Part shown: in pieces, positions 1-64,000 of the stretch
How the letters are laid out: each line of letters starts with the position of its first letter
How positions within the stretch are numbered: the first letter of the stretch is position 1
NCBI RefSeq assembly: GCF_029633915.1
Contig: NZ_CP091092.1
Coordinates: 2,294,001-2,358,000, forward strand
Direction of reading: 5' to 3'
From: Methanomicrobium antiquum
GTDB taxonomy: Archaea > Halobacteriota > Methanomicrobia > Methanomicrobiales > Methanomicrobiaceae
DNA length: 64,000 nucleotides
Made by a program: the position numbers and the translations under genes
Notes under the pieces: generated by a model
The model's database searches: none
Told to the model about the DNA's origin: nothing
What the model saw: the letters and a program-made list of their open reading frames with translations, nothing else

Positions 1-322
1 CTGCAAGATCACAGCCGGTTGTTTCATCATCAATATATCTGACTCTGAGGTTGGGATATTTTCTAAAAATAAAACAGTCCTCACTATTTCCTCTTATCAA
101 AAGAAGAGATGATATATCTAAATCTTCGTCAAACAATGTTTCCGGGTTTGATTTTTCAGAGATGGTATACAAAATCACGTCAAAGTAATCATCTCTTATT
201 TCATCAGCCGCATCTTCATCATATTGTGCGGCAGAAACCCTGAAATCCTCAAAATTCTGAAGATATTTTTTTGTCTGTTCAAGTCTTAAAACATCTCTGT
301 CACATATAAGTATTCGAATCAA
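1..322 (-). CDS. Receiver-like (CheY fold) protein, 3' end beyond window
   Basis: An open frame runs on the minus strand from a TTG start at 322 off the left edge (about 107 codons seen). A GAGGGG ribosome binding site lies about 7 nt before the TTG. The N-terminus reads RILICDRD, then FDVILYTISEK, the pattern of beta-1 and beta-3 of a response-regulator receiver domain. The position where the phospho-acceptor Asp normally stands (after the DVIL strand) appears to be Tyr or Thr, so it may be a pseudo-receiver. No output domain is visible because the gene is cut. Family call is by pattern only. Confidence 0.55.
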   Translation of the reverse strand, partial: MIRILICDRDVLRLEQTKKYLQNFEDFRVSAAQYDEDAADEIRDDYFDVILYTISEKSNPETLFDEDLDISSLLLIRGNSEDCFIFRKYPNLRVRYIDDETTGCDLA

Positions 323-509
323 AAAAACCCCTCATTTTTGCATCCCTTATTTTTATCCCTTGATTTATCGCCGGATATAGTTTATAATCCGCCATTTATT
401 TTAACTTTATTCAGAATTTTCTAAACCGGAATATTTCAGAATTTTGGTTTCATACACTTCTTTGGTTTACAAAAGTATAGATATTATAAAGTCTATTTTT
501 GGTTTAGTT

Positions 510-767
510 ATGACAAAAAGAGTTCACGATCAAAAAATTGTTATGGACAAAGTAAACTCGCTTTTTAACCAATATGATGAATTCGATATAATCTCAGGTG
601 AACTTGCATCACTTGGGTTTGTAAGAACCGGTGGTAAATTTGATGTTGCCGCCTTTGAAAATACAGATCTTGAAGTTTATGTGCATATAAGTCTTGAAGA
701 TGAAAAAAAGATAAAAAATTTTGAGGTTGTTACATTTTCAGAGATAAAAGATGCATTAGAGAAATAA
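510..767 (+). CDS. Hypothetical protein, 85 aa
   Basis: A small soluble acidic protein starting MTKRVHDQK and ending EIKDALEK. I chose ATG 510 over the upstream in-frame TTG 444 because a TATA-like sequence (tatagatattataaag, about 475-490) lies roughly 25-30 nt before it, which would put transcription start at or next to the ATG (leaderless). I do not recognise the family; the predicted pattern is alpha/beta with a central GFVRTGGKFDVAAF strand-turn-strand. It is followed at once by a copy of the dispersed palindromic repeat. Confidence 0.6.
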   Translation: MTKRVHDQKIVMDKVNSLFNQYDEFDIISGELASLGFVRTGGKFDVAAFENTDLEVYVHISLEDEKKIKNFEVVTFSEIKDALEK

Positions 768-773
768 TTCTCT

Positions 774-868
774 AAAAAAGTCCATGAGATTAATTTCTCA
801 TGAAAATGTTTATGAAATTATATTTCATGCACTTTTTCATGTAAATTACAATGTAATTATCATGATAA
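774..868 (+). repeat. Dispersed palindromic element, copy 1 (extended)
   Basis: The sequence contains an extra palindrome CATGAGA-TTAATT-TCTCATG, then ATGAAAT-TAT-ATTTCAT and CATGTAAATTAC-AAT-GTAATTATCATG. The last two are the two hairpins of the element found many times in this window. It starts 6 nt after the stop of the 510-767 gene and ends 24 nt before the end of the convergent MFS gene, so here it could serve as a bidirectional terminator. Confidence 0.75.
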
Positions 869-892
869 ATCACATTTTTTTTGGTAAAAGAT

Positions 893-2326
893 TCAGGGAA
901 CAGATTTGACATCTCCTCTTCTGAGGCATATTATAATATTAATTGTTCCAAGCAGTGCCATTGCCAGAAATACGAAATGCATGCCCTCCAAAAATTCAGG
1001 CAACAGTTTTGGTGTTATTGTTGAGTTTCCTGAGAAGATTGTTATGACTGTCGCTGCTATGCTTATACTTACTATATTTCCTATCTGTTCTGTTGTATTT
1101 GCAATTCCTGATGCTTCTCCCTGATATTCCTTTTTTACCGAACTCATGATGGCGCTTTTGTTTGGTGATGAGAAAAACGCATATCCTGTGCCTGTCAGTG
1201 CAAGCATTAGTGATATTAGAGTCAGGCCTGTTTTTGTCTCAGAAATATTGGCATAAAAGATGAGTGTTATGACGATTAAACCCATTCCAAAGGCTGTTAC
1301 ATATTTTGGCTCAATTTTATCGGATAAATGACCGGCAACAGGCGAGAGTGCACCCTGCATCAGTGATGCCGGCAGAAGAAGGATTCCGGTGGCAAATGCA
1401 CTGTAATAAAGGCCGCTTTCAAGGTATATTGAAAGTGTATATGCAATACAGCCGATTGTCATGTAGTATAAGAGATCTGCACAAACCGAGTATGTAAACA
1501 ACCGGTTTTTTCTAAAGAGCGAAAACATAAGAAGCGGATTTTTAGATTTTTTTTCAATAACCAAAAAGAGTGAAAAGAGAACTGCTCCCAAGATTAGAAA
1601 ATTAAGTCTTAATCCGGGCAAAAATCCCGAAATTCCTACAGCAATCATAAATATTGCAGGGCAGAAAAGAAGCATTCCTGCGGTGTCAAAGTCGGGATAT
1701 CTTTTTTCTTCAAACTTATGTTTACTTTTGGATACAAAGAAATCATCATTATTCCGGCCGCTTTTTTTGTATGCAAGAAATCCTGCAAATAAAATTACTG
1801 GTGTCGGTATTAAAAAGACGGCCTGCCAGCCGAAGATTTCGGCGGAGATGCTTCCGGTTAAAAGACCTGAAATATAGCCGAAATATCCTGCAAAAAGAAA
1901 AAAGCCTATTGCGCATCCACGGCTTTTCAGGGGATGCACTTTTGTTATCAGGACAAGGGCACAGGCTGTCATCATTCCATCGCCGATTCCCTGAATGAAT
2001 CTGAAAAATATAATTTCGATTCCAGATACAGATAAACTGCAAAAAAGAGATGATACTGCAAATATAATTGCACCGCCAGAAAATATTCTGATGTGTCCAA
2101 ACCTGTCTCCAAGCTTTGCGGCTGGGATTAAAAACATGACAGCGCCAAGAAGATGTGCCTGTATTAAAAATCCCATCTCTGCGGCGTTTAAATCAAAAAC
2201 ACCCGATATAATTGGGTTTACTATTGTTGATGATGAGATCATGAAATATATCGAAAATGCTGAAAGTCCTGTAATGATAGATATCTGTACAGGAAGTGAG
2301 ATTTTAGGCCCGAAAAGTTCACTCAT
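893..2326 (-). CDS. MFS drug/multidrug exporter, DHA2-like (14 TM)
   Basis: A 477-residue membrane protein with about 14 hydrophobic segments, the count expected of the DHA2 (EmrB/QacA) branch of the major facilitator superfamily. The loop between helices 2 and 3 has GDRFGHIRIF (motif A), and helix 4 has RFIQGIGDGMM with the conserved Arg. It should export a hydrophobic or cationic compound by proton antiport across the cell membrane; the substrate cannot be read from sequence. It stands alone on the minus strand, with no regulator directly attached. Start is the ATG at 2326. Confidence 0.85.
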   Translation of the reverse strand: MSELFGPKISLPVQISIITGLSAFSIYFMISSSTIVNPIISGVFDLNAAEMGFLIQAHLLGAVMFLIPAAKLGDRFGHIRIFSGGAIIFAVSSLFCSLSVSGIEIIFFRFIQGIGDGMMTACALVLITKVHPLKSRGCAIGFFLFAGYFGYISGLLTGSISAEIFGWQAVFLIPTPVILFAGFLAYKKSGRNNDDFFVSKSKHKFEEKRYPDFDTAGMLLFCPAIFMIAVGISGFLPGLRLNFLILGAVLFSLFLVIEKKSKNPLLMFSLFRKNRLFTYSVCADLLYYMTIGCIAYTLSIYLESGLYYSAFATGILLLPASLMQGALSPVAGHLSDKIEPKYVTAFGMGLIVITLIFYANISETKTGLTLISLMLALTGTGYAFFSSPNKSAIMSSVKKEYQGEASGIANTTEQIGNIVSISIAATVITIFSGNSTITPKLLPEFLEGMHFVFLAMALLGTINIIICLRRGDVKSVP

Positions 2327-3076
2327 CTTGTGAATATTAATTAGCGATTTTTTTTGATATAATTAATGAAAAGAAATTTAATTCCGGAAAAATGCATAAA
2401 ATATAACGATTCTGATTGTTGTTGATTTGATTTGGATATTTTTTTTAGCAGATAGTTTTTTCTTAAGAATTAAAAAAAGTCATAATTGATGGAGTAAAAT
2501 TAAAAGATTAGTGGTAAAAATCTGTAATTAAAATATTTAGAAGTAAAAGATTAGAAATTAAAATATTTAGAAGTAAAAGATTAGAAATTAAAATATTTAG
2601 AAGTAAAAGATTAAAAATTAAAAGATTTAGAATTAGAAACATTGCATGAAGCATCTGTTTCATGAATGTTTTTATGCAAATATCTGAATGACGGCGAGAA
2701 TGAAGTTAAAGACCATCTCCCACCAGTCCGGATTTTCCCAAAACATCGTTTATCATTACTCCTGTAGTGTTTTTTTAATTTTTTTTGTGCCTAATCTGGC
2801 AACAATCAAATGTTACTTTTGATTATTTATAAAGAATATCATTCAGGTTTTTTTTATACAATTTTATTTCCCGGAATCCTTTTTTGATGAAAATCGTGTT
2901 GTTTTTTACGTAGAAAAATGCATGAAACAGTCTATGAAAATTTATTTCATAAACGGTTTTGTGAAATGCTATTAATTTATTTAATATCTGTGAGTTATTT
3001 TCTTCTGAAAAATAATTAACAGATATTAATTTAAATCAATTTATTATGGATAAGTAAGAAAAATAAAACGTCCATA
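2327..3076. other. 750-bp gene-free region with AT-rich repeats
   Basis: No convincing gene. It holds a 30-bp tandem repeat (2526-2640), a degenerate palindromic-element fragment near 2643-2680 (atgcatgaagcatctgtttcatg), another near 2919-2968 (tatgaaaatttatttcata then ggttttgtgaaa), and long A/T runs. The promoter of the CARF-HTH gene must lie in the last 100 bp (attaatttaaatcaatttatta, about 3015-3045). Confidence 0.7.
2526..2640. repeat. 30-bp tandem repeat, about 3.8 units
   Basis: Unit begins AATTAAAATATTTAGAAG followed by TAAAAGATTAGA. Units sit at 2526-2555, 2556-2585 and 2586-2615 with one mismatch, then a decayed partial unit to 2640. There is no spacer, so it is a minisatellite and not a CRISPR. 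It is noncoding as far as I can see. Confidence 0.9.
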
Positions 3077-3781
3077 ATGAAAATCACCCAGATTGTATTT
3101 GTTGGCCATCACAAAGAAAGACTTATTGACTCTTTTGTAAAATCAGACGATAAATTAGTTGATAAGATTATTTTTGTTGTGGGAGAGCAGGCTTCAAGCG
3201 GGGAAGAGAAGTCAAGAGCAATTGCGGAGGAGATAAAAAGGGAGCTTTCATCTTTTATCAGCAGTGATATTGCATATGTTGATAAAAAAGATGTAAAAAG
3301 GGGGGCGCTTCAGATTATATCCCTTATTAAATCAGAGGAAAAGAGAGGCAACAGCGTTGTTTTAAACATCAGCGGTTCGCTTAGAACATTTGCGGTTTCT
3401 GCATACATTGCAGGCTCAATCACAAAATCGAGGATAATTACTTCTATTCCACTCTATGATGATAATGAAAACGAAATAGGTGTTGAGGAGGTAATTGAGG
3501 TGCCGGCACTTCCGGTTTGCTTCCTGCGTGATGAGCAGATGCAGATAATTTTATCAATCGATGAGGGTGTTGATTCCCTTGATGAACTTATTATGCGTCT
3601 TAATCCTTCACTTGAAAAATATTCAAATGATTTCTACAAAGAGAGAAGCCGCGTAAGCCACCACCTTAAGGTTTTAGAAGAGAGTGGATTCATCTTTAAA
3701 AGCAAAAAAGGAAGAAATATATCCGTAAATCTGTCAGATCTTGGATGGATGATGAGCCGGATTGAAGACTGCAGTGTTTAA
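3077..3781 (+). CDS. CARF-HTH regulator, Csa3/HFX_2341-like
   Basis: A 234-residue protein with an N-terminal Rossmann-like CARF-type domain (about 1-135) and a C-terminal winged helix (about 150-234). Seen: strand-loop IVFVGHHKERLIDSF at the start, the ligand-loop-like VLNISGSLRTFAV near residue 95, and a wHTH segment SRVSHHLKVLEESGFIFKSKKGRN. This is the layout of Csa3-like and HFX_2341 (DUF6293) archaeal regulators, which bind DNA and, in CARF proteins, sense cyclic oligonucleotides. No cas gene or CRISPR array is in the window, so a CRISPR role is inference only. It may regulate other stress or defence genes. A terminator hairpin overlaps its stop codon. Confidence 0.75.
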   Translation: MKITQIVFVGHHKERLIDSFVKSDDKLVDKIIFVVGEQASSGEEKSRAIAEEIKRELSSFISSDIAYVDKKDVKRGALQIISLIKSEEKRGNSVVLNISGSLRTFAVSAYIAGSITKSRIITSIPLYDDNENEIGVEEVIEVPALPVCFLRDEQMQIILSIDEGVDSLDELIMRLNPSLEKYSNDFYKERSRVSHHLKVLEESGFIFKSKKGRNISVNLSDLGWMMSRIEDCSV

Positions 3782-3798
3782 CCTCCCCGCAGGTTAAA
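3777..3798 (+). terminator. Hairpin at end of CARF-HTH gene
   Basis: TTTAACCT-CCCCGC-AGGTTAAA forms a perfect 8-bp stem with a 6-nt loop and overlaps the TAA stop at 3779-3781. There is no clear T-run after it, so its activity as a terminator is inference. Confidence 0.5.
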
Positions 3799-3844
3799 AC
3801 CGATATCTTTTATTTCCTGAAGCGCTAATATTTGTAGGCAATTT

Positions 3845-3917
3845 GCCAAGGTGGCGGAGCGGCCACGCGGTCGCCTGCAGAGCGACTTTTACCCCAGTTC
3901 AAATCTGGGCCTTGGCT
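3845..3917 (+). tRNA. tRNA-Cys (GCA)
   Basis: Acceptor arms GCCAAGG and CCTTGGC pair fully; the anticodon stem-loop GTCGC-CTGCAGA-GCGAC gives anticodon GCA; the T arm is CCCAG-TTCAAAT-CTGGG. The discriminator base is T (U73), the expected identity element of tRNA-Cys. CCA is not encoded. A TATA-like cttttattt lies about 35 nt upstream. No intron is apparent. Confidence 0.95.
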
Positions 3918-4052
3918 TTTAGAATTCAAGTTCAAATCTTTTCTTAAAATGTTTGTAAACTTTTTTGTATCCGGCGTTTTTTATAGCAGTTACATGCCTC
4001 TTTGGAAACATCCATATTACTTATCTTACTAATAAGATTTGTAAGATTGAGC

Positions 4053-4226
4053 ATGCCATTAATAGAAATAAAAACCGCAACCATTACAGAAAAGGGCCAG
4101 ATTGTCATTCCAAAATCATTAAGAGAGAGATTTAGTCTGGGAGATAAAGTTGCAATAATCTCTTATGAGGACAGAATTGAATTTGGGCAGGATTTGGGGA
4201 GAGATAAAAATTTGTGCAGAAGATAA
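4053..4226 (+). CDS. AbrB/MazE-type swapped-hairpin DNA-binding protein
   Basis: A 57-residue protein whose core TATITEKGQIVIPKSLRERF followed by SLGDKVAIISYEDRIEF is the SpoVT/AbrB swapped-hairpin fold used by antitoxins and small regulators. I chose ATG 4053 over ATG 4002 because the fold starts right after it. The C-terminus (QDLGRDKNLCRR) is short compared with usual 75-85 residue antitoxins. No toxin gene follows; the next gene is a secreted protein 240 bp away, so it may be an orphan antitoxin or a small autoregulator. Confidence 0.7.
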   Translation: MPLIEIKTATITEKGQIVIPKSLRERFSLGDKVAIISYEDRIEFGQDLGRDKNLCRR

Positions 4227-4468
4227 ACCGGCCTTTTTTTTTGAGAATGATTTAGTTAGAATCAGGGTTAATGTAACCTGCACCGGCCCTGGGTTTGACT
4301 AATGTAATTTTTTTTGACTTTGTCTGAGAGCCTGATTAAGAAAACTGCAAAAAGAGAATAAAAAAAGAAAAAAGGAAAAAAACTGCTAACGAAAATATAA
4401 AAAGTCTTTTAAAAATTTTGGATAAGAAATATAAATAAATGCACTAAAATATCATTAGTGAAATTTAA

Positions 4469-5059
4469 ATGAAGCGCAATAAGCGTTTTTTGGGAATTAA
4501 AATTCTGATAATATTTTATATAGCCGCAGCAGTTCTTTTTTTTCCTGCACAATCGGCTGCCCCGGCAGATTCAGAATTCAAAACAGATGAAGAAAATAAA
4601 ACATATGCAGAGAATAATACGGATGCAGTAAATAAAACAGATGCAGCAGCACAGGTTAATAACGAAGCTCCCGGATGGGCCGGCGGTTCTATGGAGCTGG
4701 CCGGGCAAAAAGACATGTCAGCGTATAACCCTGTATACACTCCGCCACCCTTAAAAAAGATAGATAAGGAGACTGCAAAACTATACCCCGGGCTTGTAGT
4801 TTTGGATTCAGACATAAATTTTTCAAAAGCGGATAATTATATTGTCCGTAATATCTCAATGGAATCGGTAACGATTGAATTTATAAATCCTGCATCAGAG
4901 GCTGAGTCAAAAGAAATTTTAAGGGCATATGCAGAGCCAATTGCTTCAGCAGAAAATGCCGGTGTCTCACAAAAATCTTTGGGATTTGGTGTTTTTGAAA
5001 CGATTGCTGCAGCATTCTTCTTTGGCATTTTCATATCGCTAAAGCATAGAAGAAATTAA
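4469..5059 (+). CDS. Secreted protein with PGF-CTERM-like anchor
   Basis: A 196-residue protein with an N-terminal signal segment (about 8-30, ending PAQSAA), a low-complexity linker rich in NKT, NNT and NKTD sequons (about 38-65) that could carry N-glycans, a small globular part, and a C-terminal SLGFGVFETIAAAFFF helix followed by KHRRN. The tail resembles the PGF-CTERM signal of archaeosortase substrates, with LGF in place of PGF (inference). It would then be a surface protein of unknown role. Upstream TATA-like sequence: gaaatataaataaatg near 4430. Confidence 0.65.
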   Translation: MKRNKRFLGIKILIIFYIAAAVLFFPAQSAAPADSEFKTDEENKTYAENNTDAVNKTDAAAQVNNEAPGWAGGSMELAGQKDMSAYNPVYTPPPLKKIDKETAKLYPGLVVLDSDINFSKADNYIVRNISMESVTIEFINPASEAESKEILRAYAEPIASAENAGVSQKSLGFGVFETIAAAFFFGIFISLKHRRN

Positions 5060-5377
5060 AATCCAAAAAAAAAGATTAAAAGTAAGTATACAATGACTTA
5101 AAAAATTATGAGAGCTGTACAAAAGGGCCTGACCCGTCTTTGGAAAGGTGCTTTTTATCCCGGGTGGTTAAAAAAAGAGAGGGGGGGTGAGAAAGGCAAA
5201 AGACTGTTAAAAAATGCCTGGAAAACTGATTCACCGCAAAAGACCGCACCGGCCGAGATCAACCGACACCCGCTCAAAATCATCTGCACACATCAAGCCC
5301 GGAAGGAGTCATTCTAATCTTTCAGTTTTCAGGAAAATTTAATCATCAGCTAAAAAAGATTAAAATTAAAGAATAAT
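5060..5377. other. Gap with decayed duplicate of the next gene
   Basis: Between the secreted protein and the 100-aa ORF. Bases about 5126-5250 are a diverged copy of 5407-5530: both carry CCTGA.CC.TCTTT, then TGGTT.AAAAA, then GAGAGGGGGGGTGAGAAA and GCAAAAGACTG. In this copy an extra A or two in the A-run puts the reading frame out, giving a TGA in the frame that is open in the other copy. The in-frame ATG at 5108 (69 codons) is probably not a real gene. Confidence 0.6.
5231..5269 (-). pseudogene. Relic N-terminus of the small zinc-ribbon ORF
   Basis: On the minus strand this reads VSVDLGRCGLLR then TGA. The first ten residues are identical to the start of the 6654-6782 ORF, and about 21 bases (gaccgcaccggccgagatcaa) match exactly. 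The flanks are also similar (ctcaaaat, then acaca). It is a truncated duplicate 1.5 kb from the longer copy. Confidence 0.55.
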
Positions 5378-5680
5378 ATGTTAGATCAATACAATAACTG
5401 CCCCAAAGAACCTGATCCTTCTTTTGAAGGGGCAGTTTTTCTCGGATGGTTGAAAAAGAGAGGGGGGGTGAGAAAAGCAAAAGACTGTGAACGAAAATGT
5501 CAGGAAAACGGGTTCACTGCAAAAGAATTCATAAAACAGGTGGGAGTGGAAAATGTTCGTATTGGACAAACAGGGAATGGAAATAAGGTAATAAAACTTG
5601 TTGATACAGTCTGGGCTGATCAATGGATGATATATTATGATGTTGAAGTGCCTCATCACAGACATTGGAAATCACTGTAA
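5378..5680 (+). CDS. Hypothetical protein, 100 aa
   Basis: Starts MLDQYNNCPKEPDP and has a basic stretch GWLKKRGGVRKAKDCERKCQ around residues 23-42, then a small alpha/beta part ending VEVPHHRHWKSL. I do not recognise the family. It has a decayed duplicate just upstream (5126-5250), which suggests it belongs to a mobile or amplified accessory family. The weak upstream signal and isolated position leave some doubt that it is expressed. Confidence 0.45.
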   Translation: MLDQYNNCPKEPDPSFEGAVFLGWLKKRGGVRKAKDCERKCQENGFTAKEFIKQVGVENVRIGQTGNGNKVIKLVDTVWADQWMIYYDVEVPHHRHWKSL

Positions 5681-5748
5681 AAAATTAAGGGATATCAGCA
5701 ATTATTTAATATATCTCTGCCATATACAATAAGTGCAGGAGATGGAAG

Positions 5749-6237
5749 ATGACAAAAGAGGACTTGCCAATAATATCTTCAGAAGAAGAGATGTACCTTG
5801 ATGAGCCATACGGCGGTTTGTTTGGCGATACAGTCATTGCAAAAGTTGTTGAAGAACTTGTTGCAGACCCTACGATGGATTATCGCCCAAAATATCTGGA
5901 GGACATAACTGAAAAATCTGAAAGATCAATCTATAATGCTCTCAAAAAATTATTACTCCTTGGCCTTATAGAGAAAAAAGGTGATGAAAAACACCCGGTA
6001 TACAGAGTAAGAGTCGAGTCAAAAAAGTTTGCAGCACTCTCATTTCTGGCATATGCAATGCTGGATGATCGTGACGGGACGCACTGCATGAATATGGCAG
6101 TTAACGGCTATTACAATTCAGTGTTAAGGGAAAAATATGAACCAAAGGCAATTGCAAATGTTGACAACTGGAAGTCCGGTCCGGGGATAGTGAGTGAAGA
6201 CAACAATAATTACAGGAAATTTGCAGCGAGTGCATAA
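5749..6237 (+). CDS. Winged-helix DNA-binding protein
   Basis: A 162-residue protein. Residues about 25-85 form a wHTH: LEDITEKSERSIYNALKKLLLLGLIEKKGDEKHPVYRV gives helix-turn-helix, then a wing. The C-terminal half (SFLAYAMLDDRDGTHCMNMAVNGYYN) is helical and unassigned. A GGAG-type site (gcaggagatggaag) precedes ATG 5749. It ends 2 nt before the DUF3467 gene, so the two form an operon and probably act together, as regulator and partner. Confidence 0.75.
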   Translation: MTKEDLPIISSEEEMYLDEPYGGLFGDTVIAKVVEELVADPTMDYRPKYLEDITEKSERSIYNALKKLLLLGLIEKKGDEKHPVYRVRVESKKFAALSFLAYAMLDDRDGTHCMNMAVNGYYNSVLREKYEPKAIANVDNWKSGPGIVSEDNNNYRKFAASA

Positions 6238-6239
6238 AA

Positions 6240-6623
6240 ATGGCAAAGAATATTAAAACCGCAGATACCGAATCAATGACAATAGATGTCGGTGAAATGT
6301 ACAAGTACAAAAAAGAAGATCTAATGACCGATATTTCTTCCAGTGCTTATTCTAATCTTGCATATGTACAGGCAACCCACAGAGATCTGTATATTGATTT
6401 TCTTGAGATGCCTGGAATAAAAAGAGATGATGGGAAGATGCACATAAAAGGTACAAGAATTTATATGTCTCACTCCGCAGCCCAAAAACTTTCAAAAGCC
6501 CTTGACGGAATATTAAAGATGGTCCATTCAGATGGTGGAATGGAATTTTATACGCCTGAAGATGAAACGAAACCTAAGATATCAACAAAGGTGCAGCAGG
6601 CAACTACCAGAAATAAAATTTAA
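6240..6623 (+). CDS. DUF3467 family protein
   Basis: A 127-residue protein. The core YSNLAYVQATHRDLYIDFLE, then GKMHIKGTRIYMSHSAAQKLSKALDGIL matches the DUF3467 pattern (a strand 'N.v.v..s..e..ldF', then 'a..r.vlsp..akrl...L'). Function of the family is not established. It starts 2 nt after the wHTH gene and is surely cotranscribed with it. The C-terminal tail (TPEDETKPKISTKVQQAT) looks disordered. Confidence 0.7.
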   Translation: MAKNIKTADTESMTIDVGEMYKYKKEDLMTDISSSAYSNLAYVQATHRDLYIDFLEMPGIKRDDGKMHIKGTRIYMSHSAAQKLSKALDGILKMVHSDGGMEFYTPEDETKPKISTKVQQATTRNKI

Positions 6624-6653
6624 AGGTTTATTCTTTTTTTTTCAATCAACCCC

Positions 6654-6782
6654 CTATCCCTTATTCTCCTCCCGCATAAGCCTCCCGTAACACTTCTCAC
6701 AGATCGCCAGCTTCAGATCACAGGACCTAAACACCGCCCTCCCCTCATCACAAAGACCGCACCGGCCGAGATCAACACTCAC
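6654..6782 (-). CDS. Tiny zinc-ribbon-like protein, 42 aa
   Basis: Minus strand, GTG start at 6782. Two CxxC knuckles stand at residues 8-11 (CGLC) and 28-31 (CEKC) with an extra Cys at 21, the spacing of a small zinc ribbon or treble clef. A purine-rich GAGAAGGTGA sits right before the GTG, with a TGA directly upstream in frame. Base use is much more GC-rich than its surroundings. The start is duplicated as a relic at 5231-5269, which argues that this was once a real, mobile reading frame. Function unknown. Confidence 0.45.
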   Translation of the reverse strand: MSVDLGRCGLCDEGRAVFRSCDLKLAICEKCYGRLMREENKG

Positions 6783-6878
6783 CTTCTCAAAATCCGCTAC
6801 ACACAAAATAGCCCTCTTCAATTTTTCAATATATTTTCCATAAAATGATTTTTATTCCTTATTTACTCTTAAATTCAT

Positions 6879-7502
6879 TTATTCGATATAAATCCTTTTT
6901 TTGATATATTCAGCCTCTTCATCATCTTCAGATACTCCGAGAAATTCAAGGCAGAGAGGATCTTTTATTATAGAGACTGCAAGTTCAGACTGTTTTTCCG
7001 GCAATGTACTCCTGAAATTATTTACTGCCTTTTTCTGAGCATTGAGTGTTCTTGAGTATAAATCACTCTCAATCTGATGGATGAGGACATTTCTTGACCA
7101 GCCGTTCTCAATTGTCTTTTTTATATAGAATTCCCTTTCATCTATGGATTTAATTTTCTCAATTATTGCAATGTTGTGGCCCCAGGGAATTTCTGCCACA
7201 GCCTGTGGCAGATCAATAAACTTTATATATTCCCTTGCGAACTGCCTCATTCTCCAAAGATTTCTTGCAGAGAATCCTTTCATTTCCGGAAATTCTCTTA
7301 GCAGATCTGATGAAATACAGTCAACAACTGACTGCCCCCAGCCTTCTGTCTCCTGTTTTAAAAGTATGTTCTTTCCAATCAGGAAGTACATATTGATTAA
7401 TCCACGGTTGACTGAAGCAACTGCCTGTGTTCTTGATGTTTGGACAATGGATTTTATCTCATAAATAAGCTCATTGTACTCTTTGGTTTCTGCAATTTCC
7501 AT
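6879..7502 (-). pseudogene. DUF1016 (YhcG) protein lacking its nuclease domain
   Basis: 207 residues matching the N-terminal DUF1016 domain: AVASVNRGLINMYFLIGKNI, FPEMKGFSARNLWRMRQFA, WGHNIAIIEKIK and NGWSRNVLIHQIE are hallmarks. The reading stops at DPLCLEFLGVSEDDEEAEY...YIE, exactly where the C-terminal PD-(D/E)XK nuclease domain should begin (compare the 382-residue gene at 33387, where DPYVFEFLGL leads into it). So it has lost its catalytic half. Either a pseudogene or an N-terminal-only form; the neighbourhood is full of relics. ATG at 7502. Confidence 0.75.
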
Positions 7503-7557
7503 TTTAATCTGCCTCTTTTCCCGACTTCCTCCTGACCTTGGGCGAAAGGCTTGTTAT

Positions 7558-7773
7558 TCAGTCATCTTTCAGATAATTTTTGAGTTTAAAATCCACAAAT
7601 TCTCTGTTTTCACCAATTTTCTGTGATTTGTTTTCCATACTCTTAGAAAACGTATCATGACAAAAATTTCCGCTGCTTAGTTCATCACAAATCTGCCCGG
7701 CACATTTCAGATTATGAAGTTCTTTTGATGTCGGTTCATTTCCAGAAATACGTTTAATATGATTATTTACCAT
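7558..7773 (-). CDS. Hypothetical protein, 71 aa
   Basis: MVNNHIKRISGNEPTSKE and on, with four Cys (LKCAGQICDEL, FCHD), basic C-terminus. I do not recognise it. Support for reality comes from a promoter-like layout: TATA-like aaatataagtatatcc near 7812-7828 and, just before the ATG, a 21-bp sequence (7774-7794) that recurs with one mismatch in the 5' region of the SBP-Cache gene at 30184-30204. Confidence 0.45.
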   Translation of the reverse strand: MVNNHIKRISGNEPTSKELHNLKCAGQICDELSSGNFCHDTFSKSMENKSQKIGENREFVDFKLKNYLKDD

Positions 7774-7794
7774 TTCAACAGAACCTGACGGTTT
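7774..7794 (-). promoter_or_regulatory. Shared 5'-region motif, copy A
   Basis: On the minus strand AAACCGTCAGGTTCTG then TTGAA, directly before the ATG at 7773. It contains the inverted pair AACC-GTCA-GGTT. It differs by one base in 21 from the copy at 30184-30204. Both copies lie about 20-35 nt after a TATA-like box, at or just after the likely transcription start, a position typical of archaeal repressor operators. Role is inference. Confidence 0.45.
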
Positions 7795-8150
7795 ATTGAT
7801 ATTTTATCCGGGATATACTTATATTTGTGCATATCTGTCGCAGATGGAATAATTTGCTTTTTTGATACAAATGATATAATAAACATTTAAGCTGCCGGCG
7901 TCACATCAGGACAGGTGCACCGGCACTCCCACAAAAAAAGCAGACAGCAGCCCGAATCAATGCAAAAAGTTCAAAGGTCATGACATGCAGGATTTTGGTT
8001 GTCAGAGACGCACTGCCAAAAAAAAAGTGCCTCTTCTTAAAATGTAAACAAAAACTAATTAACTCTGCAAATAAATCGCTTAATTTAATTATATCCAGAT
8101 TAAAATCTATCATTATAAACCTTCATTGGTTAACTTTTTGGAGTTTTGAA
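7795..8150. other. Intergenic region before ABC binding protein
   Basis: No gene supported. The first 40 bases belong to the promoter of the leftward 71-aa gene. An in-frame extension of the binding-protein ORF back to 7980 (no plausible signal peptide there) and an opposing 70-codon frame are both judged spurious. A TATA-like taatttaattatatcc lies near 8082-8098. Confidence 0.55.
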
Positions 8151-9236
8151 ATGGAAAAATTAATGAAATACAGTATTATTGCAATAGCAGCAGTTTTGGT
8201 TCTTGCCGCAGGAATGGCTTTAATGACGCCATTCTCACAAACCGGCGAAGAGAAAAATTTTGAAACTGAAACAATAACCGACATGGCAGGACGAAATGTA
8301 ACTGTGCCTGTGCAGATAAACAAAGTTATCGGCACAGCACCGCCGTCAACCATGCTGATTTACATGATAGCACCTGACAAACTGCTGGCCTGGAATTCAA
8401 ACCTTTATGAAAGCTCTAAAAAATACATCCCTGAAAGTTACAGGAATCTTCCTGTTGCCGGCGGATGGTTTGGAAAAGAGAGCGGAAATTATGAAAACTT
8501 CATCTCAAAAAATCCGGATATAGTAATAGAGGGTTTTACAACCAGCAAAGACTTCATATCAGGAATTAATGAGCGCCAGAGTATGCTTGGAACAATTCCG
8601 GTCGTTGCCGTTGATAATTCAGTCAATGCAAAAGATTACGCCCCGGCAATAGAATTTGCAGGAAAAATTCTTGGGGAAGAGAAAAAGGCCGGCGAACTGA
8701 TAAATTTCTATCAAAAATACTTAAATCTTGTAACAGAAAGGGTAGCAGAAATCCCCGAAGATGAGAAAGTAACAGTCTATTACGCAGAAGGGCCTGAAGG
8801 AATATTTACAGATCCAAAAGGATCACAGCATTCACAGCTAATTGAGATATGCGGCGGAAAAAACATCGCTGATTGCAAAATATCCCCGGGGTACGGGCAG
8901 ACAGAAGTTTCAATCGAACAGATTATCTCATGGAATCCTGAAGTGATAATTGTTGGAGATATGACCTTTTATTCAGAAATATTTGAAAATCCACTCTGGA
9001 AAGAGATAAAAGCCGTAAAAAATAAAAGAGTATATCCTGTGCCAGTTACTGCCTTTTCATGGTTTGACAGGCCACCCGGAGTCAACCAGATAATTGGAAT
9101 CCCTTGGACTGCCAAAATGCTATATCCTGAAAAATTTGAGGATATTGACATGACATCGATAACAAAAGATTATCATGAACAGTTTTATCACATAAGCTTA
9201 ACTGACGATGAAGTAGCAGAAATTCTAAACACCTGA
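8151..9236 (+). CDS. ABC transporter substrate-binding protein (iron/cobalamin type)
   Basis: 361 residues from ATG 8151, chosen because GGAG lies 7 nt upstream and a signal segment (KYSIIAIAAVLVLAAGMAL) follows at once. The mature part starts with TITDMAGRNVTVPVQINKVIG, the signature of periplasmic-binding-protein family 2 used for ferric siderophores, haem and cobalamin; it has the SIEQIISWNPEVIIVGD and ERVAEIPEDEKVTVYY elements too. It should capture the ligand outside the cell for the FecCD/FepC-type permease and ATPase encoded convergently at 9970-11843. The methyltransferase gene follows 28 nt later. Confidence 0.88.
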   Translation: MEKLMKYSIIAIAAVLVLAAGMALMTPFSQTGEEKNFETETITDMAGRNVTVPVQINKVIGTAPPSTMLIYMIAPDKLLAWNSNLYESSKKYIPESYRNLPVAGGWFGKESGNYENFISKNPDIVIEGFTTSKDFISGINERQSMLGTIPVVAVDNSVNAKDYAPAIEFAGKILGEEKKAGELINFYQKYLNLVTERVAEIPEDEKVTVYYAEGPEGIFTDPKGSQHSQLIEICGGKNIADCKISPGYGQTEVSIEQIISWNPEVIIVGDMTFYSEIFENPLWKEIKAVKNKRVYPVPVTAFSWFDRPPGVNQIIGIPWTAKMLYPEKFEDIDMTSITKDYHEQFYHISLTDDEVAEILNT

Positions 9237-9264
9237 GAAGATTTCAAGGTCAGTAAAGATTAAA

Positions 9265-9918
9265 ATGGAAGAAAAAACAGTATTTGACAAAAAAAGTGCA
9301 GAGGAAATGGATGAAATCTCCAAAACACTTTTTGCCCCGATATATCCTGTAATCGCTGATAATATCATAAAAACCAGTGGAATTAAAGAAGGAGTCTGCA
9401 TAGATTTGGGAAGCGGACAAGGCTCTTTGGCAATTTCAATTGCAAAAAAAACTGATCTTTTTGTGTATGCCTATGATTTTTCAGGAGATGCAATTGAGAT
9501 AGCACAAAGAAATATAAAAAATTGTAATCTTAGCAGTCAGATTAAAACAGTTGAGGGCGATGTTCATAATATTTTATTTGAAAACTGCTTTGCAGACCTG
9601 ATTGTAAGCCGCGGTTCGATGTTTTTCTGGGATAAACCTAATTTGGCATTCAAAGAGATTAACCGGATTTTAAAACCGGGTGGTATGGCATATGTCGGCG
9701 GCGGATTTGGAAATAAAGAGCTTCGGGATGATATTGTAAACAAAATGATTATAAAAGATCCAAAATGGGAAGAGAAATACAAAAGAAACATGTCAGAAGA
9801 GAAGAGAAAAATTTTTGCAGAAGCATCCTCTGGTCTTCAGAACTCAAAGACGGAAATAATCAATGATGATTCGGGTTTTTGGATTGTCATTAAAAAAAAT
9901 ACTCTGATGACTATGTGA
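9265..9918 (+). CDS. Class I SAM-dependent methyltransferase
   Basis: 217 residues. Motif I is CIDLGSGQGSLAISIA (about 49-64), motif II VYAYDFSGDAIEIA, motif III DVHNILFENCFADLIVS, post-motif LKPGGMAYVGGGFG. Likely a small-molecule methyltransferase. It follows the binding protein gene in the same direction and may modify a metal-related cofactor or metallophore; that is inference from context. Length is usual for the family. ATG 9265. Confidence 0.85.
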   Translation: MEEKTVFDKKSAEEMDEISKTLFAPIYPVIADNIIKTSGIKEGVCIDLGSGQGSLAISIAKKTDLFVYAYDFSGDAIEIAQRNIKNCNLSSQIKTVEGDVHNILFENCFADLIVSRGSMFFWDKPNLAFKEINRILKPGGMAYVGGGFGNKELRDDIVNKMIIKDPKWEEKYKRNMSEEKRKIFAEASSGLQNSKTEIINDDSGFWIVIKKNTLMTM

Positions 9919-9969
9919 AAATGCCTAAAAAAGATATTTGAAAAAAAAATGAAAAACCAATATATAGCT

Positions 9970-10752
9970 CTAAAATGATATTGGAACACACACATCTCTT
10001 TTTGCGTCTTTTACATGGCTTATTGAAACATCTATTCCATAGGCCTCCTTTAAATTTTCTCTTGTAATAACATCTCCTGCATCTCCCTGTGCAATGAACC
10101 TTTTATTCTGCATTATTGCAACTTTGCTCGACAGCATAAATGCATGATCCGGAAAATGCGTACTCATTACAATTGCAATTCCTTCCTTTGAGAGTTTTTC
10201 AATTGCACATAAAACTTTTAGCTGATTTCCAAAATCAAGATGTGATGTGGGCTCATCTAAGATGAGAACTTTAGCTTCCTGGGCAAGTGCACGTGCAAGC
10301 ATAAGCATCTGCCTTTCACCGCCGCTTATTTCATTAATTGGCCTTTCTATCAGGTATTCTGCACCTATTTTCTCTATTGCTTTTTCAGCAATTTTAAAAT
10401 CCTTCTCCCCCGGAGAATCCAGAAATGAAAGATGTGGTGAGCGCCCCATTGTAACAAAATCAAGTGCGGTGAATGGAAAAACAGTCTGGTGTCCCTGTGG
10501 AACATATCCTATTATTTTTGCCAGACTTTTTGCTGACATTGAACTTATGTCCCTGTCCATGATTTTTACAGTTCCTGAATTTACAGAGTACAGATTAATC
10601 AGGCATTTTATCAATGTGGATTTTCCTATCCCGTTTTTTCCGATTATTGACATAATCTCCCCTTGATTTACGCAAAAAGATATGTCCTCAAAGATTTGTC
10701 TTTTGCCATCATATGAAAATGATATATCATTAATATCTAAAATCAAAACCAT
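9970..10752 (-). CDS. ABC transporter ATPase, FepC/BtuD type
   Basis: 260 residues with Walker A GKNGIGKSTL, Q-loop YVPQGHQ, signature ISGGERQ, Walker B VLILDEPTSHLD and switch His in STHFPDH. Drives import through the FecCD-like permease whose gene overlaps it by 10 nt upstream (10743-10752). Together with the binding protein at 8151 it makes a complete type II importer, most likely for ferric siderophore, haem or cobamide. The binding-protein gene lies convergent, so the transporter is split over two transcripts. Confidence 0.92.
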   Translation of the reverse strand: MVLILDINDISFSYDGKRQIFEDISFCVNQGEIMSIIGKNGIGKSTLIKCLINLYSVNSGTVKIMDRDISSMSAKSLAKIIGYVPQGHQTVFPFTALDFVTMGRSPHLSFLDSPGEKDFKIAEKAIEKIGAEYLIERPINEISGGERQMLMLARALAQEAKVLILDEPTSHLDFGNQLKVLCAIEKLSKEGIAIVMSTHFPDHAFMLSSKVAIMQNKRFIAQGDAGDVITRENLKEAYGIDVSISHVKDAKRDVCVPISF

Positions 10753-11843
10753 CCCACCTTTTTTCTTGTAAGAAGATATGCAAAGAACGGAGCACCAATA
10801 AGTGCTGTTAGAATTCCAAGCGGAATTTCAGTTGCGATAAGAGTCCTTGAGATGTCATCAACAATTAAAAGATATGAGGCGCCAAGAAGTGCTGATGCAG
10901 GAATCAGTCGCTTAAAATCAGGACCTACAAGCATTCTTGCAATATGCGGTATTACAAGTCCGACCCACCCGATAATTCCGGAAATGCATACACAGGAGGC
11001 TGTAATTACTGTTGCACAGATTATAATTATCCGGGCCATGTTTTTTGTATCAATTCCAAGCGCTCTTGCCTCTTCATCACCGACTGAAAGGATGTTTATT
11101 CTCCATCTGACAATGTAAATAATGAATCCGGAGATAATAATCAGAGGTGCAACTGAAATAAGATCAGGTATTGTAACCGATGAAAGACTTCCCATCAGCC
11201 AGAATACAATTGCAGGCAGAGTGTCATAAGGATCCGCCACATATTTTAACATCGACAAAAGAGCTGAAAAAAGCGCTCCTACTACTATTCCTGACAAAAC
11301 AAGAACGAGTGTTCCTGCTCCTTTATATGCCCTGCTGATAATGCATGTTATAAGAACAGCAAAAATTCCCAATATAAATGCCAGAATCTGAATGATAAAG
11401 GGGTTTCCAGAAAGAAGTATTGCAAGTGCCGCACCAAAACCTGCTCCTGATGCAACACCCAGTATGTCAGGTGAGACAAGCGGATTTCTAAAAAGTCCCT
11501 GATAAGAGGCGCCTGCTATTGAAAGACCTCCGCCTATTAACATGGCGGCAATAATTCGGGGGAGTCTTATCTGAAATATAACAGTTTCATTAATTGAGTT
11601 CCATGTATGCTCAACCGGAATAAAAGGAAAGACTGACAATAATATTTTAATCCCTTCTGCCGGGTCAATCATATACCTTCCCAAAAAAAGGGATATGAAA
11701 AATAAAATTACAGGCGTTAGGTATATCAGCAGTTTTTTTATGATCTCTTTTTTTTCTGAATCAATTTTATAACCCTTTGTCAAAAAGAGATTACACAGAT
11801 ATTTTATACCTGATTTGTCTGTTATATCCTCATTGCTTTCCAT
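10743..11843 (-). CDS. ABC transporter permease, FecCD family
   Basis: 366 residues, about 10 membrane helices, preceded by an unusual 35-residue cytoplasmic N-terminus. Typical FecCD markers: RLPRIIAAMLIGGGLSIAGASYQGLFRNPLVSPDILGVASGAGFGA in the first half (residues about 95-140), GIIGWVGLVIPHIARMLVGPDFKRLIP and GEIPLGILTALIGAPFFAYLL-like elements near the end. First gene of the transport operon; followed by its ATPase with a 10-nt overlap. ATG 11843. Confidence 0.92.
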   Translation of the reverse strand: MESNEDITDKSGIKYLCNLFLTKGYKIDSEKKEIIKKLLIYLTPVILFFISLFLGRYMIDPAEGIKILLSVFPFIPVEHTWNSINETVIFQIRLPRIIAAMLIGGGLSIAGASYQGLFRNPLVSPDILGVASGAGFGAALAILLSGNPFIIQILAFILGIFAVLITCIISRAYKGAGTLVLVLSGIVVGALFSALLSMLKYVADPYDTLPAIVFWLMGSLSSVTIPDLISVAPLIIISGFIIYIVRWRINILSVGDEEARALGIDTKNMARIIIICATVITASCVCISGIIGWVGLVIPHIARMLVGPDFKRLIPASALLGASYLLIVDDISRTLIATEIPLGILTALIGAPFFAYLLTRKKVGWF

Positions 11844-11858
11844 AATTCACCTGTAATG

Positions 11859-11871
11859 ATTGTTAAACAAT
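11859..11871. promoter_or_regulatory. Palindrome upstream of ABC permease
   Basis: ATTGTT-A-AACAAT, a perfect 13-bp odd palindrome 15 nt before the permease ATG. Candidate operator for a metal-responsive repressor; not tested against any known box. Confidence 0.35.
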
Positions 11872-11960
11872 TATGTTCTGCAAATTTGCTATAAAAATCA
11901 AAATTCCTGACAGACTTATCAGGATTTTTGTGTGATGAAAAAAGCTCATCATGTGCGTTT

Positions 11961-12030
11961 TACATGAAAGTTACTTCGTAACTTACATGAAACCGGTGCA
12001 TGAAAAATTTGTTTCATGAACTCTTTTTTT
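11961..12030 (-). repeat. Dispersed palindromic element, copy 2
   Basis: Minus orientation: TACATGAAAGTTACTTCGTAACTTACATG carries the AAGTTAC-GAA-GTAACTT hairpin, followed by GCATGAAA...TTTCATGAAC, the second hairpin in diverged form. Confidence 0.8.
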
Positions 12031-12305
12031 TTGAACAGACCCCCGGGCAAACACAGACTGCACATATTTGTAAATTTTCAATAATTGCATCCATAATTTT
12101 AAATGCAGACATACATCCTGTCTATCTATATTTGCGCCTGGTATGATATTTAATTTTGGTCTGAAGTTAATTAAATTAAATTAACCAATAGCATTCAGAG
12201 CTAACTATTTCAAAACAGTGTTTTCAAAATTTAGAAAGATAGATGAATCAGAAAAAAGCTAAAGTAAAGAGTCTTTGCAGAGTGCATCAGATTATTGGAA
12301 TATAT

Positions 12306-12400
12306 GCATGAAAATCAGATTCTGATTTACATGAAAATGAAAGTAACTTCGTAACTAACATGAAAAGTTGAATGAAACATTAGTGTCATGAATTTTTTTA
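12306..12400 (-). repeat. Dispersed palindromic element, copy 3 (with extra hairpin)
   Basis: Begins with a 27-bp near-perfect palindrome (12307-12333) built on CATGaAAATCAGA-T-TCTGATTTaCATG, then the usual AGTTAC-GAA-GTAACTT core in minus orientation (gtaacttcgtaac), then a diverged ATGAAACATTAGTGTCATG hairpin. Confidence 0.75.
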
Positions 12401-12449
12401 ATGAAGGTCGTCATTACTTTGTAAAATAATATTATTTCAGACATTAAAT

Positions 12450-13886
12450 TTAAGAAAAACCCTTATCAAGCGTCATCTGGCTCTCCACATTAAGGCCGGT
12501 GACATAAACTGTGCTTCCCTCACGCTGATATTTATCTATAACTCTGGCAATTGCCTCAACTGCAGACTGATCCCAGATATGTGAATTTTTAAAATCAATC
12601 TCAATTTTTTTGGGATCATTTTTGTAATCGAATAGCTCTATAAACTCCGACATCGTTCCAAAGAAGAGCTGACCCTTTACAGTATATATCTTAACTCCGT
12701 CATCTCTTACAATGCCGGATACTGATATGACAGACATTCTGTAAACAAGAACAAGGGCGGCTACAATAACGCCTGCAATTACGCCCTTTGCAAGATCGTG
12801 TGTATAAACAACGATTGCGATTGTCAAAAACATGACAAAGGCATCACTTTTAGGAATTTTAGAGATATTTTTCAAAGACTGCCATTCAAAAGTTCCAATG
12901 GCAACCATTATCATAACACCTACAAGTGCAGCCATCGGAATTTGTGCCACAAGATCGCCTAAAACGATTATGAGAAACATCAGAAACAGCCCTGCAACCA
13001 TGGAAGAAAGCCTGCCCCTTCCTCCTGAGGTTACATTAATAACAGACTGTCCAATCATCGCACAGCCGGCCATCCCGCCGAAAAAACCTGTGATGAAATT
13101 GGCAATGCCCTGCCCTTTAACTTCCCTGTCTTTATCGCTTTTTGTCTCTGTCATCTCATCAATAATTGATGCTGTTAATAAAGACTCCAAAATTCCGACA
13201 ATGACAAGTGTTATAGAATACGGAAGGATTATAAGCAGTGTTTCGATGTTTAAAGGAACAACCGGGAGGTGAAATACCGGAAGGGATTTTGTAATTGAAC
13301 CCAAATCCCCGACAGTCATAATATCAAGACCGGCTGAGATTGCAACCGCTGTCATTACAGCTATTGCGACAAGTGCCGCAGGAATCGCTTTTGTGTATCT
13401 TGGCAGAAACCAGATTATCCCGATAGTTGCCGCCGCCATCACATATACTGCCGGTGGCACATTAATCAAAAACGGAAGCTGTGTTAAAAAGATAAGAATT
13501 GCAAGTGAGTTTACAAATCCAAGCACAACAGAATATGGAATAAAGGATATAAACCGCCCGACCTTTAAAAACCCCAGAATGAGCTGAATTAAACCTGTAA
13601 GAACTGTAGCAGCAAAAAGATATTCGATTCCGAAATCCCTGACCAGAACAACCATCACAAGGGCCATCGAACCTGTAGCAGCAGAGATCATCCCCGGTCT
13701 TCCTCCGGCTATTGATATAATCACTGCAATGCAAAAAGAGGCGTAAAGGCCGACCATTGGATCGACGCCGACGATGATTGAAAAAGCGATTGCCTCAGGA
13801 ATGAGCGCTAATGCAACCGTAATTCCGGCAAGTGTGTCGCCTTTTATGTTTGAGAACCATTCCTCTTTTATCTCCTGCGCGTTCAT
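12450..13886 (-). CDS. SulP family anion permease with STAS domain
   Basis: 478 residues. N-terminal part has about 10-12 helices with SulP markers [35 protein letters not shown] and [23 protein letters not shown]; residues about 395-475 form a STAS domain ([27 protein letters not shown]). SulP proteins move sulfate, bicarbonate or other anions with H+ or Na+. The short STAS and the archaeal setting do not settle the substrate. It is monocistronic. ATG 13886. Confidence 0.9.
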
Positions 13887-14285
13887 GAAAAAAATCTCTC
13901 TTCGATAATATTGATAAATTTCAGGTTTTTTTTATACTTTGCCGGACAATTTGATTTTGTATTATATAATATATATTGCCGGTGTTATCAGCAGTTTATT
14001 TGAAAAACACAAGAAAAACCTAATTTTATTGTTTCTTTCAGGCTGACAATTGTGATATTATTATTCGCAGTAAAAACTCATAATTATATCCTGATTGTAG
14101 TATCCTGATCTAAAAAACAAATACCTGAAAATTATTTATACATTATAGATTAATTAAGAACAGTTCGTAATACTTCCGAAAAAAAGTAAGGAAACAGTTG
14201 CTGTATGCAACTTTTCATATAAGCCTTTATGAAATTATCATTTCATGTGGATTTTTTCGGGCGTTTTTGCCGGAGTTTAGATTTT
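13887..14285. other. Divergent promoter region SulP / usp
   Basis: About 400 bp, no gene. Holds a TATA-like attatataatatatattg (about 13960-13980) and near 14228-14250 a lone palindrome ATGAAATTATCATTTCAT resembling one hairpin of the dispersed element. Confidence 0.55.
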
Positions 14286-14708
14286 ATGTACAAAAAAATT
14301 CTGCTTGCAACTGATGGATCAGAGAATGCAAGACGTGCCGGCAGACAAGCCGCAGGTCTGGCAGAAGAATTGTCCTCAGAGATAATTATAGGATATATAT
14401 TCAGCAGTCCGCCTTCCCAGTCAAAGATGGCAAAAGCAAACTTCGATGTACACTCAATACTAAAAGAGGATGCAAAAAATGCAATTTCTGAGACTATAAA
14501 TCTCTTTGAAGAAAAAAACCTGACATACACGCTTAAGGTTGCAATCGGAGAGCCTGCATCTGAGATATGCGGAATTGCCGAAAAGGAGAATGCAGATCTT
14601 TTAATTATTGGAAGCCGGGGTCTTGGAACAATAAAAGGTGCTGTTATTGGAAGCGTCAGCCACAAAGTTGCACACCAGGCGAAATGTCCGGTGATGATTG
14701 TAAAATAA
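14286..14708 (+). CDS. Universal stress protein (UspA family)
   Basis: 140 residues from ATG 14286; the in-frame ATG at 14229 would add a stretch overlapping a repeat hairpin and lacking family similarity. Start MYKKILLATDGSENARRAG and the C-terminal GSRGLGTIKGAVIGSVS match the ATP-binding Usp pattern G-x2-G-x9-G-(S/T). Cytoplasmic dimer, nucleotide-binding stress protein; specific role unknown. Confidence 0.9.
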   Translation: MYKKILLATDGSENARRAGRQAAGLAEELSSEIIIGYIFSSPPSQSKMAKANFDVHSILKEDAKNAISETINLFEEKNLTYTLKVAIGEPASEICGIAEKENADLLIIGSRGLGTIKGAVIGSVSHKVAHQAKCPVMIVK

Positions 14709-14864
14709 TACTGATAAAGAGATAAAACCGGCAATTAAGTAATACTGAAGCAGAAATAATTAATGCAGAAATCGTAATGATGCTGAAATAAGTTTAATGC
14801 AGAATTTTTAAAAGCACCCGGAAAAATGCCTTTAGAATAATTTAAATTATTTTTAACCTGATTC

Positions 14865-15083
14865 TCAAAACTTTTTCAAACGCTGTTTAAGTTCCCTGTT
14901 AACTGCATCTATCTCTGAAAAAAACGGATCTTCTGCTCCTCGTTTTTCAATTCCAGGTTCTGTTGTAATTATATGAATATCGGGCTCACCGCCGGCCTTT
15001 TTTAGAACTGATAAGTTATATGAGGGGGCGTTATTTGCAGACTCAGCCTCTGAAAACTCGGAGCTCTGCTTCTTTTTTTTCAA
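14865..15083 (-). CDS. Hypothetical protein, 72 aa
   Basis: TTG start at 15083, MKKKKQSSEFSEAE..., then GGEPDIHIITTEPGIEKR and a charged helix EIDAVNRELKQRLKKF. It follows the TSUP gene by 52 nt on the same strand and may be its last cistron. No family recognised. The start is uncertain because of a weak ribosome binding site. Confidence 0.45.
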   Translation of the reverse strand: MKKKKQSSEFSEAESANNAPSYNLSVLKKAGGEPDIHIITTEPGIEKRGAEDPFFSEIDAVNRELKQRLKKF

Positions 15084-15135
15084 TCCGGACTGAAAGAAAT
15101 TTCAAATTATTATTCGTATCCTTTTTAAAAAAAGT

Positions 15136-15966
15136 TTACAGAGGAAGCCCCGGAAATGCAAAGACTCCGATCATCTTAAGCCCCATATAGATCATAACAG
15201 CAATGAAAACATACTTAAGCTGTTTTGCGGGCATTTTGTGTGCCACACAAACCCCGACCCTGGCCATGATTACACCCGGCACTGCAAGAAGCACCCATTG
15301 AAGTAAATTTAAATAACCCAGTGAATATTCAGGGAGTCCGGTAACCGAAAGTCCGTTTATTATATATGCAATTGTCCCGCCAAGAGCAGTAAACGCCATC
15401 AGTGCAGTTGATGTTCCTACTGCCTCATGCATCTTAAAGTGGAGTGCAAGCACCATTATCGGGATTAGAACAACACCTCCGCCGATTCCGATAATTCCTG
15501 ATAAAATACCAATCGGAATACCCCATAAAAGGAATATCATGATGTTGTTTACCGGATTTTCATCCAGTTTTGGTGGTTTGGCGGTGAGCATTCTTATAGC
15601 ACTCAGAAGAATTACAACACCGAAAATAATTTTCAGGTAATTACCAGGGATCAAAGTCGCGAGGTATGCACCAATAAATGCGCCAAAAAATCCGGCAAGA
15701 CCCATCGTAACAGCGGCATTCCACATGACTGCGCCTTTTTTGTTGTGGCCATATGTTCCGGAAAGAGCAGTTGGAAGTACTACTGCAAGATTTGTACCGA
15801 ATGCAACAAGAATAGATATATGAGGATCATAACCCATTGATGTTAAAACCCAGTACTGGACCGGGATCATTATGAAGCATCCGCCAACGCCCAAAAGTCC
15901 GCAACCAAAACCTACAACAATTCCGGTGAGGAGAAGTGCAAGTATGTATATTAATTCCAATTCCAT
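15136..15966 (-). CDS. TSUP (TauE/SafE) family membrane exporter
   Basis: 276 residues, 8 or so helices, in two similar halves each with a glycine-rich GVGGG-type motif: GCGLLGVGGCFIMIPVQ near residue 22 and GIIGIGGGVVLIPIMV near 160. Family members export sulfite, sulfoacetate or related sulfur compounds. A GGAG site precedes the ATG, and a 20-bp palindrome (15982-16001) matching those at the arsR and permease promoters lies 16 nt upstream, so it is probably in the ArsR regulon. Confidence 0.85.
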   Translation of the reverse strand: MELELIYILALLLTGIVVGFGCGLLGVGGCFIMIPVQYWVLTSMGYDPHISILVAFGTNLAVVLPTALSGTYGHNKKGAVMWNAAVTMGLAGFFGAFIGAYLATLIPGNYLKIIFGVVILLSAIRMLTAKPPKLDENPVNNIMIFLLWGIPIGILSGIIGIGGGVVLIPIMVLALHFKMHEAVGTSTALMAFTALGGTIAYIINGLSVTGLPEYSLGYLNLLQWVLLAVPGVIMARVGVCVAHKMPAKQLKYVFIAVMIYMGLKMIGVFAFPGLPL

Positions 15967-15981
15967 AATTTATCTCCACGC

Positions 15982-16001
15982 ATTTCAATTTACATTGAAA
16001 T
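15982..16001. promoter_or_regulatory. ArsR-type operator, site 1 (TSUP promoter)
   Basis: ATTTCAATTTACATTGAAAT, a perfect 8-bp-arm palindrome with 4-nt centre, between a TATA-like aaattaaataac and the ATG at 15966. Confidence 0.65.
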
Positions 16002-16146
16002 AGTACCCTTTAAACAAGCTTAAAGTTATTTAATTTACCATGAAAAAAAGTTCATGAAATCAATGTTTTATGATAGATAAATGAAAAACCAAATATTTTA
16101 ATTAAATATGACCGGATGCCGTTTAATCAAATTCGCCAGAATCGGT

Positions 16147-16506
16147 TTATGGCAGCAGTGCCCTTCCCTTATCAGTCAGACTGTATATTATCCAGTTGCC
16201 CTGCTGTTCTCCAAAAATCAGACCATTCTCCTTTAAAACCGAGAGATGATAGGACAGTTTTGAGTCGGCAATATCCAGAACTGTCCGGATTACACATACA
16301 CAGAGCTGCTGCTTTGAGAGCATCAGGAGAATTTTCATTCTGTTCTGATCGCTAAGAACATGATGCAGGGTGCAGATCTGCCCGATAGTATCTTCATCCG
16401 GCATTTTGCTTACAATTCCGTCAATCCCGCCGGATTTCTGAAGCGAACTCTCTATCTCCGGAGGCAGTCCGTAACTTTTGGCATCTCCTCTTATCTTATC
16501 TGTCAT
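16147..16506 (-). CDS. arsR: ArsR family metalloregulator with CVC motif
   Basis: 119 residues from ATG 16506 (an upstream in-frame TTG at 16530 lies inside the operator and is less likely). wHTH at about 50-110: LSDQNRMKILLMLSKQQLCVCVIRTVLDIADSKLSYHLSVLKENGLI. The CVC in the recognition region is the classic As(III)/Sb(III) ligand set of ArsR, although the usual following Asp is Ile here. Represses until metalloid binds. Four matching 20-bp palindromes at its own promoter and at the two neighbouring transcription units support a local regulon. Target metalloid is inference. Confidence 0.85.
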   Translation of the reverse strand: MTDKIRGDAKSYGLPPEIESSLQKSGGIDGIVSKMPDEDTIGQICTLHHVLSDQNRMKILLMLSKQQLCVCVIRTVLDIADSKLSYHLSVLKENGLIFGEQQGNWIIYSLTDKGRALLP

Positions 16507-16523
16507 AATTTGGTATCCCGGAT

Positions 16524-16543
16524 ATTTCAACTAAATATGAAAT
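16524..16543. promoter_or_regulatory. ArsR-type operator, site 2 (arsR promoter)
   Basis: ATTTCAACTAAATATGAAAT, 6-bp arms, spacing identical to the other sites; 17 nt before the arsR ATG and directly after a TATA-like catatatatcaaa on the minus strand. Suggests autorepression. Confidence 0.6.
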
Positions 16544-16747
16544 ATTTTGATATATATGAATTCCGATGATTCAAAGTCAGGTTTTCTGAAATTGAGATTA
16601 CAGGTGAAAAGCTTATGTATTCATCCGGAGATTAGATGAATCCTTTTTCGGGTTGCTCAATTGGATGGAGCTTTTCTTAGATGAAGGTCTTATGGATAAA
16701 AATTTACTGAACTTTCTCAAAAACTTATACATTAGCATAATATGAGC

Positions 16748-16767
16748 ATTTCAAATGTGGTTGAAAT
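16748..16767. promoter_or_regulatory. ArsR-type operator, site 3 (permease promoter, distal)
   Basis: ATTTCAAATGTGGTTGAAAT, 7-bp arms, 52 bp before site 4. A TATA-like cataatatgag lies just upstream. Confidence 0.6.
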
Positions 16768-16799
16768 GATTAATTATTTATATGGAAAACACCTACAGT

Positions 16800-16819
16800 A
16801 TTTCAAATGAATTTGAAAT
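16800..16819. promoter_or_regulatory. ArsR-type operator, site 4 (permease promoter, proximal)
   Basis: ATTTCAAATGAATTTGAAAT, 8-bp arms. A TATA-like attatttatatgg lies 20-30 bp upstream between sites 3 and 4. Confidence 0.65.
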
Positions 16820-17100
16820 GAGAACTTATGAAATTCTCTGATGATATAAAATCTTATGAAAAAAAGATTTTTCTTAAGTTTTATGAAAGCAAAGCCGGGA
16901 TATGGATGCAAAATTGAGAGTTTTTACGGCCGCCACAAACACCTGCCAAAAACGGCATTTTATCTTGCAGTCTCAGTTTCCGGATATCCTCGGATATCCG
17001 CGGGAATATTATTTCAGATCCTTTCAGGATTCGTGTGATACTTTAAATGACAGCAGGATATAGAATGAACCATTAAACCCGAAAATTCAGGATAAAAAAA

Positions 17101-18174
17101 ATGATTGATTTAATTATCGGCTCACTGGCAACAGGCTGGGATACGCTTGCAGGCTATCTTGCAGAGCATGTTGTAACCTGCTTAATCCCTGCATTCTTCA
17201 TAGCCGGAGCAATAGCCGCACTTGTAAGAAAAGATGCAATAATGAAATACTTCAGTCCGGATGCGAAAAGAAGCACTGCATACGGTCTTGCATCTGTTTC
17301 AGGAACTGTGCTTGCGGTCTGTTCATGCACAATCCTGCCGATGTTTGCCGGGCTTTTTAAGCGTGGAAGCGGAATCGGGCCTGCAACAACATTTCTCTAT
17401 GCCGGCCCTGCAATTAACATCTTAGCGATTGTCTATACAGCAAAAGTATTAGGCTTTGACCTTGGTGTTGCAAGGGCGGCCTTTGCAATAGTAATGGCAA
17501 TAATAATCGGGCTTATAATGGCGTTTCTCTTCAAATCCCATGATGCCGATACAAAGAAAAAACTGGCCGCGATGCTTTCAGGACCCCTGGTTGGAGATGC
17601 AGAAAAGCCACGCTTTGTTGTGCCTTTGTTCTTCATCTTTTTGGTCGGAATTTTAATTGCCGGAACGGCACAGGCTGACTGGATGATAAAGTTCCCGATA
17701 ATATACGCACTTACTCTTGGAGTCGCGTTTCTTTTGATATACTACTTTGAGCGTGACGAAGTTTCAGAGTGGGGACTTGAGACGTGGGATCTAACAAAGA
17801 AAATTTTTCCCATACTGATTATCGGAACATTTGCCCTTGGAATGCTCTCGTTCTTCCTGCCGCCGGAGGTATTCAGGCCGTTTTTTGGAACGAATTCGAT
17901 AGAGTCGACATTTTTGGCATCATTAGTGGGAACAATCCTTTATATGCCGACCCTTCTGGAGGTGCCGGTAATCGGGACAACCTTCGGCTACACGAGCGGT
18001 GTTATGGCAGGCGGTCCTGCACTTGCCCTTCTCCTTTCAGGCCCGAGTATCAGCCTGCCCTCCCTTCTTGTAATATCAAGGATAATGGGCCCGAAAAAGA
18101 CCATTGTCTATGCGGCTCTTGTGATTTTATTTTCAGCGGTTGCAGGATTTGTGTATGGTATGTTCTTCTTATAG
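17101..18174 (+). CDS. ArsP-like (DUF318) permease
   Basis: 357 residues, about 8-10 helices in two halves. Residues near 75-85 have VCSCTILPMFAGLFKRG, with the paired Cys conserved in this permease family (ArsP/SO_0444), and both halves carry the GPATTFLYAGPAIN / GGPALALLLSGPSISLP repeat. ArsP members export trivalent organoarsenicals. Linked to a CVC ArsR upstream and a thioredoxin-like redox protein downstream, so metalloid efflux is the best guess. Confidence 0.85.
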   Translation: MIDLIIGSLATGWDTLAGYLAEHVVTCLIPAFFIAGAIAALVRKDAIMKYFSPDAKRSTAYGLASVSGTVLAVCSCTILPMFAGLFKRGSGIGPATTFLYAGPAINILAIVYTAKVLGFDLGVARAAFAIVMAIIIGLIMAFLFKSHDADTKKKLAAMLSGPLVGDAEKPRFVVPLFFIFLVGILIAGTAQADWMIKFPIIYALTLGVAFLLIYYFERDEVSEWGLETWDLTKKIFPILIIGTFALGMLSFFLPPEVFRPFFGTNSIESTFLASLVGTILYMPTLLEVPVIGTTFGYTSGVMAGGPALALLLSGPSISLPSLLVISRIMGPKKTIVYAALVILFSAVAGFVYGMFFL

Positions 18175-18195
18175 GGTGAAAAAGCAAATGAACTG

Positions 18196-18288
18196 ATGAA
18201 ACAAGTTAAAATTTACAACTATATCCCGGAATCGGCATACGGCAGATACCGTGATGCAGTATTAAAGGAATACGAGAAGATGAAATAA
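18196..18288 (+). CDS. Small ORF, 30 aa, between permease and redox protein
   Basis: MKQVKIYNYIPESAYGRYRD and on, ending EYEKMK. It fills the gap between the permease and thioredoxin-like genes (22 nt after one, under 20 nt before the next) and uses the same codon style as its neighbours. It could be a true microprotein of the operon or the tail of a lost gene. No family recognised. Confidence 0.45.
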   Translation: MKQVKIYNYIPESAYGRYRDAVLKEYEKMK

Positions 18289-18304
18289 ACGGAGAATGAT
18301 TGAG

Positions 18305-18994
18305 ATGAAGATTGAAGTATTTGGAACAGGATGCATGAAATGCAAGAGGCTTATGAAGAATGTTGAAAAAGCGGTCTCGGAATCAGGCGTTTCAGCAGAG
18401 ATTGTAAAGGTCGAGGACATAACCAAAATCATGGAGAGGGATGTTATGTTTACACCGGCACTTGCAATCGATGGCGAGGTAAAAGTCGCCGGAAGAGTTG
18501 CAGATGTATCTGAGATTAAGGAGTTAATCAAAGGAGATGTGCCGGGTGTTATTCAAAAATGCACATGCGGGCAGAGCTGTTGTGGAGATAATCCCAAAGC
18601 AGATTCTGCCAAAGTTTTAACTGTTGAGTGGAGGCATGTCGGGGAAAATATTGATACCACCTGCGAGCGCTGTTCGCAAACCGGAAACACCCTAAAAGAA
18701 GTTCTTGATGAGATCGAGTCTTTTTTGTCTGAGAGAAAGATCAAAATTGAAGTCAAAGAGAAAGTGCTTGAAAACGAAAAAATAGAAGAGTCCAATATGA
18801 TTTTATTCAACGGCGTTCCGCTTGAGAAATTAATAGAAGGAATGGAAGTATCACAGACTCCCTGTGCATCATGTGCATGCATTACAGGACAGGATGATGT
18901 CAGATGCCGTGCGATATCATACAAAGGAAAACTTCATGAGGCAATCCCGGCAGAATTAATTAGAAAAGCGGCAGAAAAGGCTCTTGAAATTTAA
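18305..18994 (+). CDS. Thioredoxin-like (MTH895 type) - DUF2703 fusion
   Basis: About 229 residues from ATG 18305 (ATG 18296 is in frame but only 2 nt after the GGAG). Domain 1 (about 1-80) is a glutaredoxin-like redox domain with CxxC in FGTGCMKCKRLMK and the cis-Pro loop MFTPALAIDG. A Cys-rich linker CTCGQSCCGD follows. Domain 2 (about 100-229) matches DUF2703: VEWRHVG, TCERCSQTG, SNMILFNGVPLEKLI, PCASCACITG, CRAISYKGKLHEAIP. These domains usually come as separate genes near arsenic or permease genes. The fusion may reduce or bind the metalloid before export (inference). Confidence 0.85.
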   Translation: MKIEVFGTGCMKCKRLMKNVEKAVSESGVSAEIVKVEDITKIMERDVMFTPALAIDGEVKVAGRVADVSEIKELIKGDVPGVIQKCTCGQSCCGDNPKADSAKVLTVEWRHVGENIDTTCERCSQTGNTLKEVLDEIESFLSERKIKIEVKEKVLENEKIEESNMILFNGVPLEKLIEGMEVSQTPCASCACITGQDDVRCRAISYKGKLHEAIPAELIRKAAEKALEI

Positions 18995-18995
18995 T

Positions 18996-19064
18996 AAAAA
19001 CGTCCATGATAATTTTATTCATGCATCGGTTTCATGTAAGTTACGAAGTAACTTTCATGTAAAG
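18996..19064 (+). repeat. Dispersed palindromic element, copy 4
   Basis: Plus orientation, AAAACGTCCATG then diverged first hairpin and TTTCATGTAAGTTACGAAG / TAACTTTCATGTAAA. Begins 2 nt after the stop of the redox gene. Confidence 0.85.
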
Positions 19065-19197
19065 TTAAAATAAAACAAATTGAGGATATAAAATTGGTTC
19101 TTCTCCATTTTTCTGAAAGATAAAAAAAAGATCTTGAAAATCTGATTTGATTTTCATTATTATTTTCTTATAAATAGTTTTAATATCGGATTAATCC

Positions 19198-19581
19198 TTA
19201 AATCTCTTCTTTTGCATCTTTTATCATCACAAGCATCATCTTAAATTTTGTAACCGCTGATAAGGCGTGAGGAACATTTGCCGGAAATATTATTGTATCG
19301 CTCTCTTTCATCATGTGAGTCTCTCCGGCAACCCATACCTCGCATTCACCGTCAAGAATTGTTACAACAGCATCAAAAGGAGCGGTGTGTTCAGACAATC
19401 CCTCGTCCTCGTCAAAGGAAAAAAGGGTGATGCTTCCGGATTTGTTGCTTACAATCATCCTGCTTGCAACCGTTCCCTCCTGGTATGAGACAAGCTCCTT
19501 TAAATTTAAGACCTTTCCCAATAGTCCGGCACGCTTCTCTTTTCTGCCTGCCCCTTTCATAGCCTCGCTGAATTCTGCCAT
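19198..19581 (-). CDS. Cupin domain protein
   Basis: 127 residues. Small cupin barrel: LSEHTAPFDAVVTILDGECEVWVAGETHMMKESDTIIFPANVPHAL, with His/Glu/His metal ligands partly in place (HTAPFDAV, then PHAL). Follows the hybrid cluster protein gene by 15 nt and so is its operon partner. In this arrangement it is commonly seen with anaerobic stress genes; ligand unknown. Confidence 0.8.
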   Translation of the reverse strand: MAEFSEAMKGAGRKEKRAGLLGKVLNLKELVSYQEGTVASRMIVSNKSGSITLFSFDEDEGLSEHTAPFDAVVTILDGECEVWVAGETHMMKESDTIIFPANVPHALSAVTKFKMMLVMIKDAKEEI

Positions 19582-19596
19582 AATAACTCTGAATGA

Positions 19597-21210
19597 TTAT
19601 TGGGGCACCATCTTTTTTAAGTCTTCTTCAACTGTCGAGTTTTTGGAAAGTCCGAAGTTTTTGACAAGAACATCCAAAACCGCCGGTGATACAAATGCCG
19701 GAAGATATGGTCCGATTGCTATGTCTTTGATTCCAAGATGCAGGAGTGCAAGAAGGACAAGAACAGCCTTCTGCTCGTACCATGCGATGTTGTATGAGAC
19801 AGGAAGATCGTTTATGTCAACGCCGAATGCTTCTGCAAGTGCTTTTGCAATTACAACAAGCGAGTATGAGTCGTTGCACTGCCCTGCATCCAATACACGC
19901 GGGATTCCGCCGATGTCTCCAAGACCTAAGCTGTTGTAGCGGTATTTCGCACAGCCGGCAGTTAATATTACTGTGTCTTTAGGAAGTGCTTTTGCAAACT
20001 CAGTATAGTATTCACGCTCTTTGTGCCTTCCGTCACAGCCTGCCATAACGATAAAGCGCTTAATTGCTCCGTTTTTGATTGCATCCGTAACAGGGCCTGC
20101 AAGCGCTAAAACTGCGTCATGAGCACATCCTGTGATTAAGTCATTTCCGTTTCCGACGGGAAGCGGGGGTTTGCACTTCTTCGCCTGCTCAATTAACGCA
20201 GAGAAATCCTTATGCCCCTTCTCATCTGCTTTGATGTGCTTTAATCCGGGATAGCCGACAACACTTGTTGTGTATACGCGGTCTTTGTATGAGTCCTTTG
20301 GTGGAACAATGCAGTTTGTTGTGATAAGAACCGGTCCGTTGAAGGATTCAAACTCTTCTCTCTGGTGCCACCACGAGCTTCCGTAGTTTCCGATGAGATT
20401 GTCAATTCCCTTAAAAGCCGGATATCCGTGTGCCGGAAGCATCTCGCCGTGGGTGTACACATCAACGCCTGTTCCTTTTGTCTGCAAAAGAAGCATCTTC
20501 ATATCGAGAAGGTCATGGCCTGTGATTAAAATTGCAGGTCTGTCTCTGACGGTAGTCTTTACAGTTGTAATCTCAGGTTTTCCAAACGTTTCTGTGTGAG
20601 CCCTGTCTAAGAGCTCAAGTGTTTTTACACCTACTCCGCCGCACTCAAGCACGAGACCTGTCATCTCAGGAACGCTTAATTCCTGAATCGTTGACAAAAG
20701 CCCCTTCTGCACAAATTTAGGAATTTCCTCATCAGTATATCCTAAAAGCTGTGCATGATGGTAGTATGCCGAGACTCCCTTAAGCCCGTAGATTAAAAGC
20801 TCGCGAAGGGATCTTACATCCTCGTTTTGTGTTGATAAGACTCCGACATGCTTTGCCTTCTCTTCAATCTCAGCCCTGTTCTTTGGCTTCCATGTGCATG
20901 CGTCGTGTTCACTGTTTGCGGCGGGCGGGAGTGAGTCACGGATTTTTATTGCCTCGTCAATCATCTCAAAGTAGCGGTCTTTGTCGAAGTTGACGTTTGT
21001 AAGCGTCATGAAAAGCGAGTCCATAATAAATGTCCCTGCTTTTTTATTTTCCGCACCCTTCTCCATTGCCGGAAGGTTTCTTGCCGAAATTCCCCGGCAT
21101 AAGTATATCAGAAGGTCGATTAGATTTGCAGTCTCCTCATCCTTTCCGCATATTCCTCTTTTTGTGCAGCCTTTCTGGTTTAAGGCTTCTTCACACTGAT
21201 AACAGAACAT
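19597..21210 (-). CDS. hcp: Hybrid cluster protein (hydroxylamine reductase)
   Basis: 537 residues, normal length. N-terminal Cys at 3, 6, 15 and 21 ([19 protein letters not shown]) give the [4Fe-4S] site; the hybrid-cluster ligands appear in [37 protein letters not shown] and [11 protein letters not shown]. Reduces NO or hydroxylamine and acts in nitrosative/oxidative stress in the cytoplasm. Divergent from an HxlR regulator 85 bp away that probably controls it. Confidence 0.95.
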
Positions 21211-21295
21211 ATCTTCTTCACCTCAATATCTTTTTGATACAACGTATGTATAGAATACTATGATATAAATATCAGGAAGTTTCAAAAACTATACC
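21211..21295. promoter_or_regulatory. Divergent hcp / HxlR promoter
   Basis: 85 bp with tandem TATA-like stretches (gtatagaatactatgatataaatatc) and the palindromes TATAG-AATA-CTATG-like and GATAT-AA-ATATC (about 21261-21272). Likely binding area of the HxlR protein. Confidence 0.5.
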
Positions 21296-21655
21296 ATGGA
21301 TGAGTCGTGCACAGTTTACCAGACAGTAAGATATCTTACAAAAAAGTGGACTCTTTTAATTGTTCTTGAGCTCTACAAGGGTGAAAATTATACAAGGCGG
21401 TTTTCCGAGCTCAAGGATTCAATTCCGGGCATTACATCAAAGCTGTTGTCAGAGCGGCTAAAAGAACTTGAATCTGAGGAGATTATAATAAGACGGGTTG
21501 ATGCCGGCTCATTTCCGGTAAAGACCGAATATTCCTTAACAGAGAGCGGAGTTGAGATAATAAAAATAATCTCGGATATAAAAAAATGGGCGCTTAAGTG
21601 GAAGATAGAAAATGTAGCCTGCGGAGACCAGGACTGCCGCGACTGCATCCTCTGA
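21296..21655 (+). CDS. HxlR family transcriptional regulator
   Basis: 119 residues. wHTH with the HxlR pattern YLTKKWTLLIVLELYKG, RRFSELKDSIPGITSKLLSERLKELESEEII and a wing VKTEYSLTESG. Cys5 near the N-terminus and a Cys cluster at the C-terminus (ACGDQDCRDCIL) could form a redox or metal sensing site. Divergent from hcp, so likely its nitrosative or redox-responsive regulator (inference). Confidence 0.85.
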   Translation: MDESCTVYQTVRYLTKKWTLLIVLELYKGENYTRRFSELKDSIPGITSKLLSERLKELESEEIIIRRVDAGSFPVKTEYSLTESGVEIIKIISDIKKWALKWKIENVACGDQDCRDCIL

Positions 21656-21693
21656 CAACTGAAGTGATATAAACTACAAAGACCGGCATGACC

Positions 21694-21764
21694 TAAAAAC
21701 GTCCATGATAATTTTTTTCATGCTAACTGTTTCATATAAGTTACGAAGTAACTTTCAAGTAAAA
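21694..21764 (+). repeat. Dispersed palindromic element, copy 5
   Basis: Plus orientation, AAAACGTCCATGATAATTTT, TTTCATATAAGTTACGAAG / TAACTTTCAAGTAAA. About 40 nt after the HxlR stop. Confidence 0.8.
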
Positions 21765-21800
21765 TCATAAAAAAAATTCCCTTTCATTAAGAAAATTGTG

Positions 21801-22413
21801 TTAAAATTTTTCTGCCAAAACAACACAAAAGCCTGATTTTGAATCAATATCCCTGATAATAAACCCTGACTCTTTTAGAAATGAACAGACTTCCTGTTCT
21901 GAATAAAATTTTGCATGAGATAAAAACCGCCCCTTTTCCTTCTCAAGAATATATTTTTTGTGGATTTTTCCATCCCTTTCAATGAAAGCAACAACAACCT
22001 GCCCGCCAGGAATAAGTATGCGAAAAATCTCTTTTAGTGCAGGTATCGGGGATTTAAGAAAACATATGACAGTTATTAAAAGAACAGCCCGGCAGGCTCT
22101 GCTTTTTACAGGCAGTGCCTCTGCTCTTCCTCTTACTGCAGCAACTCCTCTGTTCCGGGCAATCCTGCAAAAAGAGAGCGAAGGCTCAATTCCAACTTTC
22201 AGACCAAGAGCTTTTGCAAACCGCCCTGAACCGCACCCGACTTCGATTAGTGGAGGTTGCGGTTTTTTTGCGGCGCAAAGTCCCTGCAGATTCTTTTTAT
22301 GCGGGACAGCTCAGCCTCAAACTCATCGCCGTGTTCGTCAAACCACCTGTCGTAGTCATCCGCATATCTTTCAAAAACATCTTCTGGCGTTATAGCCTGC
22401 CACCTCTTTTTTT
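21801..22413 (-). pseudogene. Class I SAM methyltransferase, frameshifted
   Basis: The minus strand reads WQAITPEDVFERYADDYDRW and on to CRDFAPQK, then hits a stop; in the next frame it continues PLIEVGCGSGRFAKALGL (motif I), LKEIFRILIPGGQVVV and SEQEVCSFLKESGFIIRD to a TAA at 21801. The two halves join if one A is restored in the A7 run at 22263-22269. There is also no ATG, GTG or TTG between the upstream stop and the first codon of the N-terminal frame, near another T7 run. So either a pseudogene with two lesions or a sequencing artefact in homopolymers. Confidence 0.75.
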
Positions 22414-22631
22414 ATTAAGAGCAGATAAAGATACTTTTTTTAAACGCAATAACACTATTATTTCTCTTAAAAATACCTAAATACTTATTTCTAATTTAAA
22501 TTATAAAAACAAAAATGTAAAAAGAATATCGGTTTTATGAAAGCTTTATATTTATTTTATGCATTGATTTTCACAGCAGACTAAAAAAAGGTTTATGCCG
22601 TCATAGTTTTAGATAAAATTAAGAGATTGAT

Positions 22632-23825
22632 ATGTCTGCGGTTAGTAATTTATCCAACAGGCGGTTTTTATATTCACTATTTCTGCTTGGATTTTTTGCA
22701 ATCTTTTCAACGACTATCTCTAAAAATCCGGTGCTTCCTTTGTTCTCCCAGGCTCTTGGCGCCGGAGATTTTGTAATCGGTCTGATTGCAGCAGTATCTC
22801 CCCTTGCAGGAATAATTTTCTCATTTCCTGTTGGGGTTTTATCTGATAATATCGGAAGAAAAAAGATGCTCATTGCATCAGGTCTGATTTTTCTTTGTGC
22901 TCCCCTGCTTTATCTTTTCATCAGCAACCCTGTCTGGCTTATTCCGGTTCGTTTTTTCCATGGGACGGCAACAGCTATACTCGGCCCGGTAATCTCGGCA
23001 ATAATTGCAGAGCGCTTTTATGAAAAGAAAGGTGAGATGCTTGGGCAGTACTCTTCTGCCACATTGATTGGGAGGACAATCGCTCCTCTTGTCGGTGGTT
23101 TTATACTTTCTATTTTTATTTTATCCCCCGGACTCATCTCCTACCGGCTGGTTTATCTCATTGCGGCAATCGCTGCTGTACCGGTCCTTACTCTGATTCT
23201 GATGTACAGGGGGGAGGAGAATAATCTGCCTTGTGCGTCTGTTACGTTGTCGTCTTTTCACAGGAGTTTTGTTCAGTTCTTCTCTGATTCAAAACTCAGG
23301 GCGACAGCATCTGTTGATATGGCCACCTATTTTGCTTTTGGGTCATTTGAAACTTTTTTCCCGCTCGTTCTTGTATCCCAAAATATTAGTCTGTATCTGA
23401 TAGGGGTAATCTTTGCCTCTCAGACTCTGGTTATCGCTGCAACAAAACCAGTCTTTGGAAGAATCGCTGACAGATTTGACAAGAGGATTCAGATTGCTGC
23501 TGGAATACTCATACTTGGATTTTCAACTGCTGCGATTCCTTTTGCATCATCCTTTGGCATGTTTCTTTTGGTCAGCTCTTTTGTTGGTCTTGGCATCTCG
23601 CTGTCTTCGGTTGCGACCAGTTCTTACATAGCAGATGTAACAAAAAAGGAGCGGATGGGAGCTTCAATGGGGGCGCTGTCATCAGTAATGGATATCGGAC
23701 ATTCGGCAGGACCTCTCGTTACAGGAATTGTCATCGCCGCCGGTGGTTTTGTTTATGGATTTTTATTTAGTCTGATTATTGCTTTGGCTGTCTGCGGCTT
23801 TTTTATTCTCTCTGTCCGGAATTGA
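22632..23825 (+). CDS. MFS transporter, 12 TM (DHA1-like)
   Basis: 397 residues with 12 hydrophobic segments. Motif A GVLSDNIGRKKMLIASG after helix 2 and a partial repeat GRIADRFDKRIQIA in the second half; helix 4 has VRFFHGTATAILGPV. Probably a drug or metabolite exporter; substrate not readable. Flanked on both sides by frameshifted pseudogenes, which hints at recent decay around it. Confidence 0.85.
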   Translation: MSAVSNLSNRRFLYSLFLLGFFAIFSTTISKNPVLPLFSQALGAGDFVIGLIAAVSPLAGIIFSFPVGVLSDNIGRKKMLIASGLIFLCAPLLYLFISNPVWLIPVRFFHGTATAILGPVISAIIAERFYEKKGEMLGQYSSATLIGRTIAPLVGGFILSIFILSPGLISYRLVYLIAAIAAVPVLTLILMYRGEENNLPCASVTLSSFHRSFVQFFSDSKLRATASVDMATYFAFGSFETFFPLVLVSQNISLYLIGVIFASQTLVIAATKPVFGRIADRFDKRIQIAAGILILGFSTAAIPFASSFGMFLLVSSFVGLGISLSSVATSSYIADVTKKERMGASMGALSSVMDIGHSAGPLVTGIVIAAGGFVYGFLFSLIIALAVCGFFILSVRN

Positions 23826-23877
23826 TGTGATTTAGGTAAAATTTAAAGAATTTTTAATTAACCTGTCCTTTCATCTT

Positions 23878-24180
23878 TTAATTGCCATAAAGATGGATTC
23901 TGACTTTCTCTTCAACCGACTTTTCCCTTCTTTTGAGTGCTGTAAGGTCTGCCTCTTCTCTGGTTTTGTATGATGAGATGAGAAAAAAAAGAAAGTCAGA
24001 TGTCATATCCATAACCTCTTTTTTAAACCACATCTCAACTGAATTGTCAACGGCAAAACATTTTATCGAGAAAAAGTCCGGCTTTTCAACCTGTAAAATC
24101 CCCCGCCTAAGCCTGAGAGTGATTCAACCTTCCCAAAACGGGCAAGAGAAGAGAAAAATACTCTGGTTCTCAAAGATTAG
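23878..24180 (-). pseudogene. Frameshifted small protein gene
   Basis: On the minus strand three pieces in different frames read as one protein: RVFFSSLARFGKVESLSGLG, then KPDFFSIKCFAVDNSVEMWF..DMTSDFLFF, then LISSYKTREEADLTALKRRE...HLYGN and TAA at 23878. The breaks sit at an A4 and a T7 homopolymer. Amino acid texture is protein-like across the joints (helical, charged C-terminus). Family not recognised. Adjacent to the P-type ATPase gene on the same strand. Confidence 0.45.
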
Positions 24181-26159
24181 ACTATCTTTTTAGTCAGGAC
24201 CGGAATCAGCGCTGAATTAAAAAGCACTGCTAGAACGGCAATCTGGTGGCCGAGTGCTCCTACTGCCGGATGTATAAGTCCGGAAAATGCAAGTCCCATA
24301 AGCAGGAAAGTTAGGGATAAGGCAAAGAAAACATTTAGCTTTATTGTTTTTACAGTCCTTTTTCCAAGAAGAATGAAGCTTAGAAGCAAGCTGAGATCGT
24401 CTTTTAAAAGGACAACGTGAGAGGTTTCAATTGCAACCGAATTTTCTCTTTTTCCAATTGATATGCCGACATTGGCCTGTGCAAGTGCCGGAGCATCGTT
24501 AACACCATCGCCTACGAAGCAGACTTTTCTTCCGGCAGACTGAAGATTTTTTACAATTGACTTCTTTTCACCAGGGACAGCACCTGAAAAGACGTTCTCC
24601 TGATTTATTCCGCAATACCTTCCAACACTTTTTGCAACCTCACATTTATCGCCTGAAACCATTGAGATGTTGTTTATCCCGATTTTTTTAAGATCTGCAA
24701 GGACAGCGGCCGACTCCTCTCTTATACTATCTTCAATTCCAAAAATACCGGCGATGTCTTCGTTTTGAGCAATGAAAACAGGAGTCATACCTTCATTAGA
24801 TAATGATTCTGCCTCGATTTTTGCATAGTCTGGTATAAAAATACCTGATTCTGCCAAAAATCTGGCATTTCCAACAAGCACCCTGCCAGAACAGGATTGT
24901 GCCTCTACACCAAGACCTGGTGTACTGTTTGTCTTTGCACAACTTTCAGCATCAATACTGTTCTCTTTTGCGTATCTTACTATTGCATCTGCAACAGGAT
25001 GTTCTGATCCGCACTCGGCCGCGGCGGCAAGTGCTGTTATTAAAACTTCATCAAAATTCCCGAATGCTTTTATGGATTTTACTCTCATCTTTCCGGAGGA
25101 AAGTGTTCCTGTCTTGTCAAATAAAACGGTGTCAATTTTTTCAGCCTCTTCAAGATAAAGGCCGCTTTTTACTAAAATTCCACGTCTTGCACCTACACCT
25201 ATTGCAGAGATTACAGCTGACGGAGTTGAGAGGAGAAGGGCACAAGGACAGGCTACGATAAGTATTGTTATTGCCCGCTCGATGCTTCCTGTAAATGCAA
25301 AGGTCAAAACCGTTACTACAAGAGTAAAGGGCGTGTATATGGATGCAAATTTATCAATAAAGGGATATGTCGGCGGTCTTCTGGCCTCTGCCTCCCTAAC
25401 GAAGCCGACAATTTTAGAATATGCGGATTCAGAACTTTTCTTTGAAACCTTTATTCTGATTACGCCGTTAATGTTTACTGATCCTGAATAAACCGGATCT
25501 GAGATATTTTTCTCTACCGGAATACTTTCCCCTGTAAGAAAAGATTCATCCACCGAAGTTGACCCGCTTATTATATATCCGTCCGAGGGAACGATATCTC
25601 CGGGCCTTATAAGAACAATGTCGCCCGCTTCGATTGCATCTACAGGAACTTCACTTATTGCACCTTCTTTTTCAACAAAGCCATAATCCGGATGGAAAGA
25701 AGCCATTTTTTCAAGATCTCTTCGCGTTCTTTTATATGCAAAGTCTTCTGCTACCTCGCCTATGGAAAGTATAAGCCCGACCTCTGCCGCAGTGATGTAT
25801 TCCCCTATTAATATTGCTCCAATTATTGCGATACCTGCAAGTTCACAGACGCTTTGCCTCCCGCCAAAAAGCCCCTTTACAAAACCGGCAATAATCGGAA
25901 TACCTGTGCAGAGTGCTGATAAAACTGCAAAAATATTCACAACAGTTTCAGAAAGACCAAGATGCCCGCCGGATAAAGATACGCCCAGCAAAACTGCGGA
26001 AAGAGCAATTATGATGTATTCCTTTGCTGAGTCCGTTTCGGTTTCATGATTATGTCCGCATTTGCATGCACAACCGTTGTTATGGTGATTTTCACTGTCT
26101 GAATCTGATTTTTTTCTATAGCATCCGCTATTGTTATCGCAAATTTCTTTTTCGCCCAT
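24177..26159 (-). CDS. P1B-type heavy-metal ATPase (Zn2+/Cd2+/Pb2+ export)
   Basis: 660 residues. Instead of a ferredoxin-like HMA domain the first 45 residues are a His/Cys-rich tail (CACKCGHNHE). Catalytic set in order: TGES near 209, CPC in IVACPCALLLSTPSA near 304, DKTGTL near 348, HP in GSEHPVADAI, GDGVNDAPA. The CPC plus C-terminal helix without extra Cys fits the zinc/cadmium/lead group. Pumps divalent metal out of the cytoplasm. Its ATG is 8 nt after the MarR stop, so the two are one operon. Confidence 0.93.
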   Translation of the reverse strand: MGEKEICDNNSGCYRKKSDSDSENHHNNGCACKCGHNHETETDSAKEYIIIALSAVLLGVSLSGGHLGLSETVVNIFAVLSALCTGIPIIAGFVKGLFGGRQSVCELAGIAIIGAILIGEYITAAEVGLILSIGEVAEDFAYKRTRRDLEKMASFHPDYGFVEKEGAISEVPVDAIEAGDIVLIRPGDIVPSDGYIISGSTSVDESFLTGESIPVEKNISDPVYSGSVNINGVIRIKVSKKSSESAYSKIVGFVREAEARRPPTYPFIDKFASIYTPFTLVVTVLTFAFTGSIERAITILIVACPCALLLSTPSAVISAIGVGARRGILVKSGLYLEEAEKIDTVLFDKTGTLSSGKMRVKSIKAFGNFDEVLITALAAAAECGSEHPVADAIVRYAKENSIDAESCAKTNSTPGLGVEAQSCSGRVLVGNARFLAESGIFIPDYAKIEAESLSNEGMTPVFIAQNEDIAGIFGIEDSIREESAAVLADLKKIGINNISMVSGDKCEVAKSVGRYCGINQENVFSGAVPGEKKSIVKNLQSAGRKVCFVGDGVNDAPALAQANVGISIGKRENSVAIETSHVVLLKDDLSLLLSFILLGKRTVKTIKLNVFFALSLTFLLMGLAFSGLIHPAVGALGHQIAVLAVLFNSALIPVLTKKIV

Positions 26160-26167
26160 GATAAAAC

Positions 26168-26584
26168 CTAAATTGTTTTGTTTATCTTCTCAAGTATCCG
26201 AACAAGGCTTTTTACTTCGTCTTCAGAGAGGATTGAAGCTATCTCATCAGAGAGACTCATATGATGGCTGTGATGATCAAAAAATGCCTCTTTTCCTTTT
26301 TCTGTCAGGCGGATGATGTATGATCTTCTGTCGCTTTCGCTTCTGTCGCGAACAGCATAGCCTCCTTTTTCAAGCCTGTCAACGGTCACTGTTATTGTGC
26401 CGGTTGTCACTCCAAGAGATTTTGACAAATCCTTCATGCTCATGCTCCCGTTGTGGCCCAGCTTTTCAATTGCATGTGCACCTGCAACAGTAAGAGAGCC
26501 CTGTTGGATTACGGAATTTTCCCAGGATGTGAACCGGTCGAAGAACTCGACAAGGTTTTCATTTAACTCTTCAGTCAAATTCAT
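26168..26584 (-). CDS. MarR family regulator, probable metal sensor
   Basis: 138 residues; wHTH MSMKDLSKSLGVTTGTITVTVDRLEKGGYAVRDRSESDRRSYIIRLTEKG. After the wing comes FFDHHSHHMSLSDE, a His cluster like that of zinc-responsive AdcR/ZitR. Cotranscribed with the zinc/cadmium ATPase, so it probably represses it until metal rises. The link to AdcR is inference from the His cluster and context. Confidence 0.85.
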   Translation of the reverse strand: MNLTEELNENLVEFFDRFTSWENSVIQQGSLTVAGAHAIEKLGHNGSMSMKDLSKSLGVTTGTITVTVDRLEKGGYAVRDRSESDRRSYIIRLTEKGKEAFFDHHSHHMSLSDEIASILSEDEVKSLVRILEKINKTI

Positions 26585-26600
26585 TTAGAGTACCTTAAAG

Positions 26601-26632
26601 TTTGAATATCAAATTATTAGCAATTAATATTG
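26601..26632. promoter_or_regulatory. Candidate MarR operators
   Basis: Two palindromes before the MarR ATG: TTTGA-ATA-TCAAA (26601-26613) and CAAT-TAAT-ATTG (26621-26632). Right position for autoregulation of the MarR-ATPase operon. Confidence 0.4.
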
Positions 26633-26815
26633 TTTGAAGATCTTAATATATTTATTTCATCCGGAAATTCTCTCCCCGTGCAAAAAGAAATGACACAAAA
26701 ATGCAATGAAATCTAGAATAATCCTTACACGAAATAAAAATTTCAGAAAGGTTTTGCTAAACAGGCGGAAATCACAGGAAAAAATTATCACAACGAATGC
26801 ATAACTAAAATTATT

Positions 26816-27136
26816 ATGGCACAGATAAAACCGGCTGATGTTAAAGAGGCGGCAGAAATTTTGGGAATCTGTGAAAGAGCTTCTTTTAATGAAATAAGGC
26901 AGATGTACCGCGACCAGATTAAAAAAATTCATCCTGACATCTCAGAAAAAAGCCCGGCTGTCTCAAACGAAGAAACACTAAGGCTTAATAAGGCATATTC
27001 TGTTCTTGTTTCGTACTGCATGAATTACTCTATTTCATTTGCAGATGAGGATATATCAGAAAGTCTGCATTTTTCAAAGATAAGCTACGAAGACTTCTGG
27101 AATGAGAGATTCAGAGACGATCCTATCTGGGGCTGA
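26816..27136 (+). CDS. J-domain protein, short
   Basis: 106 residues. J domain at about 8-72 with ILGICERASFNEIRQMYRDQIKKIHPDIS; the HPD tripeptide needed to stimulate DnaK is present. No Gly/Phe region or zinc finger, so it is a J-only co-chaperone or a specialised adaptor. No dnaK nearby. ATG 26816 follows a weak upstream signal. Confidence 0.8.
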   Translation: MAQIKPADVKEAAEILGICERASFNEIRQMYRDQIKKIHPDISEKSPAVSNEETLRLNKAYSVLVSYCMNYSISFADEDISESLHFSKISYEDFWNERFRDDPIWG

Positions 27137-27228
27137 ATGTCGGTGGTTTATTTTAATGATTTTTGATAACTTCAAAAAAATTCGAAGCCAACGCGGATTT
27201 TAATACCTTTTCTGACTAATAATGCCGA

Positions 27229-28545
27229 ATGAACAAAAAGATATTTTTAGTTATCGGAGTCATCGTGGCTTTGATATCCTGTGCGGCAATTTCGGGTTGC
27301 ACAGACTCATTCCAACAGCCCGGGGAAAAGACTCAGACTCCTACACCAGCGCCCGGTGAGACAACAGATGTTGTTTCAAATAGCACTAAGAGCCCGCAGG
27401 AAATTGTTGCTGATTCAAACAACGCATTTGCATTCTCTTTGTACCGGCTGCTTTCAGCTGAGAGTTTAGATGATGAAAACATTTTCTTCTCGCCGTATTC
27501 TGTTTCATCCGCATTTGCCCTTGTTCTTGAAGGTGCAAAAGGAAACACTGCTGATGAGATTAAAGACGTCTTCTCATTTCCAAAGAGTATGGATACACTA
27601 AGGCAGGGATTTTACTCATTGAATGAAGGCATCAATTACGAAGGCAGCGGATACTCCTTAAGCACTGCAAATGCTCTCTGGGCCGAAAAGACGTATCCTT
27701 TCCTTGAATCATACCTTAAAACAGCAGAGGAGTACTACTCGGCAAACACAACAAACCTTGATTTCAAAAACAGTCCTGAAGAGTCACGCCTTACAATAAA
27801 TTCCTGGACTGAGGATAAAACAAACCAAAAAATAAAAGACTTAATCCCGGAAGGTATGATAAGCCCGCTTACAAAGCTTGTAATTACAAATGCAGTGTAC
27901 TTCAAAGGAGACTGGGTATACGAGTTTGACAAGGAAAAAACACAAAAGGCTGACTTTTACTCCCCCTCAGGAGTTGTAGAGGTCGACATGATGCAGAGGA
28001 CTGATGAAGAAGCTGTCTTTATGTATTATGAGTCTGACACACTCAAAGCCTTAAAAATGCCATATGAAAGTGAGGGAAAAAAGAAGCTTTTCATGACTGT
28101 TCTGCTTCCAAAAGATAACTCAGCCTTAGAACCCGGAGAATTTGTTGATGCTGATAAATTAGCTGAGATTGAAAAGTCGTTTAAGTCACAGCAGGTTCAT
28201 GTCTATCTTCCGAAATTTAAGCTTGAGACTGAGTACTCACTTAACGATGCACTTGAAAAGATGGGAATGCCTAAAGCCTTCTCAGATGAAGCCGATTTTT
28301 CAGGAATGGACGGAACAGATGACCTTTTCATAAGCGATGTTGTGCACAAGGCATATGTTGATGTAAATGAGGAGGGAACAGAGGCCGCCGCCGCAACAGG
28401 CATTGTATTCAGAACTACTTCAGCAGGACCAACAGATGTTGAGGTACCTGAATTTTTAGCAGATCATCCGTTTATGTTCATAATCGAGGATGAAGAGTCC
28501 GGAAACATTCTCTTTATGGGAAAGGTTTCAAATCCGGCAAATTAA
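27229..28545 (+). CDS. Serpin family protease inhibitor, lipoprotein
   Basis: 438 residues. Signal peptide with a lipobox-like ISGCTDS (Cys about 24), a Thr/Pro linker, then a full serpin domain (about 60-438): NIFFSPYSVSSAFALVLEGAKGNTADEI, FSGMDGTDDLFISDVVHKAYVDVNEEGTEAAAATGIVF, DHPFMFIIEDEESGNILFMGKVSNP. The hinge EEGTEAAAATG has the small residues of inhibitory serpins; counting from it, the scissile bond falls near RTT-S. Membrane-anchored on the outside, probably guarding against extracellular serine or cysteine proteases. TATA-like tttaatacc upstream. Confidence 0.93.
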   Translation: MNKKIFLVIGVIVALISCAAISGCTDSFQQPGEKTQTPTPAPGETTDVVSNSTKSPQEIVADSNNAFAFSLYRLLSAESLDDENIFFSPYSVSSAFALVLEGAKGNTADEIKDVFSFPKSMDTLRQGFYSLNEGINYEGSGYSLSTANALWAEKTYPFLESYLKTAEEYYSANTTNLDFKNSPEESRLTINSWTEDKTNQKIKDLIPEGMISPLTKLVITNAVYFKGDWVYEFDKEKTQKADFYSPSGVVEVDMMQRTDEEAVFMYYESDTLKALKMPYESEGKKKLFMTVLLPKDNSALEPGEFVDADKLAEIEKSFKSQQVHVYLPKFKLETEYSLNDALEKMGMPKAFSDEADFSGMDGTDDLFISDVVHKAYVDVNEEGTEAAAATGIVFRTTSAGPTDVEVPEFLADHPFMFIIEDEESGNILFMGKVSNPAN

Positions 28546-28623
28546 AACAAAAAACCGTGCAGAGATAAAAGTTTGTAATCTTTAAACATCCCTTTCGGGA
28601 AAAAAGAATAAAAAATAATTTTT

Positions 28624-30132
28624 TCACGCAGGCCATGCAACTGCAAAATGCCATCCGGTGAAGGGTGATTGTTGAAATACTGCATTATAATAAACTCCGT
28701 CCTCTTCATAACTACAGGAACCACTACTACTGTTGAAAATCTCCTCCAAAGCTGTCTTTAATGATTTATTCCTGTCATATGCAGATATGCTCTGTGATAT
28801 TTTTCCTTTCTCTGAATGAATGGCAAATTTTCCTTCATTGTCGATTGCGAAGAACAAAAACGGCTCCGGGATTTTTTCCCTTGTTTTATCGGTAAGTGCA
28901 TCAAGATATAACGAAGCACCTAAAATTCCTTTTGTATTGCCCTTAATTATTACAGGAACTGCAACAATTCCTGTATTTTTTCCTGTCGAGTGGCTTACAA
29001 CAACGTATCCGACCGACACATTGCCGGCAATTATATCCGGGAAATATGGCCGGCTTTTAAGACTTGCAGAGGTTAGGCCGTCGACAACAGTATAATATGA
29101 CCCGTCAGGAAGTGCATACCATGTCCTTGCATCAGGCTGGTTTTTTTCAAGTGCTGCAAGAAGAGGGCTTATTTTTCCCCATTCGCCTGATTTTACCTCT
29201 GATGTTTCTCTAAGAACTTCATATGACAAAAGAACCGGCCTTATCATGCCGTCTGTATCAGAAATTATTGTATGAAGAGCCTGTTGTGCAACAGCAGCCG
29301 GGGAATCTGGGACACTCTCTTTTGATGTAGCAGTTATGTTGTATTTCTGCCTGATTTCATCGAAAGTGCCGTCCGCTTTTATCTCATCAAGTGCAGACTG
29401 CCAATCATCTACTAAAGAATCAGGAACGTCAGGACTAAAAGCGATATACATCTCAACAGTCCTGACCTGATATACCGGTGTAAATGTGAGCAGGTCCAGA
29501 CCCTCCTCTTTTGCAATAGCCTCCGCGTTTGTACTGCTTCCAAGCCAGAGGCTGATTTCGCCTGAGATTAAGCTTTTTAGACATTCGGCATCGGTTCTGA
29601 AGACTTTTATATCTTCAAAATTGTTTTCCTTTAGGAACTGATTTCGTGAGTCGTCTTCTACGACACCTGTGGTGCCTGTTTTCTTTGCCACCTCAAGGCT
29701 TTTTATTGTAATGCCTGATTTGTTTGATGCATAAAGAGTGTAATCAAAATATGCAACAGGCCCTGCCCATTTGAATAAATTTTCGCGTTCATCAGTTCTT
29801 GCGGCTGAATAAAGCGCTACAAACGGCCCTTTTTGTGCAATTTCATAACCTCTTTTCCATGGCAGAATTTCAATTTCGGATGTCTGGTTTAGTTTTGCTA
29901 AAATTTCGTTTACAACATCAGTTGCCCATCCGGCCGCCCTGCCATCAGGTCCTTTATAGTTAAACGGCGGAAATTCTTCTGTTATTATTCTTAAATCTGA
30001 ATCAATAGGCTTTTCCCCGGGAGAATTTTCCATTGCAGAATTTTTTTCAGTCAGATTTTCTGTGCTTCCGCATGCAACTAAAAAACCTGTTAAAAGCAAC
30101 AATACAAAAACAGTGTATATAATTTTCTTCAT
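28624..30132 (-). CDS. Solute-binding protein family 3 - Cache fusion, lipoprotein
   Basis: 502 residues from ATG 30132 (GGGGGA site just upstream; the longer frame to 30216 runs through a promoter). Lipobox LTGFLVACGS. Residues about 48-275 are an SBP_bac_3 domain (DLRIITEEFPPFNYKGPDGRAAGWATDVV, LYSAARTDERENLFKWAGPV), and about 285-495 a Cache-like sensor domain (LPDGSYYTVVDGLTSASLKSRPYF, GASLYLDALTDK). No ABC permease or signalling domain is attached, so it may present a ligand to another receptor or act as a scavenger. Possible operator upstream at 30184-30204. Confidence 0.8.
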   Translation of the reverse strand: MKKIIYTVFVLLLLTGFLVACGSTENLTEKNSAMENSPGEKPIDSDLRIITEEFPPFNYKGPDGRAAGWATDVVNEILAKLNQTSEIEILPWKRGYEIAQKGPFVALYSAARTDERENLFKWAGPVAYFDYTLYASNKSGITIKSLEVAKKTGTTGVVEDDSRNQFLKENNFEDIKVFRTDAECLKSLISGEISLWLGSSTNAEAIAKEEGLDLLTFTPVYQVRTVEMYIAFSPDVPDSLVDDWQSALDEIKADGTFDEIRQKYNITATSKESVPDSPAAVAQQALHTIISDTDGMIRPVLLSYEVLRETSEVKSGEWGKISPLLAALEKNQPDARTWYALPDGSYYTVVDGLTSASLKSRPYFPDIIAGNVSVGYVVVSHSTGKNTGIVAVPVIIKGNTKGILGASLYLDALTDKTREKIPEPFLFFAIDNEGKFAIHSEKGKISQSISAYDRNKSLKTALEEIFNSSSGSCSYEEDGVYYNAVFQQSPFTGWHFAVAWPA

Positions 30133-30183
30133 CTTTCCCCCACCAATGATAAATTTTAAGTTATTTTCATCAGAATCTGATGT

Positions 30184-30204
30184 TTCATCAGAACCTGACG
30201 GTTT
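30184..30204 (-). promoter_or_regulatory. Shared 5'-region motif, copy B
   Basis: Minus strand AAACCGTCAGGTTCTG then ATGAA; one mismatch in 21 from 7774-7794. Lies about 25 nt after a TATA-like box and about 50 nt before ATG 30132. Next to it is CTGATG-AAA-CATCAG, a second palindrome. Confidence 0.45.
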
Positions 30205-30324
30205 GATTCTGGACAAGTAGTAATGAATTCTGTATATATATTATAATCCCCACGTTTCATCTATCTTTAAAAACAGTCATTTTACAGATCTTTAATTAAC
30301 ATTTAGTCAGAGGTTACTTCTGCT

Positions 30325-30393
30325 AAAAACGTCCATGAAATTATATTTCATGCACGGTTTCATGTAAATTACGAAGTAAATTTCATGTAAAAA
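30325..30393 (+). repeat. Dispersed palindromic element, copy 6 (close to consensus)
   Basis: AAAAACGTCCATGAAATTAT, ATTTCATGCACGGTTTCATG, TAAATTACGAAGTAAATTTC, ATGTAAAA in direct succession. Both hairpins are intact. Confidence 0.9.
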
Positions 30394-30480
30394 TCGCTGT
30401 TATTTTTCAGCCGTTTTGCCATTGGCTTTGTCTTTTTTTTCATCGGATTTATAAGGATTAATACTGTAACTTATATAAGG

Positions 30481-31722
30481 ATGGACAGGAGTGAAGAAGT
30501 TATGAGTTGTAAAATCGCTGTTGGCGATAATTCAGATTATCCGGGATCTGACTTTTATAAGAAGCTGAATCTTTATCAGAATGAAGCAGAGGAGATGATT
30601 AAAAGGGCAGGAGAAGATCTTTTGGTTTTGAAAAAAACGAAGTGGATGCCTAAATATTCATCGCTGATTCTTGTCCTTGCAATAATACTGAATCTTGTCC
30701 TTTTGTCTGTTTTTGCCTTTGAATATTTTATCTACTGGATAATGTGCTCGTTTATATTTCTGATGGTAAATCCGTTTTTGCTGATGCTTCCAACCGATTT
30801 TAAGGATTTAAGAAAGATTAAGGATTATGCTTTTAGCTTAAAAATTACCGAGAGAAAAAAAATAGAAGAGGAAAAGGCGCTTTTGGGAGAGAAAAAAGAG
30901 AAGGAGGCCTTAATTTCCAAAGAGAAGATAAAGGCAGTTTCACGCCAGAGAAAGTATCTTTATGAATTTGTATGGAATATTTTCTTCATCAACTGCCAGC
31001 CGCTTGCTCCCGGATTTTTCTTGCTTTTTATTCTTTCGTCAGTTTTTGCCTTTTCCGGATGGTTCTTTTCAGGTGATTTTGCAATTTTCCCTTCAGTTGC
31101 TGTGATAATACAGTCTGCGGCAATTATTATTTTTTATTTTGCAATTGTCCATGTTGAGCCATATTCAACCGGATTTTTCTCTAGGATGACGGCTCTTCGC
31201 TCAGGCTTTAAGGAGAGATACGGAAAAGGTAAAATTTCAGGGCTTAAGTTTTTACTTATTGCGGTAGTTTTGATTATAGTTGCAGGAATTTTATTTACAG
31301 CGGCTATTCTTCTTCCGGGCTTTACTTACAAGAGTTTCATGTCGGCTGAGGGGGATATTCAGATAAAAGCTGTTTCATTTTTGATTGTTTTTATATCACA
31401 GATGATTTTTGTAAGATTTTTTCAGGGTTTATACAGCCGAAGGCTTGTTGAGGATTATTTAGGCTCTGTTGTTAAAAATACAGGGGAGAGTATTATTCCG
31501 GCAATAGCTCAGCTTAAGGCTGAAATTGCGGAGTCCGGAACCGCCCATGATATTTCAGGTGATTTTAAAGAGAGACTTTTTGCACTCGATATGGAGATTT
31601 TTAAAATCAGGGCGGTTAGGATTGATTACAGGTCGCTTTTTGGCTTCTTTCCGGTCTGCATGGTAAATCCCAATGTATCTGTTCTGCCTGAAATTTTTGA
31701 CAGGGCTGATGATAAGGTGTGA
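30481..31722 (+). CDS. Polytopic membrane protein of unknown function, 413 aa
   Basis: Helices at about 60-80, 84-102, 178-198, 204-228, 258-285 and 300-322, with a charged coiled-coil between the second and third (ITERKKIEEEKALLGEKKEKEALISKEKIKAVSRQRK, about 120-160) and a soluble C-terminal domain after 325. A TATA-like box ends only a few nt before the ATG, so the transcript may be nearly leaderless from 30481 or start at the next Met (residue 8). Family not recognised. It precedes the restriction-modification island by 157 bp. Confidence 0.7.
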   Translation: MDRSEEVMSCKIAVGDNSDYPGSDFYKKLNLYQNEAEEMIKRAGEDLLVLKKTKWMPKYSSLILVLAIILNLVLLSVFAFEYFIYWIMCSFIFLMVNPFLLMLPTDFKDLRKIKDYAFSLKITERKKIEEEKALLGEKKEKEALISKEKIKAVSRQRKYLYEFVWNIFFINCQPLAPGFFLLFILSSVFAFSGWFFSGDFAIFPSVAVIIQSAAIIIFYFAIVHVEPYSTGFFSRMTALRSGFKERYGKGKISGLKFLLIAVVLIIVAGILFTAAILLPGFTYKSFMSAEGDIQIKAVSFLIVFISQMIFVRFFQGLYSRRLVEDYLGSVVKNTGESIIPAIAQLKAEIAESGTAHDISGDFKERLFALDMEIFKIRAVRIDYRSLFGFFPVCMVNPNVSVLPEIFDRADDKV

Positions 31723-31879
31723 TGGTTTTTTGAGGGTTTTATTAATTTAGGTATCTTCTAACTCTTTTTTTTCGGGCAGTGATTTTGCCGGATAATTTTT
31801 CGATTGGTTTATGCATCTCTAACTGTAATTAAAAATTACTATTGGTGTTTTTTGCAGGAATTGGGAGATTTTGAAATAA

Positions 31880-33382
31880 ATGGCAGATATAAATTCGGCA
31901 GATATTGGATTTGAGCAGAAAATATGGAACGCCGCATGTGTCCTTCGTGGAAATATGGATGCATCAGAGTACAAACACGTTGTTTTAGGTCTTATTTTTT
32001 TAAAATACATCTCCGATAAGTTCGAACAGAAATATAAGTCGCTGTTAGAGGAAGGCGACGGGTTTGAAGAGGATAGAGATGAGTACCTTGCCGAAGGTGT
32101 ATTTTTCGTTCCTCCTGAAGCCCGCTGGGATGAAATTGCAAAAAAAGCTCACACACCAGAGGTTGGAACGACAATTGATGATGCAATGCGGGCTATTGAG
32201 AAGGAGAACAAACGCTTAAAAGATATTCTTCCAAAGACATTTGCACGACCTGAGCTTGACAAGCGCCGGCTTGGCGAGGTTGTTGATCTGTTCACAAACA
32301 TTCAGATGGCAGATCATGGCGACCACAAGGACATTCTCGGAAGGGCATATGAATACTGCCTTTCAAAGTTTGCCGAGCAGGAAGGAAAATTAGCCGGTGA
32401 ATTTTATACTCCCGCCTGCGTTGTAAAAACAATTGTTGAAGTTTTACAACCCTGCCAGGGAAGAGTTTATGATCCCTGCTGTGGCAGCGGCGGGATGTTT
32501 GTTCAGTCTGCACATTTTATCGAGAATCATCGCGGGAATATCAATAATATCTCTGTCTACGGTCAGGATTCAAACCCGACTACCTGGAAGATGGCCCAGA
32601 TGAACCTTGCAATCCGTGGTATTGAGGCAGATCTTGGAAAGTTCAGCGCTGATACTTTTTACAACGATCTTCACCCGACACTAAAAGCCGATTTCATCAT
32701 GGCAAATCCGCCTTTCAACCTCTCAAACTGGGGGGCGGATAAGCTTTCTGATGACGCACGCTGGAAATATGGTATTCCGCCTTCGGGAAATGCCAACTTC
32801 GCATGGATGCAGCATATGATCTATCATCTTTCTCCTAAGGGAAGGCTTGGTCTTGTTCTTGCAAACGGTTCTTTGTCTTCGCAGTCAGGAGGAGAAGGAG
32901 GGATAAGGAAGAATATCGTCGAGGATGATCTTGTCGAGTGTATCGTTGCAATGCCTCCGCAGCTTTTCTATACAACACAGATTCCGGTCTCTTTGTGGTT
33001 TATCAACAAGGACAAAAAACAGACAGGAAAAACGGTTTTCATTGACGCCAGAAATATGGGGACGATGCGAACGAGAAAACTTCGTGAGCTGACTCAGGAG
33101 GAGATTGAGCTTATCGGAAAGACTGTTTCTCAGTTTGAGGCCGGAACTCTTGAAGATGTCAAAGGATTTTGTGCTGTTGTTTCAACGGATGACATCGCAA
33201 AGCATGATTACATCTTAACACCGGGAAGATACGTGGGGATTGCGGATGTAGAAGACGACGGCGAGCCGTTTGAGGAGAAGATGGAGCGGCTTACAGGGGA
33301 GCTTTCAGAACTGTTTGGAAAAAGCCGTGATGCCGAAGAGGAGATTCGCCGGCAGATGAAGAGTGTTGGTTTTGAGGTTTAG
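31880..33382 (+). CDS. hsdM: Type I restriction-modification, methyltransferase subunit
   Basis: 500 residues. N-terminal helical domain (GFEQKIWNAACVLRGNMDASEYKHVVLGLIFLKYISDKF), then the N6-adenine methylase core with SAM motif DPCCGSGGMF near 199 and catalytic NPPF in IMANPPFNLSNW near 276. Works with HsdS to methylate one adenine on each strand of a bipartite site and with HsdR to cut foreign DNA. First gene of the island; the DUF1016 gene starts 5 nt after its stop. Its C-terminus (LTGELSELFGKSRDAEEEIR) recurs as a relic at 34554. Confidence 0.95.
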   Translation: MADINSADIGFEQKIWNAACVLRGNMDASEYKHVVLGLIFLKYISDKFEQKYKSLLEEGDGFEEDRDEYLAEGVFFVPPEARWDEIAKKAHTPEVGTTIDDAMRAIEKENKRLKDILPKTFARPELDKRRLGEVVDLFTNIQMADHGDHKDILGRAYEYCLSKFAEQEGKLAGEFYTPACVVKTIVEVLQPCQGRVYDPCCGSGGMFVQSAHFIENHRGNINNISVYGQDSNPTTWKMAQMNLAIRGIEADLGKFSADTFYNDLHPTLKADFIMANPPFNLSNWGADKLSDDARWKYGIPPSGNANFAWMQHMIYHLSPKGRLGLVLANGSLSSQSGGEGGIRKNIVEDDLVECIVAMPPQLFYTTQIPVSLWFINKDKKQTGKTVFIDARNMGTMRTRKLRELTQEEIELIGKTVSQFEAGTLEDVKGFCAVVSTDDIAKHDYILTPGRYVGIADVEDDGEPFEEKMERLTGELSELFGKSRDAEEEIRRQMKSVGFEV

Positions 33383-33386
33383 ATAT

Positions 33387-34535
33387 ATGGGGGATTTTTC
33401 ATTTGATGTACTTGTCGGGTCTATTCGTGATGTTGACTCGCGTTTTGTCTCATCTGCTGTTAAGGCTGTTAATGTGAGTCTTACTCTTCGCAACTGGTGC
33501 ATCGGTGCGTATATATCGGAATTTGAACTGCATGGCTCAAATCGTGCAGGCTATGGGGACAAACTACTTTTGAATCTTTCAAAGGAGCTGAAGAATACCG
33601 GTCTTAAGAATTGCGGGAAGAGAGAGCTCTCAAGATATGTCCTGTTTTACAGTCGTTACTCTGATGTTGGCTCACTTTTGCCTGAGGCTATAAGAGAACA
33701 ATATCTGTCAGTATGCTCTCCGTCAGATAGTGATGAAAACCATTTTATATCAGGAATTGAGGGTACACTGTCCCCCCAATTCAGAACACCACCTGAAAAA
33801 CTGATTACCTCGCTTTCATTTTCTCATATTTCAGAGATTATGGAGATTGACGATCCATTAAAACGCCTTTTTTATGAGATTGAATGCATCAAAGGCTGCT
33901 GGTCAGTTCGTGAGTTAAAACGGCAGATAGGTTCACTTTATTATGAGCGTTCGGGACTTTCAGAGAACAAAGAGGCTTTAAGCCGTATTGCAAACGAAGG
34001 AGCAGAGATATCATCTCCTGTAATGGCTATCCGCGATCCTTATGTCTTTGAATTTTTAGGTCTTAAACCGGCTGAGGTCATGGACGAGTCAGAGTTTGAA
34101 TCAGCCCTTCTTGATAAGCTTGAATCATTTCTCCTTGAACTTGGACGGGGGTTTTGTTTTGAGTCCCGCCAGAAGCGTATTCTGATTGGAGATGAGTATT
34201 TTTTTGTTGATCTTGTCTTTTATCATCGGATTTTAAAGTGCCATATTCTTGTTGAGCTTAAAACAGAGCGGATGAGCCATGAGGCGGTCGGTCAGCTCAA
34301 TACTTATCTTAACTGGTTTAAGACAAATGAACTCTGCGAGGGCGACAATCCGCCGGTTGGAATTTTACTCTGCACTGAGAAGAATGACGAGCTTGTACGT
34401 TACGCAACGGCAGGGATGGCAAACGATCTTTTTGTTTCAAAATATGAGGTAGTTCTTCCTTCAACCAACGAACTGGAGAAGTTTGTTGAGGAAGAAATGA
34501 AACTGCTAAAGGGTCAGGGTGGTGAGCAGAGATGA
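33387..34535 (+). CDS. DUF1016 / PD-(D/E)XK nuclease (YhcG type), intact
   Basis: 382 residues from ATG 33387 (a longer frame overlapping hsdM at 33363 is less likely; GAGGTTT lies 6-10 nt upstream). DUF1016 N-terminal domain about 5-150, then the nuclease domain about 215-345: LESFLLELGRGFCFESRQKRI, YFFVDLVFYHRILKCHILVELKTE has the D...ELK catalytic set. Often found inside type I RM loci; thought to aid restriction or DNA repair. Here it lies between hsdM and hsdS. Confidence 0.88.
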   Translation: MGDFSFDVLVGSIRDVDSRFVSSAVKAVNVSLTLRNWCIGAYISEFELHGSNRAGYGDKLLLNLSKELKNTGLKNCGKRELSRYVLFYSRYSDVGSLLPEAIREQYLSVCSPSDSDENHFISGIEGTLSPQFRTPPEKLITSLSFSHISEIMEIDDPLKRLFYEIECIKGCWSVRELKRQIGSLYYERSGLSENKEALSRIANEGAEISSPVMAIRDPYVFEFLGLKPAEVMDESEFESALLDKLESFLLELGRGFCFESRQKRILIGDEYFFVDLVFYHRILKCHILVELKTERMSHEAVGQLNTYLNWFKTNELCEGDNPPVGILLCTEKNDELVRYATAGMANDLFVSKYEVVLPSTNELEKFVEEEMKLLKGQGGEQR

Positions 34536-34553
34536 TTGTTCAGATATTGTCAT

Positions 34554-34643
34554 CTGACCGGGGAGTTTTCCGGTCTTTTTGCAAAGAGCAGGAAGGCAGA
34601 GGAAGAAATAAGGAAGAACCTGCGGAGTCTTGGTTATGAGTGA
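34554..34643 (+). pseudogene. Relic C-terminus of a second hsdM
   Basis: Read in frame: LTGEFSGLFAKSRKAEEEIR then KNLRSLGYE and TGA. This aligns over its whole length with the last 29 residues of HsdM (LTGELSELFGKSRDAEEEIR...). No start codon and nothing hsdM-like before it, so it is the tail of a deleted gene. It is followed by the second DUF1016 gene in the same geometry as the intact hsdM-DUF1016 pair. Confidence 0.85.
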
Positions 34644-35019
34644 ACGCAGGAATCTGCCGGATGATTATTCCGGATTTTTATCAGATCTGAAGACACGCAT
34701 CCGTGAGGCACGGGTAAAGGCCGCCCTTTCAGTTAACCGTGAGCTCATTCTTCTGTACTGGAGTATCGGCAGGGATATTCTAAGGCGGCAGGAAGAGGAA
34801 GGCTGGGGTGCGAAGGTTATTGACCGCCTGTCTGCCGATCTTAAGAAGGAATTTCCGGATATGAAAGGACTTTCTTCCCGGAATCTGAAGTATATGCGTT
34901 CTTTTGCCAGGGCATGGCCTGAAGAGAATTTCGTGCAGCAGGCCGCTGCACAAATTACATGGTACCATAATGTAACACTGCTTGACAAATACGGCGGGAT
35001 TAAGAAAGTTTTTGAATAA
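34636..35019 (+). pseudogene. Second DUF1016 gene, N-terminal fragment
   Basis: 127 residues from ATG 34636 (GGAG 8 nt upstream, inside the hsdM relic). Strong DUF1016 N-terminal similarity: AALSVNRELILLYWSIGRDILRRQ, FPDMKGLSSRNLKYMRSFARAWP, ITWYHNVTLLDK. It diverges after DK and ends in YGGIKKVFE and TAA, about a third of the way into the family length. The missing tail turns up at 35913-36023 after the TIR and membrane genes. May still be translated as a free N-terminal domain. Confidence 0.85.
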
Positions 35020-35043
35020 ATTGATCTGGTAGTTGATAGAGAT

Positions 35044-35619
35044 ATGACAATGGATGAATATAGCAGAATTCTGACAAAAAAGGAAATGAGAATGGCTTCA
35101 TCTGAAAATTCAAATCAAAGCCTTTTATCGGTTTTCATTAGTTACAGCGTTGCAGATAGAGGGAAAGTTGAATCTGTAGTAAATAATCTCAGGGCTATTC
35201 AGGAAGTTCGTATTTTTTTTGCAGATTATAGCATCGGTCCGGGAGATATCATAAATCAAAAGATTATTAATGCAATTACTCAGTGCAATGTTTTTCTGGT
35301 TTTTTACAGCAGGAATTCAATTAATTCCGTATATGTTCAGCAAGAGATTGGGGCAGCACTTGCTACCGGAAAAATCCCTGTTCCAATATTGCTCGATGAC
35401 ATAAAACCCTCAGGTATGATTGCAAACAATATCCATTATCTCGATTTTTCAGATGAGAATAAAAAATACCAGGAATATAATAAACTGCATCAGTTTTTAG
35501 TAAATCTGATTCAACTGAAGATTACTGAGAGGAACAACAACATTCTCGGAGCTTTATTGTTATTGGGTATCGGGTATCTTGCATTAAAATCTGATGAAGA
35601 TAACAGGTATGATTATTAA
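35044..35619 (+). CDS. TIR-domain protein with C-terminal membrane helix
   Basis: 191 residues. TIR fold at about 28-155: VFISYSVADRGKVESVVNNLR, RIFFADYSIGPGDI, NVFLVFYSRNSINSVYVQQEIGAALA, PVPILLDD. Glu101 in YVQQEIG is at the position of the NAD-hydrolysing Glu of TIR effectors. A hydrophobic segment ILGALLLLGIGYLAL (167-181) near the end would anchor it. Start uncertain among Met 1, 3, 15 and 17. The gene, with the next one, replaces the middle of a DUF1016 gene inside a type I RM operon; a defence effector acting on NAD or on membranes is the natural reading, but unproven. Confidence 0.8.
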   Translation: MTMDEYSRILTKKEMRMASSENSNQSLLSVFISYSVADRGKVESVVNNLRAIQEVRIFFADYSIGPGDIINQKIINAITQCNVFLVFYSRNSINSVYVQQEIGAALATGKIPVPILLDDIKPSGMIANNIHYLDFSDENKKYQEYNKLHQFLVNLIQLKITERNNNILGALLLLGIGYLALKSDEDNRYDY

Positions 35620-35631
35620 AGGAGGGTTAAG

Positions 35632-35916
35632 ATGGATTATTCGGTTTTGTTCTTTTTTTGTGTAATATTTGCCTTTGTTGGGTTCATTACAACGAAGATT
35701 TGGGGAATTGATATTTACAAAATATATTCTGATATCGGTTCGTTTATTGTGTTAGTGCCATTATTAGCGTTGATATTTTACCGACCTGAATCTGCAAAAG
35801 AAAGTGTTGATTTACTATCAGGAGCGATGACTTCCTTTGCCAGTGCCCTTCCGGGAATAATTATCGGAGATGTCGCGGGATCATTGGTTGCTGAGTTTAC
35901 GGAGTTTTTTAGATGA
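35632..35916 (+). CDS. Small membrane protein paired with TIR gene
   Basis: 94 residues, GGAGG site (aaaggagggttaag) before ATG 35632, 12 nt after the TIR stop. Helices at about 4-21 (SVLFFFCVIFAFVGFIT), 36-52 (GSFIVLVPLLALIFY) and a Gly/Ala-rich amphipathic one at about 62-84. No family recognised. Its stop overlaps the ATG of the DUF1016 tail fragment (ATGA). Likely the membrane partner or immunity/effector half of a two-gene TIR module (inference). Confidence 0.7.
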   Translation: MDYSVLFFFCVIFAFVGFITTKIWGIDIYKIYSDIGSFIVLVPLLALIFYRPESAKESVDLLSGAMTSFASALPGIIIGDVAGSLVAEFTEFFR

Positions 35917-36023
35917 ATATAAAATATGAAGTAGTTCTTCCTTCAACTACAGAACTTGAGAAAATTGTTGAGGATAAGTTCAGGCTACTTCGGGGAGAGG
36001 ATAATGCGGGGTTTACAGAATGA
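35913..36023 (+). pseudogene. C-terminal tail of the second DUF1016 gene
   Basis: ATG 35913 overlaps the stop of the membrane gene and gives MNIKYEVVLPSTTELEKIVE and on to LLRGEDNAGFTE. It aligns with the end of the intact DUF1016 protein (SKYEVVLPSTNELEKFVEEE). Its TGA overlaps the ATG of hsdS (36020-36023). So this is the leftover end of the gene whose start is at 34636, now serving as a 36-codon link that may couple translation to hsdS. Confidence 0.85.
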
Positions 36024-37294
36024 AAAATCTATATGATACTTTTTATCTGAAAGAAATTGGTGATAATTTTTCAATGGGACCTTTTGGTTCAGACATTAAA
36101 AGCTCAAATTTTGTTAAATCAGGAATTCCAGTTATTCGTGGAGGAAATCTTGTTGATTGTAAATTCCATGATGAAGGATTTGTTTTTCTCACTGATGAAA
36201 AAGCAGATGAATTGAAAAATTCAAATGCGTTTCCAGGTGATATTGTTTTCACACATAGAGGTACCTTGGGGCAGGTTGCAATAATCCCTAAGGATGTAAA
36301 ATATTCACGTTATGTTATCTCTCAGAGTCAAATGAAGATGTCTTGTAACCCTGAAAAAGCTAATCCTATGTATGTTTATTATTATTTTATTTCTCCATTT
36401 GGTCAACATGAGCTTCTTAAAAATACTTCTACAACAGGTGTTCCAGCAATTAGTCGTCCTTTAACATCCTTAAAATCTATGAGAATATCACTTCCCTCTT
36501 TACAAATTCAGAATAAAATTGTTAAAATCCTCTCCTCCCTCGACGACAAAATCGAACTAAACACCCGCATGAACGAAGTGCTTGAAGAGATTGCCCGTGC
36601 CCTCTTTCACAGGTGGTTTGTGGAGTTTGAGTTTCCGGACGCTGAGGGCAGGCCGTATAAATCATCCGGTGGGAAGATGATTGAGTCTGAGATGGGGCTT
36701 GTGCCGGAGGGTTGGAGTGTTGGGACAATTGGAGATGTAGTGAAAATTTTAGGTGGAAGTACGCCTAATACAAAGAATCCTAAATATTGGAAAAATGGTA
36801 AAAATCCCTTTTGCACTCCTAAAGATCTCTCAAATCTAAATTCAACATTATTATTAGATACTGAACGGCACATTACAGACGAGGGAGTACAGAGTATTAG
36901 CTCTAAACAGTTGCCGATAGGGACACTTCTTTTATCTTCTCGTGCTCCAGTAGGTTATCTCGCCATCTCTTTAATACCTGTTTCTGTAAATCAAGGGTTT
37001 ATTGCCTTAGTTTGTGATGAAGATATTTCCAATATCTATCTATTACAATGGCTACGTGAAAATATGGAAATAGTTAAAGGAAGGGCAAATGGGAGTACTT
37101 TCCAAGAAATCAACAAGAGAAATTTCCGAAATATTGGTTTTTTGATCCCATTAAAAGTAATTTTGAATTGTTATGATTCCATAGTTAATCCCATTTATAA
37201 GAAAATTGAAAATCTAACCAAAGAAACAGAAAATCTGAAAGATATTCGTGATGCCCTTCTACCTAAACTAATGAACGGAGAGATCGAGGTATAA
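36020..37294 (+). CDS. hsdS: Type I restriction-modification, specificity subunit
   Basis: 424 residues with the usual two target-recognition domains (about 1-155 and 215-375), each followed by a conserved helical spacer: LQIQNKIVKILSSLDDKIELNTRMNEVLEEIARALFHRWFV and PIYKKIENLTKETENLKDIRDALLPKLMNGEIEV. Sets the DNA site read by HsdM and HsdR. Starts by ATGA overlap with the DUF1016 tail. The spacers are more GC-rich than the recognition domains, as often seen when recognition domains are swapped in. Confidence 0.93.
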   Translation: MKNLYDTFYLKEIGDNFSMGPFGSDIKSSNFVKSGIPVIRGGNLVDCKFHDEGFVFLTDEKADELKNSNAFPGDIVFTHRGTLGQVAIIPKDVKYSRYVISQSQMKMSCNPEKANPMYVYYYFISPFGQHELLKNTSTTGVPAISRPLTSLKSMRISLPSLQIQNKIVKILSSLDDKIELNTRMNEVLEEIARALFHRWFVEFEFPDAEGRPYKSSGGKMIESEMGLVPEGWSVGTIGDVVKILGGSTPNTKNPKYWKNGKNPFCTPKDLSNLNSTLLLDTERHITDEGVQSISSKQLPIGTLLLSSRAPVGYLAISLIPVSVNQGFIALVCDEDISNIYLLQWLRENMEIVKGRANGSTFQEINKRNFRNIGFLIPLKVILNCYDSIVNPIYKKIENLTKETENLKDIRDALLPKLMNGEIEV

Positions 37295-37320
37295 AAGATA
37301 ATTAGTCGCAATCAATCCAT

Positions 37321-37722
37321 TCAATACTCACAAAACTCCTCAATCTCATTATTGATATAGCAAAATGACTGCGGAGGAGTGAAATTCTCATAGTGAAGTT
37401 TTGGGTCAATCGGGTTTTTGAATTGTGTGAATTCGTCAATCTCTATTGCAAATCCTTTTGATTTCCCTTTGAAATAATTGAAAAATTCTGATTCGATAAG
37501 TCCGGATTTGTCCTTAACGGTGTCCCATAAATTATCCGGGTGGTCTTCTAAAATATCTGCAATTGTGAATTTGCCGATTATCTTTTTTACAGGATGGCTT
37601 GAATAAATATAAACCGAATCTACGGACTTATTTTTGAATATTGATTTTCTAAATTCATATTTTTTAGATCCTTCAATAATCTTTGATGTATATAATGGTT
37701 TAATGGACAGTAAAACATTCAT
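37321..37722 (-). CDS. ASCH-domain protein
   Basis: 133 residues from ATG 37722 (GGTGAGATC directly upstream). Start MNVLLSIKPLYTSKIIEGSKKYEFRKSIF, with VYIYSSHPVKKIIGKF, is the ASCH/PUA-like pattern of small RNA or nucleotide binding proteins. Overlaps the end of the PIN-GNAT gene by 23 nt, so it is its coupled partner. Convergent with hsdS. Confidence 0.8.
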   Translation of the reverse strand: MNVLLSIKPLYTSKIIEGSKKYEFRKSIFKNKSVDSVYIYSSHPVKKIIGKFTIADILEDHPDNLWDTVKDKSGLIESEFFNYFKGKSKGFAIEIDEFTQFKNPIDPKLHYENFTPPQSFCYINNEIEEFCEY

Positions 37723-39214
37723 TGATCTCACCAAGCTTCTTGAATTTTATAAATTTTTTATCGTCTATTTGTTGTATAGATTGAGGATGACTTTTCAAAA
37801 TTTCAGAATTTATTAACTCAGATAATTTTACAGGATTCTTTATATTAAGATGGTGCCTGAAAAGAATTATAGTAAGCGGTTTTTGAGATGATTCAATTTC
37901 ATTTTTGGAATAAACACTTCTTTTACCGATAATTTTCTGTATTTCCTCAGAATCACTTAAAGAATAAAAGACATCGTCAATTATTCCAAGAGATGTAATT
38001 GCTTTTAGATCACCTGACCTGTAGAAAAGAATAATATCTCCCAGATTTAGCTTTTGTATTCCGCTATTTGTGAGATATGCTTTCTTTATAGTATTTCCCT
38101 CAACTATGAACTCTCCTTCTATTTCCGTGATTGTTGCCTGTCTGTTCCCGGCAATATAGAAATCCGTGAATAAGCGATTGTGATATTCCGGCCTGATAGG
38201 AATAACAAATTTTCCAACCTTATCTCCGTCATAAAAGGAAGGATAAAAATCTTCTGAGATTTCAAGGGGTGTAAGTTTTTTAGATTCTTCAGCAGCAGGA
38301 TGTAATTTTTTTATGAAAACATCTTCATTTTTATTTTGAGGGATTATTCCGGCATGTTTAAACCCAAATTGTGATATTAACAAGACCAGTTTGTCTTCTG
38401 CTTCTGTAAAATGTGTAAGATATATTTCAGAAAGATTATTTTCTGCTGCAATTTTAAATGCAGTTTTCAATAGCAATTCACCAATCTTGTGTCCTTCGTG
38501 TGATACTTTTAATGTTGCAATTTTTAAGCGTTTTTGAGAAGGATATGGTGGGATTGAGGCAATTGGCTCTTCTTCAAATTTATATATCATTATTGCGCCT
38601 AATTTCCCGTCACTTTTTTTGCTATAGAAACATTCCCTCCCCTGTTGTGCAATTTTAGTAAACCACTTATTAAATTCATAATCCTTCTTTAAACTATCAA
38701 AAAGTGGATCATTAATATCAAGATCACTAACATAACCTTTCAACAAAGGAATTGGTTTAGAAATCTCAAATGTTGAAGGCAAATCTTTCTTAAAATATTC
38801 AATGGCTTCATCCGGATAAAGAACTCTTTCAGATATATCTATTTTTTGAGCTTTAGAATGAATTTTGAAATCATTTGTTATTAAAAATCCTACTGCATTT
38901 TTGTATACGGAATATAAGATCAGGTTATCGATCTTGTCGTTAATTCGCTTTGGCTCTCCAATTTTTTGAAAAAAATCATCTTTCTCATTAGGAATTGGAG
39001 CATTTTGAAGAATCGGATATGCTTTAACTTTTGAAAGAATTTTTTCTTTTCTCTTTTGATCCTTGTCTCTATTAATATCATCCAATGAACCGGGATGAAG
39101 TAATACATCAGTATGAGTTTGACTAAGAATTTTCATTAGATTACTGATGTCCGGAGAAACATTTGTGTCATCTTCACGATAAATGAAAATATTTGTATCC
39201 AATAAAACCCGCAT
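37700..39214 (-). CDS. PIN - GNAT - ASCH/EVE-like fusion protein
   Basis: 504 residues. Domain 1 (about 1-145): PIN-like nuclease, MRVLLDTNIFIYRED, then LITNDFKIHSKA near the metal-site motif. Domain 2 (about 165-310): GNAT acetyltransferase with LKVSHEGHKIGELLLKTAFKIAAENNLSEIYLT for acetyl-CoA binding. Domain 3 (about 330-480): FVIPIRPEYHNRLFTDF and NLGDIILFYRSGDLKAITSLGII, like ASCH/EVE (PUA-fold) readers of RNA or modified bases. Together with the ASCH partner it looks like an RNA-targeting toxin or defence factor; this is inference. Placed between hsdS and hsdR in reverse. Confidence 0.75.
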   Translation of the reverse strand: MRVLLDTNIFIYREDDTNVSPDISNLMKILSQTHTDVLLHPGSLDDINRDKDQKRKEKILSKVKAYPILQNAPIPNEKDDFFQKIGEPKRINDKIDNLILYSVYKNAVGFLITNDFKIHSKAQKIDISERVLYPDEAIEYFKKDLPSTFEISKPIPLLKGYVSDLDINDPLFDSLKKDYEFNKWFTKIAQQGRECFYSKKSDGKLGAIMIYKFEEEPIASIPPYPSQKRLKIATLKVSHEGHKIGELLLKTAFKIAAENNLSEIYLTHFTEAEDKLVLLISQFGFKHAGIIPQNKNEDVFIKKLHPAAEESKKLTPLEISEDFYPSFYDGDKVGKFVIPIRPEYHNRLFTDFYIAGNRQATITEIEGEFIVEGNTIKKAYLTNSGIQKLNLGDIILFYRSGDLKAITSLGIIDDVFYSLSDSEEIQKIIGKRSVYSKNEIESSQKPLTIILFRHHLNIKNPVKLSELINSEILKSHPQSIQQIDDKKFIKFKKLGEINECFTVH

Positions 39215-39455
39215 TGCCCTTCACAATCCTAATAATTATAAATATCTCTATTACAATGAAATTTCATGTAAATATAAACCTTTTCTGAGTAGTGTGGAAG
39301 TAAAAAATTTAAAATATCCATAATCATGATTCAGTTTGAATTTTATTTTCATAAATCTGGTGTGAAATCTCTCAAAAATACCAAAAACAAAAACACATAC
39401 CATTTATAATAATTAAAAACATTCTATAAAATAATAAAGCGTGGGAATTTTAGAA
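39215..39455. promoter_or_regulatory. Divergent promoter region inside the RM island
   Basis: 240 bp, very AT-rich, without a gene. TATA-like aatatctctatt / cattataataattaaaaa (about 39400-39420) can serve the coiled-coil-hsdR unit; tataaatatctc near 39238 may serve the PIN-GNAT gene. Confidence 0.45.
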
Positions 39456-40178
39456 ATGTCAGCGGATTTGCAGAGTAGTCGTCTAAAAAAAATAAGTGAG
39501 GCAAAACTCTGTGAATACCCGGGGACTGACAAACTCATAGAAAAAGTAACCTTTGAAGCTGACTCCTTAGAAGTGAAGCCCGGGACTCTTAAAGGTGAAG
39601 CTTCTATCACTAAACATGAAGCTGACTCCTTAAAGGGGAAGTATGGGACTCTTAAACATGAAGCTTACTCTTTAAAGGGGAAGTATGGGACTCTTAAAGG
39701 TGAAGCTTCTATCACTAAACATGAAGCTGACTCCTTAAAAGGGAAGTCTGGGACTCTTAAACATGAAGTTTCCATCACTAAACATGAAGCTGGACCCTTA
39801 GAAGTGAAGCCTGATGCTCTTAGAAGTGAAGCTGACTCTTTAGAAGTGAAGTCTGACACTCTTAGAAGTGAAGCTTTAACTGAAAGAGATTTATTATTGT
39901 CATCATTATCTGAAGAAACCAAAATGGCACTTTTAAAATTGGGAAAACGAACCCGGCCGGAGATAATGAAAGATTTAATTCGTGAAATCTGTTCTCAGAA
40001 AGATTTTACATTAGATGAACTTTGTATCATATTAGGAAGAAAAAACAGTAAAACACTATATGATAATTATATCAAAAAACTGTTAAACGAAAAAAAGCTG
40101 ATTAAAACGAATCCTGATAAACCAACATCCCCTAATCAGAAATATAAAACAGTCCTCTCCCAAAAGGAGAAATCCTAA
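39456..40178 (+). CDS. Heptad-repeat coiled-coil protein with C-terminal HTH, coupled to hsdR
   Basis: 240 residues from ATG 39456 (ATG 39441 also in frame). Residues about 35-145 are 7-residue repeats, of types EADSLKG, KYGTLKH and EASITKH, with Leu or Ile at a fixed place in each, predicting a long coiled coil. The C-terminal 85 residues form a winged-helix-like domain: LKLGKRTRPEIMKDLIREIC, LDELCIILGRKNSKTLYDNYIKKLLNEKKLI. Its TAA overlaps the hsdR ATG by 1 nt, so it is translated with hsdR. It may tether or regulate the restriction complex; function not known. Confidence 0.75.
   Translation: MSADLQSSRLKKISEAKLCEYPGTDKLIEKVTFEADSLEVKPGTLKGEASITKHEADSLKGKYGTLKHEAYSLKGKYGTLKGEASITKHEADSLKGKSGTLKHEVSITKHEAGPLEVKPDALRSEADSLEVKSDTLRSEALTERDLLLSSLSEETKMALLKLGKRTRPEIMKDLIREICSQKDFTLDELCIILGRKNSKTLYDNYIKKLLNEKKLIKTNPDKPTSPNQKYKTVLSQKEKS
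39557..39880 (+). repeat. Coding minisatellite with 21-bp periodicity
   Basis: Three 21-bp (7-codon) unit types alternate: GAAGCTGACTCCTTAAAGG.., AAGTATGGGACTCTTAAAC.. and GAAGCTTCTATCACTAAAC... Larger 63-bp blocks (for example starting at 39618 and 39723) are nearly identical, showing recent slippage or unequal exchange with reading frame kept. Confidence 0.85.
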
Positions 40179-43100
40179 TGACATTCACCGAAGCCAACTT
40201 TGAAAATTCAATAATTGAAATTTTTAAAGACAGCCTCGGCTATAAATATCAATACGGGCCTGACATAATCCGGGACTATCATAACCCCATGTATGAAGAG
40301 CAGCTCCTCTCTTCCCTTAAAACAACCAACCAAAATCTTCCTGAAGATGCCATAAAAGAAGCCGTCTTCAAACTAAAAAACATAGAAACAGGAACATTAA
40401 TTCAGAAAAATTTCATCTTCACCGACTATCTCCAAAACGGAATCCCGGTTAATTATTATGACGGAAGAGAAGAACGCTCAACTCTTGTTTATCTGATTGA
40501 TTACAATAATCCTGATAAAAACACCTTCCAAGTCATAAACCAGTGGACTGTCATTGACGAAGTTGAAAAACGCCCTGACATTGTTATATTTGTAAACGGA
40601 CTTCCGCTCGTTGTCATCGAACTTAAATCCCCTTCAAGAGAAGAGACCGATGTATCACAGGCTTACAGACAGCTTAGAAATTATCTCTACGACATCCCCT
40701 CTCTTTTTGTCTACAACGCATTCTGCGTCATGAGCGATCAGGCCACATCAAAAGCAGGCACAATAACTGCTGATGAAGACCGATACATGGAGTGGAAGAG
40801 TGTTGACGGAAGCTATGAAAACACTCAGTATGCAGCATTCGACGTTCTCTTCGAAGGAATATTTGATAAAACACGATTCTTAGACATCCTCAAAAACTTC
40901 ATCTGCTTCTCAAAGGAAATTCCAAACGACAAAAAAATACTATCAGCATACCACCAGTATTTCGCAGTCAAAAAAGCACTACTGTCAACAAAAGAGGCAT
41001 CTGTGACAGATGGAAAAGGCGGAGTATTCTGGCATACGCAGGGAAGCGGAAAGTCTTTATCAATGGTATTTTATGCAAAACAGCTCCAGGAGACGCTTGA
41101 CAGCCCGACAATTGTTGTAATAACAGACAGAAACGATCTTGACGGCCAGCTCTTCAGTCAGTTTTCAGCATGCAGAGATTACCTCCGGCAGACTCCCCTT
41201 CAGGCCGAAAGCAGAGAGGATCTTAAAAAACTCATAAAAAACAGGGAGGTAAACGGCATAATTTTTACAACGATGCAGAAGTTTGAAGAATATGACGAGC
41301 CTCTCTCAGAAAGAAGAAATATCGTTGTAATCGCAGACGAAGCCCACCGGAGTCAGTACGGGCTTGAGGAAAAGGTTTCAGAGAAGGGAAAAGTCAGGAT
41401 TGGAACTGCACGAAAAGTCAGAAACAGTCTTCCGAATGCAACATATATCGGATTTACAGGAACCCCGGTTTCTCTTGAAGACAGAAACACACGGGAGATA
41501 TTTGGCAGTTACATCGACATATACGACATGACACAGTCCGTACAGGACAAAGCAACTGTTCCAATATTCTACGAAAGCCGTGTTATATCACTAAACCTCA
41601 ACGAAAAAATTCTTTCAGATATAGATGAAGAGTATGACTGCGTTGCAGAAGAAGCTGAAGAATATCTTGTTGAAAAAAGCAAGCATGAACTCGGACAGCT
41701 CGAAAGCATACTTGGCGCTCCTGAAACGATCACATCTCTAGTTGAGGATATCATAAGCCACTACGAAAAATACCGGCAGTATGAGCAGACCGGAAAAGCA
41801 ATGATAGTAGCCTATTCAAGGCCAATTGCGATGAAAATCTACAAAAAAATTCTTGAACTTCGCCCGTTATGGAATGAAAAGCTTGGGGTTGTCATGACAT
41901 CCGACAACAACGATCCTGAAGAATGGCGGGAGATAATCGGCAACAAAAAACACAAAGAGATGATGGCTGCAAAATTCAAGGACAACGACAACCCCTTAAA
42001 AATCGCAATCGTTGTTGACATGTGGCTTACAGGATTTGACGTTCCATCCCTTTGCACAATGTATGTCTACAAACCAATGAGCGGGCATAATTTAATGCAG
42101 GCAATCGCCCGTGTAAACCGCGTCTACAAAGACAAGCAGGGCGGACTCATTGTTGATTATGTCGGAATTGCCGGTGCACTTAAACGTGCAATGAAAGATT
42201 ACACAAGCCGCGATCTTAAAAACTACAAAAATCCTGATATCACAAAAACAGCCTATCCCAAATTCCTTGAAAAAACAGAGGTCTGCCGTGACTTATTTTA
42301 CGGCTATGACTATTCCGGATTTGAAGGCGGTACAGACTTAAACCGTGCCAGATTAATAAGCGGCGGAGTCAACTTCTTAACTTTACCCTCAAAAGCGGAA
42401 GCAAAAAAGTCATTTATCAAAGAATCCCTCCTTCTTCGTCATGCAATGTCTCTTTGTAAAAGTATGCTTAATCAAAGCCAGAGATTTGAAGCGGCATATT
42501 TTGAAGCAGTAAGAACACTTCTGACAAGAATTGAAGGAAAAGGAAAACTATCCCTAAAAGAGATAAACGACAGGATAAACGAACTATTAAAGCAGAGCAT
42601 AAAAAGCGAAGGTGTGATAAATCTCTTCTCTGATGTGCAGGAAAAATACTCTCTTTTTGACTCTGCATTTCTTGCTGACATTGCCAGGATGAAAGAGAAA
42701 AATCTTGCAGTAGAGATGCTAAAAAAACTGCTTGCAGAACAGGTGAGGGTTTATTCCGGAACAAATGTTGTCAAATCAGAAAAATTTTCAAAACTCCTAA
42801 AAGATGCAATGAACAGCTACATAAACGGCATGATTACAAACGAGCAGGTGATAGAAGAGCTGCTTAAAATTGCAGAAGATATGGCACAGGCTCAAAAGGA
42901 AGGTGAAAAGCTTGGTCTTACAACTGAAGAGATGGCATTTTATGATGCCTTAACAAAGCCCGAGACTGTAAAGGATTTTTATGAAAACGAAGAGCTTATC
43001 AAAATTACAAAAGAGTTAGCTGATCTTTTGCGCAGCAACAAAACAATCGACTGGCAGAAAAAAGAGACTGCAAGGGCAGGAATGAGAAGGCTTGTCAAGC

Positions 43101-43207
43101 GTCTTTTAAAAAAGCATAAATATCCTCCTGAAGGTATGGAGGATGCAGTAACAACAGTTATTGCACAATGCGAGATGTGGACTGAAAATACTGAAATGGC
43201 TGACTAA
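40178..43207 (+). CDS. hsdR: Type I restriction-modification, endonuclease/translocase subunit
   Basis: 1009 residues. N-terminal PD-(D/E)XK nuclease: RPDIVIFVNGLPLVVIELKSP (about 130-152). Helicase core: Walker A HTQGSGKSLS near 290, DEAH in VVIADEAHRSQYG near 388, GFTGTPVS, and motif VI QAIARVNRVYK near 645. C-terminal helical part binds the methylase. GGAG site before the ATG. Translocates DNA with ATP and cuts unmodified DNA. Normal length, intact. Confidence 0.95.
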   Translation: MTFTEANFENSIIEIFKDSLGYKYQYGPDIIRDYHNPMYEEQLLSSLKTTNQNLPEDAIKEAVFKLKNIETGTLIQKNFIFTDYLQNGIPVNYYDGREERSTLVYLIDYNNPDKNTFQVINQWTVIDEVEKRPDIVIFVNGLPLVVIELKSPSREETDVSQAYRQLRNYLYDIPSLFVYNAFCVMSDQATSKAGTITADEDRYMEWKSVDGSYENTQYAAFDVLFEGIFDKTRFLDILKNFICFSKEIPNDKKILSAYHQYFAVKKALLSTKEASVTDGKGGVFWHTQGSGKSLSMVFYAKQLQETLDSPTIVVITDRNDLDGQLFSQFSACRDYLRQTPLQAESREDLKKLIKNREVNGIIFTTMQKFEEYDEPLSERRNIVVIADEAHRSQYGLEEKVSEKGKVRIGTARKVRNSLPNATYIGFTGTPVSLEDRNTREIFGSYIDIYDMTQSVQDKATVPIFYESRVISLNLNEKILSDIDEEYDCVAEEAEEYLVEKSKHELGQLESILGAPETITSLVEDIISHYEKYRQYEQTGKAMIVAYSRPIAMKIYKKILELRPLWNEKLGVVMTSDNNDPEEWREIIGNKKHKEMMAAKFKDNDNPLKIAIVVDMWLTGFDVPSLCTMYVYKPMSGHNLMQAIARVNRVYKDKQGGLIVDYVGIAGALKRAMKDYTSRDLKNYKNPDITKTAYPKFLEKTEVCRDLFYGYDYSGFEGGTDLNRARLISGGVNFLTLPSKAEAKKSFIKESLLLRHAMSLCKSMLNQSQRFEAAYFEAVRTLLTRIEGKGKLSLKEINDRINELLKQSIKSEGVINLFSDVQEKYSLFDSAFLADIARMKEKNLAVEMLKKLLAEQVRVYSGTNVVKSEKFSKLLKDAMNSYINGMITNEQVIEELLKIAEDMAQAQKEGEKLGLTTEEMAFYDALTKPETVKDFYENEELIKITKELADLLRSNKTIDWQKKETARAGMRRLVKRLLKKHKYPPEGMEDAVTTVIAQCEMWTENTEMAD

Positions 43208-43309
43208 AAAAAACCTGCAAAGAAAACTTCCATGTAAAACCAAATCCCAAATTTCTGACAAACATATAACAATACCAAAATCAGAGTAATTTTCAGGAGA
43301 GTTTTATCA

Positions 43310-43891
43310 GTGTCTGAAGAAGAATCCACAAAAATAGAATGGGAGAGGCAGATTCCTCTCTTTTCAAACTACGTTGTTTTAAAACAGCTTTCAGTCGCAA
43401 TTTTGATTTCGGCATTTTTGGTAATGATGCTTTTAATAGTGCTTGACCCGGAGATGATATTTGATGCATTCATGGTCTTTTTGCTCCTTGTTGGAATTTT
43501 AGGCGTTTTGGCAGTAATTGCAATGGCACTTATTCAGGGTGCAACAAGAGGCGGACTAAAAGCAGGTTTTACTCTTAATGACTCCGGAATGCACTATGAG
43601 GCAAAAAAACACTCAAAATCCCTAAACAGGCTTACAGCAATTGGCGGAGTTTTGGCAGGCTCACCCGCACTTCTTGGCGGAAGCATGATTAATATCTCCC
43701 GTGAATCAGAGTTTATGTCATGGGACGAGGTTAAAAAAATCACAGCCTATGACTCACAAAAAACAATTGTCGCTTACAGAAAGTCACTGATAAGCCCGAT
43801 GGGGCTTTTTTGCACTGATGAAAACTACGATACTGCAAAGGAATACATAAAAAAACATCTTCCAAAAGGTGTCAGTCTTAAAAGAAAATAG
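43310..43891 (+). CDS. Membrane protein, two TM helices plus C-terminal domain
   Basis: 193 residues from GTG 43310 (AGGAG about 9 nt upstream). Helices at about 25-47 and 52-74, then a soluble domain: LKAGFTLNDSGMHYE, FMSWDEVKKITAYDSQKTIVAYR, resembling a PH-like fold that follows membrane anchors in YdbS/YcxB-type proteins (tentative). It lies 100 bp after hsdR and may or may not belong to the island. Confidence 0.65.
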   Translation: MSEEESTKIEWERQIPLFSNYVVLKQLSVAILISAFLVMMLLIVLDPEMIFDAFMVFLLLVGILGVLAVIAMALIQGATRGGLKAGFTLNDSGMHYEAKKHSKSLNRLTAIGGVLAGSPALLGGSMINISRESEFMSWDEVKKITAYDSQKTIVAYRKSLISPMGLFCTDENYDTAKEYIKKHLPKGVSLKRK

Positions 43892-44145
43892 GATTTATTG
43901 AGAGGATCAATTAACAGGATTGGTATTTAATATTAATTTGAAGAATTTATCTAAAGGAGTATTATACAGGATTAATTTACATGATTTATTTATATGAATA
44001 ATTTTTCAAATTAGCTAAACAGTTCAATCCGGCTCATCTCTTTATACACGGCAGATTTTAGAAAAAAATACAACCTGAATTATAATCCCAAAAATTTTTG
44101 TTCTATGAGAATATTTATTAAAAAAGCGCCCGATAAATACTAAAA

Positions 44146-46695
44146 GTGAATTTGACCTGGGATATAAGAGCTGATAAAAAGACTGCATCCGGACTGATAG
44201 CAATAATGACAATTATGTGTATTGTCATAAGCCTTTTATCTCTCTCATCAGGATTTTACATTATTTTCCAAAACTTATTCTACATCCCAATTATTCTTTC
44301 ATGTCTGTTCTATCTCAGGCGGGGATTTCTGTTCTCTTTAATCCTCTCATTTTTCTATTTAGGCCTTCTGCTTGGCTTTGCAGGTTTTGCTGAGTTTGAA
44401 TATGGAATTGCCAGAGTAGTTCTTTTCATCGCAATTGCGGCTATCACAACAATTCTCTCCGAAAAAGCGACAGAAGCAAAAGAAAAAGTCCGTGAGAAAA
44501 ACGAGGAACTAAAGGCTCTAAATGAAAAACTAAAAATAAGCCGTGACCGCTATCACACACTTTTTGAAAGCTCAGGCGATTTGATGTTTCTTCACAAAGT
44601 GGATGAAAATGGCATGCCCGGACGTTTTATTGAAGTAAACAAAAGTGCATGCGAACATTTAGGCTACAGCCGCGAAGAGCTTCTACGGATGACTGTTATT
44701 GATATCGCCGGGGAAAAAGGGAAAAATGAGGCAAAAGAGCAGATTAAAATTCTTTTAAACAAAGGCGATCATAAATTTGAATCAACACAGCTTAGAAAAG
44801 ACGGAACTGAGTATCCGGTAGAGGTCAACTGCCATCTTATAAAAACAGAGTCAAACGGCGATTTAGCCCTCTCGGTAGCAAGGGATATAACAGAGAGAAA
44901 AGAGATGGAAGATGCTCTTTTAAGATCAGAGGAAAAATACCGAAATCTCTCCGATAATGCACCTGTTGGAATAATCACCTGCGACAGGCAGGGAACAATT
45001 ACTTATGTAAACGACAAGGTGGTCAGTATGCTTGGTTCTCCATCGGCAGAAAAAACAATGGAGATTAATCTGCTGGACACTCCTAACATTATAAAATCCG
45101 GATTTTCACAAATTCTAAAGGACATTATAGAAAACGGCAAACATTATCCTGAACTTGAAATCAATTATAAATCGTTGTGGGGAGAGGAATTATATATCAG
45201 GGCTCATGCCATTCCTCTGACAGAAGAAGGAATAAATGTTGGTGCAATGCTGATTCTGGATGATATAACCAGACGAAAAGAGACAGAATCACTCCTTGAA
45301 AGAATCCAGTTCGCATTCGATCATTCACCTGATGAGATATATTTTGTAAACCGTGAGGGTCTGATAATATATGCTAATGTTCAGGCATGCGAAAAATTTG
45401 GAATAGAAAAAAGTTCTGATATAAATAAAACCATATTTGACATCAATCCTATGTTTACGCCCAAAATGTGGGATGCACTCTGGTCAAAACTTATGAAAGA
45501 GGATTATGTCCGTCTCGAATCAGTACATACTGATACAAACGGGGTCAGCTACCCTGTTGATATCATAAAGAATCTGATCTCCTTTGAGGGTGAGGACTAC
45601 TCATGCACTATTGCACGTGATATTACTGAGAGCAAAAAATCCAAAGAGGCGTTAAAGAAGAGCGAAGGAGAGCTTCGTACACTTATTCAGACAATTCCGG
45701 ATTTAATCTTCCTAAAAGACATAAATGGTGTCTATCTTGCATGCAATAAAATGTTTGAGCGCTTCTTTGGCGCGAAAGAAATCGAAATAACCGGAAAAAC
45801 AGATTATGATTTTTTAGACAAAGAACTCGCCGACTTCTTCCGTAAAAAAGACACAGAAGCCGTTGAAATGGGTTCACCTTCAGTAAATGAGGAGTGGATA
45901 ACATTCGCCGATGACGGCAGGCGTGCATGCTTAGAGACCATTAAAACTCCTGTATATGATTCAGATGGAATTTTAACCGGTGTTTTGGGAATAGGGCGTG
46001 ATATTACAGACAGGAAAAATTCAGAGGATGCAATAAAAGAGATTAACAGAAAGCTCAATCTCTTATCAAGCATCACACGCCATGATATACTAAACCAGAT
46101 AACTGTCGCATCAGGCTATCTTGAGATAATAAAGATGGATGGTGAAATACCAAAGGGAACAAAGACAGAAGAGTACATTGGAAAGGTCTCAGGTGCGGTT
46201 GATACTATAAAAAGGCAAATCTCTTTCACCGGATATTACAAAGAGCTTGGAGAGAATCTGCCGCAATGGTTTGATCTGGGAGATACTATAAAATCAGTTG
46301 CAAAGACCTCGTCTTTTGAAGAAATTGAGATTCATGACGAAATTCAGGGTATCGGGATTTTTGCAGATCCGCTCTTTGAAAAGGTCATATACAATCTTAT
46401 TGACAATGCTGTGAAGCACGGCGAAACTATCACTAAAATTACATTTCACTCAGAAGTAAGGCCTAAAGAACTCATTATATTCTGTGAGGATGACGGTGTT
46501 GGAGTATCAGAGGATGTAAAGGAAAAGATTTTCCGCCGCGAACATTACAAAAATTCAGGTCTTGGACTTTTCCTTTCAAGAGAGATTCTGGCAATAACAG
46601 GCCTTACAATAAAAGAGACAGGAAAAGAAGGTGAAGGTGCAAGATTTGAAATTCATGTTCCGGAAGGAATGTTCAGATTAAAATCTGAGAACTAA
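44146..46695 (+). CDS. Multi-PAS sensor histidine kinase
   Basis: 849 residues from GTG 44146. N-terminal 3-4 membrane helices (about 15-110), then four PAS domains (about 135-255, 262-375, 380-500, 505-630), each closing with DITERK-like ends, then a kinase core: H-box SITRHDILNQ near 640 and ATP-binding NLIDNAVKHGETITK, DDGVGVSEDVKEKIF and GLGLFLSREIL. This H-box type is common in methanogens. Input signal unknown; no response regulator is adjacent. A palindromic terminator follows the stop. Confidence 0.92.
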   Translation: MNLTWDIRADKKTASGLIAIMTIMCIVISLLSLSSGFYIIFQNLFYIPIILSCLFYLRRGFLFSLILSFFYLGLLLGFAGFAEFEYGIARVVLFIAIAAITTILSEKATEAKEKVREKNEELKALNEKLKISRDRYHTLFESSGDLMFLHKVDENGMPGRFIEVNKSACEHLGYSREELLRMTVIDIAGEKGKNEAKEQIKILLNKGDHKFESTQLRKDGTEYPVEVNCHLIKTESNGDLALSVARDITERKEMEDALLRSEEKYRNLSDNAPVGIITCDRQGTITYVNDKVVSMLGSPSAEKTMEINLLDTPNIIKSGFSQILKDIIENGKHYPELEINYKSLWGEELYIRAHAIPLTEEGINVGAMLILDDITRRKETESLLERIQFAFDHSPDEIYFVNREGLIIYANVQACEKFGIEKSSDINKTIFDINPMFTPKMWDALWSKLMKEDYVRLESVHTDTNGVSYPVDIIKNLISFEGEDYSCTIARDITESKKSKEALKKSEGELRTLIQTIPDLIFLKDINGVYLACNKMFERFFGAKEIEITGKTDYDFLDKELADFFRKKDTEAVEMGSPSVNEEWITFADDGRRACLETIKTPVYDSDGILTGVLGIGRDITDRKNSEDAIKEINRKLNLLSSITRHDILNQITVASGYLEIIKMDGEIPKGTKTEEYIGKVSGAVDTIKRQISFTGYYKELGENLPQWFDLGDTIKSVAKTSSFEEIEIHDEIQGIGIFADPLFEKVIYNLIDNAVKHGETITKITFHSEVRPKELIIFCEDDGVGVSEDVKEKIFRREHYKNSGLGLFLSREILAITGLTIKETGKEGEGARFEIHVPEGMFRLKSEN

Positions 46696-46706
46696 ATTTT
46701 ACCATG

Positions 46707-46726
46707 AAAACGTTCATGAACGTTTT
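46707..46726 (+). terminator. Palindromic terminator after histidine kinase
   Basis: AAAACGTTCATGAACGTTTT, a perfect 20-bp palindrome, then TAAAAAAA and ACCCGGGG-TTTTT. Twelve nt after the kinase stop. Its AACGT...CATG bases resemble the edge of the dispersed element. Confidence 0.6.
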
Positions 46727-46855
46727 TAAAAAAACCCGGGGTTTTTCCTGAATGGCAACACATAGATTTTTTAACTTTTAAGTACAACTAATATGAAGAG
46801 ATTCAGACTGCTTATTTAGTAAACAGCCTGATATTTTTTGCAGGTTTAACCTGTT

Positions 46856-46978
46856 CAATTGCGGCCATAGCAACGGGGCAACACCCGGACTCATTCCGAA
46901 CCCGGCAGTTAAGCCCGTTTACGTCAGATGCGGTACTGAGATACGCGAGTTCTCGGAAAACATCTAACGCTGCAATTG
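46856..46978 (+). rRNA. rrf: 5S ribosomal RNA, solitary
   Basis: Contains the conserved archaeal 5S blocks: GGCCATAGCAACGGGG, CACCCGGACTCATTCCGAAC, CCGGCAGTTAAGCCCG, GCGGTACTGAGATACGCGAG. The ends pair as helix I (caattgcggc with gctgcaattg). About 123 nt. No 16S, 23S or tRNA gene is near, so it is transcribed alone. Confidence 0.92.
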
Positions 46979-47020
46979 TTTCTAAAGAAAATTACTGTTC
47001 CGATAGATTTTGCTTATTTT

Positions 47021-47082
47021 TTGAAAGTTACTTCGTAACTTACATGAAAAGTTGGATGAAATATAATTTTATGGACGTTTTT
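47021..47082 (-). repeat. Dispersed palindromic element, copy 7
   Basis: Minus orientation: TGAAAGTTACTTCGTAACTT, ACATGAAAAGTTGGATGAAA, TATAATTTTATGGACGTTTT. First hairpin slightly decayed. Confidence 0.85.
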
Positions 47083-47681
47083 ATGCCATTTGTCTCTTTT
47101 ATGCTTTCTGTGCCTGACGCTGTAATTTATGATTTTTAACATTTTGTAGCTTAAACAGAGGAGCTTTCTTTTATATGAAGAAGTCATGAGATATATTTTT
47201 ATATGATTGTTGGAAACAAGTTTCTCCTGTGATCTTTTCCAAATCAAAATCGAATATTTAGAGATTATTTTTCAAAAAGAACTTAAAATTATGCCATCTT
47301 TGTTAAGCTTTTTCATATACAAACTATAGAAATTACAATAGGATTATATAGAATAATGTCCTAGTTAAACAAAAAAGAAGTGTTGCAATATTTCCCGTGG
47401 CAAATTTCATTGATAACAGTCTTTTATGATTCAGTGAATCGTCCGGTAAAACACAAAAACAGATGAATAGAAGGTCTTTACTGCAACTTTCAGTGCCGGT
47501 TTAAAACAAAAGCCGAAGGAATCCGCAGATTTAAGTCAGAATTTAACAGACAAAGGTATCATAAAAATTTCTCAGATGCCAAAATCTTATTCCAAAATTC
47601 CGGCACAGTTTCAGCACTGCAGAAGAGACAAAGTAAGAAAAAAGCTTAAAAAAAGCATCTCTTTGAATGGGAGGAACATAA

Positions 47682-48803
47682 ATGAATGATAATTATCGAA
47701 AAAAAGGCCCTAAAATTTTGACAAGAACTGCCGAGATTACCAGTCTGCCGGAGAATGAAATTGAGGGGGTCAGAAAAACCGAACAGCAATTTTCTTTTCG
47801 CTCAAACGAGTATTATCTCTCACTTATTGACTGGAGTGATGAAAATGATCCAATCCGCCGGATTATAATTCCGTCAGTCGACGAGCTTGACGAAAGAGGA
47901 GAATTTGATCCCTCAGCAGAATCTGCAAACATCGTTGTAAAAGGCATACAGCACAAATACAGCCCTACGGCACTTATGATTGTAAGTGAAGTCTGCGGGG
48001 GTGTCTGCCGGTACTGCTTTAGAAAGAGAATATTCCTTGATACTGAATCAGAAATAGTAGAGGACAACCACGAAGCCCTGGATTATATAAGAAACAATCC
48101 TCAGATATCCAATGTCTTATTAACAGGCGGCGATCCACTGATGCTTAAAACAAAACAGCTTGAGCATATAATTGAGCAGTTAAGAGAGATTGAGCATGTA
48201 AAAATTATAAGGATTGGAACCAGAATGCCGGCTTTTAACCCTTACCGTATCCTAAATGATCCGTCTTTTATTGATATGATTAGAAAATACAGCACAAAGG
48301 ATAAACGGATTTACATGATGACCCATTTCTCTCATGTAAATGAGTTAACAGATGTGGCGCTTGATGCCGTATCAGAACTTATCAGTGCAGGTGCAGTTTT
48401 TTCAAACCAGACTCCGATTTTAAGAGGAGTAAATGACAATCCTGAATCATTGGCAAAGCTCTTAAACAAACTGGCCGAAGCCGGAGTTACTCCGTATTAT
48501 GTGTTCCAGTGCAGGCCGACAAAGGGTAATTTCAAATTTTCTGTCCCGGTTGAAGAGGCGCTTTCGATAATAGAAGAGGCAAAGATGCACTGTTCCGGAC
48601 TTGCAAAGAGAGTCAGATACATAATGTCTCATAAAACCGGAAAGATTGAGATTCTTGGAAAGGATGAGAAATTCACATACATGAAGTATCACCAGGCGGC
48701 AGATATCAACGATTATAAAAAATTCATGGTCTTTAATAAAAATCCAAAAGCACAGTGGCTTGAGGACTACAAAGAGCCTGCAAGTGTATCTAAGATGATT
48801 TGA
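47682..48803 (+). CDS. KamA-family radical SAM protein (aminomutase-like)
   Basis: 373 residues. Radical SAM cluster motif CGGVCRYCF (CxxxCxxC) near 105, then LLTGGDPLM, RIGTRMPAFNPYRI, FSNQTPILRGVND and YYVFQCRPTKGN, all KamA/lysine 2,3-aminomutase landmarks. It is shorter than AblA-type aminomutases, and I see no glycine-rich GGGGK PLP loop; the C-terminal YIMSHKTGKIEIL replaces it. So it belongs to the family, but lysine 2,3-aminomutase activity is not assured. No ablB acetyltransferase follows, so beta-lysine osmolyte synthesis is not supported by context. Confidence 0.8.
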   Translation: MNDNYRKKGPKILTRTAEITSLPENEIEGVRKTEQQFSFRSNEYYLSLIDWSDENDPIRRIIIPSVDELDERGEFDPSAESANIVVKGIQHKYSPTALMIVSEVCGGVCRYCFRKRIFLDTESEIVEDNHEALDYIRNNPQISNVLLTGGDPLMLKTKQLEHIIEQLREIEHVKIIRIGTRMPAFNPYRILNDPSFIDMIRKYSTKDKRIYMMTHFSHVNELTDVALDAVSELISAGAVFSNQTPILRGVNDNPESLAKLLNKLAEAGVTPYYVFQCRPTKGNFKFSVPVEEALSIIEEAKMHCSGLAKRVRYIMSHKTGKIEILGKDEKFTYMKYHQAADINDYKKFMVFNKNPKAQWLEDYKEPASVSKMI

Positions 48804-49008
48804 AAAATATCACGAAACTTTTTTTAAATTTATTTTGATCTGATTTAATCACAAAAATAAGAACTTTTGCCAAATGTTTATCCAAAGCATCAGTATCTTT
48901 GATTTTAGTATATACAAATTATATTCTCTATGAATTATATTTGCAAATAAAATCTATATAACCAGACATATAGTTACTTTTTAATAACATAATGTAAAAC
49001 ATACTATA

Positions 49009-49066
49009 CGGGGTGAAGCAAATGATAACATTTCTCTTAACTGAAAAGAGAAATCGCTGATCCCCG
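49009..49066 (+). ncRNA. Structured RNA segment (nested hairpins)
   Basis: Outer arms CGGGG (49009-49013) and CCCCG (49062-49066) enclose a perfect 9-bp stem ATTTCTCTT / AAGAGAAAT (49030-49038 with 49046-49054, 7-nt loop). It lies about 50 nt after a TATA-like box. It could be a leader, small RNA or attenuator. The mini-ORF 49022-49060 runs through the inner stem. Confidence 0.4.
49022..49060 (+). CDS. Mini-ORF, 12 aa
   Basis: GGGGTGAAGCAA then ATG: a strong ribosome binding site at good spacing opens MITFLLTEKRNR and a stop. The reading frame passes through the 9-bp hairpin. Possibly a leader peptide; very short, so chance is not excluded. Confidence 0.3.
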   Translation: MITFLLTEKRNR

Positions 49067-49097
49067 ATTAATCTCTCTTAACCGGAGGGAAAAGTAT

Positions 49098-49145
49098 CAT
49101 GATATTTGTTCATGAAAAAAATTCATGAAACATTTATTCATGTAA
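49098..49145 (+). repeat. Dispersed palindromic element, decayed copy 8
   Basis: Runs of CATGATATTTGTTCATG, AAATTCATGAAAC and TTCATGTAAAG, i.e. the CATG-bounded skeleton without the GTTAC core. Confidence 0.45.
49099..49128 (+). CDS. Mini-ORF, 9 aa
   Basis: GGAGG at 49084-49088 with 10-nt spacing precedes ATG 49099, which reads MIFVHEKNS and stops inside a decayed repeat element. Second strong ribosome binding site within 80 nt. Function, if any, unknown. Confidence 0.25.
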   Translation: MIFVHEKNS

Positions 49146-49251
49146 AGTGAGGGCTTTAAAATAAAACAAGAGTGGGAAAAATCGCCCCCCCGCGAAACAT
49201 CCGTGAAAAATCTAAACATACCGGAATTTATTATTTTCGGGAAATTATGTC

Positions 49252-49331
49252 CATGAAAATAAGAATCTGATTTTTTACATAGGAAAAACGTTCATGAAAT
49301 CTATATTTCATGCAACTTTTCAAATGTAAAA
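49252..49331 (+). repeat. Dispersed palindromic element, copy 9 with extra hairpin
   Basis: First a CATGAAAATAAGA-A-TCTGATTTTTTACAT palindrome (49252-49280) like that at 12307, then AACGTTCATGAAAT-CTAT-ATTTCATGCAAC, matching the 5' half of the consensus. Confidence 0.65.
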
Positions 49332-49673
49332 TTGAGCTCCACACAAAAAAATTGACCAGACCAAAAAGAAAATTAAGTAAAATTCCGCACAGAAAAAAAG
49401 ATTAAACGATTAAGAACTTGCAGGATATATAGGAAATTTTAGCATTCTATGGGAAGAGAAAGCCTGTAATTTTTTTTCATCAGCCAAATCGTAACCAAAA
49501 AAAACAGCCTGATGATTAAAATTTATTGCCAAAATTGTAAAAATTGCGGCAAAAACCCATATATCCTGTTTTCAGATAAAAAAATCAGACTCTGATTTAT
49601 ATTCTTCATGTATATGATGTAAAAATGCTCAAATGAACGCTTTACACCAATTTATCCGGAATTTTATCTAAAT

Positions 49674-49736
49674 TTGTTCATGAGATTATACTTCATTTAA
49701 CTCTTCATGTAAGTTGCGAAGGAGGCTTCATGCAAA
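49674..49736 (+). repeat. Dispersed palindromic element, decayed copy 10
   Basis: TTCATGAGATTATACTTCAT, then CTTCATGTAAGTTGCGAAGG and GGCTTCATGCAAAA; the GTTAC core is mutated to GTTGC. Confidence 0.65.
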
Positions 49737-49914
49737 AATCTGATTTGGGCCGGCTGTCAGTTTAAAAAAAAAAGATCCGGCATTTATCAGAACTGATATG
49801 ATTAGCTTTTGAAGTTTCAAATCATGTTAAAAAAAACGTAAATAGAAATTAAAGCTTAAAATGCCGGTATTCATCACTGCCGGTAAAAATTAAAGAACTA
49901 TACAGGATACATCT

Positions 49915-51219
49915 ATGAAGCTAAATTTAAGGCATATATTTATCATGCTGATAATTATTGTATCAGCAGTACAGGTAGTGTCTGCAGAAGATGATACATC
50001 ATCTTCCAGTACAACGTCAGGAACAGCATATTCATACATATCAGTAACATCGGTAGAACAAGACCCGGAAGTCTTAATGTACGGTGATACAGGAACTATC
50101 ACAGTTACCATAAAAAACACCGGTAGTGAGAGTGTTTCGATAAAAAGAGCCGAACTATACACAAAAGATTTGAATGTCCTAAATGATGATGCATATGATA
50201 CAGTCGGATATATCGGCGCCGGAAACGAGATGCAGTTCACCTTTACTGTAAAAGCAACCTCGCCGGACGGGATATATTACCCAAGATTTTATCTGGATTT
50301 TACAGGCTCAAACAGCTTAAGCTACAGCATTCCTGTAAAGATTGGCAGTACAGGACTTTCAATATCCCTAACAGACGCTCCTGAATACTATCAGGAAGGA
50401 AAAAGTGACAAAATAACTCTGACTATTGGAAATCCAAGGGAAAACGGGGTTTCCGGCGTTAGCGTATGTGTTAAGGGAGATGGGATAACATCGACACAAT
50501 CAAGCCATTTCATAGGTTCTCTTGATGCAGACTCTTCATCAGTTGTATCATTTGATGTAACACCGAACACTGAGACAGATATGATTTTTGAGGTTACTTA
50601 CTACAATGGAATGAACACCCACACTTCAGAATTATCTGTTCCGGTAGTATTTGGAGAAGATAAAAAAAGTGCAAATCCTGTATTAAACAACGTTGAAATC
50701 ACAAGTTCCGGTTCTTACCAGACAATATCCGGAGATATAACAAATGCCGGTCTTGAAGATGCAAAATCTGTTGTAGTAACTGTCAAAAGTCCGGCAACAG
50801 CGGTTGATCCATATAAATCCTACGTAATCGGAGCACTGGAGGCAGATGACTTTTCAAGCTTTGATGTTACATTTACATCGATATCCGGTGAAATTCCAAT
50901 CTTAATTTCCTATAAGGATGTGGACGGAAACACATATGAAAAAACAGTAACTGTCAGTTCTGACTCACAATCATCCAAAATATCGGGATCATCCGGCTCT
51001 TTTGAAGCATCAGGCCAGAATAACGCCCGGTCAGGCGGCGGATCGGGCGGAATGCCGGGAATGGGAAACATGGGAAGCGGACTTAATTCAATTCCGGTTT
51101 TTGAAATTCTGGTTGTCATAATTGCCGGAACAGGTCTTTTCTTCGCAATTAGAAAGGGACTATTTAAAAAAGCTGTTGATTTAGGCAGAGAAAAGTCAGG
51201 TATGCTAAAAAAGCGCTGA
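49915..51219 (+). CDS. Secreted, membrane-anchored CARDB-like protein of a MacB-type system
   Basis: 434 residues. Signal peptide about 6-25 (HIFIMLIIIVSAVQVVSAE), three Ig-like/COG1361-type beta domains (about 40-150, 155-255, 260-355: TGTITVTIKNTGSESVSIKR, DKITLTIGNPRENGVSGVSV, QTISGDITNAGLEDAKSVVV), a Ser/Gly-rich linker with GGGSGGMPGMGNMGSG, and a C-terminal helix (IPVFEILVVIIAGTGLFFAI) with basic tail. 14 nt before the ABC ATPase, so it is probably the extracellular partner of that ABC machine, in the place of MacA. Confidence 0.85.
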   Translation: MKLNLRHIFIMLIIIVSAVQVVSAEDDTSSSSTTSGTAYSYISVTSVEQDPEVLMYGDTGTITVTIKNTGSESVSIKRAELYTKDLNVLNDDAYDTVGYIGAGNEMQFTFTVKATSPDGIYYPRFYLDFTGSNSLSYSIPVKIGSTGLSISLTDAPEYYQEGKSDKITLTIGNPRENGVSGVSVCVKGDGITSTQSSHFIGSLDADSSSVVSFDVTPNTETDMIFEVTYYNGMNTHTSELSVPVVFGEDKKSANPVLNNVEITSSGSYQTISGDITNAGLEDAKSVVVTVKSPATAVDPYKSYVIGALEADDFSSFDVTFTSISGEIPILISYKDVDGNTYEKTVTVSSDSQSSKISGSSGSFEASGQNNARSGGGSGGMPGMGNMGSGLNSIPVFEILVVIIAGTGLFFAIRKGLFKKAVDLGREKSGMLKKR

Positions 51220-51233
51220 TAAAGGAATAAAAC

Positions 51234-51911
51234 ATGTCAGAAAATCCGGTAATAGCGCTTGAAAATGTGACAAAAATATACTCCCTTCCAACCGACGATG
51301 TAATTGCGCTTGACAACGTCTCCTTAGAAATTTTTGAAGGGGAGTTTGTCGCAATTATGGGTCCTTCAGGCTCAGGCAAATCGACTCTTTTAAATCAGGT
51401 CGGATGCCTTGATGTTCCAACATCCGGAAATCTCTACATCGATGGAAAAGATGTAAAGACTTTAAACGATGATGAACTCACTGATCTTCGAAGGGACAAA
51501 ATTGGATACATTTTCCAGAAATTCAACTTAATTCCTCTTCTTGACTTAAAAGAGAACGTGGAATATCCGCTTATACTAAAAAACAAAAAAAGAGACGACA
51601 CCGGATATCCGCAAAAGCTCCTCGAGATGGTCGGACTTGACAGCACGAGGATGTTTCACAGACCAAATGAGATATCGGGCGGACAACAGCAGAGAGTTGC
51701 TATTGCACGTGCTTTGGTAAACAGTCCAAAAATTCTGCTCTGTGATGAACCAACCGGAAACCTGGATTCAAAGACAAGTGTCCAGATTATGGAGATGCTT
51801 GCTGAGCTGAACCGTCAGGGAAGAACAATAGTCATGGTAACGCATGATGATGATACAGCAAAATACGCACACAGAAGAATTATTTTTGCTGACGGGAGGA
51901 TAGTCGGATGA
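51234..51911 (+). CDS. ABC ATPase, MacB/LolD type
   Basis: 225 residues. Walker A MGPSGSGKSTLLNQ, Q-loop FQKFNLI, signature EISGGQQQRVAIARAL, Walker B ILLCDEPTGNLDSKT, switch VTHD. Starts 14 nt after the secreted partner and overlaps the permease by 4 nt (ATGA). Powers a mechanotransmission-type transporter that exports peptides or drugs, or works on envelope proteins. Confidence 0.94.
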   Translation: MSENPVIALENVTKIYSLPTDDVIALDNVSLEIFEGEFVAIMGPSGSGKSTLLNQVGCLDVPTSGNLYIDGKDVKTLNDDELTDLRRDKIGYIFQKFNLIPLLDLKENVEYPLILKNKKRDDTGYPQKLLEMVGLDSTRMFHRPNEISGGQQQRVAIARALVNSPKILLCDEPTGNLDSKTSVQIMEMLAELNRQGRTIVMVTHDDDTAKYAHRRIIFADGRIVG

Positions 51912-53122
51912 TTTTGGATGATATCTTCTTTGAACTCTCTGTCAGAAACGTAAGGCTTCACTTTGTCCGTTCTGTTCTGGCCGCAATTGGAATAGTAATT
52001 GGTGTTGTTGCGATTACATCAATCGGAATTCTTGGTGCAAACATGACACTTTCAATTACAGATGAGCTTTCAAAGTCAGGAAACATCATTATGGTATCCC
52101 CCGGAGGCGGCGGAGGCGGGATGTTTGGAGGCGGAGGTGATGATGAAGATGAGTATATCACCAAAAAACAGCTTCAAAAAATTGAAAAGGCAGTTTCTGG
52201 CGGAAACGCCACCAATACAGTGATTGCAATGTATTCAGAGTCTGATACAATCACAATAGGTTCAAAAGAAGGCCGTTCAACAATATATGGCGTTGATATG
52301 GCTCAGGTCATGGATATTGTCGATGTAGAAGATGGAAGTTTTCCGACAACCACAAGCGGTGTCGTTGTAGGGCCCTCACTTGCAGAAAGATATGATTTAA
52401 AAGTCGGAAGCAGGATTAAAATCGGTGATGAGGACGAAAGCCAGACCACAGTCCGTGTGACAGGAATTTTAGAAGAGAGGGGAATGTCAATGGATTTGAA
52501 TTCCGATAATGCAATTGTTGCAACGGAAAAGTGGTATACTTCCTTTTACGGCGGCGAATATGAGTATGATCAGGTAAATATTATCGTCGGAGACATTGAT
52601 GAGATAGATATTTTAGAAGATGCAATTGACCATTCAGTCAATTACAGGGTTGATGAGGAGGATGAGTTAAGAATCCAGGATTCAGGCTCTATGGTTGATA
52701 CAATATCATCGACAATCAATACAATTGTAATGTTTATGATGGCAATAGGAGCAATATCACTTGTTGTTGCGGCAGTTTCAATCTTTAATGTGATGCTTAT
52801 GTCAGTTACTGAAAGAATAAAAGAGATTGGAATTTTACGAAGCATTGGAACAAGGCGTTCTGAAATAAGGCGTATGTTTTTGTATGAATCAGCAATACTT
52901 GGAATAATTGGTTCAGGTATAGGGGCGGTTTTAAGCTTTATCGGCGGATATTCACTGACCTATATAATGCTTGGAACGACTCAGTATTTCTTCTACCCTT
53001 CAAGTATTATGTACGTCCCGATTGGAATGATGATAGGAGTTATTATCTGTGTTATATCAGGTGTATATCCGGCATGGAGCGCCGCAAATATGGATCCGAT
53101 TGATGCTTTAAGAGCTGACTGA
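51908..53122 (+). CDS. MacB-type ABC permease
   Basis: 404 residues. One N-terminal helix (about 18-45, FVRSVLAAIGIVIGVVAIT), a large extracellular MacB periplasmic core domain (about 55-265) with a Gly-rich loop SPGGGGGGMFGGGGDDEDE, and three C-terminal helices of FtsX type (MERIKEIGILRSIGTRRSEIRRMFLYES loop). Forms the membrane part of the system with the two preceding genes. Confidence 0.93.
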   Translation: MILDDIFFELSVRNVRLHFVRSVLAAIGIVIGVVAITSIGILGANMTLSITDELSKSGNIIMVSPGGGGGGMFGGGGDDEDEYITKKQLQKIEKAVSGGNATNTVIAMYSESDTITIGSKEGRSTIYGVDMAQVMDIVDVEDGSFPTTTSGVVVGPSLAERYDLKVGSRIKIGDEDESQTTVRVTGILEERGMSMDLNSDNAIVATEKWYTSFYGGEYEYDQVNIIVGDIDEIDILEDAIDHSVNYRVDEEDELRIQDSGSMVDTISSTINTIVMFMMAIGAISLVVAAVSIFNVMLMSVTERIKEIGILRSIGTRRSEIRRMFLYESAILGIIGSGIGAVLSFIGGYSLTYIMLGTTQYFFYPSSIMYVPIGMMIGVIICVISGVYPAWSAANMDPIDALRAD

Positions 53123-53149
53123 CTGGAAAAACCAAATAATATTTTTCTA

Positions 53150-53212
53150 TATGAAAGTTACTTCGTAACTTACATGAAAAGTTGAATAATATAATTTTCA
53201 TGGACGTTTTAT
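53150..53212 (-). repeat. Dispersed palindromic element, copy 11
   Basis: Minus orientation: ATGAAAGTTACTTCGTAACT, TACATGAAAAGTTGAATAAT, ATAATTTTCATGGACGTTTT. 28 nt after the permease stop. Confidence 0.85.
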
Positions 53213-53273
53213 TAAAACAATCAAAAAAGCTTAAGAATCCTGTTATATATTATCATATCAGGTAAAATTCAGC

Positions 53274-53672
53274 ATGATTAAACTTTCAGTCAGTAAGATA
53301 ACAGAGATACAGGAAATTATTATTTTAAATAGCTCTAATCTTGAAGATAGAGGTACAGAAGGATTAATCAGGGATATTGGAACATTAGAGTATCTCGTTA
53401 ATAATGCAAATTACATAGAAGACTCATTTGAAAAAGCAGCTTTTATACTTCACGGGATTGCTTCTTACCACCCCTTTATTCAGGGAAATAAAAGAACCGC
53501 ATTGATTACAGCCGAAATGATACTTCATTTGAGCTTAGAACCTGCTTTTATTGAGTGTGAGGATGAGGAAATAAATAATTTTGTAAGAAATATTGCTGAT
53601 GCCGGTTGCCATGTATCTCCTGATGATGTTTTTGAATGGCTCCGGAAAAACAGTAAAAAAATAATAATGTAA
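53274..53672 (+). CDS. Doc-like (Fic fold) protein with variant motif
   Basis: 132 residues. The Fic/Doc core motif is HPFIQGNKRTAL at about 66-77, preceded by AAFILHGIASY. The acidic residue that normally binds Mg2+ (D or E after HPFx) is Gln70 here, so catalysis may be lost or changed. Size fits Doc kinases of phd-doc toxin-antitoxin pairs, but no Phd-like antitoxin lies upstream; the only close partner is the convergent 60-aa gene at 53675. TATA-like gttatatattatcat upstream and a near-leaderless start. Confidence 0.8.
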   Translation: MIKLSVSKITEIQEIIILNSSNLEDRGTEGLIRDIGTLEYLVNNANYIEDSFEKAAFILHGIASYHPFIQGNKRTALITAEMILHLSLEPAFIECEDEEINNFVRNIADAGCHVSPDDVFEWLRKNSKKIIM

Positions 53673-53674
53673 TT

Positions 53675-53857
53675 CTATTCTGAAAGCAGGTCTAGAGCTT
53701 TTTTATGTCTTTTTATTGAAAGTTCCAAAGCTTTTTTTTCAACACTGTTAAGACCATTTTTCTGAATGTTTTCCTGTGCCGAAAATGGGGATAATCCTTC
53801 TTTGTAAGTCACAAAACTCTCATTTACAGAGTTTAAGTTCTTAATATTTTTAGACAT
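53675..53857 (-). CDS. Small protein, possible Doc partner, 60 aa
   Basis: MSKNIKNLNSVNESFVTYKE and on to a helical, basic end (VEKKALELSIKRHKKALDLLSE). A strong AGGAGGG site 5 nt before the ATG supports translation. It ends 2 nt from the Doc stop in convergent orientation. Could be an antitoxin on an opposing transcript, but there is no recognisable DNA-binding domain. Confidence 0.6.
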   Translation of the reverse strand: MSKNIKNLNSVNESFVTYKEGLSPFSAQENIQKNGLNSVEKKALELSIKRHKKALDLLSE

Positions 53858-53947
53858 TTTATCCCTCCTGACAGATTTTTTCGTTTTTTTATTTTATATG
53901 TGCATTCTTTGGATATTAATGTCTGGGTGCATGTATTTTTTTGATAT

Positions 53948-54013
53948 TTACATCAAAGTTACTTCGTAACTTACATGAAAAGTTGAATAATATATTTTTC
54001 ATGGACGTTTTTA
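53948..54013 (-). repeat. Dispersed palindromic element, copy 12
   Basis: Minus orientation: ACATCAAAGTTACTTCGTAA, CTTACATGAAAAGTTGAATA, ATATATTTTTCATGGACGTT. Nearly the same as copy 11, including the GAATAATAT variant, so these two share a recent origin. Confidence 0.85.
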
Positions 54014-54145
54014 ATTAAAGTTAGTCCAAAACTCCCATTAACAATTTCTTCTTAGTGGATAACAAGTAAAATTTTTCTAAATTTCGAAAAATTCACAAAC
54101 CCATCATAAAAATGATTAACCATAAGTCACCACTAATAAAATACA

Positions 54146-54904
54146 ATGATTCGGGTTGGTCTGCTTGGCTGCGGAAATGTTGCTGAAGTCATCGCCTCTG
54201 AGGGCACAGGGATTAACATTACAGCGTTATATGACTTTGAGCATTCACATGCAGAGCATCTAAAAGAGCTTACCGGTGCTCCTGCGTTTAAAAAATTTGA
54301 GGATTTTCTGTCTCAGGATCTGGATATCGTAGTAGAAGCGGCTTCTGTTGGAGCGGTCTATGAACATGCCGAAGATGTGCTTATGTCAGGAAAAGACATT
54401 GTCATATTATCAGTTGGTGCCCTTGCAGACACTGATTTTAAAAACCGCCTGATAAAAATTGCAGAGGAGAAGAACAGAAAAATAAGGATTCCAAGCGGCG
54501 CTGTAATGGGCCTTGACAACTTAAAAATCGGTCAGATATCTCCTATGTCAAAGGTTCTTTTAAGAACTACCAAAAGTCCGCGTTCGCTTAGGATAGAAAC
54601 CAATGAAAAAACGCTTGTCTTCTCAGGAAGAGCAGATGAGTGCATAAAGCAGTACCCGAAAAATATCAATGTCGCAGTAGCACTTGAACTTGCAACCGGA
54701 CATGATGTTGAAGTTGAGCTGTGGGCAGACCCCGATATAAAAAGAAATATGCATGAGATATTTGCAGAGGGCGATTTTGGAGATTTCTACTTGAAAATCA
54801 AAAATAATCCCTGCCCGCAAAATCCCGCTACAAGTTATCTTGCCGCCCTTTCAATAATTACACTTCTTAAAAATCTGGAAAAGCCGATGATAATTGGAAC
54901 GTGA
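54146..54904 (+). CDS. nadX: L-aspartate dehydrogenase
   Basis: 252 residues. Rossmann start VGLLGCGNVAEVIA, then VEAASVGAVYEHAEDVL, PSGAVMGLDNLK and the catalytic-region VALELATGHDVEVELWADP, with PATSYLAALSIITLL near the end. Oxidises L-aspartate with NAD(P)+ to iminoaspartate, the first step of NAD synthesis in archaea that lack NadB. First gene of nadX-nadA-nadC, 31 nt before nadA. Confidence 0.93.
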   Translation: MIRVGLLGCGNVAEVIASEGTGINITALYDFEHSHAEHLKELTGAPAFKKFEDFLSQDLDIVVEAASVGAVYEHAEDVLMSGKDIVILSVGALADTDFKNRLIKIAEEKNRKIRIPSGAVMGLDNLKIGQISPMSKVLLRTTKSPRSLRIETNEKTLVFSGRADECIKQYPKNINVAVALELATGHDVEVELWADPDIKRNMHEIFAEGDFGDFYLKIKNNPCPQNPATSYLAALSIITLLKNLEKPMIIGT

Positions 54905-54935
54905 AAAAATAAAATAAAACAAAAAATTCAGACCT

Positions 54936-55832
54936 ATGACCATTGCAGATGAAATTAAAAGACTCAAAAAGGAAAAAAACGCTATAATCCTTGCGCATAA
55001 TTATCAGTCACCGGAGATTCAGGATTTATCTGATTTCACAGGCGACAGCCTTGAGCTTGCAATAGTTGCAAAGAATGCAAAAGAGGATATTATTGTTCTC
55101 TGCGGCGTTATGTTCATGGCGGAGACTGCAAAAATATTAAACCCTTCCAAAAAAGTTTTAATTCCTGCAGAAGATGCCGGATGCCCTCTTGCAGATTACT
55201 TAACCGCCGAAAAAGTCCGTGCAGCAAAGGAAAAATATCCGAAAGCCAAAGTTGTTTTGTATGTCAATTCCACTGCTGACTCAAAATCAGAGGCTGATAT
55301 TGTCTGCACATCCGCAAACGCTGTTTCTGTCTGCGAATCGCTTGACTCCGACACAATACTGTTTGGTCCTGACTCAAATCTTGCTTCATGGGTGGCAGAA
55401 AAACTTCCCTATAAAAAAATAATCCCTCTTCCTGCAGACGGCCACTGCCCGTTACACGCCGAATTTAAGCCTTCCGATGCAAAAGAGGCAAAAGAGAGAG
55501 GATACACAGTTGTATGCCATCCGGAATGCCCAAAGGCTGTTCGTGATGAATGTGATGTTGTTGCATCAACAGGCCAGATGATAAAGGAGGCTGTAAAATC
55601 AGACAAATGGGCGGTTATGACTGAGAAGGACATGGTCCACAGACTTAAAAAAGAGTTTCCTGATAAGGAATTTTTAGGGTTTGAGACTGCAGTTTGCCGT
55701 GATATGAAGCTTATAACGCCTGATATGCTCAAAAAAACCCTTGAGGACGAGATGCCCGAAATTATCCTCTCAGATGAGATAATAAAAAGTGCAGGCTCTG
55801 CAATAGAGCGGATGATTAAGATAAAAAAGTAA
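54936..55832 (+). CDS. nadA: Quinolinate synthase
   Basis: 298 residues. Condenses iminoaspartate with dihydroxyacetone phosphate to quinolinate. Markers: AIILAHNYQSPEIQDLSDFTGDS, VLCGVMFMAETAKIL with the first cluster Cys, VVLYVNSTADSKSEADIVCTSANAV with the second, HPECP and FETAVCRDMK with the last. Ligands of the [4Fe-4S] cluster are present. Normal length for archaeal NadA. Confidence 0.95.
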   Translation: MTIADEIKRLKKEKNAIILAHNYQSPEIQDLSDFTGDSLELAIVAKNAKEDIIVLCGVMFMAETAKILNPSKKVLIPAEDAGCPLADYLTAEKVRAAKEKYPKAKVVLYVNSTADSKSEADIVCTSANAVSVCESLDSDTILFGPDSNLASWVAEKLPYKKIIPLPADGHCPLHAEFKPSDAKEAKERGYTVVCHPECPKAVRDECDVVASTGQMIKEAVKSDKWAVMTEKDMVHRLKKEFPDKEFLGFETAVCRDMKLITPDMLKKTLEDEMPEIILSDEIIKSAGSAIERMIKIKK

Positions 55833-55935
55833 AAAGATATAATCAACAGTAAAATCTTAAAAAAAACACAAAAAAAATTAAAAATCAAAAATAAAAAAAT
55901 AAAGCTTTCAAAAAAGAAATTCCGGGGAATAAAAA

Positions 55936-56787
55936 ATGGTTCTGCAAAAACTTCTCTTCTACCTAGAAGAAGACATCGCCGGCGGAGACATCACATCTGA
56001 TGCTATAATACCGGATGTATCAACAAACGCACGGATAATTGCAAAAGAAGACGGAGTAATTGCAGGACTTTTTGAGGCAGTATCTCTTTTTAACTATTAC
56101 GGGGTTGAAACCGAGCTTAAAAAACATGATTCTGAAAAAGTCCGCTCAGGAGATGTTTTGATAGAAATTTCAGGCTCTGCCGGAAAAATCCTTCTTCTTG
56201 AAAGGACTGTTTTGAATATAATCGGCAGAATGAGCGGAGTTTCGACCAGAACAAATCAGCTATCATCAGTAATAAAAGAGATAAATCCTTTGGCAAACGT
56301 TAGCGGAACAAGAAAAACATCACCCGGATTTCGCGAATTTGATAAAAAAGCAATTATTCTTGGCGGGGGAGACCCTCACCGTTACAACTTATCAGACGGA
56401 TTTCTAATAAAGGACAACCACTTAGCCTTATGCTCAATAAAAGAGGCTGTGAAACTGGCAAAGGACTACACTGCCTATAAAAAAGTGGAAATAGAGGTTG
56501 AATCAGTCTTTGATGCTGTAAAAGCCGCAGAAGCAGGTGCAGACATAATTCTTCTTGACAACATGACACCTGAGAGAATAAAAGAGGTTATTTTGGCTTT
56601 GGAAGAGAAGGGACTTCGGAAAAGTGTAATTTTAGAGGCATCGGGAGGGATTTTGGGAGATTTGGTTTTAGAATATGCAAAGACAGGTGTAGACAGAATA
56701 AGCCTTGGCGAACTGACACATTCTGTTAAAAACCTTGATGTCTCATTAGAGATTATGCCGGCGCTGAAAACTCTCAAAATCTCTTAA
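55936..56787 (+). CDS. nadC: Nicotinate-nucleotide pyrophosphorylase (carboxylating)
   Basis: 283 residues. DIAGGDITSDAI near the start, RTVLNIIGRMSGVSTRT, SGTRKTSPGFREFDKKAIILGGGDPHRYNLSDGFLIKDNH and IILLDNMTPE, EASGGI near the end: the quinolinate phosphoribosyltransferase set. Converts quinolinate and PRPP to nicotinate mononucleotide. 103 nt of A-rich sequence separates it from nadA. Its stop overlaps the convergent Roadblock gene by 4 nt. Confidence 0.95.
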   Translation: MVLQKLLFYLEEDIAGGDITSDAIIPDVSTNARIIAKEDGVIAGLFEAVSLFNYYGVETELKKHDSEKVRSGDVLIEISGSAGKILLLERTVLNIIGRMSGVSTRTNQLSSVIKEINPLANVSGTRKTSPGFREFDKKAIILGGGDPHRYNLSDGFLIKDNHLALCSIKEAVKLAKDYTAYKKVEIEVESVFDAVKAAEAGADIILLDNMTPERIKEVILALEEKGLRKSVILEASGGILGDLVLEYAKTGVDRISLGELTHSVKNLDVSLEIMPALKTLKIS

Positions 56788-57491
56788 ATATCCCCTGCAT
56801 CATACTGTATTGCCTGAAGGGAAAGTCTGATTAAGCCAAGGTTTGCGGTATTTTCGGCGAGAACACATATGAAAAGCTCATTTGCCGGTGCAACTATTAG
56901 TTTTCCCTCGTCTGTCTCCAAAAGAAGCTGGTTTAATCTTCCCAGCATCAGATCAGATGTCATCTTAGAGCCTGCACGGACAAGATCTTCAGTTACGGCG
57001 GCGACATGCTCAAAGTCGGCGTCTCCGACAGACTGAAGAGCAAAACCCTCAAAAATAACAGAGACTGCTCTTACTCCCGGCTGGCGCATAACAGAATTTA
57101 AAGTGCTTTCTTTGAGAATGTCCTTTTGTTTTTTTACAGAATCAATACTTTCTTCATCGTTTTCTTCGACCGATTCTGAATCTGTTATTCCAAGCTCATC
57201 AAAAGTTTCAGCCTTAGCAGAGATTATCTCATCGGAAGTGTATTTGTAAACAGTTATATCCAAAACACCTGATTCTAAAAGTGCCTCATATGCAGGTCTT
57301 TTGGAAAAGTTTTCCTCTCCTGAGAAAAAACCTGCACTAACAGGACGTCCGGTCTCAAATAAAACGAAACCTGCTCCTGTATCTGTCTCTATATTTATAT
57401 ATCCGGTAAAGTCCGGCATTAACTCTGAAAGTCCGGTAAGAGAAATCTGCATCTTTGCAATCCTCTCGCCGGCGAAAAGACTTTTCTTCAT
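56784..57491 (-). CDS. DUF2226-like plus Roadblock/LC7-like protein
   Basis: 235 residues. N-terminal half (about 15-110: TGLSELMPDFTGYINIETDTGAGFVLFETGRPVSAGFF) resembles the DUF2226/PATAN-like domains of archaeal Roadblock partners; an acidic linker follows; C-terminal 100 residues (LNSVMRQPGVRAVSVIFEGFALQSVGDADFEHVAAVTEDLV, LIVAPANELFICVLAENTANLGLIRLSL) look like a Roadblock/LC7 domain. Overlaps the free Roadblock gene by 4 nt. Probably partners in a small-GTPase or MinD-linked polarity or regulation system (inference). Confidence 0.7.
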   Translation of the reverse strand: MKKSLFAGERIAKMQISLTGLSELMPDFTGYINIETDTGAGFVLFETGRPVSAGFFSGEENFSKRPAYEALLESGVLDITVYKYTSDEIISAKAETFDELGITDSESVEENDEESIDSVKKQKDILKESTLNSVMRQPGVRAVSVIFEGFALQSVGDADFEHVAAVTEDLVRAGSKMTSDLMLGRLNQLLLETDEGKLIVAPANELFICVLAENTANLGLIRLSLQAIQYDAGDI

Positions 57492-57835
57492 AGTGCCGCA
57501 GTGATTCTGTCCCTGTTTTTCTTCAGTTCATATCTTAAAAGACCGACATTAACTCCCCTTTCAGCAACAATTGCTATTAATTCATCCTCTGATAACGGAG
57601 ATATAAGGATTGGCCCTTCTTCAAGCTCAACAATAATCTGATTCATCATCTCCTTTCCAAGTTCGCGGCTCATTGCCTCTGAAGTTCCAAGTCCGGTTGA
57701 AGCCATTGCGCCAAGTGCTTCTACATCAACGTCACCTGAGACTGCACTTTCAATTACAAAGCCGTCTCTTCCTGCAACAACTGCGGCAGTGACACCGTTG
57801 ATCTGCAAAAATTCATTTAAAACCTGTTTTAACAT
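57488..57835 (-). CDS. Roadblock/LC7 domain protein
   Basis: 115 residues, one Roadblock/LC7 domain: VNEFLQINGVTAAVVAGRDGFVIESAVSGDVDVEALGAMASTGLGTSEAMSRELG, LISPLSEDELIAIVAERGVNVGLLRYELKK. Such proteins dimerise and bind GTPases (MglB-like). No GTPase gene is seen in the window. Upstream gene of the pair. A repeat copy lies in its promoter region. Confidence 0.85.
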   Translation of the reverse strand: MLKQVLNEFLQINGVTAAVVAGRDGFVIESAVSGDVDVEALGAMASTGLGTSEAMSRELGKEMMNQIIVELEEGPILISPLSEDELIAIVAERGVNVGLLRYELKKNRDRITAAL

Positions 57836-57876
57836 ATTTCCTCACCCAAAATATCCCTTTTTTTCTCATTTCTCTT

Positions 57877-57946
57877 TAAAAACGTCCATGAAATTATATT
57901 TCATGCACGATTTCATGTAAGTTACGAAGTAACTTTCATGTAAAAC
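57877..57946 (+). repeat. Dispersed palindromic element, copy 13 (close to consensus)
   Basis: AAAAACGTCCATGAAATTAT, ATTTCATGCACGATTTCATG, TAAGTTACGAAGTAACTTTC, ATGTAAAA in succession; both hairpins perfect. About 40 nt upstream of the Roadblock ATG and in the gap after the hydrogenase operon. Confidence 0.92.
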
Positions 57947-58043
57947 CCGCATGATGAGCTTTTTTCATCACACAAAAAGTGATGATAAGTCTATCAGGGA
58001 TTTTGACTTTCATAGCAAACCCTTAAATTGTTTTTTCCTTAAA

Positions 58044-59423
58044 TTACATCTTTTTATACCCATTGCGGCAGATGTCAATAGAAATCGGCATCTTTCCAAT
58101 TGCATGTGTTGCACAGGAGATACATGGGTCATATGCCCTTATTACCATCTCAATTTTGTTTGCCGCACTTTCACTTAAAACTCCGTTTTGAATTACTTTT
58201 CCTGCGACGTCTTCTACACCCCTGTCCATCGCATAATTGTTCTGACAGGTTGCGACAATAAGATTGCATTTTGTAATAAATCCTTTATCATCGACAGAGT
58301 AGTCATGAATAAGAGTTCCTCTTGGAGCTTCTATTATACCAACGCCTCTTGTATTCAAAATATCGTCTGTTTTGCACCTTATATCTTTTCCGCAGATAGA
58401 ACTGTCTGATAAAAGCGACACTGCTTTCTCACAGCATGCAAGCAGTTCAATATATCTTGCAATATTGTATGCAAGAGTAGTCTGGGTAAAATCTCCGAAT
58501 GCCTCTTTGTATTCAGATAATGCTGCGTTGGCAAGCGGTGTTCCCATCTCACTGGCAATATTTAGGCGTGCAAGCGGGCCGACACGGTAATAATCGCCTG
58601 ACTTTAGCCTTGCAAATTTAAGATATGACCAGTCTTCAGAGTATTCTTCAATGAAATTAAGATATTCCACTCCTGAAAATCTTCCGGTTTCAGATTTGTC
58701 CTTTCCGAGGATGACTGCAGGGCCGTCATATATAGAAAATTTCGAGTTTTCCGATAGTCCCATAAATGCTGTTTCTACAGCACCGAAACTTTTGTCAGCG
58801 GAGTCCAAAACCGTCTTTGCAGTATTCCACCCTTCCTGTGAAATTGCAAGAGCTTTTTTTGCCATCTCTAAAAGTTCAGCTCTTTTTTGCTCTGAAAGTG
58901 CGGCTGAAATTCCGCCCGGGATACAGGTTGTCGGATGAATAGGTTTTCCGCCGACTGCCTCTGTAAGCCTCTGTCCGAATTTTCTCACCTCTATTGCCGC
59001 TTTTGCAAGCTTTGGTTCTGATTTTACAAGACCTACAAGGTTTCTGTCACCTGCAGGTGCGTCATGGCCGATTAAAAAATCAGGTGCCGCAAGCATAAAG
59101 AAGTGAAGTGAGTGCGAGTGGATAAACTGACCGGCCATTAAGAGTTCACGAAGCTTTTTTGCAGTACCCGGGAGTTCTGCTCCAAAAATCTGGTCAATTG
59201 CCTTTGCTGATGCAACATGGTGTGATGTCGGGCATATACCGCAGATTCTTGGTGTAATTCTTGGAGCCTCTTCTATGGCAGAGCCTATTAAGAATTTTTC
59301 AAATCCTCTTAACTCAACAACCTGAAAATGTGCGGAGCTTACGTTGTTATTGTCATCAATGTTGATTTTGATATTTGCGTGACCCTCGATTCTTGTAACG
59401 GGGTTTATTGATATCTCTTTCAT
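58044..59423 (-). CDS. [NiFe] hydrogenase large subunit, Mvh-like (group 3)
   Basis: 459 residues. Ni ligands in RICGICP (Cys61, Cys64) and DPCISCATH (Cys434, Cys437), followed by a 19-residue C-terminal peptide to be removed after His440 by a maturation protease such as the one at the window's right edge. INPVTRIEGHANIKI at the start is typical of F420-non-reducing MvhA types. Overlaps the small-subunit gene by 4 nt. Splits H2 and passes electrons to the small subunit. Last gene of the operon. Confidence 0.92.
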   Translation of the reverse strand: MKEISINPVTRIEGHANIKINIDDNNNVSSAHFQVVELRGFEKFLIGSAIEEAPRITPRICGICPTSHHVASAKAIDQIFGAELPGTAKKLRELLMAGQFIHSHSLHFFMLAAPDFLIGHDAPAGDRNLVGLVKSEPKLAKAAIEVRKFGQRLTEAVGGKPIHPTTCIPGGISAALSEQKRAELLEMAKKALAISQEGWNTAKTVLDSADKSFGAVETAFMGLSENSKFSIYDGPAVILGKDKSETGRFSGVEYLNFIEEYSEDWSYLKFARLKSGDYYRVGPLARLNIASEMGTPLANAALSEYKEAFGDFTQTTLAYNIARYIELLACCEKAVSLLSDSSICGKDIRCKTDDILNTRGVGIIEAPRGTLIHDYSVDDKGFITKCNLIVATCQNNYAMDRGVEDVAGKVIQNGVLSESAANKIEMVIRAYDPCISCATHAIGKMPISIDICRNGYKKM

Positions 59424-60337
59424 TTGCTTCTCTCCTTTACAAGATCGCGTATCTTTGAATTTTCCTTATCCTCCATAATTAAGCTTCCAATCGTAAAAGG
59501 ATACATTGTGTGGGATACATCGTATAATTCTGCTTCAATTTTCTTCTCAGGAATGTCTGTTAAATCAGAGATTCTTCTAACCATCATATTGTATAAGTCA
59601 CGGCACGGCTCTCTTAGAATATCAAGCGAAGGTCCACTGCATCCGTGGCAGGGGATATTGTTCTTCGGGCAGGAAGCACCACATCTTCCAAATGTAACAG
59701 GCCCCAAACAGAGGTACCCCTGCCCTAAAAGGCAGTGTTCCCGGTCAGGCTCTCCTTCATGGCGCCTTTTAAGGCTCCAGTTTTCAACAACACCCATCTT
59801 TCTGTCGCACTCCGAACAGACCGATTTTTTAGAGAGCTCTGTTTTGTCTCCTTTTAATAAATCAGGAATAATCTGGCGTAAAAACTGCTCTTTAGGCGGA
59901 CAGCCTGTAATGTAGTAGTCTATCTTTGCTATATCGCCGACTGCAAAGGCTCTGTATAAAAAAGGCGGAACATTTTTTGGTATAACGCCGTCCTCAGAGA
60001 CTGTTTCAACGCCGCGGTAGACGGTGTTTAAAATGTCTTCGTTGCTTGAGAGCATTGAAAGGCCTGAAATTCCCCCGTAGCAGGCGCAGGTTCCAAGTGC
60101 GACAAGTATCTTTGATCTGCTTCTTATTTTTTCAAGCCTTTCCTTATTCTCCTCGTTTCTAACGCATCCGGTGACAAAAGAAACGTCAACTCCTTCAGGC
60201 GGTTCTTTTACATCCATTATCACAGGTGAATAGACAATTTCTGCTTTTTCCAGTACATCAAGTATCATCTCATGCAGATCAAGGACTGCTATTGTGCATC
60301 CCGAACATCCTGCAAGCTCTTCTATTGCAATTTTCAT
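59420..60337 (-). CDS. [NiFe] hydrogenase small subunit, Mvh-like
   Basis: 305 residues from ATG 60337 (GAGGTG 9 nt upstream). Fe-S cluster ligands: ELAGCSGCTIAVLD for the proximal cluster, ALGTCACYGGI, ITGCPPKEQF; a C-terminal Cys set CSECDRKMG, CLLGQGYLCLGPVTFGRCGASCPKNNIPCHGCSGP for further clusters. Transfers electrons from the NiFe site. Sits between the V4R gene and the large subunit. Confidence 0.92.
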   Translation of the reverse strand: MKIAIEELAGCSGCTIAVLDLHEMILDVLEKAEIVYSPVIMDVKEPPEGVDVSFVTGCVRNEENKERLEKIRSRSKILVALGTCACYGGISGLSMLSSNEDILNTVYRGVETVSEDGVIPKNVPPFLYRAFAVGDIAKIDYYITGCPPKEQFLRQIIPDLLKGDKTELSKKSVCSECDRKMGVVENWSLKRRHEGEPDREHCLLGQGYLCLGPVTFGRCGASCPKNNIPCHGCSGPSLDILREPCRDLYNMMVRRISDLTDIPEKKIEAELYDVSHTMYPFTIGSLIMEDKENSKIRDLVKERSK

Positions 60338-60350
60338 GATTCCTGACACC

Positions 60351-60914
60351 TCATTTGAAAACAAGCTTTTTTAGGCATGCATTAGGCCCGGTATGCATTA
60401 TTTCAAGCTTCACACGTGAACCTGTTATCTCTTCTATTGCGCCTACGACATATCCGCACAGGGTCTGGCAAAGAGGGCCTTCCTGTTCCTGGCCGTTTCT
60501 TCTTAAAGTCTGTCTTACGATACAGTCGTGAAATACAAGATATATGAACTTCTCGCCGTTCTCCTCAATAATAAAAGAACTGCTGTCTTCAGGCTTCCAT
60601 ACTTCAAAAGAGTACTGACCCTGCAGGAGATCTGATAATTCATGGAGGGCGTCTTCGATATCGTCTCTTTTCTGGAAGTATTTTGCAACCTCATGTCCAA
60701 ATTTTTTTCCTGCCCTGAATGTAACAGCGTTTGCACCACGTCCTGCAATCTCCTCTAATGATCGGATTACAAGGCCGTTTAACTTCATAACACCATGAAG
60801 TGTTGCCTCGATTTCTTTTGCAGGAGGTGTGCATGAAAGAGGGATTTCTTCTGATTTGTAGGTAATATCAGTCTCAAATCTGTCGTGTAGTTCATCAACA
60901 TAGCTTGCAGTCAA
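60351..60914 (-). CDS. V4R-domain protein in hydrogenase operon
   Basis: 187 residues. V4R-like fold: residues about 45-185, with GANAVTFRAGKKFGHEVAKYF and the C-terminal PLCQTLCGYVVGAIEEITGSRVKLEIMHTGPNACLKKLVF that carries the conserved Cys residues. V4R domains bind small hydrophobic ligands or metals. It starts 1 nt after the ferredoxin stop and ends 13 nt before the small subunit. Its place in the operon suggests an assembly or regulatory role for the hydrogenase; no such role is established that I know of. Confidence 0.75.
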   Translation of the reverse strand: MTASYVDELHDRFETDITYKSEEIPLSCTPPAKEIEATLHGVMKLNGLVIRSLEEIAGRGANAVTFRAGKKFGHEVAKYFQKRDDIEDALHELSDLLQGQYSFEVWKPEDSSSFIIEENGEKFIYLVFHDCIVRQTLRRNGQEQEGPLCQTLCGYVVGAIEEITGSRVKLEIMHTGPNACLKKLVFK

Positions 60915-60915
60915 T

Positions 60916-61161
60916 TCAGATCACCTTCTTTAGCATCTCGCAGACTCTGATGTCGATGTAATGCCGTTTTGCGGCGTAAATTCCTTTATGCTCAAGTGCC
61001 TGTGCCGGACAGATTTCATGGCATGAAAGGCATCCCATGCAGTCGTTTGGCCTTACAGGCGTGCTTATTCCGTCTTTTAATTCATATACCTTCATAGGAC
61101 AGTCCTTTACACAAAGACCACATCCAACACAGGATTCAGTGTCAACTTTTATTTCTATCAT
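60916..61161 (-). CDS. 2[4Fe-4S] ferredoxin
   Basis: 81 residues. Two cluster motifs: CVGCGLCVKDCP (about 11-22) and CMGCLSCHEICP (about 41-52). Then a short C-terminal extension (HKGIYAAKRHYIDIRVCEML). First gene of the hydrogenase operon and probable electron acceptor of the small subunit. In classic mvh operons this place is taken by MvhD and the polyferredoxin MvhB, which are absent here. Confidence 0.92.
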   Translation of the reverse strand: MIEIKVDTESCVGCGLCVKDCPMKVYELKDGISTPVRPNDCMGCLSCHEICPAQALEHKGIYAAKRHYIDIRVCEMLKKVI

Positions 61162-61178
61162 TTGAAACCACCAAAAAC

Positions 61179-61229
61179 AAAAACAGTCACATTAAACTGA
61201 CAAAACATCTGTTTTATGTGACTGTTTTT
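61179..61229 (-). terminator. 14-bp stem terminator before hydrogenase operon
   Basis: AAAAACAGTCACAT (61179-61192) pairs perfectly with ATGTGACTGTTTTT (61216-61229), loop 23 nt that itself holds AAAAC-ATCT-GTTTT. On the minus strand the stem is followed by TTTTTGTTTTTGG. It should end transcription of the MinD operon before the ferredoxin gene. Confidence 0.7.
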
Positions 61230-61240
61230 TTTAATACAGA

Positions 61241-61435
61241 TTAATTCATACCGCCTATTCCGCGAACAGCCTCTGCAAGAATTTCAATTTCATTGTCTGA
61301 AAACTCCATTCTGGACTTTAAGTCGTTCATATCTGTCAGAAGCTGTTTAATCCGGATATACATTACCAGAATTAAAAAAATAAGGAAAACATTTAAGATT
61401 CCAAGTCCGGCAATAATCAAAGTCTCAGTTTGCAT
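61241..61435 (-). CDS. Small membrane protein, 64 aa
   Basis: One N-terminal helix (about 6-28, LIIAGLGILNVFLIFLILVMYI), then a short coiled-coil-like helix (QLLTDMNDLKSRMEFSDNEIEILAEAV). Overlaps the MinD gene by 11 nt, so it is coupled to it. Family unknown; could anchor MinD or Roadblock partners at the membrane. Confidence 0.7.
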   Translation of the reverse strand: MQTETLIIAGLGILNVFLIFLILVMYIRIKQLLTDMNDLKSRMEFSDNEIEILAEAVRGIGGMN

Positions 61436-62228
61436 TTTTTACCCCCGGAAACATTGCCCTTGCAAACTTCTCAATGAAATTTTCTTTCTTCTTTTTGGAG
61501 GTAATTACATCCTCCTTGTAATCAACGCCGATAATTGAGGCAGATATTCGTCGGAATGCCCTTGATGCTTCTGATGTTGGAAACTTTGACACAACAGGAG
61601 AACGGCCTGCAGAGGCTCTTCTTACATTTACATCTTCAGGAATCATTCCAAGGACAGGAACGCCGAGCATCTTTTCAATCTGGGAGCGGGTGTTTGTATC
61701 GTTAACATTTCCAATGCGGTTTATAATTGCACCTTTGACTTTTCCGCCTATCATCTCGGTGAGCATTTTTGTCTTTAATGCATCAACAAGAGATGAGATA
61801 TCCGGGTTTACAACAAGAATTATCTCATCTGCAATTGCAAGCGGAACAATTCCGTCATGGTTTATTCCTGCAGGAGCATCAATTATCAAATAGTCGCATT
61901 CATCAACAATATCTTTTAGAATATCTGTTAATTTCTCAGGATCTGATTTTTTAAAGCCTTCAAGCGAAAGTCCGCTTGGAATTACCATAACACCGTAAGG
62001 TCCTTCATAGATTGCTTCATGAATGTCTGCTTTGCCGGCGAGCACTTCATGCAGTGTAACAGGCATGTTTTCAAGGCCTAAGATAAGTCCCAGATTTGCC
62101 ATACCCATATCAGAGTCTAAAATAAATGTCCTTTTTTTATGGTATGCAAGCATTGAGCCCAGATTTGCAGTTACTGTTGTTTTTCCGGTTCCCCCTTTGC
62201 CGGATGCTATTGTAAAAACTGTTGTCAT
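61425..62228 (-). CDS. MinD/ParA-family ATPase
   Basis: 267 residues. Deviant Walker A SGKGGTGKTTVTANLG, DSDMGMANLGLILGLE (FlhG/MinD A' motif), DYLIIDAPAGINHD. After 225 a basic tail (KKKKENFIEKFARAMF) may act as a membrane-targeting helix. Located between two Roadblock-like genes and a small membrane protein, so it may organise a polar or membrane complex. Confidence 0.9.
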   Translation of the reverse strand: MTTVFTIASGKGGTGKTTVTANLGSMLAYHKKRTFILDSDMGMANLGLILGLENMPVTLHEVLAGKADIHEAIYEGPYGVMVIPSGLSLEGFKKSDPEKLTDILKDIVDECDYLIIDAPAGINHDGIVPLAIADEIILVVNPDISSLVDALKTKMLTEMIGGKVKGAIINRIGNVNDTNTRSQIEKMLGVPVLGMIPEDVNVRRASAGRSPVVSKFPTSEASRAFRRISASIIGVDYKEDVITSKKKKENFIEKFARAMFPGVKNAN

Positions 62229-62255
62229 AGATTAATTACTCCGTTTTAATTTCTC

Positions 62256-62843
62256 CTACATGTTTTTGCCAAGTATAAACCTGATATCCTTTTCAATCAG
62301 TAAAAGATCTGTTTTGGAAAGGTCTGAATCTGATTTGATAATTCCTACAACTGTTTTGCCCTTGTAGGGAATTCCTATTAGTCTTATCTTATCCGATTCC
62401 GGCTGGCTGTCTTTTTGGTACATATAGCTGTAGTTTGCCGCGTCTGCTTCAGCCGTTGATTTATCCTCAGTTGAGCTTATCACAAGGCCGTCGGATGTTG
62501 CCATTGTAAATGATTTTAAGCTGTAGTGTCTGAAGAGCAAAAGAAGATTCTCCTGAATTGAATCTGAAGTGTAGATAAGAGAAGGATTTGAATCTTTTTT
62601 GCGATTATCTTCACTTCGTTCTGTACTCGTATCAGCAGAATCAGAAATATTTTCCTGTTGAATTTTTTTAAAATTAAGAGTGGTGGCCTTTTTTTCTTTA
62701 GTTTTAGATGTCTCTTTAGATGTTTTTTCAATAAAGTTTCTCATCTGGTTAGAAAGCATTAAAACTGCAAATAAGAGCAGAAGAAGAAGTACGGCAATTG
62801 CTGTAAGCATTACATTTCCGTACACTACCGGATCAATAGTCAT
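62256..62843 (-). CDS. Membrane-anchored Roadblock-like protein
   Basis: 195 residues. Single N-terminal helix (about 7-28, NVMLTAIAVLLLLLLFAVLML), a charged linker (about 30-95), then a C-terminal domain (SIQENLLLLFRHYSLKSFTMATSDGLVISSTEDKSTAEADAANYS, LIGIPYKGKTVVGIIKSDSDLSKTDLLLIEKDIRFIL) with the strand pattern of Roadblock/LC7. Overlaps the upstream gene by 4 nt and is followed 27 nt later by MinD. Confidence 0.65.
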   Translation of the reverse strand: MTIDPVVYGNVMLTAIAVLLLLLLFAVLMLSNQMRNFIEKTSKETSKTKEKKATTLNFKKIQQENISDSADTSTERSEDNRKKDSNPSLIYTSDSIQENLLLLFRHYSLKSFTMATSDGLVISSTEDKSTAEADAANYSYMYQKDSQPESDKIRLIGIPYKGKTVVGIIKSDSDLSKTDLLLIEKDIRFILGKNM

Positions 62844-63550
62844 TTTTTGGTGTCTCCGTTATTTTTGTCTGTTATTAAATGATCAAGATGAATTCTTTTC
62901 AGAATTTCTGCGGCATTAAGCCTGAAATCCTTCTCAATTGATTCAATTTCTGATTTGTCAATTGATAAAAGAAAATCCTCATCGGTTTCCAAATTATCAG
63001 CATTCAAAGGTTTCTTTGAATTTTTTTCATAGGAACTATTAATTTTTTCACTTAAATTTTTCACATCAGATTTTTTGTTTTCTGTGTATCTTTTATCGTC
63101 TGCTAAATTATCGCCGGATGGATTATATTCAGCCGAATTTTGTGTTTTATCTTTGGTTTTTAAACTCAAAAGAGAGTCTGAAGTGTTATTTTTAGATTTG
63201 TCAGAATTGTTCTCCAAAGAAGAGAAAAATGAATTAGAAGTCTCTGAATCAACACTGCATTTTGAATTGAATTCTTTTGCAAGTTTTATCTGGGCGTCAT
63301 TGTATAGCGAAAGCTCAACTGTAATAATACACTCTTTGTCCAAAATAAGGCTGTTTAGGAGAGAATCGCCACATTTCTCAGAAGACTCGGCAAGAATTAT
63401 ATCTCCGTTTTCAAATACAATCTCCGCCTGAGTCTCTCCGAAGATTCCAAAACAGCATCCTGTGAAATTGTTTCCTGAAAGGTTAAAAAGACAGGTTTTA
63501 ATGTCATCGCCACGAACGAATTTTTCAAATCTGCCTCTTGGAAGCTGCAT
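62840..63550 (-). CDS. DUF2226/DUF4388-like protein with disordered middle
   Basis: 236 residues. N-terminal domain about 1-95 (LPRGRFEKFVRGDDIKTCLFNLSGNNFTGCCFG, AEIVFENGDIILAESSEKCGDSLL) resembles the N-terminal domain of the 56784 gene. Residues about 100-190 are polar and Ser/Asn/Lys-rich, likely disordered. Then a helical end (LRLNAAEILKRIHLDHLI). First gene of the MinD operon. Confidence 0.6.
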   Translation of the reverse strand: MQLPRGRFEKFVRGDDIKTCLFNLSGNNFTGCCFGIFGETQAEIVFENGDIILAESSEKCGDSLLNSLILDKECIITVELSLYNDAQIKLAKEFNSKCSVDSETSNSFFSSLENNSDKSKNNTSDSLLSLKTKDKTQNSAEYNPSGDNLADDKRYTENKKSDVKNLSEKINSSYEKNSKKPLNADNLETDEDFLLSIDKSEIESIEKDFRLNAAEILKRIHLDHLITDKNNGDTKK

Positions 63551-63674
63551 ATTTGTACCTGAAGAGAATTAATAATATTAACCTTCGCATTTTTTGAAAA
63601 GAAATTATTATATTCACTCTGAGATAAGAAAAATAGGTAATATTGAAATTTTAAGCAATAAATGAAATATTATT

Positions 63675-64000
63675 TCATGACTTTGTTATTTTTATAATCT
63701 CACTGCAGGCTTTATGGATACCTGTCATCACCTCTTTGTCAATTTCATCAGAATACTCTTCTATGAAATCAACCTCAATTCCAATTGTTATTATCTCAAT
63801 TCCGGGGATAATCTCCTTTGCAATCTCCACAACCTCTGAAATTGAAGCGTCATGCATCGACATTGTTGAAGGAATGAAGGGGGGAGTGTCATAAAAAATT
63901 TTAATATCGCCTTTTTTCTCACCAATTCCAAGCATTGCGTCAACAATTATTATGCGCTCGAAGTCTTCCATATCGGCAATCAGACCAAGACCGCCTGTTC
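63675..64000 (-). CDS. Hydrogenase maturation endopeptidase, 5' end beyond window
   Basis: The frame is open to the right edge; the visible 108 codons begin TGGLGLIADMEDFERIIIVDAMLGIG. DAM after IIIV and MSMHDASI supply the Asp and His of the metal site of HycI/HybD/HyaD proteases. The missing N-terminus should hold the GxGNxLxxDD(G) motif. It would cut the C-terminal peptide of the hydrogenase large subunit encoded 4 kb away on the same strand. Confidence 0.8.
   Translation of the reverse strand, partial: TGGLGLIADMEDFERIIIVDAMLGIGEKKGDIKIFYDTPPFIPSTMSMHDASISEVVEIAKEIIPGIEIITIGIEVDFIEEYSDEIDKEVMTGIHKACSEIIKITKS

Follow-up and report, generated by a model that had tools for sequence, protein, structure and literature searches.

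Gene content of the cluster

The window, that is, the whole 64,000-nt stretch of DNA that was analysed, harbours an ArsR-type repressor gene, a membrane exporter gene of the TSUP family and a permease operon, with four palindromic sites at their promoters. Judging from sequence, the four sites probably control metalloid exporters together with a sulfur-type exporter. The features of the cluster are as follows.

14877 to 15005, minus strand: remnant of a DGC-domain gene, like the terminal DGC gene of the ACR3-arsF-arsG-arsC-DGC operon in G016
15136 to 15966, minus strand: TSUP (TauE/SafE family, PF01925) membrane exporter, 276 aa; the PF01925 match spans its full length (180 bits, residues 11-265)
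15982 to 16001: O-TSUP, exact palindrome ATTTCAATTTACATTGAAAT; TSUP start codon 15 bp downstream
16018 to 16025, minus strand: TATA-like sequence CTTTAAGC of the TSUP promoter, about 20 bp before O-TSUP
16147 to 16506, minus strand: arsR, ArsR/SmtB repressor, 119 aa from ATG, with a CVC motif (C69, C71) and C45
16524 to 16543: O-arsR, palindrome with one mismatch, over the predicted arsR start site
16550 to 16557, minus strand: TATA-like box of arsR, centred about 10 bp before O-arsR
16748 to 16767: O1 of the permease operon, exact palindrome, immediately upstream of the BRE/TATA
16777 to 16784, plus strand: predicted TATA box TTTATATG, between O1 and O2
16800 to 16819: O2 of the permease operon, exact palindrome, 52 bp from O1, covering the predicted transcription start
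16883 to 16978, plus strand: remnant of a classical arsP, 32 aa, 47-53% identical to residues 159-190 of the ArsP of relatives
17101 to 18174, plus strand: ArsP_1-family permease (PF03773), 357 aa, with a CSCTILP motif (238 bits, cut-off 32.3)
18184 to 18285, plus strand: C-terminal remnant of a small protein of about 85-90 aa, 91% identical to G016
18296 to 18994, plus strand: thioredoxin (MTH895/ArsE family) fused to DUF2703

Distribution of the palindrome in the window and the genome

A pattern scan of the window for ATTTCAA-N6-TTGAAAT returned three exact copies, namely O-TSUP, O1 and O2, and one copy with a single mismatch, O-arsR (ATTTCAACTAAATATGAAAT). The initial annotation had described four matched 20-bp operators. 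All four are indeed 20 bp long and three are exact, but the arsR site is imperfect and "matched" was slightly too strong a word. The same annotation had noticed no other copy in the window, and this is true of good copies, as no further palindrome with 0-1 mismatches was found there. Two copies with two mismatches were present, at 1416 and 58444, and at up to three mismatches the number of palindromes in the window (30) was near the chance expectation (23 +/- 4). The placement of the operators after TATA-like boxes was likewise supported, with a distance from TATA-like centre to operator of about 20 bp for TSUP and the permease operon and about 10 bp for arsR.

Over the full 2.44 Mb of the genome, the scan found four exact palindromes, three in the cluster, and 16 with one mismatch, of which one is in the cluster. 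The fourth exact copy is within an ORF with a ferredoxin domain. Eleven of the other 15 one-mismatch copies are in ORFs, one lies over the last codons of an ORF and three are intergenic. These three lack the C at position 5, which was invariant in 78 distinct double operators recovered with a search pattern that itself demanded this C. No additional operator-like regulon site at 0-1 mismatch was found in this genome outside the cluster, and the genome-wide check did not reveal the many copies unrelated to arsR that would have spoken against the initial annotation. Against the genome background, the Poisson probability of four such sites in 838 bp is 4e-11; with this value and the genome-wide rarity of the palindrome, a chance origin of the four sites was rejected.

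Association of the palindrome with an arsR lineage

The window ArsR scored above the curated cut-offs of PF01022 (43.6 bits, cut-off 22) and of the metalloregulator model NF033788 (72.4 bits, cut-off 55), and it is the only close ArsR in its genome. The CxC thiolates at the alpha3 position are present (QLCVCVI), and 45 of the 46 ArsR sequences in the alignment kept the CVC motif. Apart from C45, C69 and C71 the protein has no cysteines, so that the C-terminal cysteine is absent. Its best PDB match was CadC.

A palindromic operator is present at the promoter of arsR itself, and this arrangement recurred in relatives. In 40 fetched loci, a palindrome with at most two mismatches was found upstream of 39 of the 45 ArsR homologs. 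In the named genomes, a palindrome lay within 700 bp of an ArsR homolog at 63 of 79 loci, and the remainder of these 79 loci held 30 palindromes in 509 kb, some of them at other ars promoters. Most of the homologs in the named genomes belonged to Methanomicrobiales, among them Methanoculleus, Methanogenium, Methanoregula, Methanospirillum and Methanocorpusculum; a few were from Thermoplasmatota. The palindrome thus appears to travel with this arsR lineage across an archaeal order, most likely the Methanomicrobiales.

A few members of this ArsR lineage (L093, L094 and L095) had no palindrome upstream, which was counted against the model. The homologs in L094 and L095, about 50% identical, adjoin genes of a FecCD/periplasmic-binding ABC transporter, and this suggests a sister regulator that recognises a different operator and acts on a different target. 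The sites themselves also differed by promoter: position 7, read in the direction of arsR, was T in 77% of 67 arsR-proximal sites, and A in 87% of the members of double operators. The mismatch of O-arsR in the window is this T. The conserved T may mark a tuned, weaker autoregulatory site, or it may be an initiator constraint.

Paired operators around the TATA box

About five helical turns separate O1 from O2, and the TATA box of the permease operon lies between them. A fixed pair of this kind, at 51-53 bp around a TATA box, was not part of the initial annotation, nor was the degenerate state of the cluster described below. In the 40 fetched loci, 30 pairs of low-mismatch sites were spaced by 51, 52 or 53 bp, and no other spacing within 150 bp accounted for more than two pairs. 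Among the 232 genomes searched within the order, 105 had two core palindromes at 51-53 bp; they cover 23 of its 40 genera, and a reversed-pattern control gave no match in the 232 genomes. When the spacing was shifted by 5 bp, to 56-58 bp, only two of the 232 genomes matched (G004 and G134), and the match in G004 lacked a TATA-like spacer. G134 carries two operator pairs at 57 bp (L154 and L155) with TATA-like spacers; these resemble a true pair and look like a natural spacing variant.

With a stricter pair pattern, 23 of 393 genomes sampled across the phylum matched, 22 of them in the order, and no ars gene was seen near the pair in the single genome outside it. Of the loci fetched, all 30 from the order search and 18 of the 20 from the phylum search had arsR or another ars gene within about 1.5 kb of the pair. 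The position of the TATA box was also conserved: a downstream exporter gave the orientation of 54 pairs, and in 49 of these the best TATA match was centred 19-24 bp before the second operator. As the usual archaeal distance from TATA box to start is about 25-28 bp, the second operator would cover the start site and the first would abut the BRE. A direct precedent for archaeal ArsR operators, or for paired operators around a TATA box, was not found in the open-access literature, an absence that is weak evidence.

The fixed spacing could indicate that two repressor dimers cooperate, or it may simply reflect the core-promoter geometry of two divergent, overlapping promoters. The latter would concern only the clamp described below, and its chances fall somewhat short of even. 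It agrees with the compact intergenic regions of L084, L086 and L088, where the arsR-proximal operator doubles as one of the two paired sites and each site could cover one start site. However, the window and many relatives have a separate third operator for arsR, and the pair is still spaced by 51-53 bp.

The TSUP gene and its operator

The palindrome was found 14-19 bp before the start codon in all nine TSUP orthologs with at least 67% identity (best match per genome, window included), seven of which are not adjacent to arsR. Three of the nine sites were exact at all 14 positions, three were exact in the 10-base core and three had 1-2 core mismatches; the last three were counted against the model. 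For comparison, none of the 21 distant TSUP paralogs examined (<50% identity) was preceded by the palindrome, and the core with at most one mismatch was found in 12 of 780 random 113-bp windows. Between the window gene and the unlinked TSUP copies in G011 and G016, the arms of the palindrome were identical and the N6 and flanks differed.

In G016, a second, unlinked TSUP gene has an exact site and its tandem neighbour a degraded one, the latter also counted against the model. G020 (91% complete) has an operator-bearing TSUP gene but no ArsR match, a further point against. More distant TSUP genes adjoin ArsR in G050, G055 and G100. In two genomes, a small class-I methyltransferase is encoded beside tandem TSUP genes with an ArsR-type operator (L266, 9002-9661; L267, 2319-2978). 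The methyltransferase beside the unlinked TSUP in G011 and G016 was considered as an ArsM and rejected, as it gave generic methyltransferase scores only; the arsenite methyltransferase model was its best or second-best match, far below cut-off.

The regulon had been proposed to join a TSUP exporter with metalloid efflux, and the operators at TSUP orthologs far from arsR lend support to this. By its operators, this TSUP subfamily appears to be tied to arsenic regulation in trans. It is conceivable, if rather unlikely, that TSUP is itself an arsenic exporter, for example of thiolated or methylated thio-arsenic species of sulfidic methanogen habitats. This would explain why an ArsR-type operator is kept far from arsR, and also why TSUP persists in a genome without ACR3 or an intact classical ArsP. 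A direct precedent for TauE/TSUP in ars operons was not found in the open-access literature, which again is weak evidence.

Arsenic genes in relatives and the state of the cluster

In relatives, the palindromes occur at the promoters of ACR3, ArsP, permease/thioredoxin and ArsF-ArsG operons, and they also precede or neighbour genes for classical ArsP (TPFCSCS), thioredoxin, DGC and DUF2703 proteins. The ACR3 proteins of these relatives scored 391-394 bits against the NCBIfam model (cut-off 283), ArsG 240 bits (cut-off 200) and ArsF 91 bits (cut-off 60); the ArsC-like protein belongs to the LMW phosphatase family and scored below cut-off. As these clusters hold ACR3, ArsP, ArsG and ArsC-like proteins, the regulon is taken to concern arsenic. 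In methanogens, methanogenesis can be accompanied by methylation of metalloids as a side reaction, and trivalent organoarsenicals are exported by ArsP (PMC6205960), which fits the gene set of the relatives. A large ars island is present in G016 (L058, 1898-13231), with several palindromes and with genes for DGC, ArsC-like, ArsG, ArsF, ACR3, a second ArsR, a CDF transporter, USP, TSUP, ArsR, ArsP, the permease, the small protein, thioredoxin and DGC.

Compared with known ars clusters with ACR3, ArsP and ArsEFG-type genes, the relatives share ACR3, classical ArsP, ArsF/ArsG-family proteins and the ArsE-type thioredoxin, whereas the window keeps only the variant permease and the thioredoxin-DUF2703 fusion. 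By comparison with G016, a member of another genus, the cluster in the window is a reduced relic in which several parts are missing or broken. A genome search found no ACR3. The permease is the sole PF03773 protein in the genome and a paralog of classical ArsP: it reads VCSCTILP and lacks the TPFCSCS motif, which we take to be that of the classical ArsP branch and which is present in the neighbouring arsP of G016. Its NCBIfam matches, to Cu/Zn and SaoE efflux families, were below cut-off.

The thioredoxin and DUF2703 form one fused ORF in the window and are separate genes in relatives, in some of which a DGC-domain gene lies between them. The joint contains a short KCTCG sequence similar to the beginning of the DGC gene that follows thioredoxin in G016 (L058). 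A direct precedent for an MTH895 cluster was not found in the open-access literature, and this absence too is weak evidence. In many genomes of the order, a conserved protein of about 85-90 aa (PCCAAEALR...IYNYIP; L088, 6835-7104, and homologs) is encoded between the permease and thioredoxin, and it gave no Pfam or NCBIfam match. The TSUP and arsR block (1,457 bp; window 15126-16581) was 97.7% identical to G016 and the ArsR proteins were 100% identical, against 87.6% for the permease flank. This difference suggests a recent exchange of the block between genera, either horizontally or by gene conversion.

Nature of the inducer and comparison with known repressors

The same repressor and operators might respond to an inducer other than arsenic, either persulfide or sulfite, as in BigR, or a soft metal (Cd, Pb, Zn). 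This appears improbable. A BigR-like inducer would explain the TSUP gene, and a link between TSUP genes and sulfur stress exists elsewhere, with TauE in a sulfide-induced operon (PMC7315123). However, the window ArsR lacks the C-terminal cysteine for a dithiol pair (C34/C100 in A. baumannii BigR, PMC7315123) and scored 32.5 bits against the BigR cut-off of 155, so that a BigR-type persulfide/sulfite sensor is not supported. A metal inducer would agree with the match to CadC, as CVC-type relatives of this ArsR include Cd sensors, and with the scores of the permease against Cu/Zn and SaoE efflux models. These two points, like the lack of ACR3 in the window genome, were counted against the arsenic model. 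The placement of the same operators in relatives, before ACR3 and before operons with ArsP, ArsG and ArsC-like genes, argues for arsenic.

The proposed arsenic-responsive repressor resembles the E. coli ArsR type in its winged-helix fold, in the CVC of the metal-binding helix, in an operator near or over the start and in the control of export genes (PMC4486848). It differs in its archaeal promoter, where two operators flank the TATA box at a constant spacing of 51-53 bp, in the presence of TSUP in the regulon and in the approximately 45 residues ahead of the HTH in the window ArsR. Persulfide-responsive repressors of the BigR type are likewise ArsR-family proteins that act on sulfur-related membrane transport genes (PMC7315123), but the regulon partners here are arsenic genes.

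Proposed regulation

Probably, one ArsR represses all three promoters, arsenic or antimony relieves this repression and the permease promoter is under a double-site clamp. The sequence comparisons support what the sites are and where they lie, their association with arsR, the fixed spacing, the position of the TATA box and the membership of TSUP. Beyond these we infer ArsR binding, its cooperativity, the identity of the inducer and what the permease and TSUP transport. The initial view that a single ArsR acts at all four palindromes gains from the operator-arsR association and from the copies at the ars promoters of relatives. That a different regulator binds the palindromes, with ArsR a bystander, is very improbable: other HTH proteins exist in the genome, among them an HxlR regulator at 21296-21655, and the G020 site lacks a detected ArsR, but the palindrome accompanies arsR in dozens of genomes, at its own promoter included, and there is no second close ArsR here.

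ArsR would thus be the local repressor of three units, TSUP, arsR and the permease/thioredoxin-DUF2703 operon, with each 20-bp palindrome bound by an ArsR dimer. A single dimer covering the transcription start site would block initiation at the TSUP promoter and likewise at that of arsR. At the permease operon, two dimers would occupy one face of the helix at a distance of 52 bp; one would abut the BRE, the other would cover the start site, and by enclosing the TATA box they would tightly shut off the assembly of TBP, TFB and RNA polymerase. Binding of trivalent arsenic or antimony, or of a methylated form, to the CVC cysteines would then release ArsR and switch export on.

The model would apply across the order, with a bacterial-type metalloid repressor acting on a eukaryote-like TATA/TFB promoter in methanogens. 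The link to TSUP may in addition provide a hypothesis on the substrate of a large and poorly characterised transporter family.
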